A stretch of DNA of 64,000 bases. It comes from an uncultured Bacteroidales bacterium (GTDB lineage Bacteria; Bacteroidota; Bacteroidia; Bacteroidales; Bacteroidaceae). Each line of letters opens with the position of its first letter. Positions within the stretch are counted from its first letter, which is position 1. The stretch covers positions 1 through 64,000 of the forward strand of contig CADCBO010000010.1 of the NCBI GenBank assembly GCA_902799685.1. Reading direction: 5' to 3'. The translations under genes and the position numbers were made by a program. Of the stretch, positions 1 to 64,000 are shown in pieces. The notes under the pieces were generated by a model that saw nothing but the letters and a program-made list of their open reading frames with translations, did not search any database and was not told the DNA's origin.

Positions 1-15
1 AAAAAAATAAGAATT

Positions 16-351
16 ATGAAAAAGATTTTCTTCGCTGCAGTTGCAGCACTGCTTTTCGGAATGAGTGCAAACGCACAGAGTGTTAACGAGAATGAGGCTA
101 CAGTAGCCGACGTAGTTGCAGAACTCAGCCAGGCCGACGCCCTCCAGTTCATCCCCATGTATCAGAAGATGCTCACCGAGATCGAGACCGTATGCCGCAC
201 TGACAACAGCGACGACAAGAAGACTGCCAAGATCGAGGACATCAAGGAGGCTTACACCGATATGTTCAGCGAGATCCTGGTTACTGCACAGAACGAGGTT
301 GCAATGAACAGCGTATCAATGGAATACTTCAACAACAGAATAGCTAAGTAA
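16..351 (+). CDS. small secreted protein of unknown function
   Basis: A 111-residue protein with a clear Sec signal peptide: Lys-Lys at residues 2-3, a hydrophobic stretch, and an Ala-Asn-Ala-Gln cleavage site near residue 21. The mature part is about 90 residues, acidic, predicted helical, and has one Cys (near residue 60). I do not recognise a family. It is probably periplasmic. A-rich sequence and no Shine-Dalgarno precede the ATG, as is usual in Bacteroidota. A strong hairpin follows the stop, so it may be the last or only gene of its transcript. Codon use is rich in preferred codons (GAG, AAG, ATC), suggesting good expression. Confidence 0.75.
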   Translation: MKKIFFAAVAALLFGMSANAQSVNENEATVADVVAELSQADALQFIPMYQKMLTEIETVCRTDNSDDKKTAKIEDIKEAYTDMFSEILVTAQNEVAMNSVSMEYFNNRIAK

Positions 352-392
352 AGCACATATAAGATTTTCATAAGTTTAGGGTTATTAAGTAT

Positions 393-424
393 CAAGGAGC
401 CGGGCTGTGAAGTCCGGCTCCTTG
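393..424 (+). terminator. hairpin downstream of the small secreted protein gene
   Basis: A perfect 11-bp stem (CAAGGAGCCGG at 393-403 with its complement at 414-424) and a 10-nt loop lie 41 nt after the stop codon. No long T-run follows, so it may act with the next hairpin at 440-474. Confidence 0.6.
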
Positions 425-439
425 GCTTATACAAGACAA

Positions 440-474
440 AAAAGCCGGAAGCAACATGTACTCCCGGCTCTTTT
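440..474. terminator. bidirectional terminator between convergent genes
   Basis: A GCCGG/CCGGC stem with A-rich left and T-rich right flanks (AAAAGCCGG at 440-448, CCGGCTCTTTT at 464-474). It sits between the convergent genes ending at 351 and 492 and can serve both strands. Confidence 0.65.
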
Positions 475-491
475 ATTCAACTTGAAAAGGA

Positions 492-686
492 TTACTTCAG
501 AGCGTAATAGTTTTCATCATCTTCAGTGACGTTGATCTTGTCTTCACGGAGCAACCATCCGAGTCCAAGATAGAACTCTTTGTCCTTCAGCTTAGTTTCC
601 TTTTTGATTTCTTTCTGTGTAAGAGCGTTCTTACCTTCAAGTGCGCGCCAGATCAGACCGGCGAATTCACCTACCATTTCGTTCAT
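492..686 (-). CDS. winged-helix protein (DUF2582-like)
   Basis: A 64-residue protein matching the small winged-helix family PF10771 (DUF2582) of Bacteroidota. It begins with a helix containing IWRALE. A helix-turn-helix follows (LTQKEIKKETKLKDKEFYLG), then a short wing with LLREDKI and the C-terminal YYALK strand. It is probably a small cytoplasmic DNA-binding or adaptor protein; no target is known to me. It is full length for the family, stands alone between hairpins, and shares no operon with the upstream yebC gene, which has its own terminator at 819-856. Confidence 0.8.
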   Translation of the reverse strand: MNEMVGEFAGLIWRALEGKNALTQKEIKKETKLKDKEFYLGLGWLLREDKINVTEDDENYYALK

Positions 687-818
687 GATTGTATGTGTTT
701 TTTAAAATCGCCGCGAAATTACATATTTTTGCGATACATTATTCCAAATAGTATATATTTTTCAAATATTTTTATCCATTACTGTATAAAAACCGCATAA
801 ATGTCAACTCCACCACAC
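687..818. other. A+T-rich intergenic region, nothing else recognised
   Basis: AT-rich spacer upstream of the minus-strand winged-helix gene. It probably holds that gene's promoter, but I find no exact TAnnTTTG box on the minus strand. No ORF or RNA gene is visible. Confidence 0.4.
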
Positions 819-856
819 AAAAAAAGTGTGCAATTAGCCAATTGCACACTTTTTTT
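819..856. terminator. strong intrinsic terminator after yebC
   Basis: A 17-bp perfect stem (819-835 with 840-856) around a 4-nt loop AGCC. Poly-A on the left and poly-T on the right make it symmetric. It ends the pheT-yebC transcript on the minus strand. Confidence 0.9.
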
Positions 857-868
857 GATTTCTGATGA

Positions 869-1603
869 TTATTCCTCTTCCAGAGGTTTCATGTTGGTAT
901 AGACATTCTGCACGTCATCATCCTCATCCAGGCGCTCCACAATCTTGTCGATGGTCTCACGCTGCTCGGGGGTAACATCCTTCAGATCATTGGGGATGCG
1001 TGTGAACTCGGCAGCCTTAACCTCATAACCGTTCTCCTCAAACCACTTCTGGATGGCAGCGTATGACTTGGGATCGCCATAGAGGGTTACCTCATTCTCC
1101 TCCTCATCGATATCGTACTCCTCCTCAATGCCCAAGTCGATAAGCTCCAGGATCAGGTCATCCATATCAACACCATCTTTCATGGCGATGGTGAACTGGC
1201 ACTTATGACTGAAAATAAAGTCCAGACTACCGCTGGTTCCCAGTGTGCCGCCGAACTTGGTGAACACTGAACGTACGTTGGCAACGGTACGGGTGGTGTT
1301 ATCAGTCAGGGTCTCTACGTAGATGGCTATTCCATGAGGACCGTAACCCTCATAGTTCATCTCCTTGTAGTCCTTCTGATCCTTGCCCATTGCGTTCTTG
1401 ATAGCGCGCTCGATGTTGTCCTTGGGCATGTTCTCGTGCTTTGCGGTTGCAATGATGGCACGCAGTGTTGAGTTGTTATCCGGATCCGGACCGCCAGCCT
1501 TTACTGCAATGGCAATCTGCTTGCCGATGCGGGTAAATGTCTTGGCCATGTTGCCCCAGCGTTTCAGCTTACGGGCCTTTCTGAATTCAAATGCTCTTCC
1601 CAT
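869..1603 (-). CDS. yebC: YebC/PmpR (TACO1) family protein
   Basis: A 244-residue protein of the YebC/TACO1 family. These are cytoplasmic proteins first described as DNA-binding regulators and more recently linked to ribosome function at proline-rich stretches. The N-terminus has the family start MGRAFEFRKARKLKRWGNMA, followed by the conserved GGPDPDNNSTLRAII and the NMPKDNIERAIKNA helix. The middle has GYGPHGIAIYVETLTDN and the C-terminus FTRIPNDLKDV. It is full length. It lies 21 nt downstream of pheT, so the two are very likely co-transcribed. A 17-bp terminator follows. Confidence 0.95.
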   Translation of the reverse strand: MGRAFEFRKARKLKRWGNMAKTFTRIGKQIAIAVKAGGPDPDNNSTLRAIIATAKHENMPKDNIERAIKNAMGKDQKDYKEMNYEGYGPHGIAIYVETLTDNTTRTVANVRSVFTKFGGTLGTSGSLDFIFSHKCQFTIAMKDGVDMDDLILELIDLGIEEEYDIDEEENEVTLYGDPKSYAAIQKWFEENGYEVKAAEFTRIPNDLKDVTPEQRETIDKIVERLDEDDDVQNVYTNMKPLEEE

Positions 1604-1624
1604 AGTGTATGTTTTTATTTGTTA

Positions 1625-4117
1625 TTATCTCAATTGTGCATCCAGTTTGGTTTGGACAGCCTGGATAAGCTTGTTCATCACCTTGTCTATCTGGACATCG
1701 TTAAGGGTCTGTGATTCATCCTGAAGCAGGAAGCTTACTGCGTAGCTCTTCTTGCCGGCAGGCAGGTTCTTGCCTTCATAGACATCAAACAGGGTCACCT
1801 CCTTAAGCAGCTTGCTCTCGGTCTGATAAGCCAGACGCTCTATATCGGCAAACTTGACGCTCTTGTCTATGAGCAGAGCCAGGTCACGACGAACGGCCGG
1901 ATACTTGGGCAACTCGGCGAATGATGTCTTGGCCTTGCGGGTAGCCTTAAGCAACTCGTCCCAGTTGATCTCGGCAAAGCATACAGCCTGCTCAACATCG
2001 GTAAGTTTGAGCATTGCGCGGCTAACAAGACCCAGTTCCGCAACCGTCTTACCTGAACGAAGTTTATAACGAAGCCCCGTGCTAAATATGGAATTCTGAA
2101 ACTCCTCAATCTGAACGGCACTCTGAGCCAGACCCACGCGAGTAAATACATTCAGAACATGTGCCTTGAGCTCATAAACCGAATTCTCCTCATCGGCATG
2201 AGCCCATGAGCCCGATACGCGGTTACCGGTAAGCCATATACCCAGACGGTAGCCCTCGCTGTATGCGCGCAGAGGATTCTGTGCCTTACCGTCCTCAGCA
2301 GGCTGATTCAACTGCTCACGCTTGGCGGCATCGAACCAGTAGCACTTGCCGAATTCAAAGAACCTCAAGTCGGCACTCTGACGGCGGATATTGTGAGAAA
2401 GGCTCTCCAGACCGCCAAACAGAAGTGATTCACGCAGTACATTAAGATCTGCACTGAGCGGGTTCATAAGACGAACCAGTTTGTCTGACGGGCAGCAATC
2501 CATACCATCATAATAGGCGGCACGGGTAAGCGAGTTGTTAAGTATCTCATTGAATCCGCAACCAACCAGCTGTTCCGATACCAGATCCTGCAGCTTATGC
2601 GAACGGTCAACCTCACCCTGAACGGTCAGACTTGACTGGACTGACTTGCCAAAATCCACATTATTGTAACCGTAAATACGGAGAATCTCCTCAACCACAT
2701 CGCAGGGACGCTGAACATCCACGCGGAAAGGAGGAACAGAGAGTTTCATGCCATCGGCATTAAAAGCATCAACCTTTATACCCAGGTTCTCAACGATGCT
2801 CTTCATAACCTCACGGTCAAGTTTCTTACCAATCAGGCTGTCGGCATACTCAAAGTTGAAGTCAACCTTGAAATCCTGAGCAGGTGCGGGGTTGACATCC
2901 TTTATCTCCATTGAGATTGTACCGCCGGCCAGTTCCTTGACCAGCATGGCAGCCTGCTTGAGTGCATACAGGGTGCCGTTGGGATCTATACCGCGCTCAA
3001 AGCGGAACGATGCATCGGTGCTTAACTGATGACGGCGTGCTGTCTTGCGGATCCATGTAGGATGGAAGTAAGCGCTCTCCAGGAATACGTTAACGGTAGA
3101 GTCCGATATGCCCGATTCCAGACCTCCAAACACACCGCCTATGCACATGGGCTCCTGGGTATTGCAAATCATAAGGTCACGCTCGGAAAGCTTGCGCTCC
3201 ACACCGTCCAAAGTAACGAACGGGGTACCTTCGGGCATGGTCTTTACAACCACCTTGCCACCCTTGATCTTATCGGCATCAAAACTGTGCAGCGGCTGTC
3301 CGTATGCAAAAAGTATGTAGTTGGTGATATCTACGATATTGTTTATGGGGTGAAGGCCGATAGTAGAGAGCTTGTTCTTAAGCCAATCAGGACTCTCCTT
3401 TACGGTCACGCCCTTGATGCTTACACCTGCATAACGCGGGCAAGCCTCGGTATTCTGAACGTCAATGTCTATCTGCAGGTCATGGTTATCGACCTTGAAA
3501 CCGTCGCAGTCGGGACGGTGCAATGTGCTCTTATATCCGTTCTGGAGCAGCCATGCGTAGAAATCACGGGCAACGCCCCAGTGTGAGCAGGCGTCACTGT
3601 GGTTGGGAGTGATATCCACCTCAATCACATAGTCAGACTCCAGATGGAAATACTCGGCGGCAGGAGTACCGGGAACGGCATCGGCCGGGAGAACCATGAT
3701 ACCGGAGTGGTCATTACCCAGACCCAACTCCTTCTCAGAGCAGAGCATGCCGAATGACTCAACCCCACGCAGCTTTGAAGGCTTGATGGTAAAGCTCTCA
3801 TCGCCCTCATATATCTTGGCACCGATTGTTGCAACCACGACCTTCTGGCCGGCAGCCACGTTAGGTGCGCCGCAGACAATCTGCACGGGATCACCGCTGC
3901 CCTGATTGACAGTGGTTACATGCAGATGGTCAGAATTGGGGTGCTCCACACAGGTAAGAACCTCACCTATCACGACATCCTTGAGTCCGCCCTTGACAGA
4001 CTGAACCTCCTCTACTCCGTCAACCTCGAGACCTACTGATGTAAGCGCTGCTGCCACCTCATCGGGCGTCAGGTCAAAGTCAACATACTCCTTGAGCCAC
4101 TTATATGATACGTTCAT
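1625..4117 (-). CDS. pheT: phenylalanine-tRNA ligase beta subunit
   Basis: An 830-residue beta subunit of the alpha2-beta2 phenylalanyl-tRNA synthetase, which charges tRNA-Phe. Domains in order: an EMAP-like tRNA-binding domain (about 40-150, with HPNSDHLHVTTV), the B3/B4 editing domain (about 210-390, around NNIVDITNYILFAYGQPLHSFD), B5 (about 400-480), the catalytic-like core, and the C-terminal ferredoxin-fold anticodon-binding domain (about 735-828, with PKYPAVRRDLALL). Length is normal. pheS is not in the window, as is common in Bacteroidota where the two genes are unlinked. A -7 box lies at 4144-4151 and yebC follows in the same transcript. Confidence 0.97.
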   Translation of the reverse strand: MNVSYKWLKEYVDFDLTPDEVAAALTSVGLEVDGVEEVQSVKGGLKDVVIGEVLTCVEHPNSDHLHVTTVNQGSGDPVQIVCGAPNVAAGQKVVVATIGAKIYEGDESFTIKPSKLRGVESFGMLCSEKELGLGNDHSGIMVLPADAVPGTPAAEYFHLESDYVIEVDITPNHSDACSHWGVARDFYAWLLQNGYKSTLHRPDCDGFKVDNHDLQIDIDVQNTEACPRYAGVSIKGVTVKESPDWLKNKLSTIGLHPINNIVDITNYILFAYGQPLHSFDADKIKGGKVVVKTMPEGTPFVTLDGVERKLSERDLMICNTQEPMCIGGVFGGLESGISDSTVNVFLESAYFHPTWIRKTARRHQLSTDASFRFERGIDPNGTLYALKQAAMLVKELAGGTISMEIKDVNPAPAQDFKVDFNFEYADSLIGKKLDREVMKSIVENLGIKVDAFNADGMKLSVPPFRVDVQRPCDVVEEILRIYGYNNVDFGKSVQSSLTVQGEVDRSHKLQDLVSEQLVGCGFNEILNNSLTRAAYYDGMDCCPSDKLVRLMNPLSADLNVLRESLLFGGLESLSHNIRRQSADLRFFEFGKCYWFDAAKREQLNQPAEDGKAQNPLRAYSEGYRLGIWLTGNRVSGSWAHADEENSVYELKAHVLNVFTRVGLAQSAVQIEEFQNSIFSTGLRYKLRSGKTVAELGLVSRAMLKLTDVEQAVCFAEINWDELLKATRKAKTSFAELPKYPAVRRDLALLIDKSVKFADIERLAYQTESKLLKEVTLFDVYEGKNLPAGKKSYAVSFLLQDESQTLNDVQIDKVMNKLIQAVQTKLDAQLR

Positions 4118-4143
4118 AAAAAACCTATTTCTTTTTCAACCCG

Positions 4144-4151
4144 CAAAGGTA
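4144..4151 (-). promoter_or_regulatory. -7 box of the pheT-yebC promoter
   Basis: The minus strand reads TACCTTTG, an exact match to TAnnTTTG, 27 nt before the pheT ATG. A TTTG at 4174-4177 (minus strand) lies 22 nt upstream, close to the usual spacing, and falls in the loop of the dnaB terminator. Confidence 0.65.
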
Positions 4152-4157
4152 TAAAAA

Positions 4158-4187
4158 AGTCAGCAGATTGCTGCAAATCTGCTGACT
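4158..4187 (-). terminator. dnaB terminator
   Basis: An 11-bp perfect stem (AGTCAGCAGAT at 4158-4168 with 4177-4187), followed on the minus strand by a T-run (4153-4158). It starts 12 nt after the dnaB stop. The pheT promoter overlaps its distal arm. Confidence 0.9.
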
Positions 4188-4198
4188 CATTTTACGGC

Positions 4199-5713
4199 TC
4201 AGTATGGGATGTCACCAGCATCCGGAGCGCCACCCAACGGGTCATCGGGCGGAAGCTGCTCCTCATTCATTTTGGAGCGCTTTACGCTGCCTCGGCGGCC
4301 ACCCGCAGGGGATTCGCCTGAGCCTATGTTGTCGAATAAAGCCAGATCGCTCCGGAATGACAGACGCACGTCACCGACACCACCGTTACGGTGTTTTGCA
4401 ATGATAATCTCAGCAATACCGTGCAGATCATTGTGGTTGTTATCCTCATAGATCTTGTAGTACTCCGGGCGATGGATGAAGCATACGATATCAGCATCCT
4501 GCTCGATAGCACCTGATTCACGAAGGTCAGACAATTGAGGGCGCTTACCCTCGTAACCCTCACGACCCTCGACGCCACGGTTCAACTGTGACAGGGCAAT
4601 GATAGGTATATCCAGTTCCTTGGCTATACCCTTGAGGTTACGTGAGATTGTACTGATTTCCTCCTGACGGTTGCCGAACTTGATTCCACTGGCATTCATA
4701 AGCTGCAGATAATCAATGATTATCAACTCAACGTTATGCTCCTGCTTAAGACGGATTGCCTTAGTGCGGAACTCGGTGATAGAGAGAGACGGGGTGTCGT
4801 CCAGAAACATAGGCGCACTCTGCAGAGCGTTGATCTTGCTGTCCAGGATACTCCACTCATATGGAGCCAGACGGCCGTCACGAAGTTTGTTGCCAGGAAT
4901 CTCGCAGACGCTTGAAATCAAGCGGTTTACCAGCTGCACGTTACTCATCTCAAGCGAGAAGAGCGCCACCGGCTTCTGGTTGTTGACTGCGATGTTCTTG
5001 GCCATTGACAGCGCGAATGCCGTCTTACCCATTGCAGGGCGCGCAGCCAGAATGATAAGGTCCGATTTCTGCCAGCCCGACGTAATATTGTCAAGTTCAC
5101 GGAACCCGCTAGCCAATCCGCTCATACCCTCGGCACGGGACGCAGCCGTACGGATTCTGTTTACTGACTCCTGCAGCACCACATCAATCGATGCGAAGTC
5201 CTTCTTGACATTACGGTGAGCAATCTGGAACAGTTTGTTTTCGGCCTCGCCCAGCAGATCAGAGATATCGGTTGTATCATCAAAAGCCGATGTCTGGATC
5301 TCGCTGGTGAACGTAATCAGTTCACGAGCCATTGCCTTCTGCGCGATAATTCGCGAGTGGTACTCGATATGTGCCGACGACGTCACCTTGCCAGCCAGCT
5401 GAGTCACGTAAAGCGCACCGCCTGCCTCCTCTAAAGTACCGTTGCTCTTGAGCTGTTCGGTTACAGTGAGGATATCGATAGGACGCTGATTCAGTGACAG
5501 GTTTGCCACCGCCTCATAGATCACCTGATGACGGTGGTCGTAGAACGATTCGGCCTTGAGTATGTCACTCACCTTGGGGAATGCGTCCTGCTCGATCATG
5601 AGTGCGCCAATTACCGCCTCCTCAAGCTCAAGAGCCTGCGGCTGGAGGTGGTTGAGCACTATGCCGTCGGATGAACCACGTGAACTGCGCTGTCTGTTTC
5701 TGGAATCTGCCAT
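4199..5713 (-). CDS. dnaB: replicative DNA helicase DnaB
   Basis: A 504-residue hexameric 5'-3' helicase that unwinds DNA at the replication fork. The N-terminal DnaB_N domain (about 22-125) starts with QPQALELEEAVIGALM. The RecA-like C-terminal domain has Walker A AARPAMGKT (about 223-231), Walker B LIIIDYLQLM, and RPQLSDLRESGAIEQDADIV in the arginine-finger/H4 region. The C-terminal tail is Gly/Pro rich, as in Bacteroidota homologues. No intein. It is flanked by its own terminator and a -7 box at 5733-5740, so it is probably monocistronic. Confidence 0.97.
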   Translation of the reverse strand: MADSRNRQRSSRGSSDGIVLNHLQPQALELEEAVIGALMIEQDAFPKVSDILKAESFYDHRHQVIYEAVANLSLNQRPIDILTVTEQLKSNGTLEEAGGALYVTQLAGKVTSSAHIEYHSRIIAQKAMARELITFTSEIQTSAFDDTTDISDLLGEAENKLFQIAHRNVKKDFASIDVVLQESVNRIRTAASRAEGMSGLASGFRELDNITSGWQKSDLIILAARPAMGKTAFALSMAKNIAVNNQKPVALFSLEMSNVQLVNRLISSVCEIPGNKLRDGRLAPYEWSILDSKINALQSAPMFLDDTPSLSITEFRTKAIRLKQEHNVELIIIDYLQLMNASGIKFGNRQEEISTISRNLKGIAKELDIPIIALSQLNRGVEGREGYEGKRPQLSDLRESGAIEQDADIVCFIHRPEYYKIYEDNNHNDLHGIAEIIIAKHRNGGVGDVRLSFRSDLALFDNIGSGESPAGGRRGSVKRSKMNEEQLPPDDPLGGAPDAGDIPY

Positions 5714-5732
5714 TTCTTTATTCTAACCGATA

Positions 5733-5740
5733 CAAAGGTA
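5733..5740 (-). promoter_or_regulatory. -7 box of the dnaB promoter
   Basis: TACCTTTG on the minus strand, 19 nt before the dnaB ATG. Candidate -33 TTTG elements lie 16 and 22 nt further upstream, neither ideal. The flanking 5741-5878 spacer otherwise shows only a C/A-rich stretch and no gene. Confidence 0.55.
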
Positions 5741-5878
5741 AATCAATGCGGTCCCCCAAAAACAAAAACAGGAGGAAGGTTATCCCCCTGTTTTCAACAA
5801 TTTTTGGAGCAGCGAGAGGAGAGAAAGTTTACTTTCTATCCCGAGTCGCGACAAAAATCATGGAACGAATTGACATAG

Positions 5879-6799
5879 CTAAGCCATTTCGCGCTGGCAG
5901 GTGAACATATCAGGGAATATGTCAGCAGGATTATCTATCGGTGTACGGAACAGGCCATAGACTGTAGAGCCGGAACCAGACATTGCAGCATAGACCGCAC
6001 CCATAGAATAGAGTTTCTGCTTAATGTCTGCCAGGAGCGGATACTTGGCAAAGACAGTGGCCTCAAAATCATTGAATACGCAATCCTTCCACTCCGCTAC
6101 GGGACGCTTTATTGCCTCTGCAAGCGGAATATCCGGTTGTTTTGGAGTAAGCGATGCGTATGCCTCGGCAGTGCTGACCGATAAATCGGGCTTGACCAGC
6201 AGAATAGTGAAACCCTTGAGTGACAGGCTGATAGGATTCAGTATCTCACCCCTACCCGTTGCCAGCGAAGGAGTATTGGATATAAAGAATGCGCAGTCTG
6301 AACCCAGACGAGCGGCATATCGTTCCATCATGCTCTCACGCATGTGCAGATTGAAGCGGCGGTTCAGAAGTGATATCATGAATGCGCAGTCCGATGAGCC
6401 ACCGCCCAGACCTGCACCCGATGGGATATGTTTGTGCAGCTTGATGTCTATAGACGGCAGGTCAAAATCCTGCTGCAACATAAGGTATGCCTTGACCACC
6501 AGATTATCTGCAGCCTTAAACGGAAACTCATTGCCCGTCATCTCAAGAGAACAGCAGGGAACATCCTCCTTCTTAGGGAAAAGACGGTAAGGCAGGAAAA
6601 CGTCATCAGGCTGAACCAGAAGGCCAGCCTCAAGACGCTTGCGCAACTGCGCAGGATCAAGCGGACGCATAGGCTTTATCTCCAGCGCATCCTGCAGCAG
6701 CACCGGATAGAACACAGTCTCAATGTCGTGGTATCCGTCACTGCGTTTAGCCACGACATTGAGTCCAATGTTTATTTTAGCGTTCGGAAATGCTATCAT
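5879..6799 (-). CDS. ispE: 4-diphosphocytidyl-2-C-methyl-D-erythritol kinase
   Basis: A 306-residue GHMP-family kinase of the MEP isoprenoid pathway that phosphorylates the 2-hydroxyl of CDP-methylerythritol. The N-terminus has the family signature FPNAKINIGLNVVAKRSDGYHDI. The ATP-binding glycine-rich loop is PSGAGLGGGSSDCAF (about 127-141). The C-terminal GHMP motif is AAMSGSGSTVYGLF. Length is normal, with a short Bacteroidota-type insert near residues 55-75. The start codon overlaps the stop of the flavoprotein gene by 4 nt (ATGA), so translation is coupled to the end of the Rnf operon, an odd partner for an isoprenoid gene. Confidence 0.96.
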   Translation of the reverse strand: MIAFPNAKINIGLNVVAKRSDGYHDIETVFYPVLLQDALEIKPMRPLDPAQLRKRLEAGLLVQPDDVFLPYRLFPKKEDVPCCSLEMTGNEFPFKAADNLVVKAYLMLQQDFDLPSIDIKLHKHIPSGAGLGGGSSDCAFMISLLNRRFNLHMRESMMERYAARLGSDCAFFISNTPSLATGRGEILNPISLSLKGFTILLVKPDLSVSTAEAYASLTPKQPDIPLAEAIKRPVAEWKDCVFNDFEATVFAKYPLLADIKQKLYSMGAVYAAMSGSGSTVYGLFRTPIDNPADIFPDMFTCQREMA

Positions 6800-9438
6800 T
6801 TGTTGTCTTTTTCAACACCCTTGGCAGCGATGCGGCCCGATGCCATGCACTCGGTCAGAGCGTTGCCACCCAGACGGTTGCCGCCGAAGAATCCGCCGGT
6901 TACCTCACCTGCGGCATAGAGGCCGGGGATGGGTTTGCCGTTGGCATCAAGTACGCGGCGGTCCAGGTCAACCTTGAGTCCACCCATTGTGTGGTGGGTT
7001 GACGGAGCAAGCACGCGGATTGAGAGGCTGGCATCATCAATGCTGTAGCTGTCCAGGTTATATGTACCATCGGCATTGCGGCTGGCGTTGCCTATGGGGC
7101 CTGACGGATGACGCTTGCCGGCCTCCTTGGGTTGCTGGCCCTGCATGATGGCCATATCATACTCACGGATGGATTTCTTGACCTCCTCGGGGTCTGTATC
7201 CACGTCTATCTCCTTGAAGAAATCACCCAGTTCCGATACACGACCGCTCCAGTCACGACCGTTGAAACGACGCACAGGGGCTGCTGCGGCTGCATTGGCG
7301 TTTCCGCCGGCATTGGCACCGGGAGCACCGCCGCCGAAGCCGCCAAATCCACCGCCTCCACCGAAGCCTCCGCCTCCGCCGAAGCCACCGAAGCCGCCGC
7401 CGAAGCCGCCGCCTCCACCAAAGCCGCCGAATCCGCGGGTGATGTAGAAATAGACGCCCTTGGCACCGAACTTGTCGATACCGAACTTGAAGCCGTTGAG
7501 TGAAAGCACATCGCGCTCGGAGCACTCATCAACATAACGGTGTCCGGTCTTGGGGCTGATGAACACTGCGTTCTCAACACCGCCGAATGCGATTGCACCA
7601 TCGGCAGTATAAGCCAGAGGCATAAGCTGAGTATAGCCCTCGCCAACTGTTGCGGCACCAACCTTCTCGGCCATATCGATACCGTCACCGCGCAGTGATG
7701 AGCGGTTGGTGGTACCTATATTGGGTGACAGATACTGGCGTGACCAGTACTTGTTGGTCTTAAGCACCTTCTGGATATTTGCGGCATATCCGCCGGTAGC
7801 TATGATGACGCCCTTCTTGGCATGGGCGGTAACCACAGTGCCATCGGCCATCTTGGCCTTGACGCCTGTTACGCGGCCGTTCTCGAATATGAGCTCATCG
7901 GCGCTGGTCTCTCTCATGATGCGGTTATGCTTGCTGGCGTTGTTGATGACTGCAACGGGAGCCATAACGTATGAGCCCCAGTTGCCCTGATAACGCTCAG
8001 TCGTGCCGTCACCATCGGCATCAACAGTGCAACCATTCATAGTGTTGCCGCGATACCACAGGGCACCCACCAGGGTTGACTGGCTGTCACTGAAGCCCAC
8101 GCCCATCTCCATAAGCCAAGGCTTAAGCTGCTCACCTTCAAGTACGAACTGCTTAACCAGGTCATAGTCACCGTAAATCCACTCATCCTTGGCGGTGTTC
8201 TGACGCAGACCGCCGTAGTAGGTCTGGAAGATATGCAGATTGGTGGTTGAGAACAGCAGAAGCTGGTTCTCGGGGGTACCCTTCTTGAGCTGCGGCTCGG
8301 CATAATCCAGATAAGCCTTTATCTCTTTCTTGAGTTCCTGCAGGGTTGACAGATACTCGGGATGTACGCCATGCTTGGAGAGTTCCTCTATATCACCTGC
8401 CACAAACTCATGGTCCTTATAGAATGATGCATCAAACGGTGCCTCACTCCATCCGTAGATTACCTTGAGGTCATTCACGCAACCCACTGTGGCACGGACC
8501 TTATTGTGTGTCCTGCCGTCAAAACCCTTGGCGCTGGTAGCGGTGGGATTATTGATATCCCATACCAGGCTGTGATCTACTGACTGATAAACGCCGCCCG
8601 ATACGAGCGTGTTACCGCCCAGCTCGGCATTCTTTTCAATCACAAGTACAGTGCTGCCGTCCTGAGCGGCCTGGGCACCTGCGCAAAGACCTGCACCGCC
8701 GCCACCTATGATTACGATATCCCAGGTATCCTCAATTGGAGCACCGGGCTTGCTCTCTATGGTATTGTTCATGAACGCGGTGCGGTTGGTCACACCTGCC
8801 TGCTGCGCAGCATCAAGTACAGCTGCTTTGAGTCCGAAACTTGACATTGTGGCACCGGTAACAGCATCCACGCCAAGACCATTGGCTGCAATCAGCTTGG
8901 GACTCAGGATGGGGAATGAAGCATCGCCCACATGAGCGGTCTCACGCTGCTGGCCAACACTGATATTGGTAATGCCGGTCTCGCTGAATGTGACGCGGGC
9001 CTGCACCTGACCGCCGTAACCCTTGCCGCTGCCAGTATATGTACCTGGCGTGAAGCTGATTGAGGCATTCTTGGCCGGAGCCTGCTTCTCGCCGCGTGCA
9101 ATTGCCAGAGCCTCATTCACTGCGCTCTTTACCGCATCCGATGAATAAGTTGCGCCTGTAACACCGTCAACATCGGTCGACTGGGCCTCTACAATACGTT
9201 TGGGCACCTCGGTATAAGCCGATGTGTACTTGCTGTAGGTGTTGCCGTTATCCTTAACGGTAACAGAAGAGATCTTGTGACCCTTGATTGTAACCGTTGC
9301 GGTCACAGTACCTTCAAGATTAAGGCCATCAGCAGTGTATTTGCCGTTAGCCAACTGTGTTCCATCTGTCGGTGCACCACCTCCGCAGGCAGCCAGAACC
9401 AGACTTAAACTCCAAAAACAAACCTTAGATATTCTCAT
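6796..9438 (-). CDS. exported FMN/FAD fumarate-reductase-like flavoprotein
   Basis: An 880-residue lipoprotein-type flavoenzyme related to flavocytochrome c fumarate reductase and urocanate reductase. It has a lipobox (LVLAACGGG, Cys about 18) and two FMN-binding domains (about 30-115 and 130-220). Each has a Thr flavinylation motif (DGVTGATYSS, DAVTGATMSS). A FAD_binding_2 domain starts at IVIIGGGGAGLCAGAQAAQDG (about 245) and ends with HTMGGLKVD and GLYAAGEVTGGFFGGNRLGGNA. It probably takes electrons in the periplasm for reduction of an unsaturated organic acceptor; the substrate is unknown. Residues 669-721 are a Gly/Phe then Ala/Asn low-complexity insert, unusual inside this fold. It lies 119 nt after rnfA and may be co-transcribed with rnf. 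Confidence 0.9.
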   Translation of the reverse strand: MRISKVCFWSLSLVLAACGGGAPTDGTQLANGKYTADGLNLEGTVTATVTIKGHKISSVTVKDNGNTYSKYTSAYTEVPKRIVEAQSTDVDGVTGATYSSDAVKSAVNEALAIARGEKQAPAKNASISFTPGTYTGSGKGYGGQVQARVTFSETGITNISVGQQRETAHVGDASFPILSPKLIAANGLGVDAVTGATMSSFGLKAAVLDAAQQAGVTNRTAFMNNTIESKPGAPIEDTWDIVIIGGGGAGLCAGAQAAQDGSTVLVIEKNAELGGNTLVSGGVYQSVDHSLVWDINNPTATSAKGFDGRTHNKVRATVGCVNDLKVIYGWSEAPFDASFYKDHEFVAGDIEELSKHGVHPEYLSTLQELKKEIKAYLDYAEPQLKKGTPENQLLLFSTTNLHIFQTYYGGLRQNTAKDEWIYGDYDLVKQFVLEGEQLKPWLMEMGVGFSDSQSTLVGALWYRGNTMNGCTVDADGDGTTERYQGNWGSYVMAPVAVINNASKHNRIMRETSADELIFENGRVTGVKAKMADGTVVTAHAKKGVIIATGGYAANIQKVLKTNKYWSRQYLSPNIGTTNRSSLRGDGIDMAEKVGAATVGEGYTQLMPLAYTADGAIAFGGVENAVFISPKTGHRYVDECSERDVLSLNGFKFGIDKFGAKGVYFYITRGFGGFGGGGGFGGGFGGFGGGGGFGGGGGFGGFGGGAPGANAGGNANAAAAAPVRRFNGRDWSGRVSELGDFFKEIDVDTDPEEVKKSIREYDMAIMQGQQPKEAGKRHPSGPIGNASRNADGTYNLDSYSIDDASLSIRVLAPSTHHTMGGLKVDLDRRVLDANGKPIPGLYAAGEVTGGFFGGNRLGGNALTECMASGRIAAKGVEKDNK
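7276..7434 (-). repeat. GGFGG-encoding low-complexity tract inside the flavoprotein gene
   Basis: About 36 codons encode only Gly and Phe (patterns GGFGG and GGGGGF), followed by 17 codons rich in Ala, Asn and Gly. The DNA is a near-tandem GGCGGC/TTC repeat, prone to slippage. It interrupts the FAD-domain/capping region between ITR and VRRFNGRDW. Confidence 0.85.
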
Positions 9439-9465
9439 AATTTCAATTATAATGTCAACTTTTTT

Positions 9466-9498
9466 AATTGAGAATTGAGAATTGAAAAATGAGAATTA
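9466..9498 (-). repeat. AATTGAR heptad repeat, distal inverted copy
   Basis: On the plus strand this reads AATTGAGAATTGAGAATTGA then AAAATGAGAATTA. It is the reverse complement of the copy at 9531-9557, so the two can pair. The 32-nt loop between them contains a 12-bp palindrome, TGCGTTAACGCA (9511-9522). Confidence 0.7.
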
Positions 9499-9530
9499 AT
9501 ACTCAGAACCTGCGTTAACGCACCGGATGG

Positions 9531-9557
9531 TAATTCTCAATTCTCAATTTTCAATTA
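9531..9557 (-). repeat. AATTGAR heptad repeat after rnfA
   Basis: In the coding direction of rnfA (minus strand) about 3.5 tandem copies of the 7-bp unit AATTGAR directly follow the rnfA stop codon. The same array occurs at 34362-34391 and 43788-43819. Confidence 0.75.
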
Positions 9558-10178
9558 TCATTGGCCGAAGGCCATTGATATGCCATGATCCACGCCGCTG
9601 AATCCCATGAACGCCAGAGCCAGAAGGCCAGCGGTAATGAGAGCGATAGCCATTCCCTCCATGCTCTTGGGTACGCGCACCCGGGCCAACTGCTCACGTA
9701 TGCCTGCAAATATGATCAGAGCCAGAGCAAAACCGATAGATGTTGCAATGGCATATACCACACCTGTAAGCAGATTAGGCTCCAGACCCTGTGCATTGTA
9801 AGTGCCATTGGCCACCAGGATTGATACTCCCAGAATGCAGCAATTGGTAGTGATAAGCGGCAGGAATATGCCCAGCGCCTGATAGAGTGAAGGAGAAACC
9901 TTCTTAAGGATTATCTCCAGCATCTGCACCAGTCCGGCTATCACCAGGATGAACAGTATGGTCTGCAGGTAACCCAGTCCGCATGGATTCAGCACCCAGT
10001 TCTGCAAAGCATATGTCACAATCACCGCAACCGTAAGCACGAATGTTACGGCCAGTCCCATACCTGCGGCGGTACTGATCTTTTTTGATACACCCAGGAA
10101 CGGGCATATGCCCAGGAACTGGGAAAGCACTATATTATTGACGAATATAGCTGCGATAAAAATCAGAAAATATTCCAT
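9558..10178 (-). CDS. rnfA: Rnf complex subunit A
   Basis: A 206-residue membrane protein with six hydrophobic helices, an Rnf/Nqr core ion-translocating subunit. Family motifs include NNIVLSQFLGICPFLGVSKK near the N-terminus and LPLITTNCCILGVSIL in the middle. The Cys residues in these half-membrane helices bind the intramembrane [2Fe-2S] cluster shared with RnfE. Full length. It is the last rnf gene of the operon, 5 nt after rnfE. Confidence 0.96.
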   Translation of the reverse strand: MEYFLIFIAAIFVNNIVLSQFLGICPFLGVSKKISTAAGMGLAVTFVLTVAVIVTYALQNWVLNPCGLGYLQTILFILVIAGLVQMLEIILKKVSPSLYQALGIFLPLITTNCCILGVSILVANGTYNAQGLEPNLLTGVVYAIATSIGFALALIIFAGIREQLARVRVPKSMEGMAIALITAGLLALAFMGFSGVDHGISMAFGQ

Positions 10179-10183
10179 AATGT

Positions 10184-10774
10184 TCAGGCTTTACGGTTCT
10201 TGATTGAATTGACTATAGCCATAAGCAGGCCCAGGGTGATGAAAGCACCGGGAGCAAGCACAAACACCAGCATGTTCATGGACTCGGGCAGGATGCGGTA
10301 ACCGAACACGGCTCCGTTACCCAGCAGTTCACGTACAAATCCCAGAAGAGTAAGGGCAAGGGTGAAACCTATGCCTATTCCGATGCCGTCACAGATTGAT
10401 GCCAGCACATTGTTCTTGGCAGCGAACGCCTCGGCACGGCCCAGGATGATGCAGTTTACGACAATCAGAGGTATGAAAATACCCAGAGTCTTGTACAGAT
10501 CAGGAACATAAGCCTGCATGAGCATCTGCAACAGTGTCACGAACGATGCTATCACAACAATGTAGCATGGTATCCTGACGCCGTCAGGGATCAGGTTCTT
10601 GAGCAGTGATATGAATGTATTGGAGCATATCAGCACGAACATGGTGGCCACACCCATTCCCAAGCCGTTTATGGCCGATGTGGTGGTAGCCAGCGTGGGA
10701 CACATACCCAGCAGGAGGACAAACGTGGGGTTCTCCTTGACTATTCCGTTTATTATTGTCTTGAAGTAATTCAT
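10184..10774 (-). CDS. rnfE: Rnf complex subunit E
   Basis: A 196-residue inner-membrane protein homologous to RnfA/NqrD. Starting at MNYFKTIINGIVKENPTFVL removes an 11-residue upstream extension that would overlap rnfG. Conserved helices include LLGMCPTLATTTSAINGLGMG and FIPLIVVNCIILGRAEAFA. The Cys residues match those that hold the intramembrane iron-sulfur cluster with RnfA. Six membrane spans are visible. It is separated from rnfG by 13 nt and from rnfA by 9. Confidence 0.95.
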   Translation of the reverse strand: MNYFKTIINGIVKENPTFVLLLGMCPTLATTTSAINGLGMGVATMFVLICSNTFISLLKNLIPDGVRIPCYIVVIASFVTLLQMLMQAYVPDLYKTLGIFIPLIVVNCIILGRAEAFAAKNNVLASICDGIGIGIGFTLALTLLGFVRELLGNGAVFGYRILPESMNMLVFVLAPGAFITLGLLMAIVNSIKNRKA

Positions 10775-10787
10775 AATACTGCCTTTT

Positions 10788-11459
10788 TTAGTTCTGTGAT
10801 GAAGCACCGCTCACCGCATCGGCTGCACTATAACCGAACACAGCCTTATAGGCAGCGTTCACGGCACGGAGAAATGCCTTTGACGTGATTGTTGATGCGG
10901 TAATGGCATCCACATCGCCACCATCCTTGCTTACTATCATCATGTCATCGCCGGGATTCATTCCAATGATATTATGGTTGCCGGGCTTGCCGGGAGCACC
11001 CAGAAGAACATCCACTACGGCAGGCTGCTCCTTGGCCTCGGCGCTTGCCTGACGGAACCAACCGTCGGCCTGGGCGCCAAGTCCGGGAGTCTCGCTGTGC
11101 TCAAGCACCGTGTAACCCAGGATCTTACCCTCGGGATCAAATCCCACCATCACCTTGAGCGCACCGCCGAATCCGTTCTTATCGGTAGATTCAACGGCTG
11201 TGCCTATCAGGTTACCGTTCATGTCATTCACGCTGTGGAACACGAACCCGTCCTGTTCCACGGGGTCATCGACCGTGAACTGGATATCACGGTCACCCAG
11301 TATGACACTCTTTATTCCGTTCTCAATGGCCAGGTTGTTTATCTCCTCTATGGGACCGCTGGTCACATTGTTGACCCAAGCCAGCAAACCCGCAGCCACA
11401 ACGGCGATGAGGGTGAGCACCAGGGCCATGTTCAATATGTTTGATTGCAGTTTCTTCAT
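10788..11459 (-). CDS. rnfG: Rnf complex subunit G (FMN-carrying)
   Basis: A 223-residue protein with one N-terminal transmembrane helix and a periplasmic FMN_bind domain, the covalent-flavin electron carrier of Rnf. Signature segments are GYTVLEHSETPGLGAQADGWF and the flavinylation region VDAITASTITSKAF near residue 190. The acceptor Thr sits in TAST rather than the common SGAT/TGAT. Starting at the second in-frame Met (MKKLQSN) gives an ATGA overlap with the rnfD stop, which supports this start. ApbE, which attaches the flavin, is not in the window. Confidence 0.94.
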   Translation of the reverse strand: MKKLQSNILNMALVLTLIAVVAAGLLAWVNNVTSGPIEEINNLAIENGIKSVILGDRDIQFTVDDPVEQDGFVFHSVNDMNGNLIGTAVESTDKNGFGGALKVMVGFDPEGKILGYTVLEHSETPGLGAQADGWFRQASAEAKEQPAVVDVLLGAPGKPGNHNIIGMNPGDDMMIVSKDGGDVDAITASTITSKAFLRAVNAAYKAVFGYSAADAVSGASSQN

Positions 11460-12439
11460 TTTACAGCCTCCCCGAAACGTTTTGGTTTGCACCAGTTGTT
11501 AATGAGCGGAACAACCGCATTCATGATAAGGATAGCGAATGACATGCCCTCAGGATAAGATCCGAAATAACGGATAATCACCGTGAGGAATCCTATGCCT
11601 ATTCCATACCACACCATACCTGTTGTAGTCATGGGCGATGTCACATAATCGGTAGCCATGAATATGGCACCCAGCATGAGACCGCCTGCGCACAGATGAT
11701 AAAGCGGGTTGACATAAAGCACGGGATTGATCATCCACATGATTCCTGTCAGTACAGCCACTGTAGCCAGGATGGTAACAGGGATATGCCAGGTAATAAC
11801 CTTGCGCCACAGCAGTATGATAAGTCCTATGAGCAGTGCCACAGCGCTTACCTCACCTAAGCAACCGCCGATGTTACCCAGGAACAGGTCCTTCAAGCCC
11901 GGCAGCTGGTCCATTGCAGCGGTGTTTCCACCTGCTATCTGGCCAATCAGGTTGAGCGGTGTAGCACCTGTAACGGCATCGGCATATGCCATCATCTGAT
12001 GCGGAACGGGCCACGATGTCATCCTGGCCGGGAATGAAATGAGCAGGAACACACGTCCCACCAATGCGGGGTTGAACGGGTTGTTGCCAAGTCCGCCGAA
12101 CGCCATCTTACCTATGCCTATAGCCACAAGCGCACCCATGACAATCATATACAGAGGTATGTTTGACGGCAGGTTGAACGCCAGCAGGATACCGGTTATG
12201 ATAGCCGATCCGTCGGCAAGAGTGGAGGGACGCTTAAGGAAAAAGCGTGTGATGAACCACTCAAAGAACAGACACGATGCCACCGATGTGGCTGTCACAA
12301 TCACGGCACCGGCCCCAAACACTATGACCGATGCTATGAATGCAGGAACCAGCGCCCATATCACGGTACGCATGTTCCTTTCTATAGTGTCACCGCAATG
12401 CACATGCGGTGATGTGGTTATATGTAGTTTCTGTGCCAT
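11456..12439 (-). CDS. rnfD: Rnf complex subunit D
   Basis: A 327-residue NqrB/RnfD family membrane protein with about nine to ten helices. The flavinylation motif DAVTGATPL (about 150-158) should carry covalent FMN. Other family marks are GKMAFGGLGNNPFNPALVGRVF, and FMATDYVTSPMT near the C-terminus. It overlaps rnfG by 4 nt and starts 6 nt after rnfC. Full length. Confidence 0.96.
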   Translation of the reverse strand: MAQKLHITTSPHVHCGDTIERNMRTVIWALVPAFIASVIVFGAGAVIVTATSVASCLFFEWFITRFFLKRPSTLADGSAIITGILLAFNLPSNIPLYMIVMGALVAIGIGKMAFGGLGNNPFNPALVGRVFLLISFPARMTSWPVPHQMMAYADAVTGATPLNLIGQIAGGNTAAMDQLPGLKDLFLGNIGGCLGEVSAVALLIGLIILLWRKVITWHIPVTILATVAVLTGIMWMINPVLYVNPLYHLCAGGLMLGAIFMATDYVTSPMTTTGMVWYGIGIGFLTVIIRYFGSYPEGMSFAILIMNAVVPLINNWCKPKRFGEAVK

Positions 12440-12445
12440 AATACC

Positions 12446-13783
12446 TTATTTCTTTGCGTTACGGGCGCGGATTATTCCGCCCACCCTGTTCTTGGCCAGA
12501 CGCACCCAGTCCAACAGCGGACGACGTGAAGGACATGTGCTCTGACAGCAGCCGCACTCAATGCAACTCATTATCCAGTTCTCTTCGGCGCACTCCCAGT
12601 CACCCTGCTCCGATGCGGTTGCAAGCAGATAGGGCTCCAAGCCCATGGGGCAGGCCTGAACACACTTGGCGCAGCGTATGCAGTTGCGCTCCTCACGGCG
12701 TATGACATCGGCCTCCGGAATCATTAGCAGACCAGATGTACCCTTTACAACCGGAGCTGTATCATCCAGCAGCGGACGTCCCATCATAGGGCCACCGGAA
12801 ATGAGCTTACCTGTATCCTCCGGCATACCGCCAGCGTACTCAATGAGCTGGCTTACGGGAGTACCCATACGGACCTTGAGGTTACACGGGTTCTTGAGTC
12901 CCTTGCCGGTTACGGTAACTATACGCTCAAACAGAGGCTTGTTCTTCATCACGGCCTCATAGATGGCAAATACGGTACCTACGTTCTGCACCACGCAGCC
13001 TACGTTTGCAGGCAGTGCCGGTGGCGGCGGAACCTGACGGCCTGTCACAGCCTCAATAAGCTGTTTTTCACCACCCTGCGGATATTTCATCTGCAGCGGC
13101 ATCACCTCTATGCCGCTAACCATCGATGTCTTGGACTGCAGCAACGATATTGCATCGGGCTTGTTTGCCTCAACACCTATAACGGCGCGGTCTATGCCCA
13201 GGACCTTAAGTATTATCTTTACACCTATAATTATCTCATCAGGATGCTCCAGCATCAGACGGTGATCGGCGGTCAGATACGGCTCGCACTCAACGGCGTT
13301 AATGATGAGCGTGTCAATGGTGCAATCCTTGGGAGGACACAGCTTGACATGAGTGGGGAAACAGGCTCCGCCCATGCCCACTATACCGGCGTTCTTGATG
13401 CACTCTATTATCTCATCGCGTGACTTGTTGCTCTGAAGTATCAGTTTATCGGAGCGGTCTATGGATGGCTCCCATTCATCGCCCTCCACATCAATGAAGA
13501 TTGCAGGCTTGCGCAAGCCGCTGGCATCGATCACGCTGTCTATCTTGGCCACCTTACCCGATACTGATGAATGTATCGAGGCCGACATGAAACCGCCAGG
13601 CTCGGCGATGCGTGTTCCTACACGCACGGTGTCACCTTTCTGCACGCAAGGCACGGCAGGAGCGCCTATATGTTGGGACAACGGGAACACCGCCTGTTTG
13701 GGCAGTGCCAGTGTCTCTATCTTGCGGTCGGCAGTGAGCTTGTTGGGCTCGGGATGGACACCTCCTATCTTGAAAGTATTCAT
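12446..13783 (-). CDS. rnfC: Rnf complex subunit C
   Basis: A 445-residue cytoplasmic-face subunit that binds NAD(H) and FMN and connects to RnfB. The N-terminus is FKIGGVHPEPNKLTADRKIE. The nucleotide-binding region contains GIVGMGGACFPTHVKL and INAVECEPYLTADHRLMLE. Two [4Fe-4S] motifs lie near residues 375-430 (CIRCAKCVQACPMGLEP and CIECGCCQSTCPSRRP). Length fits the short Bacteroidota/Clostridia form without the Ala/Lys-rich tail of enterobacterial RsxC. Confidence 0.96.
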   Translation of the reverse strand: MNTFKIGGVHPEPNKLTADRKIETLALPKQAVFPLSQHIGAPAVPCVQKGDTVRVGTRIAEPGGFMSASIHSSVSGKVAKIDSVIDASGLRKPAIFIDVEGDEWEPSIDRSDKLILQSNKSRDEIIECIKNAGIVGMGGACFPTHVKLCPPKDCTIDTLIINAVECEPYLTADHRLMLEHPDEIIIGVKIILKVLGIDRAVIGVEANKPDAISLLQSKTSMVSGIEVMPLQMKYPQGGEKQLIEAVTGRQVPPPPALPANVGCVVQNVGTVFAIYEAVMKNKPLFERIVTVTGKGLKNPCNLKVRMGTPVSQLIEYAGGMPEDTGKLISGGPMMGRPLLDDTAPVVKGTSGLLMIPEADVIRREERNCIRCAKCVQACPMGLEPYLLATASEQGDWECAEENWIMSCIECGCCQSTCPSRRPLLDWVRLAKNRVGGIIRARNAKK

Positions 13784-13785
13784 AA

Positions 13786-14709
13786 CTACTCTGCTTTTTG
13801 TTGTTCTACAGTATTCTCAGGCATCGGAGCGGGCTCTACAGGAGCCTGGGGTGCCTCTTCGGCCTTGGGTTCTGCCGGAGCCACAACCTTCTTGGGCGGG
13901 AAGTTCACGGCCAGAATTGTGTGCTGTGGGCACTCATCCACGCACTTGCGGCACAGGCGGCACTTCTCAAAGTCAATATAAGCCAGATTGTTCTCAAGAG
14001 TGATGGCCTCGAACGGGCAGGCCTTGACGCACTTGCCGCATCCTATGCAGGCCACAGCACAAGCCTTCTTGGCCACAGGGCCCTTATCCTTGTTCACGCA
14101 ACTTACATATACACGACGGTCAAGCTTGTTCTTGTTCCTCAGTTCAATGATATTGCGCGGGCAAGCCTTGGCACAGGCACCGCAAGCTGTACACTTGTCC
14201 TGATCCACAACAGGCAGACCGGTTTCCGGATCCATACTGATGGCATCGAACTTGCACGCCTTTACGCAGTCGCCGCATCCCAGGCACCCGAAGAAGCATC
14301 CGGTAGCACCGCCGTTCATCAACGCTGCGGCAGCACAGCTCTTTGCCCCGTCATAGACACGTGTAGCCGGACGGTTGGCGCATGAACCTGCGCAACGCAC
14401 CACAGCCACCTTCTCTACTCCAACCTCAACCGCGTGCCCCGTTATGGCAGCGATCTGTTGCATTACCTCACTCTTGCATACCGAACACTTGAGCCCGTCC
14501 ATGGACTCACTCTTTACGCAGGCCTCCGCAAACGCGGCACAACCCGGGAAGCCGCAGCCTCCGCAATTGGCGCCTGGCAGCAGTTCGGTAATCTGCCCCA
14601 CACGGGGGTCTTCCTCAACCTTGAATTTTCTTGACACGGCGTAGAGCACCAGGCCCAGTACCAATCCTGTCAATCCCAACACAAGGACAGCTGTCAAAAT
14701 AAACGACAT
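13786..14709 (-). CDS. rnfB: Rnf complex subunit B (polyferredoxin)
   Basis: A 307-residue protein with an N-terminal membrane helix, then the RnfB Fe-S domain (GANCGGCGFPGCAAFAEACV, about 47-66, and the later CSVC). At least four further Cys-rich ferredoxin motifs follow (CLGCGDCVKACKFDAI, CTACGACAKACPRNII, CIGCGKCVKACPFEAI, CRLCRKCVDECPQHTI). It passes electrons from ferredoxin to the membrane subunits. The C-terminal 45 residues are a Pro/Ala/Glu tail with no clusters. It starts 7 nt after the RseC-like gene. Confidence 0.96.
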   Translation of the reverse strand: MSFILTAVLVLGLTGLVLGLVLYAVSRKFKVEEDPRVGQITELLPGANCGGCGFPGCAAFAEACVKSESMDGLKCSVCKSEVMQQIAAITGHAVEVGVEKVAVVRCAGSCANRPATRVYDGAKSCAAAALMNGGATGCFFGCLGCGDCVKACKFDAISMDPETGLPVVDQDKCTACGACAKACPRNIIELRNKNKLDRRVYVSCVNKDKGPVAKKACAVACIGCGKCVKACPFEAITLENNLAYIDFEKCRLCRKCVDECPQHTILAVNFPPKKVVAPAEPKAEEAPQAPVEPAPMPENTVEQQKAE

Positions 14710-14716
14710 ACCTTAT

Positions 14717-15130
14717 TTAAACAATAATTCTGAATCCAAAGTCCTTTGTTATCCTGTTACGGCACAGGAACAATACAACATAGTACGGTATAAGCACCGC
14801 CAAAGAAGCAATGGCCGCCACTTTCTCGCTCCCCGTCACCGCGACAGATGCAATAAGCGCAACCAACAGAAGCAACAGCGGCAACCCGAAAGCAAGCAGC
14901 ACAGCTGTCATGCCCATACGCTCACCTGCCACCACCGTCACAGTCTGCCCTACTGACAGATTCTCCGCACCAGTCATATTCACATCCACAAGTTTCTCCT
15001 TGCTTTCGGCCGCACGGCAAATCCTGCTTGCCTGACAGCCGGAGCAGGCCGCAACCTGCAATATGCGCACGGTAACCTTTTGACCTTCAATGGAGTCTAT
15101 CACCCCTTCATGCCTTATATCCGCGCTCAT
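14717..15130 (-). CDS. RseC/MucC-like protein (SoxR-reducing system family)
   Basis: A 137-residue protein of the RseC_MucC family (PF04246). An N-terminal domain contains the cysteine-rich VAACSGCQASRICRAAESKE (about 27-46). Two transmembrane helices follow (about 72-94 and 98-117). Members are regularly the first gene of Rnf operons in Bacteroidota and are thought to take part in Rnf-dependent redox control; the molecular role is not settled. It heads the operon here, with a -7 box at 15158-15165. Confidence 0.85.
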   Translation of the reverse strand: MSADIRHEGVIDSIEGQKVTVRILQVAACSGCQASRICRAAESKEKLVDVNMTGAENLSVGQTVTVVAGERMGMTAVLLAFGLPLLLLLVALIASVAVTGSEKVAAIASLAVLIPYYVVLFLCRNRITKDFGFRIIV

Positions 15131-15157
15131 ATAGCCACCTGGTCCGTTTTAATCTTA

Positions 15158-15165
15158 CAAATGTA
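15158..15165 (-). promoter_or_regulatory. candidate -7 box and palindrome upstream of the rnf operon
   Basis: TACATTTG on the minus strand, 28 nt before the RseC-like start. The region just upstream (15176-15189) is an inverted repeat, ACGTTT/AAACGT with a 2-nt spacer, followed by a further half-site at 15192-15199. It overlaps where a -33 element should be, so it could be an operator. Confidence 0.5.
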
Positions 15166-15245
15166 AGTCATTTCTACGTTTCAAAACGTATCAAAACGTC
15201 ATTTTTATTTGAAAAAATAAGATGTCACTGAAAATAAGCGGATTC

Positions 15246-15276
15246 TTTGTCCATTCACCATTTTTTACTACCTTTG
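15246..15276 (+). promoter_or_regulatory. consensus Bacteroidota promoter of rpsP
   Basis: TTTG at 15246-15249 and TACCTTTG at 15269-15276 with a 19-nt spacer, an exact match to the -33/-7 consensus. The 5' leader is about 55 nt and includes a hairpin at 15281-15299 (GCCTTTA/TAAAGGC). Confidence 0.85.
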
Positions 15277-15280
15277 CGCC

Positions 15281-15299
15281 GCCTTTACGGGTTAAAGGC
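15281..15299 (+). promoter_or_regulatory. hairpin in the rpsP 5' leader
   Basis: A perfect 7-bp stem (15281-15287 with 15293-15299) and a 5-nt loop right at the predicted transcript start. The remaining leader is A-rich, typical of ribosomal protein genes in this phylum. It could be a stability or autoregulatory element. Confidence 0.5.
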
Positions 15300-15338
15300 T
15301 ATTCAAATCATTTATAAATTCAATAAAAACAACAACTT

Positions 15339-15911
15339 ATGGCAGCAAAAATCAGATTGCAGAGAAGAGGCCACAAAGGTTATGCCTTCTATTCAATCGT
15401 AATTGCAGACTCCAGAGCTCCACGTGATGGAAAGTTTATTGAGAAGATTGGTACCTACAATCCTAACACCAATCCCGCTACAGTAGATTTGAATTTCGAA
15501 AGAGCCCTGTACTGGGTTAACGTAGGCGCACAGCCCACCGATACCGCACGTAACATCCTTTCACGAGAGGGTGTGTATCTTATGAAGCACCTCCAGGGTG
15601 GCGTTAAGAAGGGCGCATTCGATGAGGCCGCAGCTCAGGCCAAGTTCGATGCCTGGAAGCAGGCTAAGGAGAGCGCACTGAAGGCTATCACCGTTAAGGA
15701 TGAGCAGGCCAAGCGCGAGCAGAGCAAGGCTAAACTGGAAGCAGAGAAGAAGGTTAACGAGGCTATTGCCGAGAAGGTAGCCACCAAGAAGGCTGAGGCC
15801 AAGGCAGCAGCCGAGGCAGCCGCAGCAGAAGCAGCAGCCCAGGAGGCAGCAGCAGAGGCTCCCGCCGAGGAGGCAGCTCCCGCAGCAGAGGAGGCTCCCG
15901 CAGAGGCTTAA
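15339..15911 (+). CDS. rpsP: 30S ribosomal protein S16 with extended C-terminus
   Basis: A 190-residue S16. The ribosomal domain covers about residues 1-85 ([41 protein letters not shown]; then [17 protein letters not shown]). The remaining 100 residues are a Lys/Glu/Ala-rich helical tail ending in repeated EEAPAEA-like units. Bacterial S16 is usually 80-90 residues. Long tails of this kind are known in Bacteroidota and are not a fusion to a recognised domain. A strong promoter precedes it and a terminator follows at once, so it is monocistronic. Confidence 0.96.
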
Positions 15912-15930
15912 TCCTCTTTAATTGCAAACC

Positions 15931-15964
15931 AAAAAACTCCGACCCATACGGCCGGAGTTTTTTT
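15931..15964 (+). terminator. rpsP terminator
   Basis: An 11-bp A/T-flanked stem (AAAAAACTCCG at 15931-15941 with 15953-15963) and T-run, 20 nt after the stop. Its symmetry lets it also terminate the convergent transporter transcript. Confidence 0.9.
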
Positions 15965-15986
15965 ATCACCTGGAGTTCTCCTGTAA

Positions 15987-17045
15987 TTAATCCAGTTTCA
16001 GGTCACCCGGTTTGATCCAACCTATACTGCGCATAAGCGGACCGAAAATCATAGTCAGCACAACAGGCAGGACAAAGCACACCATAATGAGGCCTGTCCA
16101 ATCGGCGCCAGTGACAACAGTGCGGACACCTTCGGCAATTTCCTGACTCCAACCTGTATAGACACCTATCGGACCGACAAGGCCACAGGTACCCATACCC
16201 GATGCAATGGCCGGACCGTTCATCTCAAGATGGAACAGACAGGTAGCCATAGGACCCGTTATGGCAGAAACCAGAATGGGAGCAATCCATATCCTGGGAT
16301 TCCTGACGATATTGCCCATCTGGAGCATGCTAGTGCCAAGGCCCTGTGATATGATGCCGTTCCAGCCGTTCTCACGGAAACTCAGCACTGCGAATCCCAC
16401 CATCTGAGCACAGCATCCTGCAAGTGCGGCGCCGCCTGCCAGTCCGGTCAGGCTCAGTGCTGCGCATATTGCGGCCGAACTTATGGGAAGTGTCAGCGCC
16501 ATACCTACTATAACCGATACCAGAATACCCATTATGAAGGGCTGCTTGGTGGTAGCCCACATGATCACGTGGCCCAGGCTGCTGGCGGCTTGTCCTATTG
16601 CCGGTGCCCACCAGTAAGAAAGGCCTATTCCTACAGCGATTGTGACAAGAGGTGTCACCAGGATGTCTATCTTGGTCTCCTTTGAAACGGCCTTACCGAA
16701 CTCGGATGCGAAAATAGTTACCACATAGACTGCCAGCGGGCCTCCGGCTCCGCCCAACTTGTTTGCTGCGGCACCTACGGCCAGCATTGAAAACAACACC
16801 AGATTAGGTGTACCAAGCGCATATGCAATTGAGGCAGCCATTGCCGGGCCAGCCATACTCTTGGCAAATCCGCCTATATCAACAAGCCATTGGATACCGG
16901 CCTGCTCACCTATTGTAGCAATGATTGTACCTATAAGCAGCGAGGCGAACAGTCCCTGCGCCATAGCCCCCAAAGCATCAACTCCGTAGCGTTTGCCCGA
17001 AATTACGATATTCTTTCTTTCAAGAAATGATTTGAACTTTCCCAT
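15987..17045 (-). CDS. PTS_EIIC_2-type membrane transporter
   Basis: A 352-residue polytopic membrane protein resembling the PTS_EIIC_2 family (PF13303), with about ten hydrophobic helices. Family-like segments are RYGVDALGAMAQGLFASLLIG, FSMLAVGAAANKLGGAGGPLAVYV, and GMGTCGLVGPIGVY. I start it at MGKFKSF. The longer reading frame would run into the ATPase gene and past a -7 box at 17054-17061. No PTS EIIA/EIIB, HPr or EI gene is nearby, so phosphotransfer is doubtful and the substrate is unknown. Confidence 0.82.
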   Translation of the reverse strand: MGKFKSFLERKNIVISGKRYGVDALGAMAQGLFASLLIGTIIATIGEQAGIQWLVDIGGFAKSMAGPAMAASIAYALGTPNLVLFSMLAVGAAANKLGGAGGPLAVYVVTIFASEFGKAVSKETKIDILVTPLVTIAVGIGLSYWWAPAIGQAASSLGHVIMWATTKQPFIMGILVSVIVGMALTLPISSAAICAALSLTGLAGGAALAGCCAQMVGFAVLSFRENGWNGIISQGLGTSMLQMGNIVRNPRIWIAPILVSAITGPMATCLFHLEMNGPAIASGMGTCGLVGPIGVYTGWSQEIAEGVRTVVTGADWTGLIMVCFVLPVVLTMIFGPLMRSIGWIKPGDLKLD

Positions 17046-17053
17046 AACAGGTG

Positions 17054-17061
17054 CAAAGGTA
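17054..17061 (-). promoter_or_regulatory. -7 box directly upstream of the PTS_EIIC_2-like gene
   Basis: TACCTTTG on the minus strand, only 8 nt before the ATG, implying a nearly leaderless mRNA if used. No good -33 match at 19-21 nt. Confidence 0.45.
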
Positions 17062-17071
17062 CAACATTTAA

Positions 17072-19027
17072 TCAATTGTTGTCCTTTACACGCAAAGCTC
17101 GCATGGCGTTGAGGACGGCAAGGACGGTTACTCCTACATCGGCAAAGACCGCCATCCACATTGTGGCCAGGCCGGGTATGGCAAGCAGGAGTACCAGGAC
17201 TTTGATTCCTATGGCGAACCAGATGTTCTCCTTTGCTATGCGTATTGTGCGACGGGATATTTGAACGGCCAATGCTATCTTGGAGGGTTTGTCATCCATG
17301 AGTACAACATCGGCAGCCTCTATGGCGGCATCCGATCCCAATGCACCCATTGCTATTCCGATATCGGCACGGGTAAGCACTGGAGCATCATTAATGCCAT
17401 CGCCCACAAACGCCAGTGTTCCTTCATTGAGCAGTTTCTCAATCTCCGTAACCTTATCAGCAGGAAGAAGCTGGGCGTGATACTCATTTACCCCTACCTT
17501 TTGAGCCACGGCTGCAGCCACATGCTCCTGGTCACCTGTAAGCATAACGGTTCTGTTCACTCCTGCCTTTCGCAACTGCTCTATCGCAGATACGGCATCA
17601 TCCTTTACACGGTCAGAGATTACTATATGACCTGAATACCGACCATCAATGGCCACATGGATTATTGTACCTGCGTGATGACAAGGACGCCACTCCGCCC
17701 CAACCTTTTCCATCAGTTTGCTGTTACCCACAGCCACACGCTTGCCGTTTACGGTTGCCAGAATTCCGTGTCCGGCGGTCTCCTCAACGTCGGCTATAAC
17801 GCAGTCATCCTGTTCGTTGGGGTATGCGTTGCGCAATGCCATAGCTATGGGATGGGTTGAATGACGCTCCACATGAGCGGCCAGATGCAAAAGTTCATTA
17901 TTGTCAATCTCCTGCGGATGTACGGCCGTTACCTCAAACACACCTTCGGTAAGCGTTCCGGTCTTGTCAAACACAACAGTCTTTACTCCGGCAAGTTTGT
18001 CTATCAGGTTGGAACCTTTTATAAGAATACCCTTGCGCGATGCGCCGCCCAGTCCGCCAAAGAATGTGAGCGGAACCGATATCACCAGCGCACACGGGCA
18101 AGATACCACCAGGAACAACAGTCCGCGATAGATCCAAGTGGCCCAATGGCCTGTTATCAGCCCGGGGATAACAGCAACCAGCACTGCCAGGCCCACGACT
18201 ATCGGAGTATAGACTCTTGCAAAACGTGTTATGAAACTCTCGCTGCGGCTCTTGCTCTCGGCTGCATTCTCTACAAGGTCAAGAATTTTAGATACCGTTG
18301 ATTCGGCAAATGCCTTTGTGGTACGCACCTTAAGCACGCCACTCAGGTTAACGCAACCTGACAGGATTTCATCGCCTTCGGAAATGCTGCGTGGAACGCT
18401 CTCACCAGTAAGAGCGACCGTATCAAGACTTGATTTGCCCTCTAAAACAATACCGTCCATAGGAACCTTCTCACCGGGACGGATTACTATTATATCGCCC
18501 ACATTTACTGTATCCGGCGCAACGGTAAAGAGTTCTCCGTCACGTTCCACATGTGCTGTATCGGGACGTATATCCATCAGATGCGATATGGACTTGCGGC
18601 TACGTCCCTCGGCCACCTCCTCAAACATCTCACCTATCTGGAAGAAAAGCATTACGAATACAGCCTCGGCAAATTGAGTTTCGGCCCCAGGCATGAATCC
18701 AATTGCCAGCGCACCTATCGTAGCTATGCTCATAAGGAAGTCCTCGCTCAGTGCCTCACCCTCAAACAGACCTTCGGCGGCCTCCTTCAGGGTCTCCCAA
18801 CCAACAATAAGATAAGAAACCAGGAACAGCAGCAGATACTGCCAGTCCTGCCACGCAGTCTTTTTCTCGATGATTACAGCTGCAATAAGCAGTATTGTAG
18901 CGGCAATAATCCTGATTATACGGCCTCTGCCCTCCTCTTCCTCTTCATGATGATGCTCGTGGCCGTGCTCATGATGATGCTCATGCTCGCAGCATTCATT
19001 CTCGTGATGATGATGTTCGTGTATCAT
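17072..19027 (-). CDS. heavy-metal P1B-type ATPase (Zn/Cd/Pb class likely)
   Basis: A 651-residue cation efflux ATPase. The N-terminus, about 35 residues, is a His/Glu-rich metal-binding tail with a Cys-Cys pair (MIHEHHHHENECCEHEHHHE) in place of a ferredoxin-fold HMA domain. Then come the transmembrane bundle, the actuator TGES loop (VALTGESVPRS), the membrane metal motif SCPCALVIS, the phosphorylation site DKTGTLTEG, the nucleotide-domain HP dipeptide (STHPIA), and the hinge FVGDGINDAPVL. The CPC motif and the late DVGVTVLAVLNAMR resemble ZntA/CadA rather than copper pumps. Start 19027 lies downstream of a -7 box at 19054-19061, which excludes the longer frame. Confidence 0.93.
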   Translation of the reverse strand: MIHEHHHHENECCEHEHHHEHGHEHHHEEEEEGRGRIIRIIAATILLIAAVIIEKKTAWQDWQYLLLFLVSYLIVGWETLKEAAEGLFEGEALSEDFLMSIATIGALAIGFMPGAETQFAEAVFVMLFFQIGEMFEEVAEGRSRKSISHLMDIRPDTAHVERDGELFTVAPDTVNVGDIIVIRPGEKVPMDGIVLEGKSSLDTVALTGESVPRSISEGDEILSGCVNLSGVLKVRTTKAFAESTVSKILDLVENAAESKSRSESFITRFARVYTPIVVGLAVLVAVIPGLITGHWATWIYRGLLFLVVSCPCALVISVPLTFFGGLGGASRKGILIKGSNLIDKLAGVKTVVFDKTGTLTEGVFEVTAVHPQEIDNNELLHLAAHVERHSTHPIAMALRNAYPNEQDDCVIADVEETAGHGILATVNGKRVAVGNSKLMEKVGAEWRPCHHAGTIIHVAIDGRYSGHIVISDRVKDDAVSAIEQLRKAGVNRTVMLTGDQEHVAAAVAQKVGVNEYHAQLLPADKVTEIEKLLNEGTLAFVGDGINDAPVLTRADIGIAMGALGSDAAIEAADVVLMDDKPSKIALAVQISRRTIRIAKENIWFAIGIKVLVLLLAIPGLATMWMAVFADVGVTVLAVLNAMRALRVKDNN

Positions 19028-19053
19028 ATAGCGTATTTTTTTGATTTCCGCTG

Positions 19054-19061
19054 CAAAGGTA
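19054..19061 (-). promoter_or_regulatory. -7 box of the metal ATPase gene
   Basis: TACCTTTG on the minus strand, 26 nt before the ATG. The expected -33 zone (about 19081-19084) carries no TTTG but lies inside the palindrome at 19074-19088. That suggests a weak, activator- or repressor-controlled promoter. Confidence 0.6.
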
Positions 19062-19073
19062 CTGACCACCCTA

Positions 19074-19088
19074 TGCAACCCGGTTGCA
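19074..19088. promoter_or_regulatory. 15-bp palindrome, candidate metal-responsive operator
   Basis: TGCAACC-C-GGTTGCA is a perfect inverted repeat with 7-bp arms, placed 12 nt upstream of the ATPase -7 box and covering its -33 region. Nearby (19092-19110) GTTAC occurs three times. No regulator gene of the MerR or ArsR type is adjacent. Confidence 0.5.
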
Positions 19089-19172
19089 AAAGCGTTACGT
19101 TACAGTTACGCCTTAACATGATGCAGGTCCGGGATAATCAATTAATTTTGTCCTTAAATTCAATAGTTGATT

Positions 19173-20219
19173 ATGGAAGATTTGACATCATTGCTTGCAG
19201 ATTGTTCGGCCGTTTTCAAACAGACCGAAGAGTACCGTATCCTCAAGACCTACCGTACGCGTGACAACCGGCTCACTTTTGACGAACGTCTGGCTATAGC
19301 CAAGTGTGTGGAACGCTCGTTCATGCCATTCTTTGACCTTATGAAAGCCGATGTCCCCACACTTACCGATTCCGATATGCTGTTTTGCGCATTGAGCGTG
19401 CAGGGATTTGAGACGGTAGCCATAGCGGAATGCCTCACCGTTACGAAAGACGCCATCCGGATGCGTAAGTTCCGACTGCGCGAGAAACTGCCCGAGAAGT
19501 GGTTCACACTCCTGTACCCCGAACAGAAACGTAACAGTTCGGAAAACGTTACGTCACAAAATCCCGCAGAACCTGCAGCCGAGATACCTTTGCCCTCAGA
19601 ACAAATTCAAAAAGCAAACGGTATGAAAGAAAAAATGTCATTCGGTAAAGCTGTCGCTGCATGCTTCAGCAAGTATTTCTCCCTTAAGGGACGCGCCCGC
19701 CGCGCGGAGTACTGGAACTTCTATCTGTTCCAATTGATTATTATTTATTCCTATCTCATCTTGACGACTGTCATACGAGGCCTTGCATGTTCACATATGG
19801 CCGAGTCGGCAGCAACAATCTGCAACAACCTTATGACCACTTTCCAATGGATAATTGATGTGGCTCTACTTATTCCCATGTTCACTGTCACCGTACGCAG
19901 GCTTCATGACCGGGATGACAACGGGTGGCTGGCTATCCTGCTGGTACTTATACCTTGGGTTATTATCAGTGTATCAGGTATTCTCATTCAGCATTATGAT
20001 ACCACATATTTGACAAGTGGAGAAGCTTCACCATCAGCCGTAGCCGGGGCAATCACAGAATTCTTTGTTCCATTCATATTCATGGTGTTGCTTTCCAAGG
20101 CTGTCATTATAATAAGGATAATCCTCTTTACAAAACCCGGAACCGAGGGTCCCAACTCATTCGGTCCCGATCCAGTCCGCATCATTCCGGATTCTACTGA
20201 ATCAGAGTCAAACAATTAA
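19173..20219 (+). CDS. HTH-DUF805 fusion membrane protein
   Basis: A 348-residue two-part protein. The first 120 residues are soluble and helical. They end in a LuxR/sigma-region-4-like helix-turn-helix (TDSDMLFCALSVQGFETVAI, then AECLTVTKDAIRMRKFRLREKL). After a Pro/Glu/Ser linker (about 120-150) comes a DUF805 domain (about 155-330) with the marker SLKGRARRAEYWNFYLF, several membrane helices and VRRLHDRDDNGWLAIL. The ATG at 19173 is chosen over a TTG 6 nt upstream. TAATTTTG at 19143-19150 is a candidate -7 box. DUF805 has no known function. An internal ATG at 19624 could make DUF805 alone. The next gene begins 15 nt later. Confidence 0.8.
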   Translation: MEDLTSLLADCSAVFKQTEEYRILKTYRTRDNRLTFDERLAIAKCVERSFMPFFDLMKADVPTLTDSDMLFCALSVQGFETVAIAECLTVTKDAIRMRKFRLREKLPEKWFTLLYPEQKRNSSENVTSQNPAEPAAEIPLPSEQIQKANGMKEKMSFGKAVAACFSKYFSLKGRARRAEYWNFYLFQLIIIYSYLILTTVIRGLACSHMAESAATICNNLMTTFQWIIDVALLIPMFTVTVRRLHDRDDNGWLAILLVLIPWVIISVSGILIQHYDTTYLTSGEASPSAVAGAITEFFVPFIFMVLLSKAVIIIRIILFTKPGTEGPNSFGPDPVRIIPDSTESESNN

Positions 20220-20234
20220 TTAAAGAAGTACAAA

Positions 20235-21380
20235 ATGAAAAAGATATTATATATAATTTGCCTGCTTCCATTGTTGGCAGGTTGTTCGGACAGCAAGAAA
20301 ACTGCAATACTGTTATCGGATGACATTATTGAGGAGGTGAATTTTGAGGATATTGCTTCCGAAATCCGGGTGTTCAGTGTAAAGTGTTCCGAGCCGATGA
20401 AAGGAATAGAGATGTTTTATGGAATTGGCGATTTCATTTTCGGTATATCTGAGGATCACCATACCCTATATTGGATCAAGGGTGATAAGGTTGTGTCAAA
20501 GCTTGACAAATACGGCCGAGGTCATGGTGAATATCTGTATATTGAAGGTATAGCATACGCTCCGGAGGACAGCATCCTGTTTGTCCGGACTACTGACAGC
20601 CGGCTCATCCGGTACCAGGGATTGAACTGCACATTTATAGGTGAAACGCAGAAATTCCCTTCTGCGAGCCCGTTTATTGCCGTAGACAGCAAGACAATAC
20701 TGGCTAATAGCGCTATTTTGGGAGATGACAGGAATCATCAGGGCCTCTGTCTTATTGACGTAGAAACCGGTCAGATGACAAAAGAGATAATCCTGATGGA
20801 TAATGCACAGAATCTTTTCTTCTCAGAGGTACTGTACCAGAGCGGCGATTCCGTGGTATTCATTGTTCCCGGACCTGGTAATGATGACAGCAAGGTGTAT
20901 CTGTACAATGATGACAAACTGAGTAACCTGCTTAATTTCAACTATGATAACAAATGGAGAGTTCCCGAAAGCATACTTATAAGGGAAGTGCCCGCTAACT
21001 GGACAGAAGATTTCAGTATAGTTCAGAAAGTACAGGAAATGTGTTCTTACAGGATGAACGAATCCAATTGCACCGGTGGAGAGTGGGTGTGCTGTCATGA
21101 CGGCAGACTGATGTTTTGGAGCATATATAGTTTTGAGAACATGGTACTGAATGTAGCCAAGGGCAGTAATGTAAAGCGTTACAGCGTAACAATGCCGGGA
21201 TTTGACGGCTGCCTGTTCCCGCTGGGCACATTCGGAGACTATTATATAACCGGATTCAATGTCGAACTGGGACGTTCAATCGGCGATGAAAGCAAGCTCT
21301 CTCCTTTAGGAAAACGCATACAGCAGGAAATCGATAAAAGCGACGGCAATCCCGTATTAATGACGTATCGCATAAAATAA
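20235..21380 (+). CDS. 6-bladed beta-propeller lipoprotein
   Basis: A 381-residue lipoprotein (lipobox LPLLAGCSD, Cys 17) of the Bacteroidota 6-bladed propeller family (PF17170-like). The family hallmark GRGHGEYLYIEGIAY is near residue 95 and the C-terminal pattern NPVLMTYRIK ends the protein. The N-terminal segment after the lipobox has the typical acidic DDIIEEVNFEDIASEIRVF. It is probably anchored in the periplasm or outer membrane; no ligand is known. It follows the HTH-DUF805 gene by 15 nt, so the two may form an operon. Paralogues occur at 22102 (fragment), 31569 and 41343. Confidence 0.85.
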   Translation: MKKILYIICLLPLLAGCSDSKKTAILLSDDIIEEVNFEDIASEIRVFSVKCSEPMKGIEMFYGIGDFIFGISEDHHTLYWIKGDKVVSKLDKYGRGHGEYLYIEGIAYAPEDSILFVRTTDSRLIRYQGLNCTFIGETQKFPSASPFIAVDSKTILANSAILGDDRNHQGLCLIDVETGQMTKEIILMDNAQNLFFSEVLYQSGDSVVFIVPGPGNDDSKVYLYNDDKLSNLLNFNYDNKWRVPESILIREVPANWTEDFSIVQKVQEMCSYRMNESNCTGGEWVCCHDGRLMFWSIYSFENMVLNVAKGSNVKRYSVTMPGFDGCLFPLGTFGDYYITGFNVELGRSIGDESKLSPLGKRIQQEIDKSDGNPVLMTYRIK

Positions 21381-21393
21381 AAAATCCAAAGAA

Positions 21394-22059
21394 TCAGAAC
21401 TTATCTGTAAGTTTATCACAATCGGGAATATGCAAAGCCATTATTTCGGGATCCAGGAAATAGACCTTGAATGCTGACGAACTGGGAAAGCGGTTGAAGA
21501 AGGGATCTGTAGTTTGATAGAACTTTATGGAGCTGACTTTGCCGCTTGCCATCATGCCGCGGCGATAACGGCGGATATGACGTTCCAAGCAGGGAATTAC
21601 CTTGATACCTGTGCGACCATCTTTCAAAACCACTCTTGCCACTACGTGTTTCTTGGGCCGATTATCGATTGCCTGCTCCAGTTGCTCAGCGCTGAGACGA
21701 TGTGACACGCGGATATTGCGGCCAAATCGCTGATTGATATCGGTCATCATCTTTCGGAACAGCGGGCTGTGGCCGGGCATATCGTCCGGACTGAAAAGGC
21801 CTATCCAATAATGTATCATCTCATGGATTATGGTGTCATCAAGTTCATCCTGAGACAAATCAATACGGCGGCTTATGCGCAGCTTGAAATCATAATACTC
21901 CCGCTTGCCGTTCCATTTAAAACGATTGCGATACAAACACACGCCCAAATAAGACTTGGCATTGGTAACAGATATAGGAAGTTCAGGAAGCTTACCGTCA
22001 AACATTCGGCGGTTAAACTCCCTGAACTTTTCCTGAACGTATGCTATATCTGCCTTCAT
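21394..22059 (-). CDS. SprT-like zinc metallopeptidase
   Basis: A 221-residue SprT-like domain protein. The zinc-binding HExxH is IIHEMIHYWIGLF (about 79-91) with a third ligand candidate in GHSPLFRKMM. The N-terminal helix YVQEKFREFNRRMFDGKLPELPI is typical of the family, related to Spartan proteases acting on DNA-protein crosslinks. The bacterial role is not established. The zinc-ribbon C-terminus of some SprT proteins is absent. ATG at 22059 is chosen over the TTG just upstream. It is convergent with the propeller gene, 13 nt away. Confidence 0.85.
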   Translation of the reverse strand: MKADIAYVQEKFREFNRRMFDGKLPELPISVTNAKSYLGVCLYRNRFKWNGKREYYDFKLRISRRIDLSQDELDDTIIHEMIHYWIGLFSPDDMPGHSPLFRKMMTDINQRFGRNIRVSHRLSAEQLEQAIDNRPKKHVVARVVLKDGRTGIKVIPCLERHIRRYRRGMMASGKVSSIKFYQTTDPFFNRFPSSSAFKVYFLDPEIMALHIPDCDKLTDKF

Positions 22060-22101
22060 CAACTTTCAATTACAGAGCATAAAGGTAGCGAATAATTGTA
22101 T

Positions 22102-22593
22102 TTACTTTATATGATATATCAAAAGTGACGGATTTTCACTATTGCCAATAGCTTTAAGTTTAGCTCTATCGGCAGAACTGTAATTAGTTTTACTTTCTAA
22201 CCGATCATTAGCCAAATCAGCATCAATTACTCCAATGATTACATTTTTATCGCCACTGCCAACAAACTTTGAAGGTAGGATAAAGCCAAGATTTGATGTG
22301 CTGTTTGTATATCCTATCCACTTGTTGTTCTTCTTTTCATATACAAACATTCCATAATTCTCACCTGGAAATGAAAGGAAATAGTAATCCTTTGTATCTA
22401 TTCCATATGAAGGTATGTAACCCATTATTTTGGTATCCATATTAATTATTCTCGTATCTTTTCTAGATAAAGATGGCATAAAAGGTATTGAAATCTTTCT
22501 TGAAACAGAACCATCGTATAACGCATACAGACGATTGTCAAAGGACCTGACATGATATATAGTACAATTGGGGTCTGACCCCTTTTGTATCAT
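22102..22593 (-). pseudogene. truncated 6-bladed propeller lipoprotein (C-terminal part only)
   Basis: A 163-residue frame that matches only the C-terminal third to half of the propeller lipoproteins. It ends ENPSLLIYHIK, parallel to NPVLMTYRIK and NPVLIEFRFK in the full-length paralogues. It has no signal peptide or lipobox. Its first ten codons (MIQKGSDPNC) come from the hairpin repeat at 22563-22597, so the gene's 5' part was lost at that repeat. It is A+T-richer than its neighbours. It is likely non-functional, although expression as a cytoplasmic fragment cannot be excluded. Confidence 0.7.
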
Positions 22594-22597
22594 TTTG
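22563..22597. repeat. 35-bp hairpin repeat, copy 1
   Basis: A palindromic unit centred on GGGGTCTGACCCC with outer arms TACAA/TTGTA, followed by TCATTTTG. It matches the copy at 23665-23699 in 33 of 35 positions, same orientation. It resembles REP-type hairpins. It truncates the propeller gene and ends 3 nt from the stop of the next gene. Confidence 0.8.
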
Positions 22598-22599
22598 CG

Positions 22600-23580
22600 C
22601 TACTCGTACGTCCAGACGGTTTTGGAAGATAACTTGCGGGACAAGGGAAGGAACGAATAACTGTAGTGGGTTTCTTCTAAGGGATCGCCGGTTTCAAGGT
22701 CATATTCGTGTTTCACAAGCGCCTCCCTCCATGTCAAGCCGTGTTTTATATGGTATTCAACCAGTTTTGTTCTTAAACCACTTTCGTTGTAAACGTATTT
22801 GACTTTAAGGTAAGGTCTTTCCTTATACTTTCCTTTCTTGTATTTATTGTCCAAATATGTGGCTATCACACGTCTTTTGGCATACCTGTATCTGTATGAA
22901 TTATAGGAGGGATGTTCATCGTCTGTCCCATCAAGATAAAATTGCTCCTCGTATATTGTTCGGCCCTTTTCATCAAAATTCTTATTAGTCAAGTAATAAA
23001 TGACGGCAGGCGAATCGTCTTCCTGATATGTCATTATGCGTGTGGTTTGCAAGCCATCGGCAGAATACGCCATACTGTCAACTCTCTGTACTACAACGCC
23101 TTCCCTTTCCGAAATAACAGATCTTTTGACTGTTTGGCGCCCCAGTGAATCATAGATATAATAGGAATATCGGCCATTGTCTGTTTCCTCCAGGATCCTG
23201 CCTTGTTCATCGGACCTGCTCCAGCCCCACTCAAACCATTCATCACCGTCAAGAGCATAACTGGAACTAGTGCCGTCACTGCGGGAAACGAATTTGCTTT
23301 TCTTCACCCCCTCCTTCCAGACCGCAGTCACGTACGTCACTTCCTCAATAATGTCACCAACCTGATTTGTCTTATACAAATAATAAGTGGTATCAACATG
23401 CTCCAAAGAATAAGACACCCGAGTCATTGAAACCAGTACACTATCCTCATACTGGTAAGTCTCATAGCTGCTAAGTTTGTCATTAGAATATCTTTCTAAC
23501 CTTACGAGCCGATGCCCGCTCGCCGATGCACAAACCGTCAACAGCAAACCAAACACACACAGGGCCGATGAAAATCTCAT
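22600..23580 (-). CDS. secreted YD-repeat-like protein of unknown function
   Basis: A 326-residue protein with a signal peptide (cleavage after SASG, about residue 22). The rest is beta-strand-rich with repeated Tyr/Asp/Gly segments that resemble YD/RHS-type hairpins (YYIYDSLGRQTVKR; NFDEKGRTIYEEQFYLDG; KYVYNESGLRTKLVEYH). It ends with Tyr-rich strands. No toxin domain is attached, so it is not an Rhs effector. Probably periplasmic or surface. It has its own -7 box at 23602-23609 and is bracketed by two direct 35-bp hairpin repeats, giving a 1.1-kb cassette. Confidence 0.75.
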   Translation of the reverse strand: MRFSSALCVFGLLLTVCASASGHRLVRLERYSNDKLSSYETYQYEDSVLVSMTRVSYSLEHVDTTYYLYKTNQVGDIIEEVTYVTAVWKEGVKKSKFVSRSDGTSSSYALDGDEWFEWGWSRSDEQGRILEETDNGRYSYYIYDSLGRQTVKRSVISEREGVVVQRVDSMAYSADGLQTTRIMTYQEDDSPAVIYYLTNKNFDEKGRTIYEEQFYLDGTDDEHPSYNSYRYRYAKRRVIATYLDNKYKKGKYKERPYLKVKYVYNESGLRTKLVEYHIKHGLTWREALVKHEYDLETGDPLEETHYSYSFLPLSRKLSSKTVWTYE

Positions 23581-23601
23581 AAACTACTCATTTGTTTGTG
23601 A

Positions 23602-23632
23602 CAAAAGTACTATCCCCATCAGCAACCAGCAA
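23602..23632 (-). promoter_or_regulatory. promoter of the YD-repeat-like gene
   Basis: TACTTTTG on the minus strand at 23602-23609 and CTTG at 23629-23632 (3/4 match to TTTG) with a 19-nt spacer. The -7 box lies 21 nt before the ATG. Confidence 0.6.
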
Positions 23633-23664
23633 GCCTCCCGCGTTGCAAAATCGTTGCAAAATGA

Positions 23665-23699
23665 TACAATTGGGGTCTGTTCCCTTTTGTATCATTTTG
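23665..23699. repeat. 35-bp hairpin repeat, copy 2
   Basis: The same unit as 22563-22597, with GGGGTCTGTTCCC replacing GGGGTCTGACCCC. Outer arms TGATACAA/TTGTATCA are perfect. A tandem 11-mer (CGTTGCAAAAT twice, 23641-23662) abuts it. The remaining 23700-23742 spacer shows nothing further. Confidence 0.8.
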
Positions 23700-23742
23700 T
23701 GATTATCGGCTCAAATGAGAAATATGAGTGGCGCCACCATCC

Positions 23743-25077
23743 CTATAGCGTTTCGCGTTTGAGTGATTCTATGTAGCGGTCTATGCGACGCAATTCATCT
23801 GGAATGCGGATGTTCTGCGGGCAGTCACGCTCACAGCGACGGCAGGCGATGCAGTGATCGGCCTGACGTACTGTGGGGATAGCCTCGTTGTAGGCCAGCA
23901 GATACTTGCGGCGGGCTCGGGCGTAATGCTCCTGCTCCTTGCTCTTTACGTATGTGCCGGCAGTAATGTTGTCATTGTAGAATTTGAATATGCCGGGTAT
24001 GTTGATGCCGTAAGGACAAGGCATGCAGTAATTGCAGGCGGTACACTTGACCAGCGGATAGTCCTCCATCATAGTGGCAATGTCAAGCAGCATCTTCTTC
24101 TCCTCCTCATCCAGCGGCTGGAAATCAAGATAGGTCTCCAGGTTGTCTCGTAGATGCTCCATGTAGGTCATGCCGCTAAGTGCGGTGAGCACACGCGGGA
24201 AACTGCCCACATAGCGGAATGCCCACGACGCAATTGAGCGCTCGGGCTCACGCTCCTTGAGCTTGTCGGCTATCTGTGCCGGTACGTCCGATAAGGCTCC
24301 GCCGCGCAAAGGCTCCATAATTACGATGGGAATCTCACGCTTGTCAAGCTCGGCATAGAGATAATCGGCACGGGTGTTGCGGCCGTTGGGATGCTCCCAG
24401 TCCACATAGTTCATCTGGATCTGTACAAAATCCCAGTGATACTGGTCGTGCAGGGCTATGATCTGGTCAAATCCCTCCTGATTTCCGTGGAACGAGAATC
24501 CCAAATTGCGTATATGGCCGGCCTCACGCTCCTTGAGCAGGAACTCCATTACACCGGTATTCTTAAAACGGGTATTGAAATCATTCAGGGTGCCGATACC
24601 ATGCAGCAGGTAATAATCCAGATGATCGGTCTTGAATATATCAAGTGATTTATGGTACATGGCAACGCAATCATCATACGATGTGACGTTGAAAACCGAC
24701 ATCTTGGTGGCAATCAGCCAGCTCTCACGCGGATGGCGGTTAAGTGCCTCAGCAGTAGCGCGCTCGCTGTCACCTCCCAGATATACGGGCGATGTATCAA
24801 AGTAATTCACGCCGTGTTCCAGAGCAAAGTCAACCAGACGGTTTACCTCCTCCTGGTCAATCACGTTCCTACCCTGCTCGTTACGCTTTTGCGGCCAGCG
24901 CATGCAACCGTAACCCAGCACGCCAATGCCGGGATAGTTCTGCAGCATCTTTCCGTGCAGGTCCTTATTTGATGTGGCTGACTTGCCGGAATTCTTGGCA
25001 ACATCGGGGGTGCAGGAATCAAGAGCCAGTGCAGCGGCACCTGCGCCCATATATTTTATAAAATCTCTTCTGTCCAT
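23743..25077 (-). CDS. Tat-exported aldo/keto reductase with ferredoxin tail
   Basis: A 444-residue protein. The N-terminus MDRRDFIKYMGAGAAALALD is a Tat-type signal with a Cys-containing cleavage region. Next is an aldo/keto reductase barrel (about 50-330) with GVNYFDTSPVYLGGDSE, LDYYLLHGIG and RNLGFSFHG. The C-terminal part carries Fe-S motifs CTACNYCMPCPYGINIPG (about 350) and CIACRRCERDCPQNIRIPDEL. Its substrate is unknown. It sits 4 nt after the NapH-like gene, which could feed it electrons. A start 12 nt upstream is possible. Confidence 0.88.
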   Translation of the reverse strand: MDRRDFIKYMGAGAAALALDSCTPDVAKNSGKSATSNKDLHGKMLQNYPGIGVLGYGCMRWPQKRNEQGRNVIDQEEVNRLVDFALEHGVNYFDTSPVYLGGDSERATAEALNRHPRESWLIATKMSVFNVTSYDDCVAMYHKSLDIFKTDHLDYYLLHGIGTLNDFNTRFKNTGVMEFLLKEREAGHIRNLGFSFHGNQEGFDQIIALHDQYHWDFVQIQMNYVDWEHPNGRNTRADYLYAELDKREIPIVIMEPLRGGALSDVPAQIADKLKEREPERSIASWAFRYVGSFPRVLTALSGMTYMEHLRDNLETYLDFQPLDEEEKKMLLDIATMMEDYPLVKCTACNYCMPCPYGINIPGIFKFYNDNITAGTYVKSKEQEHYARARRKYLLAYNEAIPTVRQADHCIACRRCERDCPQNIRIPDELRRIDRYIESLKRETL

Positions 25078-25081
25078 AGTA

Positions 25082-26494
25082 TCAAGCATTGTGGTGAATA
25101 GATAGTCCGTTTACAGTTATGGCGCTGATGGGGCGTGAAGGGCAAAGGTTCTCGCACGCTCCACAGCCTATGCAGCGGTCCTCAACAACCGAAGGGATCT
25201 GATTGCGTGATCCCTGCTGGCGAACCATACGGATGGCTCCCGACGGGCAGTGGTACGAGCAGTTTCCGCAACTGTCCTTACCCTGTGCGGGAAGACACAG
25301 ATCAAGATTGACTTTTGCCACGCCAATGCGGATGGTCTGTTTCTGCTCTACGCTTACAGGTTTGATTGCGCCGGCCGGGCAAACCTGGCTGCAGGCGGTA
25401 CATTCAGGACGGCAACAACCCTTCTCATACCCCATAACCGGCTGCATGAAGTGCTCCAGGTCCGATGAGGGACGCAGCACTCCATTCTTACAGGCGCTTA
25501 CGCAAAGCTGGCATGCAGTGCAGTGGTCATAAAAGTTCTTGACGCTGCCGGCACCAAACGGAACCAGACGTTCAGTACGCTCAGGTGCTTTTTTGTCCAA
25601 CACTTCGGCCAAGCCTCCATGCATGTGGTCCTGTGCATGGGCTGCTGCACCGGCAGCGACAACTGCACCGGTTACAAGGAATGCGCGACGGCCCTCATCT
25701 ACGGGTTCATCGGCCTTAACGGCACAAGATTTTTTGTTGCAAACCATCTTGAATTGTATTGCCCCCTCCTGACAGGTCTCTATGCAGTCAAAGCAATCTA
25801 CGCAGCGACTGTAGTCTATCTTATGGTTCTTGGTGTCTATGCATCCGGCCTTACACTGGCGACCGCACTTGCCACAGTTGATGCACTTGCTCTCATCAAT
25901 CTGCGGACGGAACATTGAGAAACGGCTCAAGAAGCTGAGCAACGTACCCACAGGACAGATTGTGTTGCAATACTCACGTCCCCACATCCATGCGCAAACG
26001 CAAATGATTATGAGTGTGAGCAGTCCGGTAAGCAGCAGAGGAAGTGTTACCGAACCCGATGCGGTTGCCACTATGGACTGAACCATACGGCCGTAAGCAC
26101 TGTAAGGTGCAATCAGTGCAATGAGCATCTGATTGGCAGCCACCAATGAAATGATTGAGAGCACAAATACAATATAACGAACCCACTTGTGCTCACCCAC
26201 ATATTTGAACTTGTGGGTTTTCTTCTTTTTGAAAAGTTTCTCTCCCTTGCGGCGTATCCAGATTACAAGGTCCTGGAATACGCCCATAGGACATATCACC
26301 GAGCAGTAGATACGGCCCAAAAGAAGCGTAAGCAGAACGATGCCTATGATCACGGCAAAGTTCAGGGCAAGCAGCGAAGGCAGGAACTGGAGTTTTGCCA
26401 TCCAGCCCCAACAGTTATGCCCTATTCCTGTAAACAGCAGTGTTATTCCCACAAGGAACAGCACCGCAAGCATAATTCTTGTTTTCTTCAACAT
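25082..26494 (-). CDS. NapH/NosR-like 4Fe-4S membrane protein
   Basis: A 470-residue membrane iron-sulfur protein. There are four to five transmembrane helices. CPMGVFQDLVIW and CPVGTLLSFLSRFSMFRP are the paired Cys-Pro motifs typical of NapH/CcoG-like proteins. After these come several [4Fe-4S] motifs (CINCGKCGRQCKAGCID, CVDCFDCIETC, CTACQLCVSACKNGVL, CTACSQVCPAGAI, CGNCSYHCPSGAI, CIGCGACENLCPSRPI). It likely carries electrons from the quinone pool to a periplasmic enzyme. The adjacent Tat-signal reductase is the obvious partner. It follows the xylanase gene by 27 nt. Confidence 0.88.
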   Translation of the reverse strand: MLKKTRIMLAVLFLVGITLLFTGIGHNCWGWMAKLQFLPSLLALNFAVIIGIVLLTLLLGRIYCSVICPMGVFQDLVIWIRRKGEKLFKKKKTHKFKYVGEHKWVRYIVFVLSIISLVAANQMLIALIAPYSAYGRMVQSIVATASGSVTLPLLLTGLLTLIIICVCAWMWGREYCNTICPVGTLLSFLSRFSMFRPQIDESKCINCGKCGRQCKAGCIDTKNHKIDYSRCVDCFDCIETCQEGAIQFKMVCNKKSCAVKADEPVDEGRRAFLVTGAVVAAGAAAHAQDHMHGGLAEVLDKKAPERTERLVPFGAGSVKNFYDHCTACQLCVSACKNGVLRPSSDLEHFMQPVMGYEKGCCRPECTACSQVCPAGAIKPVSVEQKQTIRIGVAKVNLDLCLPAQGKDSCGNCSYHCPSGAIRMVRQQGSRNQIPSVVEDRCIGCGACENLCPSRPISAITVNGLSIHHNA

Positions 26495-26521
26495 AGCAGG
26501 TAGTTTGACTTCTTATTATGG

Positions 26522-27649
26522 TTACTTTGGAATGTTCAGAACCGCGTTGAAAGCAGGTTTGGGAGTACGGTCCCGGTTAAACAGCAACGGATAGTTGGTG
26601 CGGTTGGGAATGGGGTAACCGTTTTTCCATGACATGCCGTCATGCAGTCCCCATATTGTGACACGGTCTATCTTGTCACGACGGTCGTAGAATATCTGCA
26701 TCAGTTCACGATAGCGGTTTGTGAGCTGATCCTGCACATCATCGGGCAAGCCGTTCTTGTAGGGATCCAGATAGGTCTCGAACTCCTCAAGCTGATAAAG
26801 CGGATCCTGGAGGGATTTGCCTATCACCTGCCCCTCCTTGGTGAGCGGCAGCACATCGACATCAAGTTCCGTTATCATGACTTTCACGCCAAGTGCCGCG
26901 AATGTATCTATTGCGGCGGTTATATACTCGTTCTTGGGAAAATTCAGACCCCAGTGAGCCTGAATGCCAACACCGTCTATCTTTATCCCCTCTTTTTGGA
27001 GCATACGTATCATTCGGGCAATCCCGTCACGCTTGGATGGGCGCCATACATTGAAATCGTTGTAATAGAGTTCTGCATTGGGATCATACTGGTGGGCAAA
27101 CTTGAATGCCAGGCGCACCACCTCATCGCCGTCACCGTTAAAGGCATTGGTCCAGAGAGTCTTGCGATATGATCCGTCATTGTCAATAATCTCGTTCACT
27201 ACATCCCAGGCATTTATCTTGCCTGCAAAATGTCCTGCAACCTTCTCAATATAAGAGCGCATGGTCTCAACCATCTCATCGTGGCTCTTGGGCGTTCCGT
27301 CATCATGATTAAAGAAGAAATCAGGAGTCTGGTTATGCCAAACCAGCGTGTGTCCCAGAGCCCACAGGCCATTGTCACTGGCAAACTGGACATATCTGTC
27401 GGCAGCCTGGAAGTTCCATGTATCGGGTCTGGGATGCAGCACCTCGGCTTTCATGTCGTTCTCGGGCGATATGGCATTGAACTGCTGCAGGATAATCTGG
27501 GCCGAACGGCTGTCGCGTCCGCTCACTATCTGCGAATTGACTGCACACCCAATCTTGAACGCATCGGCATATGCGTCCTTTAGCGTTTTCTGTGCAAATG
27601 CGGGGTGCAAAACAAGCACCGCCGCCATAATGGTTATGACTTTCTTCAT
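26522..27649 (-). CDS. GH10 endo-1,4-beta-xylanase
   Basis: A 375-residue secreted glycoside hydrolase family 10 enzyme acting on xylan. The signal peptide ends at AFAQ (about 20). The barrel has HTLVWHNQTPDF, the acid/base Glu in WDVVNEIIDN (about 150), and the nucleophile Glu in MITELDVDVLP (about 260). The C-terminal signature is ITIWGLHDGMSW. No carbohydrate-binding module is present. No SusC/SusD pair is in the window, so this is not a complete polysaccharide utilisation locus; a GH43 enzyme is encoded at 61988. ATG at 27649 is chosen over the TTG 9 nt upstream. Confidence 0.95.
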   Translation of the reverse strand: MKKVITIMAAVLVLHPAFAQKTLKDAYADAFKIGCAVNSQIVSGRDSRSAQIILQQFNAISPENDMKAEVLHPRPDTWNFQAADRYVQFASDNGLWALGHTLVWHNQTPDFFFNHDDGTPKSHDEMVETMRSYIEKVAGHFAGKINAWDVVNEIIDNDGSYRKTLWTNAFNGDGDEVVRLAFKFAHQYDPNAELYYNDFNVWRPSKRDGIARMIRMLQKEGIKIDGVGIQAHWGLNFPKNEYITAAIDTFAALGVKVMITELDVDVLPLTKEGQVIGKSLQDPLYQLEEFETYLDPYKNGLPDDVQDQLTNRYRELMQIFYDRRDKIDRVTIWGLHDGMSWKNGYPIPNRTNYPLLFNRDRTPKPAFNAVLNIPK

Positions 27650-27673
27650 GCTTGACAATGGTTAGTTTCTGTT

Positions 27674-28564
27674 TTACTTGATGGTACTGCGCACCAGGTC
27701 AAGTAGCTTCTTTGAAGGCTCAGCCTTATCCTTAAGCGGAATCAGATACCAGTCAACCACCCATGTAAGGCTTCCTCCCGGAGCAAGTGTCTTGTATTCA
27801 CCCTGGCTCTCCAGTTCTATGTAGGTCTTGCCCTGGTTTACATATACCTGAATCTCGGCCTCATCGGGAGCGGGTTGTGACGGTTTAAGGTCATCAAACT
27901 TCTTTATCATGAGCAGGCCGTTTGCCGCGTATGCCAGCCAGCCCTTGCCGTCGGCATTGATCTTGCGGTTCTGGGCACCGGTCTCAAAGTTGTACCATGA
28001 TGCACCTGCCTCACCCTTGAACGGGATAAGGTTTGCAGGGGTTATGCCCTCAACCGGAGCGTCAAAGAATATCAGGCCCTCCTCATCGGCCACCACGCGT
28101 GAAATCTCCCACGGGGCCACCTTTCGGGATTCCTCACCCTTGTTCGTGATAGTATATGAAACACGGATGAACTTGCCCTTGGAGTCGGGAGCATACTGCT
28201 TGCTTATCTGGAACGGCAGTTTGCGGGCCACCTGGCTGGTAAGAACAAGTGCGGAGGAGGTTTGTGACTCAACAGTATAGGCGCCTCGGTCAAACTCCGT
28301 TACGGGAGGCCAGTTCCACTCTTTCTGAGGGCTGGTCCAAAATGTACTTCCATATTGGTTCTGCATACGCAACTGGGAGAGCATCTCCTTGTCATCATAC
28401 TTGTATGACATGATCTTGCCACCCTCCTTGGCGCTCACAGTCATAGTCACGTTACCGGCCTTTACCTGAAAGCCGTCATCTGCAGATCCGCTCACTGTCT
28501 GGGCGTTTACTGCACCTGATACTACCACAGCCATTACAGCTGCTATAATTCTGTCAGTTTTCAT
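27674..28564 (-). CDS. secreted DUF4380-like protein
   Basis: A 296-residue exported protein (signal peptide cleaved after VNAQ, about residue 22). It resembles DUF4380 (PF14315), a galactose-mutarotase-like beta-sandwich. Recognisable parts are KEGGKIMSYKYDDKEML, YGSTFWTSPQKEWNWPP and the late LAPGGSLTWVVDWYLIPL. It may bind or modify sugars in the periplasm; activity is unknown to me. It lies 24 nt upstream of the xylanase gene in the same direction, so the two may be co-expressed. A -7 box is at 28588-28595. Confidence 0.82.
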   Translation of the reverse strand: MKTDRIIAAVMAVVVSGAVNAQTVSGSADDGFQVKAGNVTMTVSAKEGGKIMSYKYDDKEMLSQLRMQNQYGSTFWTSPQKEWNWPPVTEFDRGAYTVESQTSSALVLTSQVARKLPFQISKQYAPDSKGKFIRVSYTITNKGEESRKVAPWEISRVVADEEGLIFFDAPVEGITPANLIPFKGEAGASWYNFETGAQNRKINADGKGWLAYAANGLLMIKKFDDLKPSQPAPDEAEIQVYVNQGKTYIELESQGEYKTLAPGGSLTWVVDWYLIPLKDKAEPSKKLLDLVRSTIK

Positions 28565-28587
28565 TCCTGCATTTTTTTGGGTTATGG

Positions 28588-28595
28588 CAAAAGTA
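28588..28595 (-). promoter_or_regulatory. -7 box of the DUF4380/xylanase transcript
   Basis: TACTTTTG on the minus strand, 23 nt before the DUF4380 ATG. No clear -33. Confidence 0.5.
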
Positions 28596-28627
28596 GCAAA
28601 ATAGTCAGAAAAGACCGAAAATAAATG

Positions 28628-28635
28628 TATTTTTG
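28628..28635 (+). promoter_or_regulatory. -7 box of the Y-family polymerase gene
   Basis: TATTTTTG ends 4 nt before the ATG at 28640, so the transcript would start at or near the start codon. It is divergent from the DUF4380 promoter. Confidence 0.45.
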
Positions 28636-28639
28636 TGGT

Positions 28640-30109
28640 ATGGAGAACAGGGGCAGGATATACGCGGCAATTGACCTTAAATCCTTCTATGCATCAGTTG
28701 AATGCATGGACAGGAGGCTTGATCCGCTCACCACAAATCTTGTGGTGGCCGATGCCTCTCGTACCGACAAGACCATCTGTCTGGCCGTCTCCCCGTCATT
28801 GAAGTCTTACGGCATAGGCGGGCGTGCACGACTTTTTGAGGTGGTGCAGCGGGTACGTCAGATAAACCAGGCGCGCAGGCTTGAAGCGCCAGGACGCAAG
28901 CTGGGCGATCCTTCCAACGACAACCTTAAAGTACAGTCTGACCCGTCGGTTGCACTGGGCTACACAACCGCCCCACCCCAGATGGCACACTACATGGAGG
29001 TTAGCAGCAAAATATACTCCATCTATCTTCAATATGTTGCACCCGAGGACATTCACGTCTATTCCATAGATGAGGTGTTCATAGACCTGACCGATTATCT
29101 CAAGATGCGCTCCTGTACCGCCCACGAACTTACCAGACTTATGATAAGTGATGTGCTGTCAAAAACCGGCATAACGGCAACGGCAGGCATTGGCACCAAT
29201 CTCTATCTGGCCAAGGTTGCGATGGATATTGTAGCCAAGCATGTTGAACCCGATAATGACGGGGTGCGTATAGCGGAACTGGACGAGATGGGCTATAGGC
29301 AGCAGTTGTGGGATCATCGCCCGCTTACCGATTTCTGGCGTGTGGGACGCGGCATTGCCGCAAAACTGGAGAGTTACGGAATGCGCACCATGGGCGATGT
29401 GGCGCTATACTCCACCCATCCGCAGTGGGAGGATGAACTGTACCGCATGTTCGGAGTCAACGCGGAACTGCTCATAGACCATGCCTGGGGCTGGGAGCCC
29501 TGCACAATGGCAGAGATAAAGGCGTACAAGCCACTGGTAAACAGCATCAGTTCCGGACAGGTGCTTTCCGAGCCGTACGATTTCAAGAAAGGACGCCTTA
29601 TAGCCAAGGAGATGACCGATGCTCTTGTGTTCGACCTGGTAAGCAAGCGTCTTGTCACGGACCGCATAACACTCACCGTAAACTATGATTCAGAGAACCT
29701 TAAGCGGCCGGACCTGAAATATGACGGTCCGGTTGTAACCGATTATTATGGACGTAAGGTGCCCAAACCGGCTCACGGCACAGCCAGCCTGAACGGACAC
29801 ACGTCATCATCGGAATATATCATTAAGGCGGTGACAAAACTGTATAACCGTATTGTCAACCCCAATATGACTGTGCGACGTTTCAATGTGACCGCCCAGA
29901 ATGTGATAAACGAGAGTGATGCCGAACCTCGCCAGCTGGACTTGTTCGGCGACAACGCTCCTGCCGACGGACGCGAACGCCGCCGTCAGGAAGCCGTACT
30001 GGCCATCCGCAACAAATATGGCAAGAACTCCATACTGCGGGGCATGAACTTTGAAGAAGGATCAACCGCACGGGAACGTAACAAACAGGTAGGAGGACAT
30101 AAGGCGTAA
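28640..30109 (+). CDS. Y-family (UmuC/UvrX-type) DNA polymerase
   Basis: A 489-residue translesion polymerase. The N-terminus IYAAIDLKSFYASVECMDRR holds the first catalytic Asp. VYSIDEVFIDLTDYL carries the other acidic residues. Then TATAGIGTNLYLAKVAMDIVAKH and the helix-hairpin-helix around PLTDFWRVGRGIAAKLESYG. The insertion after GRARLFEVVQRV and the C-terminal region match the Gram-positive UvrX/YqjW-like group rather than short DinB. It probably works in damage tolerance; no LexA box was recognised. The stop overlaps the next ATG by 1 nt (TAATG). ATG 28640 is chosen because of the -7 box at 28628-28635. Confidence 0.92.
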   Translation: MENRGRIYAAIDLKSFYASVECMDRRLDPLTTNLVVADASRTDKTICLAVSPSLKSYGIGGRARLFEVVQRVRQINQARRLEAPGRKLGDPSNDNLKVQSDPSVALGYTTAPPQMAHYMEVSSKIYSIYLQYVAPEDIHVYSIDEVFIDLTDYLKMRSCTAHELTRLMISDVLSKTGITATAGIGTNLYLAKVAMDIVAKHVEPDNDGVRIAELDEMGYRQQLWDHRPLTDFWRVGRGIAAKLESYGMRTMGDVALYSTHPQWEDELYRMFGVNAELLIDHAWGWEPCTMAEIKAYKPLVNSISSGQVLSEPYDFKKGRLIAKEMTDALVFDLVSKRLVTDRITLTVNYDSENLKRPDLKYDGPVVTDYYGRKVPKPAHGTASLNGHTSSSEYIIKAVTKLYNRIVNPNMTVRRFNVTAQNVINESDAEPRQLDLFGDNAPADGRERRRQEAVLAIRNKYGKNSILRGMNFEEGSTARERNKQVGGHKA

Positions 30110-30297
30110 TGGATAAGAGATACTTGAAGATAATTGAGCTGCCGCACCACACATCGGCCACGCACAAACCTATGCCGCTCTACAACCGGGCGGCACAGTT
30201 CTCGCCGTTTGCGGCACTTACAGGATTCGAGGATGTCATTTCCGAGACAGCAGAACAACAAATCCAAGCCTTTGATCAACCTGATTATCAGGAATAG
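30109..30297 (+). CDS. YolD-like small protein
   Basis: A 62-residue protein with the conserved motif RAAQFSPFAALTGFEDVI (about 27-44), typical of short YolD-like proteins (PF08863-related). These are regularly encoded next to UvrX-type polymerases and thought to be accessory to them. It is translationally coupled to the polymerase gene (TAATG), which supports a real gene despite its size. Confidence 0.85.
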   Translation: MDKRYLKIIELPHHTSATHKPMPLYNRAAQFSPFAALTGFEDVISETAEQQIQAFDQPDYQE

Positions 30298-30301
30298 GCA
30301 T

Positions 30302-30309
30302 TACTTTTG
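30302..30309 (+). promoter_or_regulatory. -7 box of the omega-amidase gene
   Basis: TACTTTTG, 18 nt before the ATG at 30328. The best TTTG upstream (30271-30274) is 27 nt away, too far for consensus spacing. Confidence 0.45.
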
Positions 30310-30327
30310 CAGCCAAATTGAACAGAA

Positions 30328-31071
30328 ATGAAAATTGCTATAGTACAGAATGCCCCTGAAAAAGGTGACTGGATGCAGAACATTGCTGATGCGGACAACC
30401 TGATAGGCGGCGGATGCGGAGCAGACATATATGTTTTGCCCGAGATGTTCGCAACCGGACAGTACATTGACCCGTCAGAAGTAGTACAGACTATGGACGG
30501 CCCGATAGTTGAGTGGCTGCGGGACAAGGCTTCGGAACTGAACGCCGCCGTTTGCGGCACACTACCCATAATTGAAAATGGTCTTGTATTTAACCGTTTC
30601 TGCTTTGCCATGCCTGACGGCAGTCTGGCTTATTATGACAAGCACCATCTGTTTACATATTCCGGTGAGGCTGAACATTTTACAGCCGGCAGAGAACGTG
30701 TTGTAATCAGTTTCAGGGGGCTAAGAATCCTGCTGCTTATATGCTATGACCTGAGATTCCCTACATTCAGCCGCAACCTTGATGACTACGATGCCGTGTT
30801 CTATCCCGCCAACTGGCCGGACAAACGCATCCTGGCCTGGGACACACTGTTGCGTGCCCGTGCCATAGAGAACCAGTGCTTTGCCATAGGCGTGAACCGA
30901 AGCGGATGTGACGAGTTGGGGTTCTATCCAGGCCACAGCGCCATTATCAGCCCATACGGAGATACTCTTGTACAGACTGATGAAAAGCCGCAGATGACAT
31001 GTGCAGAACTGGATATGGAGCAACTGGCCCGTTTCCGCGCCAAGTTCCCTGTACTTCAAGACGCAGACTGA
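30328..31071 (+). CDS. nitrilase-superfamily omega-amidase (YafV/Nit2-like)
   Basis: A 247-residue carbon-nitrogen hydrolase. The catalytic triad is visible: Glu in IYVLPEMFATGQY (about 43), Lys in YYDKHHLFTY (about 108), Cys in LLICYDLRFPTFSR (about 139). The ending AELDMEQLARFRAKFPVLQDAD is typical of the YafV group, which hydrolyses alpha-ketoglutaramate and related omega-amides in glutamine or methionine salvage. Cytoplasmic. The NUDIX gene starts 1 nt after its stop. Confidence 0.92.
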   Translation: MKIAIVQNAPEKGDWMQNIADADNLIGGGCGADIYVLPEMFATGQYIDPSEVVQTMDGPIVEWLRDKASELNAAVCGTLPIIENGLVFNRFCFAMPDGSLAYYDKHHLFTYSGEAEHFTAGRERVVISFRGLRILLLICYDLRFPTFSRNLDDYDAVFYPANWPDKRILAWDTLLRARAIENQCFAIGVNRSGCDELGFYPGHSAIISPYGDTLVQTDEKPQMTCAELDMEQLARFRAKFPVLQDAD

Positions 31072-31072
31072 T

Positions 31073-31576
31073 ATGAACAGCGACAACAATAACGAACTGT
31101 TCCCTATAGTGGATGAGCATGGAAACGTACTGGGCAAAATTCTGCGCGGCCAGGCCCATGACGGACGCAAAGTGCTCCACCCCGTGGTTCATCTGCATCT
31201 GTTCAATTCAAAGGGCGAGCTCTACCTGCAGCGTCGCCCCGACTGGAAACCCATCCAGCCCGGCAAGTGGGACACAGCAGTGGGAGGTCACATAAGCTAT
31301 GGTGAGACCATTGAGCAGGCATTCAGACGTGAGGTAATGGAGGAACTTGGAATAAGCGTATCCAATCCCATCCCGCTTGGTCAATATGTCTTTGAAAGCA
31401 AGGTGGAAAAGGAACTGGTCTATGCTTTCAAGGCTGTCTATGAAGGACCGGTAAACCCCAGCGCCGATGAACTGGACGGAGGCCGCTTCTGGACCATGCA
31501 GGAAATAAAGGATGCCCTGGGAAAGAGCATCCTTACACCAAATTTTGAATCAGAGTTCCGCCGCTTCTTTATTTGA
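31073..31576 (+). CDS. NUDIX hydrolase
   Basis: A 167-residue NUDIX protein. The NUDIX box GHISYGETIEQAFRREVMEELGI (about 75-97) is complete. The N-terminus FPIVDEHGNVLGKILRGQAHD and HPVVHLHLFNSKGELYLQRRPDWKP resemble the YfcD/IPP-isomerase-like branch. The substrate is unknown, probably a nucleoside diphosphate derivative. A longer frame starting at 31001 overlaps the omega-amidase gene and is rejected. The 3' end overlaps the convergent propeller gene by 8 nt. Confidence 0.92.
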   Translation: MNSDNNNELFPIVDEHGNVLGKILRGQAHDGRKVLHPVVHLHLFNSKGELYLQRRPDWKPIQPGKWDTAVGGHISYGETIEQAFRREVMEELGISVSNPIPLGQYVFESKVEKELVYAFKAVYEGPVNPSADELDGGRFWTMQEIKDALGKSILTPNFESEFRRFFI

Positions 31577-32777
31577 AACGGAACTCTATCAGTACAGGGT
31601 TATCGTCGTTCTGTTTCTTAAGTTCATCTATGATTTGCCTGGCCAATGGTGACATCTCAACATCGGGATCTATGGCAAGTTCACCCAGATTCTCTATGAT
31701 TGCCACATTGCGGTTGTCATGACAGCCGGTGGGGTCTATATCCTTAGCCAATCCCGGTATGCGCAAATGCCTGTATGCTTTTGTACCTGAATCATTATGG
31801 ACCCAATACAGGAAATTGACCTCTCCGCCCAGCAGGCCCTTGGGATAATAATGCAACCTGAAACTGATTGTACCTTTATCAACTATGATGTTATAGGTGT
31901 TCTCAATATATGGACCGTTAATCAGCAATTCCACATACTCATTGGAGAACTCCTCATAATCAAAATCCTGGAACGCCTGCTCGTCCTTATATTTGGACAG
32001 GGTCTTGCTGTCATAAGATTCCAGCCTGTAGCGATAGACATCGGTAGTTGAGTCATTATTGAAAGTGACAATCCTGTTCACATAACCCGGCAGGCAGAAC
32101 GACATGTTCTTAGGGTTGATATAGAACACCTGGGGATAGCCATAAATGGTTCTGTGAAAATAGCTATGCTCATTGAGTACTGTACTATTGTTGCTCAGAT
32201 CCCACTCGCCTCTGTCTGCAAGAATCACGGATTCGGTAGCATTGTAACCGCTTGTAGCATTCCTTTTTCTGGACTCATCAATTTTAAATCCGTAATACAG
32301 CATCTTGTCACCCACATTCAGAAGGTTCTGGATATCGAAAGTAACAAACTGTTTACGTATGAAATCCATTGTCTTGGCATCATAGACACAGATAAGGGAA
32401 TCATTGCCTATGTAGATGAGATTCTCCTTTTCATCATACGTAAAGTCGCTCAGGTAAATGTATTCACCTGGACCGCGACCCAATTTATTGAGTACAGCAT
32501 ATAGCCTGTAATTGTCAAAACAGAGCAGTTTCTTGTCATCATTAGAACGGGCAAACGCCTTGTCGCCCCAGAACTTTATACCACCGATGCCGTCCATCGG
32601 AGCATCGGACTTAAGCGGATAGACCTTGAAATCGCACGCAATCTCGGTCAGGTCACCCTCATCAAGGATATCGCTGTCACTCAACACATCAACATCAAGC
32701 GGTGATGATGACGGACCGGAACATCCTACCACTGCCAATAACGGCAGCGCAAGCAAAGAAAAAAAATGTATTCTCAT
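31569..32777 (-). CDS. 6-bladed beta-propeller lipoprotein
   Basis: A 402-residue lipoprotein (LLAVVGCSG, Cys about 19) of the same family as the gene at 20235. It has the hallmark LNKLGRGPGEYIYLSDFTYDE (about 95-115) and the terminal NPVLIEFRFK. A segment TEIACDFKVYPLKSDAPMDGI parallels SEIRVFSVKCSEPMKGI in the other copy. Probably in the periplasm or outer membrane. TACTTTTG at 32804-32811 (minus strand) is its likely -7 box. The 3' end overlaps the NUDIX gene tail to tail with no terminator between. Confidence 0.88.
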   Translation of the reverse strand: MRIHFFSLLALPLLAVVGCSGPSSSPLDVDVLSDSDILDEGDLTEIACDFKVYPLKSDAPMDGIGGIKFWGDKAFARSNDDKKLLCFDNYRLYAVLNKLGRGPGEYIYLSDFTYDEKENLIYIGNDSLICVYDAKTMDFIRKQFVTFDIQNLLNVGDKMLYYGFKIDESRKRNATSGYNATESVILADRGEWDLSNNSTVLNEHSYFHRTIYGYPQVFYINPKNMSFCLPGYVNRIVTFNNDSTTDVYRYRLESYDSKTLSKYKDEQAFQDFDYEEFSNEYVELLINGPYIENTYNIIVDKGTISFRLHYYPKGLLGGEVNFLYWVHNDSGTKAYRHLRIPGLAKDIDPTGCHDNRNVAIIENLGELAIDPDVEMSPLARQIIDELKKQNDDNPVLIEFRFK

Positions 32778-32803
32778 ATTGAAAAAGTTAATTGGTTAAT
32801 AGG

Positions 32804-32811
32804 CAAAAGTA
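32804..32811 (-). promoter_or_regulatory. -7 box of the propeller lipoprotein gene
   Basis: TACTTTTG on the minus strand, 26 nt before the ATG, between the esterase stop and the lipoprotein start. Confidence 0.5.
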
Positions 32812-32813
32812 AG

Positions 32814-34361
32814 TTATTTAAGTGAACCGGTGGCGCGGAAAGCATCCAGTTTCTTGAAGCAGTGGCGGTCAATTATCTCCTCCAGCTCACGGTCAAAGTT
32901 ATTGCGAATCTCAATCTCAGGTCCGAACATGAAGCACTCACCGTTCTCTTTTGTATATGGATGCCACTCAGGCAAGCCCTCAACGTTGGGATTGCCGGTA
33001 TGCGCAAAGTTGGCCCACGACTGTGCCATGCGGTCTGCCAGACGCAAGTCGCTTACTGACGGATCGGGCAGGTCGCGACCCGCGTGATGCAGTGTGTTGA
33101 AGCAGAAATTCAGTTCAGCTCCATGAGCTGACACATGTGTGGAAGGTGATTTCCATGTGAACATGTAATTATAGACCGGAACTGTCTTTGAAGCCGATGC
33201 GGCATCGGCAGTAATGACAGTCTTGGCACGGAACAGGTTATCTATCGACGGCAGGTCCTGCGGAACATAATCGGGCCAGGCTTTGGCCAGAGCCTCGGCA
33301 TATGCATCGGTCTCATCGCCGAATGTGGCGCGAACGGCATCCTTTGCCTCATCAAGAGTCATCACTCTGTTGTACTGACCGCGCTGCAACTCATTGAATG
33401 TAGTTCCTATCACAAGAGGTATATCCTTTGAAATGTCAGCAAAATCGGGCTGAAAAGGCTGCTGAAGCAGCACTTCGCCATCGGGCACAGGACCGAATCC
33501 CCACATTATGGGAGTACCGGGAGTACGGACCAGACCCCTTGCGGAAAGTGCCCGCTGGCCAGCCTGATAAAGACGGTCATACGGTACATCCTTTATGCGG
33601 TCAGGCTCATTATGCGGAATACCCAGCTCATCCAGAACTGCCAGGCCAAGTTCCTCGGTCATTTGCTTATTGTTAACGTTCAGTATGGTTCCGCTCATGA
33701 TTATTGCCTTGTGGTACAGGCCCTTGGCCGACGGCATGCACATCAGGGTGCCAACCTTGCCGCCACCACCGGACTCACCGAATATAGTCACGTTTTTGGG
33801 GTCACCGCCAAACTTTGAGATATTGTCACGAACCCATTCCAGAGCCTTAACGGCATCCATCATACCCACGTTACCGGAGTATTTGTACTTGGGATTACCG
33901 GTAGCCGAAAGGTCCAGGAATCCTACTATATTTAAACGGTGGTTAAGGCTTACAACAACCACATCCTTCTTGGCCAGGCACATACCCGGGTTCCACGCCG
34001 AAGTACCGGAGTCAAAACCACCTCCGTGACACCAGAACATAACGGGCTTCTTTCCTTTGGTATCGGTGGTCCACACGTTCAGCACGCAACAATCCTCAGC
34101 ACTGCCCGGCTGGATGCGGCCACTCTGCAGGGACTGCGGACCCCATTGTGTGCAATCCATAACAGTGTCCCACTTCTGGACCGGAGCAGGCGGCATACAA
34201 CGCTCGGCGTGGGCGTAGGGAATGCCCTTGAACGCCATAGTACCCTCCTCATCAAATCCACGTACCTTTCCATTCGTCGTCTTGACCACAAACGGATCAT
34301 TCTGGCAACTTACCAGTACCCAAACCACTGCCATCAGGGCAGTCAAGATAGTCCTCTTCAT
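32814..34361 (-). CDS. type-B carboxylesterase/lipase
   Basis: A 515-residue alpha/beta hydrolase of the carboxylesterase B family (PF00135), exported by an N-terminal signal with a possible lipobox-like Cys (VWVLVSCQND). The oxyanion-hole region is PVMFWCHGGGFDSGTS. The nucleophile elbow is FGESGGGGKVG (about 198). The His lies in HVSAHGAELNFCF (about 420). N-terminal TTNGKVRGF and GIPYA are typical. The substrate is unknown; family members de-esterify many small esters. ATG at 34361 directly follows the AATTGAR array; the TTG 9 nt upstream is rejected. Confidence 0.9.
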   Translation of the reverse strand: MKRTILTALMAVVWVLVSCQNDPFVVKTTNGKVRGFDEEGTMAFKGIPYAHAERCMPPAPVQKWDTVMDCTQWGPQSLQSGRIQPGSAEDCCVLNVWTTDTKGKKPVMFWCHGGGFDSGTSAWNPGMCLAKKDVVVVSLNHRLNIVGFLDLSATGNPKYKYSGNVGMMDAVKALEWVRDNISKFGGDPKNVTIFGESGGGGKVGTLMCMPSAKGLYHKAIIMSGTILNVNNKQMTEELGLAVLDELGIPHNEPDRIKDVPYDRLYQAGQRALSARGLVRTPGTPIMWGFGPVPDGEVLLQQPFQPDFADISKDIPLVIGTTFNELQRGQYNRVMTLDEAKDAVRATFGDETDAYAEALAKAWPDYVPQDLPSIDNLFRAKTVITADAASASKTVPVYNYMFTWKSPSTHVSAHGAELNFCFNTLHHAGRDLPDPSVSDLRLADRMAQSWANFAHTGNPNVEGLPEWHPYTKENGECFMFGPEIEIRNNFDRELEEIIDRHCFKKLDAFRATGSLK

Positions 34362-34391
34362 AATTCTCAATTCTCAATTTTCAATTCTCAA
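34362..34391 (-). repeat. AATTGAR heptad repeat between ettA and the esterase gene
   Basis: On the minus (coding) strand four 7-bp units AATTGAG/AATTGAA fill the whole spacer between the ettA stop and the esterase ATG. Same unit and orientation relative to the genes as at 9531-9557 and 43788-43819. Confidence 0.8.
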
Positions 34392-36086
34392 TTACTGAAG
34401 CTTGCGGTAATGTATTCTTTTGGGCTCCTGGTAGCCAAGCTGCTTGATTTTGTAGTCTTCGTATTCTGAGTACGAGCCCTCATAGAATACAACCTTAGAG
34501 TCACCTTCAAACGAGAGAATGTGTGTGCAGATGCGGTCCAGGAACCAGCGATCGTGGCTTACCACGACAGCGCAGCCTGCAAAATCATCCAGGCCCTCCT
34601 CAAGGGCACGCAGGGTATTGACATCGATATCATTTGTAGGCTCGTCAAGCAGCAGTACGTTGCCCTCTTCCTTGAGCGCCATGGCCAGTTGCAGGCGGTT
34701 ACGCTCACCACCCGACAGTACGCCGCATTTTTTCTCCTGGTCTGCACCGGTAAAGTTAAAACGGCCCAGATATGCGCGGGCATTTATGTCGCGGCCGCCC
34801 ATACGGATAAGTTCGTTACCGCCGCTTACCACCTGATACACGCTCTTTTCAGGGTCGATATCCTTGTGCTGCTGGTCAACGTATGCAATCTTTACGGTCT
34901 CACCTATCTCAAACGTACCCTTATCAACTTTCTCCAGCCCCATTATCAGACGGAACAGCGTAGTCTTACCGGCACCGTTGGGGCCGATGACGCCTACAAT
35001 GCCGTTTGGTGGCAACGAGAAGTTCAGGTCATCAAACAGCAGCTTGTCACCGAACGCCTTGGCTACTCCCTTAGCCTCGATGACCTTGTTACCTAGGCGC
35101 GGACCGTTGGGAATGAATATCTCCAGCTTCTCCTCTTTCTGCTTGACATCCTCGTTCATAAGTTTGTCATATGAGTTCAGACGGGCCTTACCCTTAGCCT
35201 GGCGGGCCTTGGGAGCCATACGTACCCACTCCAGCTCTCGCTCCAAGGTCTTGCGACGCTTTGAAGCCTGCTTCTCCTCCAGAGCCAGACGCTGTGACTT
35301 CTGTTCAAGCCAGCTTGAGTAGTTGCCCTTCCATGGGATACCCTCGCCGCGGTCAAGCTCCAGAATCCAGCCGGCCACGTTGTCCAGGAAGTAACGGTCA
35401 TGGGTTACTGCAATCACAGTACCTGCATACTGGTTAAGATGCTGCTCCAGCCACTGTATGCTCTCGGCATCCAGGTGGTTGGTAGGCTCATCCAAAAGCA
35501 GGATATCGGGCTGCTGCAACAAAAGACGGCACAGAGCTACCCGACGGCGCTCACCACCTGACAGCACACCGGTCTTCTGGTCCTCGGGCGGGCAGCGCAG
35601 GGCATCCATCGCCTGCTCCAGACGGTTGTCTATGTTCCAGGCATCGGTAGCGTCAATCATATCCTGCAGTTCAGCCTGGCGTGCCATAAGGGCATCCATC
35701 TTATCCTGATCCTCATAATACTCAGGCAGCTCAAACTTGTGGTTCACCTCATCATACTCCTTAAGGGTGTCATAAATCTGCTGTACGCCTTCCATTACCA
35801 CCTCCTTCACGGTCTTGTCAGGATCCAGTTGAGGCTCCTGCGGCAGATAGCCTACGCTGTAACCGGGGCTGAACACCACCTGTCCCTGAAAACTCTTTTC
35901 AATTCCTGCGATTATCTTGAGCAGTGTGGATTTACCCGATCCGTTAAGGCCTATGATACCTATCTTGGCTCCGTAAAAGAAGCTCAGATATATATCCTTC
36001 AGAACCTGCTTGTTATTCTGGAACTGCTTGCTCACCCCCACCATGGAGAAGATGATTTTCTTGTCGTCTGCTGTTGTCTGTGCCAT
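34392..36086 (-). CDS. ettA: ABC-F translation factor EttA
   Basis: A 564-residue soluble ATPase with two ABC cassettes, of the EttA type that gates the ribosome's first peptide bond according to energy state. Cassette 1 has Walker A GLNGSGKSTLLK and signature LSGGERRRVALCRLLL. Cassette 2 has GPNGAGKTTLFR and LSGGERNRLQLAMAL. The linker between them contains the P-site tRNA interaction motif region (ERELEWVRMAPKARQAKGKARL). No membrane domains. ATG at 36086 (MAQTTADDKK) is chosen; the extra 27 residues upstream lack family similarity. Confidence 0.95.
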   Translation of the reverse strand: MAQTTADDKKIIFSMVGVSKQFQNNKQVLKDIYLSFFYGAKIGIIGLNGSGKSTLLKIIAGIEKSFQGQVVFSPGYSVGYLPQEPQLDPDKTVKEVVMEGVQQIYDTLKEYDEVNHKFELPEYYEDQDKMDALMARQAELQDMIDATDAWNIDNRLEQAMDALRCPPEDQKTGVLSGGERRRVALCRLLLQQPDILLLDEPTNHLDAESIQWLEQHLNQYAGTVIAVTHDRYFLDNVAGWILELDRGEGIPWKGNYSSWLEQKSQRLALEEKQASKRRKTLERELEWVRMAPKARQAKGKARLNSYDKLMNEDVKQKEEKLEIFIPNGPRLGNKVIEAKGVAKAFGDKLLFDDLNFSLPPNGIVGVIGPNGAGKTTLFRLIMGLEKVDKGTFEIGETVKIAYVDQQHKDIDPEKSVYQVVSGGNELIRMGGRDINARAYLGRFNFTGADQEKKCGVLSGGERNRLQLAMALKEEGNVLLLDEPTNDIDVNTLRALEEGLDDFAGCAVVVSHDRWFLDRICTHILSFEGDSKVVFYEGSYSEYEDYKIKQLGYQEPKRIHYRKLQ

Positions 36087-36193
36087 TTTATGATTGTTTA
36101 GTGCGAAGATAATAAAAAATGTATGGATTTGACCTAAAACGACTGAGACACTGAGACGCTGAAACAAATAAAAATGTTAAAAAGTAAAATTTA

Positions 36194-36225
36194 CTTGGAA
36201 GTTTGTAAAGCGCGCTTTACTTTTG
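36194..36225 (+). promoter_or_regulatory. promoter with operator palindrome for the membrane protein/XRE operon
   Basis: -7 box TACTTTTG at 36218-36225 and CTTG at 36194-36197 (3/4 of TTTG) with a 20-nt spacer. A perfect 16-bp palindrome GTAAAGCGCGCTTTAC occupies 36205-36220, between the elements and overlapping the -7 box by 3 nt. This is an ideal repressor position, probably for the XRE protein of the same operon. Confidence 0.65.
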
Positions 36226-36245
36226 TCGCATCAAACTTTACAGAA

Positions 36246-37235
36246 ATGAAAGATTACAAAAGACATTTGACTTTGCTGCCACACAAATGGCAGGTAGTGG
36301 GATTCGTAATGCTGGTTGTTGTTGTTGTGGTGTGCTTTGTGCCATTCTATTTCCTACAGCAACAATACAGTCATGAATTGTGGCCGATATATCTATATCT
36401 GGCTGGAGATTTTGTGCTTAGTGCTGCACTACTGATGATATGTCTTTCAAAGGAGAAAGTGGAGGACGAATACATAATGTCTGTCCGGTTTCGCGCATTG
36501 ACAATAGTGGCCATCATATTCTTCATTGCAAATGTGTTAAGCGAAATGGTGTATGGACGGTTGCTGCCCTTCATGATTAAAGACCATTTTGAGTATCATT
36601 GGTCGGACATATATTTTAAGAATGGGGAAATAGGCCGATGGACAGTTATTGGTTACGTCACCAGATGGGTCAATTATCTGCTGTCCATAAACCTGATACA
36701 GTTTATCTATATCCTGATTCTCAAAATTATGGTACGTCTTGGAAAGGGCAATATCATGAAGTCATACCTACTCCCGCACAGGTATAAAAAAGTGGGATGG
36801 TGGCTTCTGGTTGTTTCCGCTTTGCTTATTCCTGTCTCGCTTAAGGTTATGAACGACGTCTTGAATTGGGGAAACGGAAGTCCAGACACAAGCGGGAAGT
36901 ATCTTGCCGTGAGCCGTGTGATTGTGCTGCTCACATGCATAGCGGTATTCCTGGTATGCATGAGCAAGGAGGAGTATGAGGATGAGTATATACGTAGTAT
37001 CAGAGCACGTGTACTGGCATACTTTGTCATATTCTATGTGATAATATCCTTTATTGTACGGCATTATGGAAATATCGCCATATTTGCTATGGATCTGACG
37101 GAAATAAAAGAGATAGAGTTGCTGTATCACATTGGACGGTTTATGGTATGGACACCTCTTGCAGCTATCCTATATGCGATTGTGCTAAAAAGAGTATTAT
37201 CAAAAAATGTAAAGGAGAGCAGCAATGAAGAATAA
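36246..37235 (+). CDS. eight-helix membrane protein with internal duplication
   Basis: A 329-residue integral membrane protein of unknown function. It is two tandem copies of a unit: LLPHKWQVVGFVMLVV, membrane helices, then CLSKEKVEDEYIMSVRFRALT; and again LLPHRYKKVGWWLLVV, helices, then CMSKEEYEDEYIRSIRARVLA. Each half has about four membrane helices. The acidic-Arg motif SKExxEDEYIxSxRxR is cytoplasmic by charge. Such proteins are commonly paired with a tiny XRE regulator in Bacteroidota, as here (11-nt overlap). ATG at 36246 is chosen because the promoter ends at 36225. Confidence 0.82.
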   Translation: MKDYKRHLTLLPHKWQVVGFVMLVVVVVVCFVPFYFLQQQYSHELWPIYLYLAGDFVLSAALLMICLSKEKVEDEYIMSVRFRALTIVAIIFFIANVLSEMVYGRLLPFMIKDHFEYHWSDIYFKNGEIGRWTVIGYVTRWVNYLLSINLIQFIYILILKIMVRLGKGNIMKSYLLPHRYKKVGWWLLVVSALLIPVSLKVMNDVLNWGNGSPDTSGKYLAVSRVIVLLTCIAVFLVCMSKEEYEDEYIRSIRARVLAYFVIFYVIISFIVRHYGNIAIFAMDLTEIKEIELLYHIGRFMVWTPLAAILYAIVLKRVLSKNVKESSNEE

Positions 37236-37413
37236 CATACGTGTAGAGAGGGCAATACTACGTATTTCCCAGCAGGATCTGGCAAATGCCATAGGCGTAT
37301 CACGCCAGACGATATTCGCTATTGAGAACGGTAAGTTCATCCCTTCAACAGAGCTTGCATTGAAGCTGTCTGCATACTTTGGAAAGAGCGTGAATGATCT
37401 GTTCCAGCTTTAA
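37225..37413 (+). CDS. small XRE-family regulator
   Basis: A 62-residue protein that is a single Cro/CI-type helix-turn-helix (ISQQDLANAIGVSRQTIFAIENGKFIPSTELALKLSAYF) with a short C-terminus VNDLFQL. It resembles the YozG/YvaO-type minimal regulators. Its start overlaps the membrane protein gene by 11 nt. The palindrome in the operon's promoter is its likely binding site, giving negative autoregulation. Confidence 0.9.
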   Translation: MKNNIRVERAILRISQQDLANAIGVSRQTIFAIENGKFIPSTELALKLSAYFGKSVNDLFQL

Positions 37414-37425
37414 AAAGCGACAGGT

Positions 37426-40400
37426 TTACCAGTTCCGGTTCAGGATGTATGGAACACCCGATGCGGTGATCCCCGCTCCGCTTATTGTGAACCGGCGGGT
37501 GAAGGTGCTGTTGTAGAACTCTACGCGGGCGCGGCCATCTTCATCGGTTTTCACGTTGGGGTTCCAGTAGAGGGTGCGGCGAGTATCTAAATTGCCTTCT
37601 ATCGGACCATCGGGATACTGCGGTGAGTAGAACTCCAGGGTCCTGGTGTACCCTTTAACGGTAGTGGTACGGCGGCCCAGGTTGCTGATTTCCCAGTCAA
37701 AGAGCAGTTGCCTGTCATTCTTGATTTGTATGTCAACAAGGTAATATCTTCGCCAGCTGTTGTTAAGCCACGAGAAAAAGGCATCATCAACATGCTTACG
37801 GGCTAATTCTATCTCCAGGGGTATCAGATCGGCAAATTCCCTTGGATACATAGGCCTGTCAAAAACGATAATGCTCTTGACATCTATCATATCGATTTTC
37901 ATAGGATTGGCAAATGGAGGCTGCCATAAGAATTTCTCCAGGTTATGCACATAAAAATGCGGCGTTATCTCTTTTTCGATAAAGAAACCGTTTTCGTTAT
38001 CATTACTGCTCATCAGACCACTCTCTACTCCGCTCTCATATCTGTTATCAAATCCACCTATATTTCCGATTTCATTGCCAACTCCTTCTGATTCAGAAAT
38101 TCCCGAAAGGATATTCATATCCTGTTCGATAAGCTTGTCTTCCCTGCTTTCAAAATTGAATCTGATGCCCCGTTCCAGGAAATATCCTTCAACGTCGGTT
38201 GTGTATTCACCCTGGTCCAGCTCCAGCTCGGCATCCTCCTCGGCCTCGAATGATGTGAAGGTGTCATAATCAAGGAACCGTATCTTCGAGGCCTTGGCTT
38301 CTATGTCAACAGGGTCAAGCAGTGTTCCCTTGCTGCGTTTCCTGAGCTCTGACAGGTCGTCATCATCAAAGTCATCCTCAAAACCGGTTATAACGGGTGT
38401 GTTGTGGCTCAGGTCAGTCTCCTGTTTCAGGTATGGTCTGGGCTTGGGTCTGTCGGCCCGTTCAAAGCGGATGCGCTTGCTCTTCTCATGTCTGGACTGA
38501 CCGTCTTTGTTTGCCGACATCAGGTTTATGTTGAACTTGCCGCTCCCGTAAAAGTCACTCAGGTCAAACCCGAAATAGCCTGTCGAGTCCGTGTGGTACT
38601 CGAATGACTCAAAGAGGGTCTTGTCATTGTCAGGTATCACGTTTGCATATACGCCTATGTCCGATACGGGCTCACGCTTGCTGTATGAGAGTATCCACCC
38701 GTTCATGGTCAGGCCCTCCTCTATGCGGTGTCTCTCCTCAAACTCTTTCAGACCGGTCATTGTCTGCCACTCGTAGCGCTCCCAACCCTGAACAAGGGTG
38801 AGCAGGTTGAGGGCCTCACGGTGCTCGTCATCATCGGCTTCAAGATACCATGCGGGATCATGTATGTAGCCCCTGAGGTCCGATGACAGCAGCAGGTTGG
38901 TCTGAAGGTTGTCGGTACGGCCGCCGCCGTAGTCCGCGGCGTCACGTACCGAAAGGCAGAAACGGTCACGCAACGGGTTGCCGTCCTCGTCGGTAAGCAT
39001 GAACTCAAGGACCTCCCTGCCGCATGACTTGCGTGACATGCTGTCGGTGTTGACCGTGATGGTGGGGGTGCGGTATTCTACGCTGTTATGGAATATGCTG
39101 CGTGACGAGAGGATTCTGCCCTCCCTGTTGAACAGTGTCACGCGGCACACGCCTACAGGCCAGCCGGAGCAGTCTATCTCAAACTGTGTGTTGTCTATGT
39201 CCTTTATCTCCTCGAAGTGTATCACCTCGCCCCGGCAGGTTACCGCCAGCGCCGCCTGCTCGCCTACACGGTCAGGGGTGCGCCAGATGTTCACCTGCAT
39301 CCGGGAATCGGAGAGCATGTCCGCCATCATGGAGTATCCGCTCTTCTGGGCTGAAGGCAGATAACAGCGTTTCCTGCCGATGCCGGAGGCATGGAAATCC
39401 ACCACATCATTTCCTCTGGGGGTGATTATGAATGACCCCATCCCGTCATGGACGGTATGTATGGAGTCGCTGTGTCCCGGTATCAGGAGAGTTCCCTCCA
39501 TGCCGAAGGCGTCGCTCCCTGTGGCCTTGAAGGCGATCCTGCACGGCAGGCCTTTCACCAAATCACCGCCTTCGGGATAGAAGGTCACATTCACGTTATT
39601 GTTCTGCGCCCTCTGCTCCCTGGATTGGCCCCGCAGGTTCTCTATGAGGGGATTGTCCTGGTCTGAAACTACATGGGACTCATTATACTCTCCCATATAC
39701 TTGGGCTGGGTATAGACGGGTATGACGCGTGAGAATATGGCTTCGGGGCTGAAGTCCAGCATGTTCTGGGTGTATGCCCTTATCTCATAGAATCCGCTGG
39801 GATAGGCCACTATGCCGTGTTTTTCGCGTGTCTGGTATGTGCCGGCGTCAAGCAGTGGGATGATTCCGTCAGCCTGCCCCGCCTCTATCTTTAGTTTCTG
39901 CTGCATTACAAGCTGCCCGGTGGGTGAGAGGAAATCCACATACAGCACCCCGCTGGGTGCGCGCTCCAGTGTGGTGGCATTGGTGACAAAGGCCTTGTAC
40001 CAGATGTCCTCTCCCTGGAAGTATGCTGTGTTGTCAAACTCCAGATAGACTTTCTCCTGCGGGAACAGGCTGTTGAACTGACGGATGTTGTCGGCAAACT
40101 TTATCAGTTCGCCGGCATAGTCTGCGGAACTCTTCACCTTAATTGCGCTTGAATCTGACGGCGGGAAGTAATCGTCGGGCAATGAGGCCGCTACCCTTTT
40201 CTTGGATATGTCGCCTGTAAAACGTATGCTGTTGTCCGTGGCGATACCTTCTTTACGGAATGTGCACTCTTCTTCCAGGAAGGTTATCCACGACTCGGAG
40301 TAACGGCGGATTCCCTTTCCTTTCTCCCTGAAGTTCACGGGAGATCCGTCGCTGCGGTGATAGTACCTTATACTCAGTTTCCTGTCCTTAAGGCCGCACA

Positions 40401-41346
40401 CCCGGATCATGCCGTTTCCTGCGTCCGAAGAGTATTTGCTGACATCGACAGGCAGGTACGTCGATATCTTTTTCCTGCCTTTTACGATTGTCTCCGACAT
40501 TGTCAGCGTATATCCGTTGTCTGTCAGACGGTCCTGGGCGAATGACTTGAGGAAATGCTGGCTTGAGCCGTAGTATGCACGCATGCGGTTCTCTTCTATG
40601 CTCCTGGTCTTACGCTTTTTCAGATTCTCGTAGGGCTTGTAGTAGAAGTAGCCGAGCATGTCGCATGTGGTGATGTTGTTCGTCCTGGTGACCGTGAACT
40701 TTACCAGGTCAACATAAAGTTCATATCCAAGCAGGGGCAGGTCTATTATCAGGGGTTCATAGGCCCATGCGGTGAATACGCTTGATACAACTTTTACCGT
40801 ATCTTCAAAGACTTCGCTCTTTATCACATAATCATTGCTGATATGCTGTCTGGAATATGAGGTGCGGCTTACCTGCCTGGTGTGGTACGTGGTCTGATAG
40901 GAGTTGTCGGCCATAAGGACGTTTTCATTCGTGATGGTTGCACGCTTGCCCCACCGGTCATCGCCCAGAAACATGGTCTTGAAGTATTCCAGGTCCTCTT
41001 TCTTGACCTTATTGGCCTTGCCCGATATTTCAATCTCGTCCAACTCTATGTTTGGTTTGAGGCTGATAGTAAGCGATCCCGGGTTACGCTCCAGATTAAA
41101 TGCCTGCGGCTGATAGCCCACAAAGCTGAACACGATTGTGGCTGGGAACAATACGTCTTTAAGCTCAAAACGGCCGTCAGTGCCTGTGGTGGTTCCCTGG
41201 GTGGTGCCGTTCACATAGACAGTGGCCATTGGCAGCGGATCGTGCGTCAGGCTGTCAACGACAATACCGGTTATGGCGTTCTGTCCCAATAAGGCTGCGG
41301 GATAGGACAGGACCATTGCCAGTGCTAAGGTTATCAGGCGTTTCAT
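37426..41346 (-). CDS. large exported carboxypeptidase-regulatory/MG2-like surface protein
   Basis: A 1306-residue protein with a signal peptide (cleaved near LLGQ, 22). Residues about 25-110 are a CarboxypepD_reg-like beta-sandwich (ITGIVVDSLTHDPLPMATVYV) as found at the front of TonB-dependent receptors. The middle (about 430-720) resembles macroglobulin MG2-type domains (VYLEFDNTAYFQGEDIWYKA; then NVTFYPEGGDLVKG). A late acidic stretch (FEDDFDDDDLSELRKR) and a final Ig-like FTRRFTISGAGIT follow. No TonB plug or barrel is present, so it is not a receptor. Its role is unknown, possibly surface or periplasmic protection. Its ATG overlaps the upstream propeller gene's stop by 4 nt. Confidence 0.82.
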   Translation of the reverse strand: MKRLITLALAMVLSYPAALLGQNAITGIVVDSLTHDPLPMATVYVNGTTQGTTTGTDGRFELKDVLFPATIVFSFVGYQPQAFNLERNPGSLTISLKPNIELDEIEISGKANKVKKEDLEYFKTMFLGDDRWGKRATITNENVLMADNSYQTTYHTRQVSRTSYSRQHISNDYVIKSEVFEDTVKVVSSVFTAWAYEPLIIDLPLLGYELYVDLVKFTVTRTNNITTCDMLGYFYYKPYENLKKRKTRSIEENRMRAYYGSSQHFLKSFAQDRLTDNGYTLTMSETIVKGRKKISTYLPVDVSKYSSDAGNGMIRVCGLKDRKLSIRYYHRSDGSPVNFREKGKGIRRYSESWITFLEEECTFRKEGIATDNSIRFTGDISKKRVAASLPDDYFPPSDSSAIKVKSSADYAGELIKFADNIRQFNSLFPQEKVYLEFDNTAYFQGEDIWYKAFVTNATTLERAPSGVLYVDFLSPTGQLVMQQKLKIEAGQADGIIPLLDAGTYQTREKHGIVAYPSGFYEIRAYTQNMLDFSPEAIFSRVIPVYTQPKYMGEYNESHVVSDQDNPLIENLRGQSREQRAQNNNVNVTFYPEGGDLVKGLPCRIAFKATGSDAFGMEGTLLIPGHSDSIHTVHDGMGSFIITPRGNDVVDFHASGIGRKRCYLPSAQKSGYSMMADMLSDSRMQVNIWRTPDRVGEQAALAVTCRGEVIHFEEIKDIDNTQFEIDCSGWPVGVCRVTLFNREGRILSSRSIFHNSVEYRTPTITVNTDSMSRKSCGREVLEFMLTDEDGNPLRDRFCLSVRDAADYGGGRTDNLQTNLLLSSDLRGYIHDPAWYLEADDDEHREALNLLTLVQGWERYEWQTMTGLKEFEERHRIEEGLTMNGWILSYSKREPVSDIGVYANVIPDNDKTLFESFEYHTDSTGYFGFDLSDFYGSGKFNINLMSANKDGQSRHEKSKRIRFERADRPKPRPYLKQETDLSHNTPVITGFEDDFDDDDLSELRKRSKGTLLDPVDIEAKASKIRFLDYDTFTSFEAEEDAELELDQGEYTTDVEGYFLERGIRFNFESREDKLIEQDMNILSGISESEGVGNEIGNIGGFDNRYESGVESGLMSSNDNENGFFIEKEITPHFYVHNLEKFLWQPPFANPMKIDMIDVKSIIVFDRPMYPREFADLIPLEIELARKHVDDAFFSWLNNSWRRYYLVDIQIKNDRQLLFDWEISNLGRRTTTVKGYTRTLEFYSPQYPDGPIEGNLDTRRTLYWNPNVKTDEDGRARVEFYNSTFTRRFTISGAGITASGVPYILNRNW

Positions 41347-42515
41347 TGCAGCAATACCGATGACAAGTCAAAGCTGTAGAGCAGCTCGTTGAAACCGTCC
41401 ATCCCATAGAGAATATTACGGCTTCCATCGTATGCAATATCCCACACGGGAACATCCAGTTTTACGGATTTAAGGAACCTGCCGTCCAAACCAAAGAAAA
41501 GCAGTTCTGCCAGCGGGCTTTCAGGGTCAGGCGAATTTATGCTGTAATCGCCGGCAAAATAGAGCACCATAAAGAATGAATCAGCATACGCGGCATGTCC
41601 AAAGTGCTGGATCATATTATCCTCTATATATTGCAGACCGTCTTCCGTCACCCCCTCAGTCAGCTCATAAGTGGGCAGCTTGTCATCAAAAGAGAGCGAG
41701 CCGGTCTGATGGACGGCAAAAGTCTTGTCTTTATCTATATCGATGAACAGGATGTAATCCATAGCGGAAAACGGCTGGATTATCAGGTTACGATCAGGAT
41801 GTTTCAATATCGATCCTTCATAATAGTCAACATCCTCCATATCAATGCTTGTAAGGAACTTGATTCTCTTTATCTCCATTGTATCCCGGCTGATACTGTA
41901 ATAAGGTTCCTCATAATAATCTGGATGAACAGTAAGGGCGGCATTGTACTCAAATGCATTGTAGATGTCATTGTTCAGGAACTGGAACTCTCTGGGGGCC
42001 GCAAAACCCACCTCAGCACCATCCAAATTGACTTTAATGAATCTGTAAGCGTAATAATCATCCCTTTGCTGTACTAATACGGTACTCTGGCGTTTTACAG
42101 ATTCCGTCAGGTCCAGCACCTTGATTCCACCGGACCTGCCGTCAACCAAAGGCACCAGAATACTGCCGTCAGGTTCCTTGAAGAACTGGCCTGATACCGT
42201 GCTTACTGAATATAGGAACTCATTCCTGGCCCGCCCTATATTGCAGAATGAGCCAAGCGGTTGCCATTGAGTGGAATAGACGTGCAACCGGGCCTGGTTT
42301 CCGCTGGATGTGACTATTATGAATGTATCACATACGGCTATTCCTGATGCTCCCAGAGGCAACTGCGCCTCTACAGGAATGCCATGAATAGTAATCTCTG
42401 ATTTGTTCATGAAATCCGTTTCAATCACATCAACGGCAACGCGATGCCTGCTACTGCAGGAACATATCAGTAAGGTTGTCAAAACTGACTTGGCTAACAA
42501 AGGAAAAGGTCTCAT
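41343..42515 (-). CDS. TolB-like 6-bladed propeller lipoprotein
   Basis: A 390-residue lipoprotein (TTLLICSCSSR, Cys about 18-20) of the TolB_like_6/BF3164 type (PF15869-like). CNIGRARNEFLYSVSTVSG corresponds to the GRGxGEY hallmark of the related family. It continues with DGSILVPLVDGRSGGIKVLDL and ends in DVPVWDIAYDGSRNILYGMDG, a propeller blade. It is translationally coupled (ATGA) to the 1306-residue surface protein, so the two likely act together at the outer membrane. Confidence 0.85.
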   Translation of the reverse strand: MRPFPLLAKSVLTTLLICSCSSRHRVAVDVIETDFMNKSEITIHGIPVEAQLPLGASGIAVCDTFIIVTSSGNQARLHVYSTQWQPLGSFCNIGRARNEFLYSVSTVSGQFFKEPDGSILVPLVDGRSGGIKVLDLTESVKRQSTVLVQQRDDYYAYRFIKVNLDGAEVGFAAPREFQFLNNDIYNAFEYNAALTVHPDYYEEPYYSISRDTMEIKRIKFLTSIDMEDVDYYEGSILKHPDRNLIIQPFSAMDYILFIDIDKDKTFAVHQTGSLSFDDKLPTYELTEGVTEDGLQYIEDNMIQHFGHAAYADSFFMVLYFAGDYSINSPDPESPLAELLFFGLDGRFLKSVKLDVPVWDIAYDGSRNILYGMDGFNELLYSFDLSSVLLQ

Positions 42516-42544
42516 AATTCAAATTCTATTTGATTACGGTTTCA

Positions 42545-42552
42545 CAAATATA
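42545..42552 (-). promoter_or_regulatory. -7 box of the propeller/surface-protein operon
   Basis: TATATTTG on the minus strand, 29 nt before the lipoprotein ATG. No good -33. Confidence 0.5.
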
Positions 42553-42606
42553 ATTCATTTTTTGTTAAAATGAGCGGAGGTTGTGACAATAAGTGAAAAT
42601 GTTGCA

Positions 42607-42614
42607 TATCTTTG
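42607..42614 (+). promoter_or_regulatory. -7 box of the aromatic amino acid operon
   Basis: TATCTTTG, exact match to TAnnTTTG, with a GTTG/TGTG element 21-23 nt upstream. Transcription would begin near 42621, right at the leader peptide ATG. Confidence 0.7.
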
Positions 42615-42622
42615 CGGACGAT

Positions 42623-42682
42623 ATGAGAACTGTTAACGCATACTTCTATTACTTTTGGTTTACCAGACAATATGCCGGGTAA
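42623..42682 (+). CDS. aromatic-rich leader peptide (attenuator)
   Basis: A 19-codon frame encoding MRTVNAYFYYFWFTRQYAG. Residues 7-13 are all aromatic (Tyr-Phe-Tyr-Tyr-Phe-Trp-Phe) and Tyr-17 follows. It precedes an intrinsic terminator (42718-42745) and the whole Phe/Tyr pathway operon, the classical layout of ribosome-mediated attenuation. Ribosomes short of charged tRNA-Tyr, tRNA-Phe or tRNA-Trp would stall here. The ATG is within a few nucleotides of the predicted transcript start, so the mRNA may be nearly leaderless. It is too short to be found by length alone; the call rests on residue composition and context. Confidence 0.85.
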   Translation: MRTVNAYFYYFWFTRQYAG

Positions 42683-42724
42683 TTTGTTGTATGCATTTTA
42701 AATAAGAAATGACAGAGAGCCCGG
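42675..42724 (+). promoter_or_regulatory. antiterminator pairing of the aro attenuator
   Basis: CCGGGT at 42675-42680, over the leader stop codon, can pair with GCCCGG at 42719-42724, the left arm of the terminator. A ribosome stalled in the aromatic run leaves 42675-42680 free (the last Phe codon is 42659-42661), so the terminator is blocked. A ribosome that reaches the stop covers this segment and the terminator forms. Confidence 0.65.
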
Positions 42725-42745
42725 ACAAATAATCCGGGCTTTTTT
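42718..42745 (+). terminator. attenuator terminator before DAHP synthase
   Basis: An 8-bp G+C-rich stem (AGCCCGGA at 42718-42725 with TCCGGGCT at 42733-42740), 7-nt loop and TTTTTT. It lies between the leader peptide and the first structural gene. Confidence 0.9.
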
Positions 42746-42776
42746 GTTACGAAACAGAAGACAAGAAACAGAAACT

Positions 42777-43787
42777 ATGATAGCAGTACTTAAAGCTGGA
42801 GTCTCAGAGACCCAAAAGAAAAACCTTATCAACTGGATCAAAGGCCAGGGAGTTGACGTACACATATCCGAAGGCCAGTTCCAAACGGTCATTGGTCTTA
42901 TAGGTGATACCAGCCGAATTGACCCCGACCTGCTTAGCGGACTGGACATTATTGAGAGCGTTACACGCATAAGCGAGCCGTTCAAGTGCGCCAACCGCCG
43001 TTTCCACCCCGCCGATACGATAGTAGAAATTGGTGAGGGTGAGAACAAAGTCCGTATTGGAGGCGGTAACTTTGCCATAATAGCCGGTCCCTGTTCAGTT
43101 GAATCTGAAGAACAGATAACCGGCATAGCCCAAGCCGTTAAGGCATCCGGAGCAACTCTGCTGCGCGGCGGCGCTTTCAAGCCCCGCACAAGCCCTTATG
43201 ATTTCCAGGGAATGGGTGCCGACGGCCTTGAACTTTTGCGCAAGGCTCGCAAGGCTACCGGTCTGCCCATCGTAACCGAGATCATGAGTGAAAAGCATCT
43301 GGATATGTTTGCCGATGTGGACATGATTCAGGTGGGAGCACGCAATATGCAGAACTTTGAGCTGCTCAAGACCCTGGGCCGCACCAAGAAGCCCATACTG
43401 CTTAAGCGCGGTCTGTCAAGTACCATAAAGGAGTGGCTCATGAGTGCCGAGTATATCATGGCCGGCGGCAATGAGAACATTGTGCTGTGCGAGCGAGGCA
43501 TTCGCAGCTATGACAACTACACACGCAACGTGCTTGACCTTTCGGCCATTCCTGTTGTAAAGGAACTGTCACATCTGCCCATCATAGTTGATCCCAGCCA
43601 CGCAACCGGCAAGTCACGCCTGGTTCCGTCAATGAGCCTGGCAGCTGTCGCAGCCGGTGCAGACGGCCTTATCATAGAGGTGCATAACGATCCGGAACAC
43701 GCCCTCTGCGACGGAGCACAGTCACTCACCCCGGCACAGTTTGACGAGGTGGCACGTAAAGTTAAGGCACTTAAGGAAATCGTTTAA
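42777..43787 (+). CDS. aroF: 3-deoxy-7-phosphoheptulonate synthase (type I-beta)
   Basis: A 336-residue DAHP synthase catalysing the first step of the shikimate pathway (PEP plus erythrose 4-phosphate). The N-terminal ferredoxin-like regulatory domain (about 1-75, MIAVLKAGVSETQKKNLINW) is followed by the barrel with IIAGPCSVESEEQ, LRGGAFKPRTSPYDFQG, MQVGARNMQNF-type sequence and VDPSHATGKSRLV. The arrangement matches the Thermotoga-type enzyme, where the N-terminal domain gives Tyr/Phe feedback. It has no chorismate mutase domain. ATG 42777 is chosen because the upstream 11 codons lie in the attenuator tail. Confidence 0.95.
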   Translation: MIAVLKAGVSETQKKNLINWIKGQGVDVHISEGQFQTVIGLIGDTSRIDPDLLSGLDIIESVTRISEPFKCANRRFHPADTIVEIGEGENKVRIGGGNFAIIAGPCSVESEEQITGIAQAVKASGATLLRGGAFKPRTSPYDFQGMGADGLELLRKARKATGLPIVTEIMSEKHLDMFADVDMIQVGARNMQNFELLKTLGRTKKPILLKRGLSSTIKEWLMSAEYIMAGGNENIVLCERGIRSYDNYTRNVLDLSAIPVVKELSHLPIIVDPSHATGKSRLVPSMSLAAVAAGADGLIIEVHNDPEHALCDGAQSLTPAQFDEVARKVKALKEIV

Positions 43788-43819
43788 TTAATTGAGAATT
43801 GAGAATTGAAAATTGAGAA
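43788..43819 (+). repeat. AATTGAR heptad repeat between aroF and tyrA
   Basis: Four tandem 7-bp units AATTGAG/AATTGAA start at the aroF stop codon and end directly before the tyrA ATG. Same unit and orientation relative to the genes as the copies after rnfA and ettA. Confidence 0.8.
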
Positions 43820-44653
43820 ATGATTGTAGGAGTAGTAGGATTGGGGTTGATTGGCGGATCACTTGCCAAGACATACAAGGAAGCAGGATGGACTGTATAT
43901 GGTTTTGACCTGAACGAGTCTGTAAGCCGTTTTGCCGAACTTGAAGGCACACTTGACGCTGTGCTTGACAACAGGAACATAAAGAAATGTGACCTTATCC
44001 ATATAGCTGTCACCCCTGATGCCGCTTGCGGATGGATTGAGAAGCATGCTCCGGAAATAGCCAAAAGCACTATGGTGATTGATGACTGCGGCACCAAACG
44101 CAAGGTGGTGGAGTGCGGTATGAAAGCGGCAGAAAAATATGGGTTCACCTACGCCGGCGGACATCCCATGGCAGGAACACATCTATCAGGCTACAAGAAC
44201 TCACGCGCCACCATGTTCCAGAACGCATCCATGATAATCATCCCGCCCACCCACGATGACATCCAACTTCTGGACCGAATCAAGCACCTGCTTGAACCCA
44301 TGCTGCTGAAACGAGTGGTATTCACTACCCCTGAGCAGCATGACAGCATGATAGCGTTCACGTCGCAGCTGGCTCACGTGGTGTCAAACGCATACATCAA
44401 GAGCCCGTCGGCCCAACAGCACAAAGGCTACAGCGCAGGCAGTTTTCGAGACCTGACACGTGTGGCCTGGCTAAATGAGAATATGTGGACAGAGCTGTTC
44501 CTTGAAAACAAGGACAATCTGCTACGAGAGATACACACCTTGATAAACAACCTCACGCAGTACGCCGATGCCATGGAGGCCGATGATGCCAAGGCATTGT
44601 GCGCACTGCTGCGTGACGGACGCATAGCAAAGGAATTATCAGAAAAGAATTGA
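43820..44653 (+). CDS. tyrA: prephenate dehydrogenase
   Basis: A 277-residue NAD(P)-dependent enzyme that converts prephenate to 4-hydroxyphenylpyruvate for tyrosine. The Rossmann start is IVGVVGLGLIGGSLAKTYKEAGW. VIDDCGTKRKVVE and TYAGGHPMAGTHLSGYKNS hold the catalytic His region. The helical dimer domain has SQLAHVVSNAYI and FRDLTRVAWLNENMW. No ACT domain, so feedback control may rest on DAHP synthase and the attenuator. It starts right after the heptad array and is 3 nt from aroB. Confidence 0.95.
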   Translation: MIVGVVGLGLIGGSLAKTYKEAGWTVYGFDLNESVSRFAELEGTLDAVLDNRNIKKCDLIHIAVTPDAACGWIEKHAPEIAKSTMVIDDCGTKRKVVECGMKAAEKYGFTYAGGHPMAGTHLSGYKNSRATMFQNASMIIIPPTHDDIQLLDRIKHLLEPMLLKRVVFTTPEQHDSMIAFTSQLAHVVSNAYIKSPSAQQHKGYSAGSFRDLTRVAWLNENMWTELFLENKDNLLREIHTLINNLTQYADAMEADDAKALCALLRDGRIAKELSEKN

Positions 44654-44656
44654 GTT

Positions 44657-45712
44657 ATGGAAACCCCTACCCGAATCACCGTCAACGCCTCAGGCAAATA
44701 TGACATACTGCTCCGCAAGGGCGGTCTGAGCCATATTGGGGATGCTGTTGCGGAACGCTTCAAGCCCTGCAAGATAGCAATCCTGAGCGATGACAAGGTT
44801 TTTCCGCTCTACGGAAAGGTTGTTACGGAATCACTGGAGAGAGCTGGATTCAGCACCGTCAGCCACGTGATTGAGAACGGCGAACAGTCCAAGACCCTGG
44901 ACAATGTCACAGCGTTCATAGGCACGATGGTCCAGGCGCAGGTAACCCGTACCGATATGGTGCTGGCTCTGGGAGGCGGCGTTGTGGGTGATATGGCCGG
45001 ATTTGCTGCAGCCATATATCTGCGCGGCATACCTTACATTCAAGTGCCCACCACCCTGATGGCAGCTGTTGATTCATCGGTGGGAGGAAAGACCGCCGTG
45101 GATATCAGCTCCGGCAAGAATCTGATAGGAGCGTTTCACCAGCCCGCATTGGTATATCTTGATACCGATACACTTTCCAGTCTTGACCACGATGTGATGC
45201 GTGACGGATTTGCCGAAGTGCTAAAATACGGTTTCATACTGGACAAGGAACTGGCACAGGTTACCGCACGCCCCGGCACCTTTGACCTGGAGCAGGTGAT
45301 AGCCCGATGCATAAGCATCAAACGGGACGTGGTAGAACAGGATGAGTTTGACAAGGGCATGCGTGGCCTGCTCAACCTGGGCCACACATTCGGACACGCC
45401 ATTGAGAAGCTGAGCGGATTTACCATAACCCACGGAAGTGCTGTTGCACGCGGAATGGTAATTGCCGCCAAGGTGGGTGCAGAGTACGGTCTGCCAAACC
45501 TGACCGCCCAGATTACGGAAATTATAAAAGCATACGGTTTTGACACAGATTGCCCCTACTCCGCCGATGAGCTGTATGACGTAATCCTATCCGACAAGAA
45601 ACGCAGCGGAGCAGACATAACGCTCGTTCTGCCCGAATCCATCGGACACTGCGTATTAAGGAAGATGCCTGCCACTCAGGTTCTTGAACTGATGATAAAG
45701 ACTGGGCTATGA
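44657..45712 (+). CDS. aroB: 3-dehydroquinate synthase
   Basis: A 351-residue second-step shikimate enzyme, NAD and Zn dependent. Motifs: LALGGGVVGDMAGFAAAIYLRG, QVPTTLMAAVDSSVGGKTAVD, the metal-binding Glu in GFAEVLKYGFILD, and GLLNLGHTFGHAIEKLSGF with the metal His residues. Full length. Overlaps aroA by 4 nt (ATGA). Confidence 0.96.
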   Translation: METPTRITVNASGKYDILLRKGGLSHIGDAVAERFKPCKIAILSDDKVFPLYGKVVTESLERAGFSTVSHVIENGEQSKTLDNVTAFIGTMVQAQVTRTDMVLALGGGVVGDMAGFAAAIYLRGIPYIQVPTTLMAAVDSSVGGKTAVDISSGKNLIGAFHQPALVYLDTDTLSSLDHDVMRDGFAEVLKYGFILDKELAQVTARPGTFDLEQVIARCISIKRDVVEQDEFDKGMRGLLNLGHTFGHAIEKLSGFTITHGSAVARGMVIAAKVGAEYGLPNLTAQITEIIKAYGFDTDCPYSADELYDVILSDKKRSGADITLVLPESIGHCVLRKMPATQVLELMIKTGL

Positions 45713-46977
45713 CACTTGATGTAAGTGGAACTCTATCCGGAAACGTACAGGTGCCGCCGTCCAAATCGGTAGCGCACCGCATGCTCATATGCGCCGCACT
45801 GGCAGATGAGCCATGCTCCATTGCATGCCGCAGCGTGAACCGCGATATGGAGGCCACAGCGGCCTGCCTTAACGCACTGGGTGCCTACATCACATACACG
45901 GACGGCCGTTTCAACGTTACTCCAATAAGGAACATAAACAAGTGCAAATTGCTGGACTGCGGAGAGAGCGGTTCCACACTGCGTTTCCTTTTACCGGTAG
46001 CGGCGGCACTAGGTGCAGATGCCATATTCACAGGCCAGGGCCGTCTGCCGGAACGACCGCTCTCACCACTTTACGAGGAGATGACAGCCCACGGAATCCG
46101 AATGTCAAAAAACGGACGCATGCCACTGTCGTGCCAAGGGATCCTGCCAGCAGGAAACTATACGATTGACGGTGGCGTATCGTCACAATTCATATCGGGA
46201 CTGCTTATGGCTCTGCCTCTTACAGGAGCAGACAGCACCATTACCGTTACAGGGAAACTTGAGAGCGCATCATACATAGAGCTTACCATTAACGCCCTGA
46301 AACAGTTTGGGATTGAGATTCAGAAGAACGCAAACGGATACAGCATACCGGGAGAACAGAGATACTCCATACCGTCTGCCATGATTGCCGTTGAGGGCGA
46401 CTGGTCTGCCGCCGCATTCTGGCTTGTGGCTGGCGCAGCAGGCAGCAAAAGCATAACCTGCACAGGAATTGACTATGAGAGCTCTGCACAGGGTGACCGC
46501 CGTATAGTGGATGTACTGCGCAGTATGGGTGCCAACATCATTACAGGCAAAAATAACATCACGGCCATACCGTCCGGCCTGACCGCCGGCACCTTTGACT
46601 GTGCCGACATCCCTGACCTGGTTCCCATTATGGCTGTGGCGGCAGCAAAAGCACAGGGAACCACAATATTCAACAACATAAAGCGTCTTCGCATAAAGGA
46701 GAGCGACCGCATCCAGTCTATTCTGGAACTGCTGTCAGGGACAGGGATATGCTCCTATGCCACAGAGAACTCCCTGACCGTAACCGGAGGCCCAGCGCAC
46801 GGTATGCAATACGATCCAAACGGAGACCACAGAATGGCTATGGCAGCCACTATTCTGGCATCGGTCAAGAATGTAATCATCACCATCAAAGATTCAGAAT
46901 GCACGGCAAAGTCCTACCCTGCCTTTTTTGATGATTTCAATGCGCTTGGCGGACACGCCGGACAAAACGGACAATAA
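45709..46977 (+). CDS. aroA: 3-phosphoshikimate 1-carboxyvinyltransferase (EPSP synthase)
   Basis: A 422-residue EPSP synthase. The N-terminal PPSKSVAHRMLICAAL binds shikimate 3-phosphate. The PEP-site motif LDCGESGSTLRFLLPVAAAL is near residues 82-101. VSSQFISGLLMALPL, RLRIKESDRIQSI and GDHRMAMAATILA follow. It is slightly shorter than usual but contains all catalytic motifs. The GESGSTLRF form lacks the NAGTA segment of the common class, so it is the divergent Bacteroidota type. Coupled to aroB. Confidence 0.95.
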   Translation: MTLDVSGTLSGNVQVPPSKSVAHRMLICAALADEPCSIACRSVNRDMEATAACLNALGAYITYTDGRFNVTPIRNINKCKLLDCGESGSTLRFLLPVAAALGADAIFTGQGRLPERPLSPLYEEMTAHGIRMSKNGRMPLSCQGILPAGNYTIDGGVSSQFISGLLMALPLTGADSTITVTGKLESASYIELTINALKQFGIEIQKNANGYSIPGEQRYSIPSAMIAVEGDWSAAAFWLVAGAAGSKSITCTGIDYESSAQGDRRIVDVLRSMGANIITGKNNITAIPSGLTAGTFDCADIPDLVPIMAVAAAKAQGTTIFNNIKRLRIKESDRIQSILELLSGTGICSYATENSLTVTGGPAHGMQYDPNGDHRMAMAATILASVKNVIITIKDSECTAKSYPAFFDDFNALGGHAGQNGQ

Positions 46978-46988
46978 TACCTTACAAT

Positions 46989-48131
46989 ATGGAACTATCA
47001 GACTACAGAAAACAGATTGACGACATTGACGATGAGATATGCCGTCTTTTTGCAGAGCGCATGAACGTTGTGAATGAGATAGGCGAATACAAACGTAGCC
47101 ATGACTTGCCCGTAAACAGTGGTTCACGCGAGCGCGAGGTGTTGGCGCATATCTCAAAACAGCTCCCAGAGGACCTTGAAGACTTTGGACGAGTTCTATA
47201 TCGCTCCATGTTTGATGTAAGCAAGGCATACGAGGCCATGTACAAGGAGAAAGACTCGCCACTCTACAAAGCCGTATCAAGCCTTATAAACGCAGACCCG
47301 GCCCCTTTCCCCAAGCGCGCTGTAGTGGCTTGCCAGGGACGCGAGGGCGCATACTCCCAGATTGCCGCCGAGAAGCTCTTTGAGGTACCTGAGATAATGT
47401 ACAACAGCACATTCGAAGGTGTTATCCGTATGGTTACCGATGGACTTTGCGAGTATGGAATACTACCAATAGAAAATTCCACTGCAGGCTCAGTAAATGA
47501 AATATATGACCTGCTTATCAGGTACAACGTACACATAGTCCGAAGCACGCGTGTAAGAATTGACCACCAATTGCTGGCAGCCAAAGGCGCACAGCTTAAG
47601 GACATAAAGACCATCTACTCTCATCCGCAGGCCATTGACCAATGCTCACATTTCCTGAGCACACTCAAGGGTATCAATATTATTCCGTTTGACAACACCG
47701 CCATGGCCGCACAGAAGGTATCAAAAGACCCCAGCTGTTCGACAGCATCCATATCATCAAAAAGTTGTGCAGACCTTTATAACATGGAGGTTCTTGCACG
47801 CAACATCCAGAACTTTGACAGCAACCACACCCGCTTTATCTGCATAGCCAAGGATGCGCGCATATATCCGGGAGCCAACCGCACCAGCATAATGATGGTA
47901 GTAAGCCACAAGCCCGGAACGCTTTTCAGCGTGCTATCCAAGTTCAACGCCACCGGCGCCAATTTGGTCAAGTTGGAGAGCCGCCCCATCCCGGGCCGTG
48001 ACTTTGAGTTCATGTTCTATTTTGACATTGAGCTCTCCATCTATGACAAGAAGTTCGCATCACTCATAAGCGAGCTGGACCACTGCGGCGAGCAGTTCAA
48101 ATACTTTGGCACTTATCAGGAGATTATATAA
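46989..48131 (+). CDS. pheA: chorismate mutase/prephenate dehydratase (P-protein)
   Basis: A 380-residue bifunctional enzyme for phenylalanine. The AroQ-type chorismate mutase covers about 1-90 (LSDYRKQIDDIDDEICRLFAERMNVVNEI). The prephenate dehydratase domain is about 108-285 (VACQGREGAYSQIAAEKLF; GILPIENSTAGSVNEIYDLL; and the N-terminal half ends at RFICI). The ACT domain is about 300-375, with KPGTLFSVLSKFNATGANLVKLESRPI. ACT gives Phe feedback. It starts 11 nt after aroA. Confidence 0.95.
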   Translation: MELSDYRKQIDDIDDEICRLFAERMNVVNEIGEYKRSHDLPVNSGSREREVLAHISKQLPEDLEDFGRVLYRSMFDVSKAYEAMYKEKDSPLYKAVSSLINADPAPFPKRAVVACQGREGAYSQIAAEKLFEVPEIMYNSTFEGVIRMVTDGLCEYGILPIENSTAGSVNEIYDLLIRYNVHIVRSTRVRIDHQLLAAKGAQLKDIKTIYSHPQAIDQCSHFLSTLKGINIIPFDNTAMAAQKVSKDPSCSTASISSKSCADLYNMEVLARNIQNFDSNHTRFICIAKDARIYPGANRTSIMMVVSHKPGTLFSVLSKFNATGANLVKLESRPIPGRDFEFMFYFDIELSIYDKKFASLISELDHCGEQFKYFGTYQEII

Positions 48132-48140
48132 ATTCGCGGT

Positions 48141-48572
48141 ATGAAAAAGATTCTGGTAATAAACGGGCCTAACCTGAATATGCTGGGACTGCGCGAACCC
48201 GCCATATACGGCAGCCGTGACTACAATGCGCTTCTGGTATTCATCAGGGAATCGGCGACAGCCTTGGGACTGGAAGCGGAATGTTTCCAATCCAATCATG
48301 AAGGGGCTATTATAGATTGCATACAACAGGCTTACGGAGTATTTGACGGCATAGTGATCAACCCCGCCGCATATACGCATACCAGCGTGGCCATACTCGA
48401 TGCACTTAAGGCTGTGGCAATCCCTACGGTTGAGGTTCATTTGAGTGATGTTGATTCCCGTGAAGAATTCCGCCACAGGTCATTCGTGTCACTCTATGCC
48501 TGCAAGGTGATTAAAGGACACGGATTTGACGGCTACAGAGAGGCTCTGGAATACTTTTCAGAAAAAAAATGA
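48141..48572 (+). CDS. aroQ: type II 3-dehydroquinate dehydratase
   Basis: A 143-residue dodecameric-type dehydroquinase. Signature ILVINGPNLNMLGLREPAIYG includes the catalytic Tyr (about 24). QSNHEGAIIDCIQQAY, INPAAYTHTSVAILDAL and the His in VEVHLSDVDSREEFRHRS complete the active site. It is the last gene of the aromatic operon. aroE, aroK and aroC are elsewhere. A terminator follows. Confidence 0.96.
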   Translation: MKKILVINGPNLNMLGLREPAIYGSRDYNALLVFIRESATALGLEAECFQSNHEGAIIDCIQQAYGVFDGIVINPAAYTHTSVAILDALKAVAIPTVEVHLSDVDSREEFRHRSFVSLYACKVIKGHGFDGYREALEYFSEKK

Positions 48573-48580
48573 AAAAAAAC

Positions 48581-48612
48581 AAAGGTTCGGACCAACAAAT
48601 CCGGACCTTTTT
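48581..48612 (+). terminator. terminator of the aromatic operon
   Basis: A 10-bp stem with one G-U (AAAGGTTCGG at 48581-48590 with CCGGACCTTT at 48601-48610), 10-nt loop and T-run. Confidence 0.85.
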
Positions 48613-48640
48613 CGTCTATTAGGCAAAAGAATTACTGAAA

Positions 48641-49522
48641 ATGGGAAAAAAGATTCTGGTTGCGGCAATTGCAGCATTGGTTGCTATGCCCACATTGGCA
48701 CAGTCCGAGAAACATTACGAGTATGACGAATACGGCAAGGTAGGCCGAAGTGAAGGTTGGGCACGCAGGTTTGCGCACAACTTTGTGGATGGCCTGATGG
48801 GAGCCGAATACTATGAGGAGGTTGACAAGGACGGCAAAAGGACCGAGAAAAAGTACGATGACGCCAACAACAAAGGCAATGTAAGCAAAAGTTACCGGCA
48901 TTACGGCCCGGGACACACTCCGGACCTCTATTTTGGTGTCAACCTGCTCTGTACTGACCGTCCCCCTGTCCTGACTGAAGGACTTCCTCAGAAAACAGGT
49001 AAGGGATTCGAATTCGGCATAGCTCTTGGCCAGTGGGGCTATCACATGACCAAGAACATCGGAATAAACACAGCATTCTATCTCACGCGCTCACGATACT
49101 GGCTGGACAACGGTCTTTACCTGAATTACAATCCAAACGGCGACGGCACCAGGACACTCACCCTGAGCAATGCACAAATAGACGGAAAGGAGGTCAAGCA
49201 GGGTTATCTACGCTATTGGAGCATACGTGTCCCACTCTGTCTGGAAATAAGTTCGGCATCCAGACGCGGACCGTTCATTGCTATAGGCCCTGAACTGGAG
49301 TACCGTTTCGCTGATGTGTCCAAGGTTGACTATTACGGTCAGAAGAAAGGTGAGAAGATAGTAAAGGGAACTAACCTGAATCCACTTGGCCTTAATGCCG
49401 TGGCACGTGTAGGAATCAGTGACTTCGGAATCATTGCACGCTATTCGTTCAACAGCCTCTTCAATAACGACGAGCCTTTCAAGACCTATCCGTTCATGAT
49501 AGGATTAAGCACCTCGTTCTGA
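48641..49522 (+). CDS. outer-membrane beta-barrel protein
   Basis: A 293-residue exported protein (signal peptide cleaved at TLAQ, 21). After an acidic, charged region (about 25-85), the rest alternates hydrophobic and polar residues in strands: DLYFGVNLLCTDRP, GFEFGIALGQWGYHMTKNIGI, LRYWSIRVPLCLEISS and a final Phe (IGLSTSF), the usual barrel signature. It resembles PorT/OMP_b-brl_2 types. It is flanked by terminators on both sides, so it is monocistronic. Function unknown. Confidence 0.82.
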   Translation: MGKKILVAAIAALVAMPTLAQSEKHYEYDEYGKVGRSEGWARRFAHNFVDGLMGAEYYEEVDKDGKRTEKKYDDANNKGNVSKSYRHYGPGHTPDLYFGVNLLCTDRPPVLTEGLPQKTGKGFEFGIALGQWGYHMTKNIGINTAFYLTRSRYWLDNGLYLNYNPNGDGTRTLTLSNAQIDGKEVKQGYLRYWSIRVPLCLEISSASRRGPFIAIGPELEYRFADVSKVDYYGQKKGEKIVKGTNLNPLGLNAVARVGISDFGIIARYSFNSLFNNDEPFKTYPFMIGLSTSF

Positions 49523-49546
49523 TAAAATTGTAAGGATAATTTACAT

Positions 49547-49581
49547 AGACATCCTGCCTTTTCGGGCAGGATGTCTTTTTT
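49547..49581 (+). terminator. terminator after the outer-membrane barrel gene
   Basis: A perfect 12-bp stem (AGACATCCTGCC at 49547-49558 with 49565-49576), 6-nt loop and T-run. Confidence 0.92.
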
Positions 49582-49628
49582 CGCGCGTTAATGCGCGTAC
49601 ATTATTTCTCCGTTTGCATTTTTTAGAT

Positions 49629-49636
49629 TATTTTTG
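49629..49636 (+). promoter_or_regulatory. -7 box of the exported-protein operon
   Basis: TATTTTTG, 29 nt before the first ATG of the operon. TTTC at 49605-49608 (3/4 of TTTG) lies 20 nt upstream. A CGCGC/GCGCG hairpin is at 49582-49597. Confidence 0.6.
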
Positions 49637-49665
49637 CATCCGCAACAAAACAAAAGGACAGTTAA

Positions 49666-51153
49666 ATGAAAAGAACAAAATCCATAATTCTGACATTCAT
49701 GGCCTTTGCACTGATGTCATCCTCAACTCTCACAGTACACTCACAGAACTCTGCAAGCAAGCAACCGGCCTGGATTACCAAGGCCCCCACGGTCAAGAAC
49801 ACATACGTGGGAATAGCCAGCGTATCCAAACGCTCCATGAACCCGGAGGGCGACCAGAATGAGAATACGGCCGCAGCAGCACAACAGGCATCATCCATCA
49901 TTGTGTCTCAGTTGTTCTTTAATGACAAATACAAGGATAGCGGCAAGAAAGAGGCTGAGAAAAAGATCCTGGCATCACTCCACCTGGCCGTTGACGCCAA
50001 CTCCCTGTTGGGCGACCTTATCCTTAAAGGCGCTTACAACTCATCGTTCGATGACGTGTTCATTGACAGAGTCCTGGACTCACCGGCACTGAAACTGCAG
50101 GGCGAATGGGAGGATGACGAGGAATACTGGTGCTACTACAGCATAACTGAAAAAGACTACCAGGCCAGGATTGAATCCGTTCAGGACAGCATATGCACCC
50201 AGGCACAGACCATGTGGGAGTTAGGCATGTCCTATCAGAAAGAGGGATTGCTGTTTAACGCCGCCAAGACCTATTCACAGGCTCTGGAGCTTATCCATCC
50301 GTTCATTTACACCCAGCATATGGTCAAACATGACTTTGAGAATGTTGACCTGTTCACAAGCATCTACAACAGTTACATTCATGTTTACGACAACCTGAAA
50401 CTGACATGCCCGGTAACAGAGATTCCGGCAGTTGCAGGAGAGAGAGTACCCGCCACGTTCCAGGTCACAGTTGACCAGAACGGCGTACCCGTAAAGAAAG
50501 TAGGAGTAGTGATTGACTATGAAGGTACAACTGACGGCTCTTTCATCACCGATGACAACGGTGCGGCCACATTCTCAATCGTCAAAGCCACCGAAGACCC
50601 GGTGCAGACAATTTCCTTCTCCATAGACAAGGACGGACTGTATGACCTGCCCGAAACATACGCATTCAAACAGCTTGTATCAGGTGCAGATAAGATAGGT
50701 ACCGCACAGACCAGCGTAAAACTGTTTGATCCAACCAATTACATCTTCATAAATGTGAATCCTTTTGATTCCGTGACCGACAAGTCCGTCCGTGAACTCA
50801 TTGGCGAGCGCAAGGACCTGGTCATAGTATCGGACAAATCCAAGGCGGACCTCATACTTGAGGCTGCAGTGGCAACCAAACTTGACGAGGAAGGGGTATC
50901 GGCCGAAAAATGGCCTATCAACAAATACCTCTCATCCCTGAATGTCACGGTCAATGAGGTGGCATCCGGAAACGAGCTGTTCAAATACGGCATAGACAAG
51001 TTCCAGTATCTGGCTCCCGCCAGCAGGAACAGGAATCAGGTGCTTCACGCATCGGCCAAGGAGATGTCCAGGCAGTTGATCCGTGAGTTCCCCGACAAGT
51101 TCAAGCCATTCGGCTATGACAAACGGTCCATAGTCTGGTCAACGCTCAAATAA
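49666..51153 (+). CDS. LPP20-like exported protein
   Basis: A 495-residue secreted protein (signal peptide ends near VHSQ, 27; no lipobox Cys). Residues about 33-160 resemble the LPP20 family: QPAWITKAPTVKNTYVGIASVSK, then a repeated helical ATAAAAQQASSIIVSQLF-like stretch. A central Ig-like domain is about 250-345 (VPATFQVTVDQNGVPVKKVGV). The C-terminal domain has VSDKSKADLILEAAVATK and ends in a sheet. Related LPP20/LpoB-like proteins act at the outer membrane or on cell-wall enzymes. It heads a six-gene operon. Confidence 0.75.
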   Translation: MKRTKSIILTFMAFALMSSSTLTVHSQNSASKQPAWITKAPTVKNTYVGIASVSKRSMNPEGDQNENTAAAAQQASSIIVSQLFFNDKYKDSGKKEAEKKILASLHLAVDANSLLGDLILKGAYNSSFDDVFIDRVLDSPALKLQGEWEDDEEYWCYYSITEKDYQARIESVQDSICTQAQTMWELGMSYQKEGLLFNAAKTYSQALELIHPFIYTQHMVKHDFENVDLFTSIYNSYIHVYDNLKLTCPVTEIPAVAGERVPATFQVTVDQNGVPVKKVGVVIDYEGTTDGSFITDDNGAATFSIVKATEDPVQTISFSIDKDGLYDLPETYAFKQLVSGADKIGTAQTSVKLFDPTNYIFINVNPFDSVTDKSVRELIGERKDLVIVSDKSKADLILEAAVATKLDEEGVSAEKWPINKYLSSLNVTVNEVASGNELFKYGIDKFQYLAPASRNRNQVLHASAKEMSRQLIREFPDKFKPFGYDKRSIVWSTLK

Positions 51154-51162
51154 CACAATGTC

Positions 51163-53454
51163 ATGAAAAGGCTCATTCTTGTATCGGCCCTGATAATGTT
51201 GCTTTCGGCAGGCAATGCTGACGCACAGATGACCCGTGGCCAGCTTCTGCGAAAGTACTACCAGATAACCCAGCTTCATGAAAGCGGAAAGGATGCAGAG
51301 GCCATAGCTCTTTGCGAAGAGATTACGGCTATGTACCCCAAACTACCTGACACATACCTGCGAATGGCGCAGATTTATGATGACGGAGGCGAGAACGAAC
51401 TTGCCCTGGTCATGTACCGCACCTACGCCAGCCTGGAGATGGATGACAAGAAACTGGCTGAAATAAAGCCCAGGATGAAGCAGCTTGAGGAAAAAGTGGG
51501 AGCCAAAAGCTTTGAGGAGCAGGAGAAGCAGAAATTTGACAAGCTTATGGCAGAGACAGCAGCCAAGGAACAGGCTAAAACCGTTTCAGCCCCCGTTCAA
51601 CAGAATGCAACCTCTGCAATAACCACCACTGCCACATCACTGTTTGACCTTTCGGCGCTTGTAGCATCGGCCAACACCAAAGAGCCTGAACCCGAACCGG
51701 AGCAGGAACCGGAAGAAGCACCGCTCAATGAGCCCGACGCCGCCCCCGAACCGGTAAGCGGCCAGGAGGTCTCGCTGTTTGACATTGCCTCTGTAGATTT
51801 CAGCACAAGTGCAGCAACAGCACAGACCGTATCAACCGAACCGGAACCAGAACCGGAGCCAGAAATAACACAAGAGATTCAGCAGGAAGCTGAGAAACTG
51901 ATGGAGAAAGCCTCTGCCAATCAGAACAGTCAGGACTGCAACGCTCCGTACCTGTTCAGCCCGCACCCGGACGTCATCAATGACCTTGGAATAAAACGTG
52001 ATGCGCAGTATAAAGCACAGGTTTCACCCAAACGCACTTTCTCATCCAAGAGTGACTTGACAGGCAAATGGGCGTCATCATTGTTCAATGCCGAGACAGG
52101 GCGTGACTTCATAATTCTGGAAATAGACCAGATGGGCAATAGTCTGAGCGTCATGCTAGATAATGAATCCGGGCTGTTCATTGACAAGAAGAACGGACTG
52201 TTCAAGACATCATGGAACGCTATTAAGAGCATCTGGTCCAGTGACGGCGCGGACTTTGACGCCAATGAGCTCAAGGGCAGTGCCGCAAGAGGGGATTTCT
52301 CGGAAGAAAGCTTTGACTTTACATTCTCCCTCAAGAAAAAGCAGAAGCCCAATGTAGCATCCATAGGACGTGACATTATGGACGGTCTGTCACTTGTAAT
52401 CCCGTTCGGGAACATAGCCAGCCGTATTGGCAGCACACTGCTCAACTATGCCGGCCGCAAGACATCGGGCGAAAAGTTCCAGACATCTATCAATTTCTCA
52501 CTCAAAAGCGTGACTGACAACGTCTTGGCATGCAATTACATAGTAAGCGAAAGGCACAGTACGGCCGACGGCACACGTGACCTGATCATAGAAGAGAAGA
52601 GTTTCCACCTTTTCCGCGTCCCGGATGCCTACAAGCCATATACATATAACAGCAACATACAGGAGAACGCCCTTTACAGAGCCATGTACGCAAAACTGGA
52701 GGAAGAATCCGCAAATGACCAGTCAAAACTTTTCCCGCTGGCTTACATGAGCTACTATGGTGCCGGTATGGGAAAGAAAGCTGATGAGACTGACCGCCTG
52801 TCCAAGGCTGTCGTCCAGATGCAGAAACTGGCTGACTCGGGATGCCTGAGGGCAAGTGCCTGGCTCATTCCGGTATATTACAATCTGTCAATAGATGAAA
52901 AGCACTATCCCATGCGTATGCAGCGCAAGCGTTTCCGCGAACTGTCAGACAAGCAGGTCAGCGCATTGATGATGGCCTACAATCCGTATGTATATGGCCT
53001 GAACGGTGACATCCTGGCCAGTTCCGGTTCAGACCCTGAAGAGATTGCGGCACAATATGAACAGGGTGCATCCCAGGATGATGCATACTCCATGTACTGC
53101 CTGGGCATGGCCTACAAGGAAGGTGTCGTCAAGTCACGCAATCTGGTCCAGTCTTTGGAATATTTCAGGAAATCGGCTCAGAAAGGATATGCCGATGCTT
53201 ATTGGCAGATTGCACTTGCTTATAAAAGCGGACTAGGTATCACAGCTGACTACGACCAGTACATACACTCCCTGTTCCAGGCCATTGACGCCGGCTCGAT
53301 TGAGGCCGTCAATGAACTGAGCACGGCATACTTCTGGGGAATCGGAGTAGAACGTGACATAGATATGGCACAGCAGGTAAGACGCAGCTACTTCTACCTT
53401 AAGAACAATATCTGGCGTGATGTACTTACCCTTTACGGTTTTCCAAACGTTTAA
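51163..53454 (+). CDS. exported TPR/Sel1-repeat protein
   Basis: A 763-residue secreted scaffold (signal peptide ends at ADAQ, 22). TPR repeats at about 25-115 (GKDAEAIALCEEITAMYPKL; ELALVMYRTYASLEM). A long Pro/Glu linker with EPEPEPEQEPEEAP follows. Then comes a central beta domain (about 260-480), and Sel1-like repeats at about 620-745 (MYCLGMAYKEGVVKSRNLVQ; ADAYWQIALAYKSGLGI; AVNELSTAYFWGIGVERDI). Such repeats bind protein partners. It is 9 nt after the LPP20-like gene. Confidence 0.8.
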   Translation: MKRLILVSALIMLLSAGNADAQMTRGQLLRKYYQITQLHESGKDAEAIALCEEITAMYPKLPDTYLRMAQIYDDGGENELALVMYRTYASLEMDDKKLAEIKPRMKQLEEKVGAKSFEEQEKQKFDKLMAETAAKEQAKTVSAPVQQNATSAITTTATSLFDLSALVASANTKEPEPEPEQEPEEAPLNEPDAAPEPVSGQEVSLFDIASVDFSTSAATAQTVSTEPEPEPEPEITQEIQQEAEKLMEKASANQNSQDCNAPYLFSPHPDVINDLGIKRDAQYKAQVSPKRTFSSKSDLTGKWASSLFNAETGRDFIILEIDQMGNSLSVMLDNESGLFIDKKNGLFKTSWNAIKSIWSSDGADFDANELKGSAARGDFSEESFDFTFSLKKKQKPNVASIGRDIMDGLSLVIPFGNIASRIGSTLLNYAGRKTSGEKFQTSINFSLKSVTDNVLACNYIVSERHSTADGTRDLIIEEKSFHLFRVPDAYKPYTYNSNIQENALYRAMYAKLEEESANDQSKLFPLAYMSYYGAGMGKKADETDRLSKAVVQMQKLADSGCLRASAWLIPVYYNLSIDEKHYPMRMQRKRFRELSDKQVSALMMAYNPYVYGLNGDILASSGSDPEEIAAQYEQGASQDDAYSMYCLGMAYKEGVVKSRNLVQSLEYFRKSAQKGYADAYWQIALAYKSGLGITADYDQYIHSLFQAIDAGSIEAVNELSTAYFWGIGVERDIDMAQQVRRSYFYLKNNIWRDVLTLYGFPNV

Positions 53455-53457
53455 GTG

Positions 53458-54582
53458 ATGGCAAGATTAAGATACATAACGGTTATTCTGGCACTTGTAT
53501 GTTCTACAGGCCTTTGGGCTCAGGGCGGAGTGGAGATCAAGACACCTGAACGCATAAACAGGATGCTTGAGGCCATGCCCGTAAACAACATACCCAAAGC
53601 CGGCCGGTTCCAATGCACGGAGTTGAGCGGCACCATAATGTTCTACACTGAGGCTGAGTACGGCGTAACGGTACAACTGGGTGCATACCTGTTTTCGGAT
53701 GCCGTCCGCAAGGCATACGATCCTGTCATCATCAGCTTTGTGGAAAGGCTGTGGGTTGAGTTACTGCTTCGCAAGACCACTGCGTCACAATCCGCACTGC
53801 TCAAGGAGTATGGCGTACGCATGGTCCTGAACGGTTATCCTTTAGGTACCGGAAGTTTCAGGCAGCTGGCCCAGGCTCTTGATGCGATAAATACGCTCAG
53901 TTCCCTTTCAATTACAACCGGAGGCAATGAGATAGACATGTTCATGCGTGACAAGGCCGGCTCCACACTTCACATCTACATTCCTGCCAGCCGTGACCTG
54001 CTGTTCCCATACGACAAGAAGGAGCATGAGGAGCGGCTCCTGAAGGAACTCACTGAGAGCACCGCACATTTCAGTCCGGTAATCCCTGACCTCAACGATC
54101 CGCAGAAGACTCCACAAGGACTCCTGGTCCAGGGAGGCGAGTGCTATATGATAGATTCGCTGAAGAATGATGTATTCTTTACTCCGGACCGCAAGCTGCT
54201 TTATGACAGCAAATGGCCCGAGCAAACCATGCAGAACATCCTTATGTGCGCCGTAAGTCAAGAGAACATGGGCGGCAAAAGAGTGAGCGTAAAACCTCAC
54301 ACATACAGTAAGATTAACAGTAACATAAATGTCTCGCTGGATCTTCTGCTGGGATATTTCCAGAAGCAGGGATTGCGTTTCTACACCGGAACCATGGGAC
54401 TTGAAGGAGACAAATGCCAATGCCTTTTGGCCATGTACCACCCTGTATATAACTACCTCCATATACTGTCGGTACGTTTTACCCCCGCCCAACTGGAATC
54501 CGGGCGACAGGTCACCTTCAATGCAGACCTGTCAACATTCATACCGCAGCATAACATAAAGAATCTGTTTCAAGAAAAATAA
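53458..54582 (+). CDS. secreted protein of unknown function
   Basis: A 374-residue exported protein (signal peptide ends at GLWAQ, about 22). Mixed alpha/beta content. I recognise no family. Noticeable segments are GVEIKTPERINRMLEAMPVN near the mature N-terminus and LDLLLGYFQKQGLRFYTGTM near residue 295. ATG at 53458 is chosen over a GTG 3 nt upstream. The previous stop is 3 nt away, so it is coupled to the TPR/Sel1 gene. Confidence 0.75.
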   Translation: MARLRYITVILALVCSTGLWAQGGVEIKTPERINRMLEAMPVNNIPKAGRFQCTELSGTIMFYTEAEYGVTVQLGAYLFSDAVRKAYDPVIISFVERLWVELLLRKTTASQSALLKEYGVRMVLNGYPLGTGSFRQLAQALDAINTLSSLSITTGGNEIDMFMRDKAGSTLHIYIPASRDLLFPYDKKEHEERLLKELTESTAHFSPVIPDLNDPQKTPQGLLVQGGECYMIDSLKNDVFFTPDRKLLYDSKWPEQTMQNILMCAVSQENMGGKRVSVKPHTYSKINSNINVSLDLLLGYFQKQGLRFYTGTMGLEGDKCQCLLAMYHPVYNYLHILSVRFTPAQLESGRQVTFNADLSTFIPQHNIKNLFQEK

Positions 54583-54591
54583 CTGACTATT

Positions 54592-55587
54592 ATGAGAATA
54601 TCGAGAACCATTATCGCGGCAGTACTTTTACTCTGCACCGTTACAGCCAGTGCACAACTGGATGTTGTACGTTTTACCGTATCAGACGGCATATCCGATG
54701 CCGCACTCAAGGCAGGCATTGAGCACAGTGCTTCATTAATGCTATCCACACTGAACTCAACAGTGATAGCCGGCAAGTCCAAGATCAAGCTTGAGAAAGA
54801 AAACGAGCAGCTGTTCACCAAGGACGGACGCAAGTGCCTGGACGAATTGTGGGCATCGAGTGCCATGATGTGCCCTGTATCGCAGGTTACGGAGAAAGGT
54901 ATCTCCATGCAGAACGGCACCGTTCAGGTACGTAACATCCCCATCACACTGCTTGCCGCCGATGACGACAATTGCGAGCAGGAACTTGTGGTATGTTTCA
55001 ACGAACAGGGGCAGATTGACAATATCATGATTGCCCTTGAGGAGCACCGTTACCTGGATGTCATCAACGCACAGATAAGCGTCAAGGATTTCCACCGCCG
55101 TCAGGCAATAATAGACTTTGTGGAGAATTTCCGCACAGCCTATAACCGCAAGGACATAGACTACATCAACAACGTGTTCAGCGACAACGCCCTTATCATT
55201 ACAGGTAAGGTGGTCAAGATTGACAAGAAAAAACAGGACCTGACCGCCCAATCACTCAACAACGAGCAGATACAGTATCAGAAATCCACCAAGGAGGAGT
55301 ACATCAACAATCTCAAGAAGTGCTTCAAGAACAACAGCTACATAAACCTGATATTCGATGAGATAGAGGTCATGCGTCATCCCAAGCGTGATGACATATT
55401 CGGTGTCACGCTCAAGCAGCACTGGAACTCATCAAACTACTCGGATGTAGGTTACCTGTTCCTTATGATAAACTTTGAGGATGAGATGAACCCCTGCATA
55501 CAGGTGCGCACCTGGCAGCCTGACAAATACAACGGCAAGCCGCTGCCGCGTGATGAGGTATTCTCACTTGATATGTTCAGCATCTGA
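54592..55587 (+). CDS. secreted NTF2-like domain protein
   Basis: A 331-residue exported protein (signal peptide ends at ASAQ, 21). The C-terminal part (about 165-320) resembles an NTF2/SnoaL-like fold: IIDFVENFRTAYNRKDIDYI, then NNVFSDNALIITGKVVK, and late DVGYLFLMINFEDEMNPCIQVRTW. The N-terminal half has no family I know. It starts 9 nt after the previous gene. Confidence 0.75.
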   Translation: MRISRTIIAAVLLLCTVTASAQLDVVRFTVSDGISDAALKAGIEHSASLMLSTLNSTVIAGKSKIKLEKENEQLFTKDGRKCLDELWASSAMMCPVSQVTEKGISMQNGTVQVRNIPITLLAADDDNCEQELVVCFNEQGQIDNIMIALEEHRYLDVINAQISVKDFHRRQAIIDFVENFRTAYNRKDIDYINNVFSDNALIITGKVVKIDKKKQDLTAQSLNNEQIQYQKSTKEEYINNLKKCFKNNSYINLIFDEIEVMRHPKRDDIFGVTLKQHWNSSNYSDVGYLFLMINFEDEMNPCIQVRTWQPDKYNGKPLPRDEVFSLDMFSI

Positions 55588-55629
55588 TTTTTTCCTTAAC
55601 CAAGTTTTACATTTTCTTATTTGAATAAA

Positions 55630-57024
55630 ATGAAAAAGAACAGAATCATTATGGCAGCAGCCATATTGGCTGTCTCAATGAACCTGACCGCCCAAAATGA
55701 AAGCAAACTCAAGAATCTGACAATAACAAACATAACACCCGAGCTTAGCGTATATCCGTGCGGTGACCGCCATGAGGCACAAGTCATCCTTAGGTGCCAG
55801 GAGCCGTTTGACCTGGTGTTTTCATCAAACGTAGATGCCAACCTGGACCTGACCGTAACCACCGAAGGCCCTGAGAAAGTCTATAGCATAGTATTCAAGA
55901 CCAAGGAGGAGGGTACGTCATTCAAGGGACGCCAGCTCTCCATTGTGGCCGAAGGATTCAAGAAGCACTACATCGCGCTCAACCTCAATGACAAGGAGAA
56001 ACTGGAGTATCTGGTATCGGACCCCTACTCCAAACTGCGCAGCCTTTTCTACACTGCTACAGAGGAAGGTGTGAGCCTGATGTCCGAAGGTATGTATGAT
56101 GCCGCCATTGACAAGTTCCGTGTGGCAATGCAATGTCCTGAATATCCCGACACGCCCAACCACCTGGATGAATACATTCAACGCTGCGACACCCTTATGG
56201 CGTGGACAGAGAGAGCCGCAAAATATGCAGAGGATGAAGATTACTACAATGCCAGAACGATTTATATGAACATCCTGCGGGAAAACCCCAACTGTGATGT
56301 AGTCCGTCTGCTTTACAACGATGCCAATGAGAACTACACCAGAGTAAGCAGACATGACATGGAAGTGGCGCAGGCCTATTTTGACACCAAGCGCTATGAG
56401 GAGGCACGTGACCTGTATGAGCACGCCATAGCCCAGAACAATCCGCAATCGGCACAAGCCGGAATCAACCTGGCCGCCATCAACCTGAAAAGATACAAGA
56501 AAGACAACCATACCCGTTCTTTGTCTTACGTATTTGACAGTGACTGCCCCATAGGACTCATGTATGCCGGCCTCAAGCCCGATAAATCCGGCGGTTATTT
56601 TGCTTTCGGATTTGACAAGGGTTGCATAGACATCCTATCCGGTAACATTGATCCAATAACGGTAGATGGTTTTGTACCGGAGAAGCCCATGTACCAGGCA
56701 ACAGTAAGCGCAGGATGGACACTAAGGTTATATACGCAAGGCAAAGAGTTTTATATCCCCAAGGTCTGGCTGATGATGACCCCGTTCGGCTATGCCACCG
56801 GCGGTTATTATACCAAGATACCACTGAACGGTAAAGACAATGAGTATAACCAGAAATATCATCTCATGCATGCCCTGGCACCCGAAATCGGTGTTGCAGT
56901 ACGTATGTGGAGAGTGGTTCTGAGCTACCGTTACCAATACCGTTATATGCTTAATATAGACAAGCCTGTATCGGATGACTTGGGTAAGTCAAGAAATCTG
57001 CTGGGACTTGGTTTCTGCTGGTAA
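55630..57024 (+). CDS. exported TPR-repeat protein
   Basis: A 464-residue secreted protein (signal peptide ends at LTAQ, about 22). The N-terminal beta domain covers about 30-125. TPR-type helices follow (MYDAAIDKFRVAMQCPEYPD; EDYYNARTIYMNILRENPN; RYEEARDLYEHAIAQNNPQ, about 150-280). The C-terminal region (about 290-460) is strand-rich, ends in aromatic Trp (LLGLGFCW) and may be a small barrel. ATG at 55630 is chosen over a TTG 9 nt upstream. Same operon, 42 nt after the NTF2-like gene. Confidence 0.78.
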   Translation: MKKNRIIMAAAILAVSMNLTAQNESKLKNLTITNITPELSVYPCGDRHEAQVILRCQEPFDLVFSSNVDANLDLTVTTEGPEKVYSIVFKTKEEGTSFKGRQLSIVAEGFKKHYIALNLNDKEKLEYLVSDPYSKLRSLFYTATEEGVSLMSEGMYDAAIDKFRVAMQCPEYPDTPNHLDEYIQRCDTLMAWTERAAKYAEDEDYYNARTIYMNILRENPNCDVVRLLYNDANENYTRVSRHDMEVAQAYFDTKRYEEARDLYEHAIAQNNPQSAQAGINLAAINLKRYKKDNHTRSLSYVFDSDCPIGLMYAGLKPDKSGGYFAFGFDKGCIDILSGNIDPITVDGFVPEKPMYQATVSAGWTLRLYTQGKEFYIPKVWLMMTPFGYATGGYYTKIPLNGKDNEYNQKYHLMHALAPEIGVAVRMWRVVLSYRYQYRYMLNIDKPVSDDLGKSRNLLGLGFCW

Positions 57025-57033
57025 ATTCACATA

Positions 57034-58155
57034 ATGGTTCAAATAAAGGAGGTCCTTACAGACAAGGACAAGAAGAAGCTGTTCAGGTTCCCGATAGACC
57101 TGTACAGGGAGTGCGACATGTACGTACCGGTACTTATAGGTGATGAGATGGACACCTTCAACCCCGCCAAGAATGGGGCCTACAGCTATGCAGACAGCCG
57201 GCTTTGGCTGGCATACCGCGACGGCAGGATTGTGGGCCGTATAGGTGCCATTCTGAACCGTGCAGCAAATGAAAAAGATAATGTAAAACAACTGCGTTTT
57301 ACCCGTTTTGACTTCATCGATGACTATGAGGTATCAAAGGCGCTCTTTGACACAGTTGTTAACTGGGCCCGTGAACTGGGTATGACCGAGGTGGTTGGGC
57401 CACTGGGATTCTCCAATCTGGACAAGCAGGGTATGCTGGTGGACGGATTCGACCAGTTGGACATGTACATTACGCTCTACAACTACCCTTACTACATAGA
57501 GCACATGAAACGTCTGGGCCTGACCAAGAAGTGGGACTGGACAGAGACCAAGGTGATTGTACCTGACCAGGTTCCGCCCAAGATGGACCAGATTGCCGAT
57601 ATTTCCGAGAAGCGTTACGGCTACTCGATCAAGAAGTTCCGTAACATGAAGGAGGTACGCCCGTATATCCGCAAGGCTATGGAGATAATCAACATAGCGT
57701 TTGCCAAGCTGCATGGAGTTGTTCCATTGTCTGACAAGCAGATTGAGAATATGGAGCACCTGATAGCGCTTGTAGGCCGTCCGGAATATTCGCTTATGGT
57801 GCAGAACCAGCAGGGTGATCTGGTGGGATTCGGATTCATTGCTCCTTCTATCAGCCGTGGAATCCGTGCCAGTCATGGTAAATTGGGGCTTTTCTCAGCA
57901 CTTAAGGTTCTGAGTGACCTTAATGACCACCGTCACATAGACTTTTATATGATTGGGGTGCGTCCCGAAGACCAGAAGAAAGGTGTGGAGTGCATCATTC
58001 TGCGCGAAGGCATAAAGGCCATACAGTCACACGGCGGCATAGACTGCCAGACCGGCCCCATGCTTGAGGACAACGCCAACGTCCAGAACATCTGGAAGCA
58101 CTTTGAGCACTATACCCACCGGCGGCGCCGCTGCTGGAGCTTTACTGTTTCTTAA
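57034..58155 (+). CDS. GNAT-like acyltransferase family protein
   Basis: A 373-residue cytoplasmic protein of a Bacteroidota GNAT-related family. The N-terminus has FRFPIDLYRECDMYVPVLIGDEMDTFNP, then the acetyl-CoA-fold segment LAYRDGRIVGRIGAILN and GMTEVVGPLGFSNLDKQGMLVDGFD. A second acyltransferase-like half runs about 245-360. Substrate unknown. It follows the TPR gene by 9 nt although its product is not exported. The C-terminus is unusually basic (THRRRRCW) and lies 8 nt from the palindromic element. Confidence 0.8.
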   Translation: MVQIKEVLTDKDKKKLFRFPIDLYRECDMYVPVLIGDEMDTFNPAKNGAYSYADSRLWLAYRDGRIVGRIGAILNRAANEKDNVKQLRFTRFDFIDDYEVSKALFDTVVNWARELGMTEVVGPLGFSNLDKQGMLVDGFDQLDMYITLYNYPYYIEHMKRLGLTKKWDWTETKVIVPDQVPPKMDQIADISEKRYGYSIKKFRNMKEVRPYIRKAMEIINIAFAKLHGVVPLSDKQIENMEHLIALVGRPEYSLMVQNQQGDLVGFGFIAPSISRGIRASHGKLGLFSALKVLSDLNDHRHIDFYMIGVRPEDQKKGVECIILREGIKAIQSHGGIDCQTGPMLEDNANVQNIWKHFEHYTHRRRRCWSFTVS

Positions 58156-58162
58156 TTACTCC

Positions 58163-58353
58163 GCCGGACTATAGGGTTTTAAAGCAGCACCTCCGGGCTA
58201 CTCCGAACCCCTCCGGACCCTAAACGTCGAACTCGGCATTTTTAGTCCCCTACGGGGCTTAACATGCCTCAGACATGCGCCGTTCTTAACGGGATCTTCC
58301 AAGGTTCTCCGCTTTACGCCCTCCGCTAATGCTTTAAAACCCTATAGTCCGGC
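58163..58353. repeat. 191-bp element with perfect 24-bp terminal inverted repeats
   Basis: 58163-58186 (GCCGGACTATAGGGTTTTAA then AGCA) is the exact reverse complement of 58330-58353. The interior is G+C-rich, has short hairpins (CCCCTACGGGG; CGTTCTTAACG) and no sizeable ORF. TACTCC/TACTGC flank the ends, a possible imperfect target duplication. Looks like a MITE-type or structured repeated element. Confidence 0.75.
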
Positions 58354-58383
58354 TACTGCAAATGGAAACAACAATCGTAATAT

Positions 58384-59271
58384 TCAAATTGCGGTAATAC
58401 GGAAAGAAAAACATGCAGTTTTTCCTGCCCCAAGTTTGTTTATATAATCCCGGCCGGAAATATCGCCGTTGTAGCCCTGATAGTCGCAGCGTCCCATCCA
58501 GGGTTCTATGCAGACAAAGGGGGCGTTCTTGGCGGGCGGTGACCAGAGGCCCCATACCGGAGCATCCTGCGTTTCTACTGCAATATAGGGATTGCACTCC
58601 TTATCATATAATATTACCTGGTCTATCTGATGCTCCTCAAGCACCAAAGCATCGTTTGCAAATAGTCCGGGAGTGACGGGAAGCATTGCGTCACCATCCA
58701 GTTCCATCATACCGGCGCTGTCACTACGATAACCATCGGGCGTGAGCTGACCTACAATCAGCTGACTCACAGGTTCCTCACCTGATGTAAGGCGGAAATA
58801 ACCATGTATTAAATCATCCTTCCGGAAATCACGGTAGTTAAAACCGGGATGCGCCCCAATCTGGAAATACATGGGTTCTGAACCGGGATTCTTTATGCGC
58901 CACTCCACTACAAGAGTGTTCTCCTCCAGGCGATACGTAGCCTCAATGCGAAAGGGATACGGATAGACCTTGAGGGATTCCTCATCGGACTCAAGGCAGA
59001 GCACTATGCTCTCCTTATCATGACACAGTACCTTGAAATCGCGGTCACGGGCAAAACCGTGCTGCGGCAGGTTGTATGTTTTGTCCCCTACCCTGTACTC
59101 TCCGTTCCACACCTTTCCCACTATGGGGAAAAGCATCGGCGCATGACGTCCCCAGTATTCTTTATCGGCAGTCCATATCAGTTCCTCGTCACTGCCTTGC
59201 CTCTTAAGGCTGACAAGTTCGGCTCCGTGCAGGTCTATCACGGCGCTTATGCGTTCATTTTCTATTGTCAT
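58384..59271 (-). CDS. aldose 1-epimerase family protein
   Basis: A 295-residue galactose-mutarotase-fold protein. N-terminal ISAVIDLHGAELVSLKRQGSDEELIW, then YWGRHAPMLFPIVGKVWNGEYRV, NLPQHGFARDRDFKV (His near 77) and the late FQIGAHPGFNYRDF with the catalytic-type His. The Glu is in VCIEPWMGRCD. Bacterial relatives include glucose-6-phosphate 1-epimerase-like and LacX proteins; the exact sugar is unknown. Divergent from the phosphatase gene. CGAAGATA at 59291-59298 may be a variant -7 box. Confidence 0.9.
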   Translation of the reverse strand: MTIENERISAVIDLHGAELVSLKRQGSDEELIWTADKEYWGRHAPMLFPIVGKVWNGEYRVGDKTYNLPQHGFARDRDFKVLCHDKESIVLCLESDEESLKVYPYPFRIEATYRLEENTLVVEWRIKNPGSEPMYFQIGAHPGFNYRDFRKDDLIHGYFRLTSGEEPVSQLIVGQLTPDGYRSDSAGMMELDGDAMLPVTPGLFANDALVLEEHQIDQVILYDKECNPYIAVETQDAPVWGLWSPPAKNAPFVCIEPWMGRCDYQGYNGDISGRDYINKLGAGKTACFSFRITAI

Positions 59272-59320
59272 AGGTTAAGTAATTATTATGCGAAGATAAC
59301 GTTTTTTCGCTGCTTATTAT

Positions 59321-59328
59321 TACATTTG
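59321..59328 (+). promoter_or_regulatory. -7 box of the phosphatase gene
   Basis: TACATTTG, 30 nt before the ATG at 59359. No clear -33. Confidence 0.5.
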
Positions 59329-59358
59329 CAGAAACCGCTAACCAAAACTAACCTATAT

Positions 59359-60612
59359 ATGAAAAGGATTCTTTTACTTATTGCACTGTGCATCAGTGCC
59401 GTTTCATACGCCCAGCGTATGAATGTGCTGGATGAGGTCAAGGCCAATCCGCAGAAATCATACGGAACCGATTACCCCTACACTTTCGATGCGCCTGCCC
59501 TAACAAAGGCTCCCAAAGGCTACAAGCCGTTCTATATCAGCCATTACGCACGTCACGGTTCACGCTATTATTGGAACAATTCACTCTATCTGGAGCTGGA
59601 CACCATTTTTACCGAGGCCCACGACAAGCACCTGCTCAACGCTGAAGGTGAGAAATTCTACCGCCAGTACAAAGCCCTGTATCCGGAATTCATGGCCGGT
59701 ATGGGAGAACTTACCCGCGTGGGATGGGACCAGCATCAGGGCATAGCACGCAAGATGTACGAGAGTTTCCCCGAGGTATTCAAAAAGGGCGGCACAATCA
59801 GAGCCATATCATCCACTACAGGCAGATGCATCATCAGTATGGCCGCATTCTGCCAGGCAATGGTACAATGCAACCCCAAGATTGACATCTATGAACAGGC
59901 GTCAAAAGCCACCCTTCACGGTGTTAAACCCGATGCCGATGAGAACCCATACCGCCAGAGCGTTCCCCGTGCCAGACTTGAGATGGATATGAGCGGATTC
60001 ACGCCCGAGACACAGCAAGTGGCATCGAACGATGAGATTGTGGCACGCCTGTTCACCAGCACCGAAGGGCTTTCCCGCAGTTCACGCCGTATCTACAGCA
60101 ACCTGAAGAACCTTTACACATCACTTCCAAGCATCGGCCATGAGGAGCTTCTGGTAGGATTGTTCTCACCCGATGAACTGACTGCCAACTGGGAAAGTTC
60201 CAACCTGAGTTCATACCGCAACTGGTACAGGGACATAAACGTCATGAAACCAATCGTTCAGGACATACTGGACCAGGCAAAACTGGTTATAGAAGGTGAT
60301 TGTGATGACATTGCATCCCTGCGTTTCGGACACGACACAAACCTTGGACCTCTCACCATCCTGATGGGCATCAACATGCCCAAAGGCGGTGTAACCGATC
60401 CCAACCAGCTTAAGTACTATTTCCAGAGCTGGCAGATAGGCAAGGCTGCAAACCTGCAGTTCATATTCTACAAGAGCAAGAAGAACCCAGAGATTCTGGT
60501 CAAGTGCCTGCAGAATGGCTTCGAGGTACAGTTGCCGCTTGACACCGACAACTATCCCTACTACAAGTGGACTGATTTCTATAATTATTATTCTGCACTC
60601 ATCGCAGAATGA
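59359..60612 (+). CDS. exported histidine acid phosphatase (MINPP/phytase-like)
   Basis: A 417-residue secreted enzyme (signal peptide ends at SYAQ, about 20). The catalytic RHGxR motif is ISHYARHGSRYYWN (about 55-68). The distal motif RFGHDTNLGPL (about 313) holds the HD proton donor site. It resembles Bacteroides MINPP-type inositol polyphosphate phosphatases, which take phosphate from phytate; the true substrate is inferred. A 113-residue longer frame overlaps the epimerase gene and lacks a signal peptide, so ATG 59359 is chosen. Confidence 0.92.
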   Translation: MKRILLLIALCISAVSYAQRMNVLDEVKANPQKSYGTDYPYTFDAPALTKAPKGYKPFYISHYARHGSRYYWNNSLYLELDTIFTEAHDKHLLNAEGEKFYRQYKALYPEFMAGMGELTRVGWDQHQGIARKMYESFPEVFKKGGTIRAISSTTGRCIISMAAFCQAMVQCNPKIDIYEQASKATLHGVKPDADENPYRQSVPRARLEMDMSGFTPETQQVASNDEIVARLFTSTEGLSRSSRRIYSNLKNLYTSLPSIGHEELLVGLFSPDELTANWESSNLSSYRNWYRDINVMKPIVQDILDQAKLVIEGDCDDIASLRFGHDTNLGPLTILMGINMPKGGVTDPNQLKYYFQSWQIGKAANLQFIFYKSKKNPEILVKCLQNGFEVQLPLDTDNYPYYKWTDFYNYYSALIAE

Positions 60613-60618
60613 CCCAAA

Positions 60619-60650
60619 GGGGCACAAAGGGGACGGTTCTTTTTGTGCCC
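60619..60650 (+). repeat. 32-bp hairpin repeat, left arm of a palindromic pair
   Basis: A perfect 9-bp hairpin GGGCACAAA/TTTGTGCCC with a loop containing GGGGACGGTTC, 7 nt after the phosphatase stop. Identical in reverse complement to 60815-60846. It resembles REP-type units. Confidence 0.85.
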
Positions 60651-60814
60651 CTTTGATAATAATCCAAGGTGCACGGAACTTTTGGGGTATCGGTATCGGA
60701 AACCATCGACGCCCGTGTCGTTGTGAACGGGAGGGGCCCGCGCCGTAGGCGTGGGAGGGATAGCGCGAAGCGCGTAGTTTCAGATATTGATACCCTAAAA
60801 GTTCTCCTGGGAAA
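60651..60814. other. interior of the palindromic pair, structured non-coding DNA
   Basis: Contains a second, imperfect inverted repeat (60677-60702, ACTTTTGGGGTATCGGTATC with GGAAAC, against 60777-60803). Between these are hairpins around CGCGCCGTAGGCGTG and TAGCGCGAAGCGCGTA. No credible gene. Confidence 0.6.
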
Positions 60815-60846
60815 GGGCACAAAAAGAACCGTCCCCTTTGTGCCCC
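60815..60846 (-). repeat. 32-bp hairpin repeat, right arm of a palindromic pair
   Basis: Exact reverse complement of 60619-60650 (32 of 32). It ends directly against the stop codon of the nucleotidase gene (60847), so it may also end transcripts from both sides. Confidence 0.85.
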
Positions 60847-61539
60847 TCAGAGAATTGCAGGAATCTCAGAAAGAGAGTGGATTGTGTAATCGGGAACAAC
60901 TGAGTCCGATGGCTCCACATTTCTTATGTTGAACCAGATGGTGTGGAGGCCATAGGCTATGCCACCGCTGATATCGGCATTAAGGGAATCGCCTATGATT
61001 ACGGTCTGGTCGGGACGCGTGCCGTTAAGCTGGCCAAAACAGTAGTCAAAATAGTCGCGTGACGGTTTATTGAATCCTATGTCCAGTGAGCCGAATACAC
61101 CGTCAACATACTGCATCAGCCCGGCCTTACCCAGACGGGTGGATTGCTGCAGGTTTGACGCATTGCTCACCACATAGACTTTATACCTATCGTGAAGATA
61201 CTTCATCACCTCATGTGCTCCCGATACGGGAACATGCGTATCCCTTAGTCCTGCGATGAAATCCAGCTCGAATGCAGGGCCGTCAGCCTCAATGCCCAAA
61301 TCATGAAATATGCCCGCCCAGCGGGTCTGATGAAGCTCATCAACAGTCAGGAGCCCGTCCTCTATGCGTTTCCAGAGAATGATGTTGCGGCTCAGAAAGA
61401 ACTCAAACAGATGGTCGGAGTATGGGACACCGTTCTTGCGGCAGCAACCGCGCACATTCTCCCTGGCACACTCCTTGAAATCCAGGAGCGTGTCATCGAC
61501 ATCCATCAGGACGGTTGTTATATTTGCCTTATTGAACAT
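60847..61539 (-). CDS. HAD-family pyrimidine 5'-nucleotidase (YjjG-like)
   Basis: A 230-residue HAD hydrolase of the YjjG/noncanonical nucleotidase group that removes damaged pyrimidine nucleotides. Motif I is VLMDVDDTLLDF (about 10-21), motif II YVVSNASN (about 108), motif III GFNKPSRDYFDY, motif IV VIIGDSLNADISGG. The all-helical cap has FFLSRNIILWKRIEDGLLT. ATG 61539 is chosen, overlapping the thioesterase gene by 11 nt; a Met 18 nt upstream is less likely. Confidence 0.92.
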   Translation of the reverse strand: MFNKANITTVLMDVDDTLLDFKECARENVRGCCRKNGVPYSDHLFEFFLSRNIILWKRIEDGLLTVDELHQTRWAGIFHDLGIEADGPAFELDFIAGLRDTHVPVSGAHEVMKYLHDRYKVYVVSNASNLQQSTRLGKAGLMQYVDGVFGSLDIGFNKPSRDYFDYCFGQLNGTRPDQTVIIGDSLNADISGGIAYGLHTIWFNIRNVEPSDSVVPDYTIHSLSEIPAIL

Positions 61540-61930
61540 CTTCAAGAAGGAACGCAATCTCGTCGCCCTTGCTCAGACGGCCGTTTACCACGCTTACTAT
61601 GGTAACCGTGGCCTGGATGCACAGTTTCATATCGGCCTTGCGGTATATGTCCTGCTCAAAAATGAAACGGGCACCCTCACGGTGCAGGTTGAGGCATGAC
61701 AGAAACTCCTCCTGACCGTGCAGCGGGCTCTTGTATTTGATGTTGATCTCAGACACCATTGCATCGATGCCCTTCTCATGCCACTGCTGGAATGACTGGC
61801 CGCGGCTCTGCAGCCACTTGTGGCGGGTATACTCCAGATAGTGCTGATAATTGGCATTGTTGACCACGCCCTGCAGGTCACATTCGTAGTCACGGGTCTC
61901 AAGACTGGTTGTAAAAAGATACTCTTTCAT
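61529..61930 (-). CDS. acyl-CoA thioesterase (YbgC/4HBT-like)
   Basis: A 133-residue hotdog-fold thioesterase. The catalytic region TRDYECDLQGVVNNANYQHYLEYTRHKWL is at about 11-39. EINIKYKSPLHGQEEFL and FIFEQDIYRKADMKLCIQATVTIVSV follow. The usual catalytic Asp of the D-xx-GVVNNANY motif is present (Asp 18). Substrate unknown. CGAAGTTA at 61938-61945 may be a variant -7 box (TAACTTCG on the minus strand). Likely co-transcribed with the nucleotidase. Confidence 0.9.
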   Translation of the reverse strand: MKEYLFTTSLETRDYECDLQGVVNNANYQHYLEYTRHKWLQSRGQSFQQWHEKGIDAMVSEINIKYKSPLHGQEEFLSCLNLHREGARFIFEQDIYRKADMKLCIQATVTIVSVVNGRLSKGDEIAFLLEDVQ

Positions 61931-61956
61931 AGCAGCGCGAAGTTAATGCTTTTTAT

Positions 61957-61964
61957 TATTTTTG
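61957..61964 (+). promoter_or_regulatory. -7 box of the GH43 gene
   Basis: TATTTTTG, 23 nt before the ATG at 61988, divergent from the thioesterase gene. No -33 match. Confidence 0.5.
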
Positions 61965-61987
61965 CCATACACCGAAAGTTCAATCAT

Positions 61988-63550
61988 ATGGTCCAATCAA
62001 TTATAAGGAAGGCCTTTCTGGCCATATCAGCACTGGTGGCAGTTTCCGCTACAGCACAAAACCCTGTTCAGTACCTGTGGGGCGACCAGGGCAACGGCAC
62101 CTACATCAACCCTGTCCTGAACGCCGATTATTCCGACCCTGACGTAATCCGCGTAGGTAAGAAATATTACATGGTGGCGTCCGATTTCCATTTCCTGGGA
62201 ATGCAGATACTGGAGTCCGATGACCTGGTAAACTGGACAGTCCTGACACAGCTCTACAGCCGTTTTGACCTGCCGGGATGGGATGATAACCGCCATTATT
62301 CCGGCGGCTCATGGGCTCCCTCCATCCGCTATCACGGCGGCCGGTTCTGGGTCTATTTCTGCACCCCCGATGAGGGTCTGTTCATGACCAGCGCCAAGAA
62401 GCCCGAAGGCCCCTGGGAGCCGCTCTGCCACGTAAAGGATGTACCCAAGTGGGAGGATCCCTGTCCTGTCTGGGATGACAAGGGCAACGCCTATCTGGGC
62501 CGAAGCGCCCACGGAGCCGGGCCCATCATTCTGCACCGCATGAGTGCCGACGGAAAGCAACTGCTTGATGACGGCGACACCATCTATACCGGACCGGTGG
62601 CCGAGGGCACAAAGTTCCTGCGCAAGGACGGCTGGTACTATCTTATCATACCAGAAGGCGGTGTAGGCCAGGGCTGGCAGACAGTGCTCCGCTCCAAGGA
62701 CCTGTACGGCCCGTATGAGCGCAAGGTGGTGCTGGAGCAAGGCCCCACAAACATAAACGGCCCTCACCAGGGCGCACTGGTGGATACCCCGGAGGGCGAA
62801 TGGTGGTTCTACCATTTCCAGGAGACCAACCCCATGGGCCGCGTGGTGCATCTGCAGCCCGTGCGCTGGGAGGACGGCTGGCCGCTTATGGGAGTGGACC
62901 TGGACGGCAACGGCATAGGCAATCCCGTAACCTCATGGACCGTACCCAAGGTAAAGAAATCCAAAGGTCCTCACCTGCCCCAGACATCGGATAACTTTGA
63001 AAGCAGCACCCTGAGCCCGCAGTGGCAATTCTGCCATAACCCGCACAATGAATACTGGAGCCTTACCGAGAATCCCGGACGGCTCACTATCAAGGCACAG
63101 CGCTCCACCAGCCTTATGATGGCGCACAACATCATAACCCAGAAGATTATGGGCTGGAAGAGCCTGATATCTGTAACGGTCGATGTAAGCCAGCTGGCCG
63201 ATGCCCGCGCAGGCCTGACATCGATGGGTCAGTCTTTCTACGCCATAGGAGTGACTGAGCGTGACGGCAAGCTCTGCCTGTATCAGGACGGAGGCTACCG
63301 CACCACCTATATCGATGACTTTGAGGTGGGCAGCACCATCTGTCTGGCTCTTGAATACGATGCACAGACCAACAAGTTCCGCTTCATGGCCGGAGCCGAC
63401 CGCGACTCACTGAAGCCCATAGGCACGGAGTTCAGCCAGCGAAGCGGGTTCTGGAAAGGCACTCGCGTAGGCCTGTTCTGCTACAACACCCATGCCGATG
63501 GCGGTATGGCCCTGTTTGATGACTTTGAATATCCTATCAAAAACAGATAA
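61988..63550 (+). CDS. GH43 family glycoside hydrolase (beta-xylosidase/arabinofuranosidase type)
   Basis: A 520-residue secreted enzyme (signal peptide ends at ATAQ, about 25). The five-bladed catalytic propeller (about 35-315) has the base Asp in ADYSDPDVIRVGKKYYMVA, the second Asp in WEDPCPVWDDKGNAYL and the acid Glu in PVAEGTKFLRKDGWYYL. The C-terminal region (about 330-515) is the beta-sandwich found with GH43 (GH43_C2, PF17851-like; DNFESSTLSPQWQFCHNP). It probably trims xylan side chains or xylo-oligosaccharides, matching the GH10 gene at 26522. A 56-residue longer frame crosses the thioesterase gene and is rejected. Confidence 0.93.
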   Translation: MVQSIIRKAFLAISALVAVSATAQNPVQYLWGDQGNGTYINPVLNADYSDPDVIRVGKKYYMVASDFHFLGMQILESDDLVNWTVLTQLYSRFDLPGWDDNRHYSGGSWAPSIRYHGGRFWVYFCTPDEGLFMTSAKKPEGPWEPLCHVKDVPKWEDPCPVWDDKGNAYLGRSAHGAGPIILHRMSADGKQLLDDGDTIYTGPVAEGTKFLRKDGWYYLIIPEGGVGQGWQTVLRSKDLYGPYERKVVLEQGPTNINGPHQGALVDTPEGEWWFYHFQETNPMGRVVHLQPVRWEDGWPLMGVDLDGNGIGNPVTSWTVPKVKKSKGPHLPQTSDNFESSTLSPQWQFCHNPHNEYWSLTENPGRLTIKAQRSTSLMMAHNIITQKIMGWKSLISVTVDVSQLADARAGLTSMGQSFYAIGVTERDGKLCLYQDGGYRTTYIDDFEVGSTICLALEYDAQTNKFRFMAGADRDSLKPIGTEFSQRSGFWKGTRVGLFCYNTHADGGMALFDDFEYPIKNR

Positions 63551-63554
63551 CAAT

Positions 63555-64000
63555 ATGACAGACTTTCTTGAATTATGCAAGGCGCGCTACTCGGTGCGCT
63601 CATTCTCGGACCGCAAGGTGGAGCCTGAGAAACTTGAAAAGATACTGGAGGCTGGACGCGTGGCGCCTACTGCCGTGAACTTCCAGCCACAGGTGATTTA
63701 TGTACTGCAGAGTCCCGATGCCGTGGCCAAGATGGCCAGCGTCACTCCGTATATGTTCCATGCTCCGCAGGCGCTGCTGGTGTGTTATGACGAGGATATC
63801 TGCTGGAAAAACCGTAAGCATGAGGAGGAAGGACATTCTGCCGGCGAGATGGATGCCACAATCGTACTCACCCATATGATGCTACAGGCATGGGAGCTGG
63901 GCATCGGCTCATGCTGGGTATGCAGCTTTGACTTCAAGGCCACCCGCCAGCTGTTCAACCTGCCGCCCAACATCAAGCCCGTAGCCCTGATGCCCATCGG
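63555..64000 (+). CDS. nitroreductase family protein (partial, runs off the window)
   Basis: The first 148 codons of an FMN-dependent nitroreductase. MTDFLELCKARYSVRSFSDR is the typical start with the FMN-contacting RxSxRxF. EAGRVAPTAVNFQPQVIYVL is the next conserved block. The middle has WELGIGSCWVCSFDFKATRQLF. The 3' end lies beyond 64000. It starts 4 nt after the GH43 stop, so the two are probably co-transcribed. Substrate unknown. Confidence 0.88.
   Translation, partial: MTDFLELCKARYSVRSFSDRKVEPEKLEKILEAGRVAPTAVNFQPQVIYVLQSPDAVAKMASVTPYMFHAPQALLVCYDEDICWKNRKHEEEGHSAGEMDATIVLTHMMLQAWELGIGSCWVCSFDFKATRQLFNLPPNIKPVALMPI

What the first reader, a model, noticed from the sequence alone, without database searches (positions are those of the whole stretch)
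42607..42745. Transcription attenuator with an all-aromatic leader peptide controlling the Phe/Tyr operon
A 19-codon ORF, MRTVNAYFYYFWFTRQYAG, has seven aromatic residues in a row. It is preceded by a TAnnTTTG -7 box and followed by a GC-rich intrinsic terminator. CCGGGT over the leader stop codon can pair with the left arm of that terminator, so a stalled ribosome would favour readthrough and a completed leader would favour termination. The operon behind it is aroF-tyrA-aroB-aroA-pheA-aroQ. Seen: the ORF, both hairpin options, the operon. Known: ribosome-mediated attenuation in proteobacterial trp/phe operons. Inferred: the mechanism in this Bacteroidota lineage. I do not know of this exact leader being described. 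The mixed Tyr/Phe/Trp content suggests response to all three amino acids.
Basis: partly seen in the sequence, partly recalled or inferred. Interest (0 to 1): 0.82.

Follow-up and report, generated by a model that had tools for sequence, protein, structure and literature searches.

The report
Aromatic leader-peptide attenuator before aroF operon
A tiny gene packed with phenylalanine and tyrosine codons appears to let a gut bacterium switch on its operon for making those amino acids only when they run short; switches of the same kind are common in its bacterial class, and here one sits before an operon that looks borrowed from Clostridia.

Summary
At 42623-42682 a 19-codon ORF (MRTVNAYFYYFWFTRQYAG) lies 8 nt behind a TAnnTTTG box and before an intrinsic terminator and aroF-tyrA-aroB-aroA-pheA-aroQ. 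Leader and terminator recur in all 22 same-genus loci read and in one genome of another family; the 8-nt spacing in 21 of these 23. Folding of nascent RNA gives an antiterminator when a ribosome sits on any of the seven aromatic codons and none when it reaches the stop. Best reading: ribosome-mediated transcription attenuation responding to Phe/Tyr-tRNA charging. Trp is doubtful: 5 of 23 leaders lack it.

Beyond the finding: aromatic leaders precede the ordinary pheA gene in 30 of 31 family loci read and 27 of 31 elsewhere in the class; a flavobacterial paper had noted pheA and hisG elements (PMC9723704, passages). The operon's AroF groups inside Clostridia, and 63 of 76 mostly Clostridial aroF loci also have aromatic leaders. 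The window's leader resembles resident Bacteroidia pheA leaders more than Clostridial ones, suggesting that a resident-type switch took over a foreign operon. No experimental data were available.

The parts
42607..42614 (+). TAnnTTTG -7 promoter element (TATCTTTG)
   Evidence: Sequence; present in 23 of 23 leaders of this type, 8 nt from the leader ATG in 21. Consensus as in PMC7366714 (passage). Transcription start not mapped.
42623..42682 (+). Leader peptide ORF MRTVNAYFYYFWFTRQYAG, near-leaderless (inferred from the promoter spacing)
   Evidence: aromatic run kept in 22 of 22 same-genus loci read and in L042.
42641..42661 (+). Control codons: seven aromatic codons Y F Y Y F W F
   Evidence: with a ribosome on any of these, nascent RNA folds into the antiterminator; by two to three codons later it no longer does.
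42638..42643 (+). Segment 1, GCATAC (outer arm of stem 1:2; inner pairing 42648-42659 with 42674-42683)
   Evidence: fold; 94.6% of pair cells kept over 22 distinct rows.
42675..42694 (+). Segment 2, CCGGGTAATTTGTTGTATGC: pairs with segment 1 or segment 3, overlaps the leader stop
42712..42724 (+). Segment 3, ACAGAGAGCCCGG: 3' arm of antiterminator; its GCCCGG is the 5' arm of the terminator
42718..42745 (+). Intrinsic terminator (stem 42718-42725/42733-42740, U tract 42740-42745)
   Evidence: 100% of pair cells standard in 22 distinct rows.
42777..43787 (+). aroF, DAHP synthase with ferredoxin-like N-terminal domain
   Evidence: PF00793, PF18152.
43820..44653 (+). tyrA, prephenate dehydrogenase
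   Evidence: PF02153, PF20463.
44657..45712 (+). aroB, 3-dehydroquinate synthase
   Evidence: PF01761, PF24621.
45709..46977 (+). aroA, EPSP synthase
   Evidence: PF00275.
46989..48131 (+). pheA, chorismate mutase/prephenate dehydratase fusion
   Evidence: PF01817, PF00800.
48141..48572 (+). aroQ, type II dehydroquinase
   Evidence: PF01220.

Best explanation
The region is a ribosome-mediated transcription attenuator for the Phe/Tyr operon. RNA polymerase starts a few bases upstream of 42623, and a ribosome starts almost at the 5' end of the RNA. If Phe- or Tyr-tRNA is short of its amino acid, the ribosome stalls in the aromatic run; segment 2 stays free and pairs with segment 3, so the terminator cannot form and the operon is read. 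If both are plentiful, the ribosome reaches the stop codon, covers segment 2, segment 3 pairs with segment 4, and transcription ends near 42745. Shown here: the parts, their conservation, the mutually exclusive pairings and their dependence on ribosome position in silico. Inferred: the transcription start, translation of the leader, stalling, and termination in the cell.
For: Aromatic run kept while its residues interchange (YFYYFWF, YYFYFWF, YFFYFYF, YFDFYYF, YFYFYYYF) in 22 of 22 genus loci read and L042. Terminator 100%, antiterminator 95.0% and stem 1:2 94.6% of cells paired over 22 distinct rows, against at most 64% when one arm is slid. Position model: antiterminator probability 1.00 in nascent RNA with a ribosome on any of the seven control codons, 0.00 at the stop, for assumed footprints of 11, 13 and 15 nt. 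Over 23 Bacteroidota leaders the terminator 5' arm is captured 0.65 when stalled, 0.12 when completed, 0.36 with shuffled spacer; 23 of 23 in the expected direction. The same architecture stands before native pheA: 27 of 27 (family) and 27 of 27 (class) leaders with a found terminator go the same way, with compensatory change in the antiterminator of 23 family rows (one pair A-U in 13, G-C in 8; covariation score above all 500 shuffles).
Against: No RNA or reporter data. In equilibrium folds the untranslated nascent leader also gives the antiterminator (1.00), so stem 1:2 would have to form first kinetically for an untranslated leader to terminate; and the full-length RNA favours the terminator in every state, so the switch depends on timing. 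Covariation within the 23 rows alone is weak because most are close: 1, 2 and 2 pairs with double change, and for stem 1:2 the covariation score is reached by 62 of 500 shuffles. Structures taken from one row tend to beat slid versions for that reason alone. For L023 and L042 shuffled spacers do as well in about a third of trials.
Confidence: 0.87

Rival explanations
1. Origin rival A: the attenuator came in with the operon from Clostridia, exchanging only its promoter and start region; two sister lineages then lost it.
For: AroF of 33 Bacteroidota rows is nested among Bacillota rows with Clostridia L057 as sister (SH-aLRT 96 and 99); 63 of 76 mostly Clostridial aroF loci have aromatic leaders, L057 among them, with a similar stop/antiterminator layout by eye; 15 of 77 are hit at the right place by the Bacteroidota model, weakly. 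Counted by hand on the tree it needs two losses, no worse than one loss and one gain.
Against: The model scores these leaders at most 27.1 bits but family pheA leaders up to 33.8 (20 of 22 loci hit) and other order members up to 50.8 (picked by that score). Sequence after the aromatic run is closer to native leaders: mean excess over shuffles 15.0 (family), 18.6 (class), 7.9 (Clostridial type). Sister genera g21 and g22 have the operon or part of it but no such leader was seen.
Confidence: 0.35
2. Origin rival B: the leaders arose independently, and look alike because aromatic codons plus a terminator and a competing stem leave little freedom.
For: Phe and Tyr codons are all T-rich and the hairpin arms are short, so similarity is easily reached; the 8-nt spacing of the window type (21 of 23 from TAnnTTTG) differs from the 19-34 nt between the last TTTG and the ATG in 28 of 30 family pheA leaders; none of four neighbouring genes tested lies next to native pheA in the 22 loci tested.
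Against: Similarity after the aromatic run exceeds dinucleotide shuffles for native leaders.
Confidence: 0.2
3. The ORF is a chance aromatic ORF next to an ordinary terminator of a small RNA or of upstream transcription, without regulatory role.
For: Short ORFs abound; no expression data.
Against: Conserved in 23 of 23 loci read with changing but mostly aromatic residues; aromatic leaders upstream of aroF 63 of 76 against 14 of 1520 shuffles and of family pheA 30 of 31 against 4 of 620.
Confidence: 0.03
4. The leader senses translation speed in general or a ligand, or uses a nascent-peptide arrest, rather than Phe/Tyr-tRNA charging.
For: Not excluded by sequence alone.
Against: Aromatic content is kept while order, flanking residues and C-termini vary, which I would not expect of an arrest peptide (general knowledge); the regulated genes make Phe and Tyr.
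Confidence: 0.07

Closest known systems
Phe_leader (Rfam RF01859), pheA/pheST attenuators of Gammaproteobacteria
   Same: Aromatic-rich leader peptide, terminator and competing antiterminator, Phe pathway genes behind it (recalled for the proteobacterial cases).
   Different: 18.9 bits against a gathering score of 55, so not a member; no Shine-Dalgarno sequence seen, near-leaderless start, mixed Phe/Tyr run, different class of bacteria.
Trp_leader (RF00513)
   Same: Three-stem attenuator logic (recalled); best Rfam score in the region.
   Different: 23.2 bits against gathering 41; only one Trp codon and not conserved.
Structured 5' elements upstream of pheA and hisG in Flavobacteriaceae (F. 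psychrophilum transcriptome, PMC9723704; passages seen)
   Same: Same genes, same phylum, leader-peptide attenuation proposed for amino-acid operons, no Rfam hit reported.
   Different: The passages give no leader sequences, and supplements could not be read. Here the gene behind the leader is a foreign-looking aroF operon, and the survey covers more of the class.
Short ORFs in long 5' UTRs of B. thetaiotaomicron, 'reminiscent of leader peptides' (PMC7366714; passages seen)
   Same: Same order or class of bacteria, attenuation suggested.
   Different: The passage names a hypothetical protein gene, not aromatic pathway genes.
His attenuators in Firmicutes (PMC9413887, passages; Bacillus his leaders of PMC2965389, passages)
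   Same: Amino-acid leader attenuators in Firmicutes where T-boxes are usual.
   Different: Histidine, not aromatic; aromatic aroF leaders are not mentioned in the passages seen.

Membership tests
Ribosome-mediated amino-acid attenuators (kind) | Short leader ORF with clustered codons of the amino acid made by the operon | tested here: met
   Translation itself not tested.
Ribosome-mediated amino-acid attenuators (kind) | Intrinsic terminator between leader and first gene | tested here: met
Ribosome-mediated amino-acid attenuators (kind) | Antiterminator exclusive of the terminator, available when the ribosome stalls at the control codons and masked when it finishes | tested here: met
   In silico only.
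Ribosome-mediated amino-acid attenuators (kind) | Stem 1:2 that ends antitermination when the leader is untranslated | tested here: inconclusive
   Stem conserved but loses to 2:3 in the equilibrium nascent fold.
Ribosome-mediated amino-acid attenuators (kind) | Read-through rises when the cognate amino acid is short | not testable with these tools
   Needs an RNA or reporter experiment.
Rfam Phe_leader RF01859 | Score at or above gathering (55 bits) | tested here: not met
   18.9 bits.
Rfam Trp_leader RF00513 | Score at or above gathering (41 bits) | tested here: not met
   23.2 bits.
T-box riboswitch | Rfam match upstream of the operon | tested here: not met
   None in window 42000-43500; none at gathering score in 15 of the 78 mostly Clostridial loci, the only ones scanned.
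Resident Bacteroidia pheA attenuators (as seen here) | Found by a model of the window-type leaders and sharing sequence after the aromatic run | tested here: met
   20 of 22 family pheA loci hit at or overlapping the leader; composition-controlled similarity above that of Clostridial-type leaders.
Resident Bacteroidia pheA attenuators (as seen here) | Same promoter-to-ATG spacing as family pheA leaders | tested here: not met
   8 nt in 21 of 23 against 19-34 nt in 28 of 30 (any TTTG).

The most novel reading that the evidence does not exclude
Regulatory recapture across phyla: a Clostridial shikimate/Phe/Tyr operon entered Bacteroidota and, in the lineage of this genus, lost its own aromatic attenuator and came under a resident-type Phe/Tyr attenuator of the class, while the resident pheA gene was lost; two distant phyla would then run the same pathway by the same kind of ribosome-sensing switch, and the switch rather than the genes is what the host kept.
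Probability: 0.45. Interest if true: 0.72.

Novelty: new variant of a known kind. Interest (0 to 1): 0.6.

Why it matters
Leader-peptide attenuation is textbook for Proteobacteria. In Bacteroidia, and in the Clostridia sampled here, it looks like a common control of Phe/Tyr synthesis, yet no Rfam family matched at its cut-off in the window region or in the 15 aroF and 18 pheA/hisG loci scanned. Bacteroidota mRNAs lack Shine-Dalgarno sequences (PMC7366714, passage), so a near-leaderless leader would test how tightly transcription and translation are coupled there. A foreign operon under a resident-type switch would be a natural test of whether regulation or genes are kept after transfer. The survey gives candidates to test in culturable relatives.

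Tried and rejected
Trp auxotrophy as a reason for or against the Trp codon: trpE was not found in the window's own assembly, but it is in 18 of 37 genus genomes, so the absence may be an assembly gap; dropped. A Trp leader before trpE in two genus genomes: the upstream stretch looks coding by eye; the only ORF with two Trp is a 6-codon MWWFLP in L305; no leader claimed. In-place replacement of the native pheA: none of four neighbouring genes tested (two upstream, two downstream) lies beside the 22 native family pheA loci within their short flanks; not supported. T-box control of the Clostridial operons: none in 15 of 78 loci scanned.

Literature. Among the titles and abstract openings listed (10 of 10, 25 of 145, 9 of 9, 20 of 49, 3 of 3, 6 of 6, 0 of 0 and 20 of 76) I saw none on an aromatic leader before aroF in Clostridia or Bacteroidales; no paper held prephenate dehydratase, leader peptide and Bacteroides together. 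A 2010 comparative survey of attenuation by Lopatovskaya and others, seen only in listings and reference lists, was not read; from memory it may list Bacteroidetes cases, so priority is not claimed.

Rows dropped or weak. In one search rows L248 and L265 are the same genome (G549); the figure is used instead (27 of 31; of 32 class genomes outside the order with a match, L282 of G632 did not align). Eight of the 30 loci returned (L204, L206, L207, L208, L211, L223, L224, L226) carry the fused or distant type of pheA and were left out of the native count; none showed an aromatic leader before that gene. The pair count used 23 of 30 family leaders: six were left out because my script cut them short and L209 was left out without a reason. 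In one search six of 64 Clostridial-type leaders had no terminator by my script (L065 and L071, for two, show one by eye), 4 of the other 58 had one weaker than -8 kcal/mol, and 10 of 58 went against expectation. Three of 30 family leaders had no terminator by my script. Of the 28 model hits other than the window type that were returned as loci, 13 precede pheA, 3 an aminotransferase-like protein (by eye), and 12 showed no convincing leader. The leader scans count ATG starts only.

Full report
What is there. The coordinates and anatomy of the finding are right. TATCTTTG (42607-42614) is followed after 8 nt by ATG 42623; the ORF MRTVNAYFYYFWFTRQYAG ends at 42682; CCGGGT (42675-42680) overlaps the stop; the terminator stem is 42718-42725/42733-42740 with six T; aroF begins at 42777. 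Pfam matches give DAHP synthase, prephenate dehydrogenase, DHQ synthase, EPSP synthase, chorismate mutase/prephenate dehydratase and type II dehydroquinase in that order. The RNA folds better than dinucleotide shuffles (z -4.18, 1 of 200 as good). No Rfam family reaches its cut-off; the nearest leaders are Trp_leader at 23.2 bits (cut-off 41) and Phe_leader at 18.9 (cut-off 55).

Conservation. In 37 genomes of the genus, 24 places in 22 genomes encode this AroF at 81% identity or more. I read one place in each of the 22 genomes; all have the leader and terminator, and so does L042 from another family. The aromatic residues swap places but the run stays mainly aromatic. TAnnTTTG is in 23 of 23, 8 nt from the ATG in 21, 9 in one, 39 in one where a hairpin fills the gap. 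With a -7 element so near, the 5' untranslated part should be only a few bases; that is inferred, since no start was mapped. In B. thetaiotaomicron only about 3.7% of 5' UTRs are under 10 nt (PMC7366714, passage), so this would be unusual.

Switch. Three stems compete: 1:2 (42638-42643 with 42689-42694 and an inner part), 2:3 (CCGGGT and TTTGT with ACAGA and GCCCGG) and the terminator 3:4. Over 22 distinct rows, 94.6, 95.0 and 100% of cells are standard pairs, against at most 64% when one arm is slid. Covariation within these close rows is weak (2, 2 and 1 pairs with double change; for stem 1:2 the score is reached by 62 of 500 shuffles). I then modelled ribosome positions: RNA from 11, 13 or 15 nt beyond the start of the A-site codon is free. 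With the ribosome at any of the seven aromatic codons, nascent RNA up to the terminator loop has 2:3 at 1.00; at the stop it is 0.00; it falls to zero two or three codons after the run. Across 23 such leaders the stalled and completed values are 0.65 and 0.12, shuffled spacers 0.36. Against: with no ribosome the equilibrium nascent fold also gives 2:3, and full-length RNA prefers the terminator in every state, so order of folding matters.

Wider family. A covariance model of the 23 leaders, searched over 393 genomes of the order, hit 50 at E up to 0.01. Of the 28 other hits returned as loci, 13 are aromatic leaders before pheA (prephenate dehydratase), 3 before an aminotransferase-like protein, 12 unconvincing. 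To avoid that selection I took pheA loci by Pfam match alone. In the family, 30 of 31 native pheA genes examined (the 22 unfused ones among the 30 best-scoring loci, plus 9 that I chose from its table) have a leader with at least 5 aromatics in 7 residues, against 4 of 620 shuffles. In class members outside the order, 27 of 31 do (shuffles 14 of 640, which counted one genome twice). Every leader for which the script found a terminator (27 of 30 and 27 of 27) shows more antiterminator when stalled than when completed: mean 0.80 against 0.14 and 0.75 against 0.14. In 23 of the 30 family leaders the antiterminator shows compensatory change: 10 double-changed cells against 3.8 expected, 0 of 500 shuffles as high, though the outermost pair is broken in 10 of 23. 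Of the 30 top-scoring pheA loci of the phylum search, 28 lie outside the class and none of these has such a leader; of the two inside the class one has. Rfam finds nothing at cut-off in 12 pheA and 6 hisG loci. A Flavobacterium psychrophilum transcriptome paper had already reported strong clues for leader-peptide attenuation before amino-acid operons and conserved 5' elements at pheA and hisG without Rfam hits (PMC9723704, passages). So the kind, and its presence in the class, were known in outline.

The operon looks foreign. AroF relatives of this closeness are rare in the order: 12 of 198 genomes match at E up to 1e-80, and only the window's own and one other exceed 80% identity. The 80 named relatives kept are mostly Clostridia, with a few Spirochaetota and two assemblies labelled Bacteroidaceae (a capped list). 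In a tree of 121 AroF proteins the 33 Bacteroidota rows form one group (SH-aLRT 96) with Clostridia L057 (99) inside an 84-row group whose other rows are labelled Bacillota or Spirochaetota, one unnamed (quick search, midpoint root, 43 of 118 inner branches open; the direction of transfer is inferred from the nesting). Gene order aroF-tyrA-aroB-aroA is shared with most of those loci. The window's genome has one prephenate dehydratase, the one in this operon, so the resident pheA appears lost (assembly 86% complete).

These relatives have aromatic leaders too: 63 of 76 with at least 5 of 7 aromatics in the 300 nt before aroF, against 14 of 1520 shuffles and 5 of 1419 other places in the same loci. 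Of 58 with a terminator found, 48 go in the expected direction (0.66 against 0.36; shuffled spacer 0.49), a weaker result than in Bacteroidota. No T-box was found in the 15 loci scanned.

Whose switch is it? The window-type model scores the Clostridial-type leaders at most 27.1 bits (15 of 77 loci at the right place), family pheA leaders up to 33.8 (20 of 22), other order members up to 50.8. Similarity after the aromatic run, corrected by shuffles, averages 15.0 (family), 18.6 (class) and 7.9 (Clostridial type). Sister genera with the operon show no leader. This favours a resident-type attenuator placed before a foreign operon, but the promoter spacing differs from family pheA leaders (19-34 nt from the last TTTG in 28 of 30), no tested neighbouring gene links the two places, and parsimony does not decide. 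I put capture of a resident leader at about 0.45, carriage with the operon at 0.35 and independent origin at 0.2.

Specificity. Tyr and Phe codons dominate; Trp is in 18 of 23 window-type leaders, 1 of 30 family, 15 of 27 class and 3 of 64 Clostridial-type leaders. The five most divergent window-type leaders lack it. A response to all three is therefore not supported; Phe and Tyr are.

Verdict. A conserved attenuator of a known kind in a variant form (near-leaderless, mixed Phe/Tyr, before a foreign-looking operon), and the entry to a class-wide set that Rfam does not hold. All functional steps remain to be tested.

Noticed in passing
L143 (G000 contig C17, upstream of hisG), ORF at L143:1218: The same genome has a His leader MNRTATYHHHHTCRS before hisG, again 8 nt behind a TTTTTG element, with a terminator and a complementary segment by eye. 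In 31 hisG loci (own plus the 30 best-scoring of the order search), 26 have at least 3 His in 6 residues (shuffles 5 of 620) and 22 at least 4 (0 of 620).
   Followed up: partly
L057-L134, 300 nt upstream of aroF: Aromatic leaders before aroF in 63 of 76 mostly Clostridial loci, with Shine-Dalgarno starts and sigma-70-like promoters by eye in several; no leader or T-box family of Rfam in 15 scanned.
   Followed up: partly
L021 (G015) upstream of its leader: The only row of 23 with a 39-nt gap between the -7 element and the leader ATG; the gap holds a hairpin (GGTGCCTGAA...TTCAGGCACC) near the expected 5' end of the RNA.
   Followed up: no
G003 and G013: Two very similar places for this aroF in each assembly, perhaps mixed strains or a duplication; the second places were not read.
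   Followed up: no
L053 7447-8526 (G000 contig C14): A second DAHP synthase, by eye of the type fused to chorismate mutase, lies between a recQ-like gene and a hydrolase-like gene, not with pheA, consistent with loss of the resident pheA operon.
   Followed up: partly
Leader C-termini in L008, L010, L011, L012, L018: A one-base difference near the end turns QYAG-stop into an earlier TAG just before CCGGG; the peptide end shifts but the DNA after it stays the same, so the end of the peptide seems unimportant.
   Followed up: no
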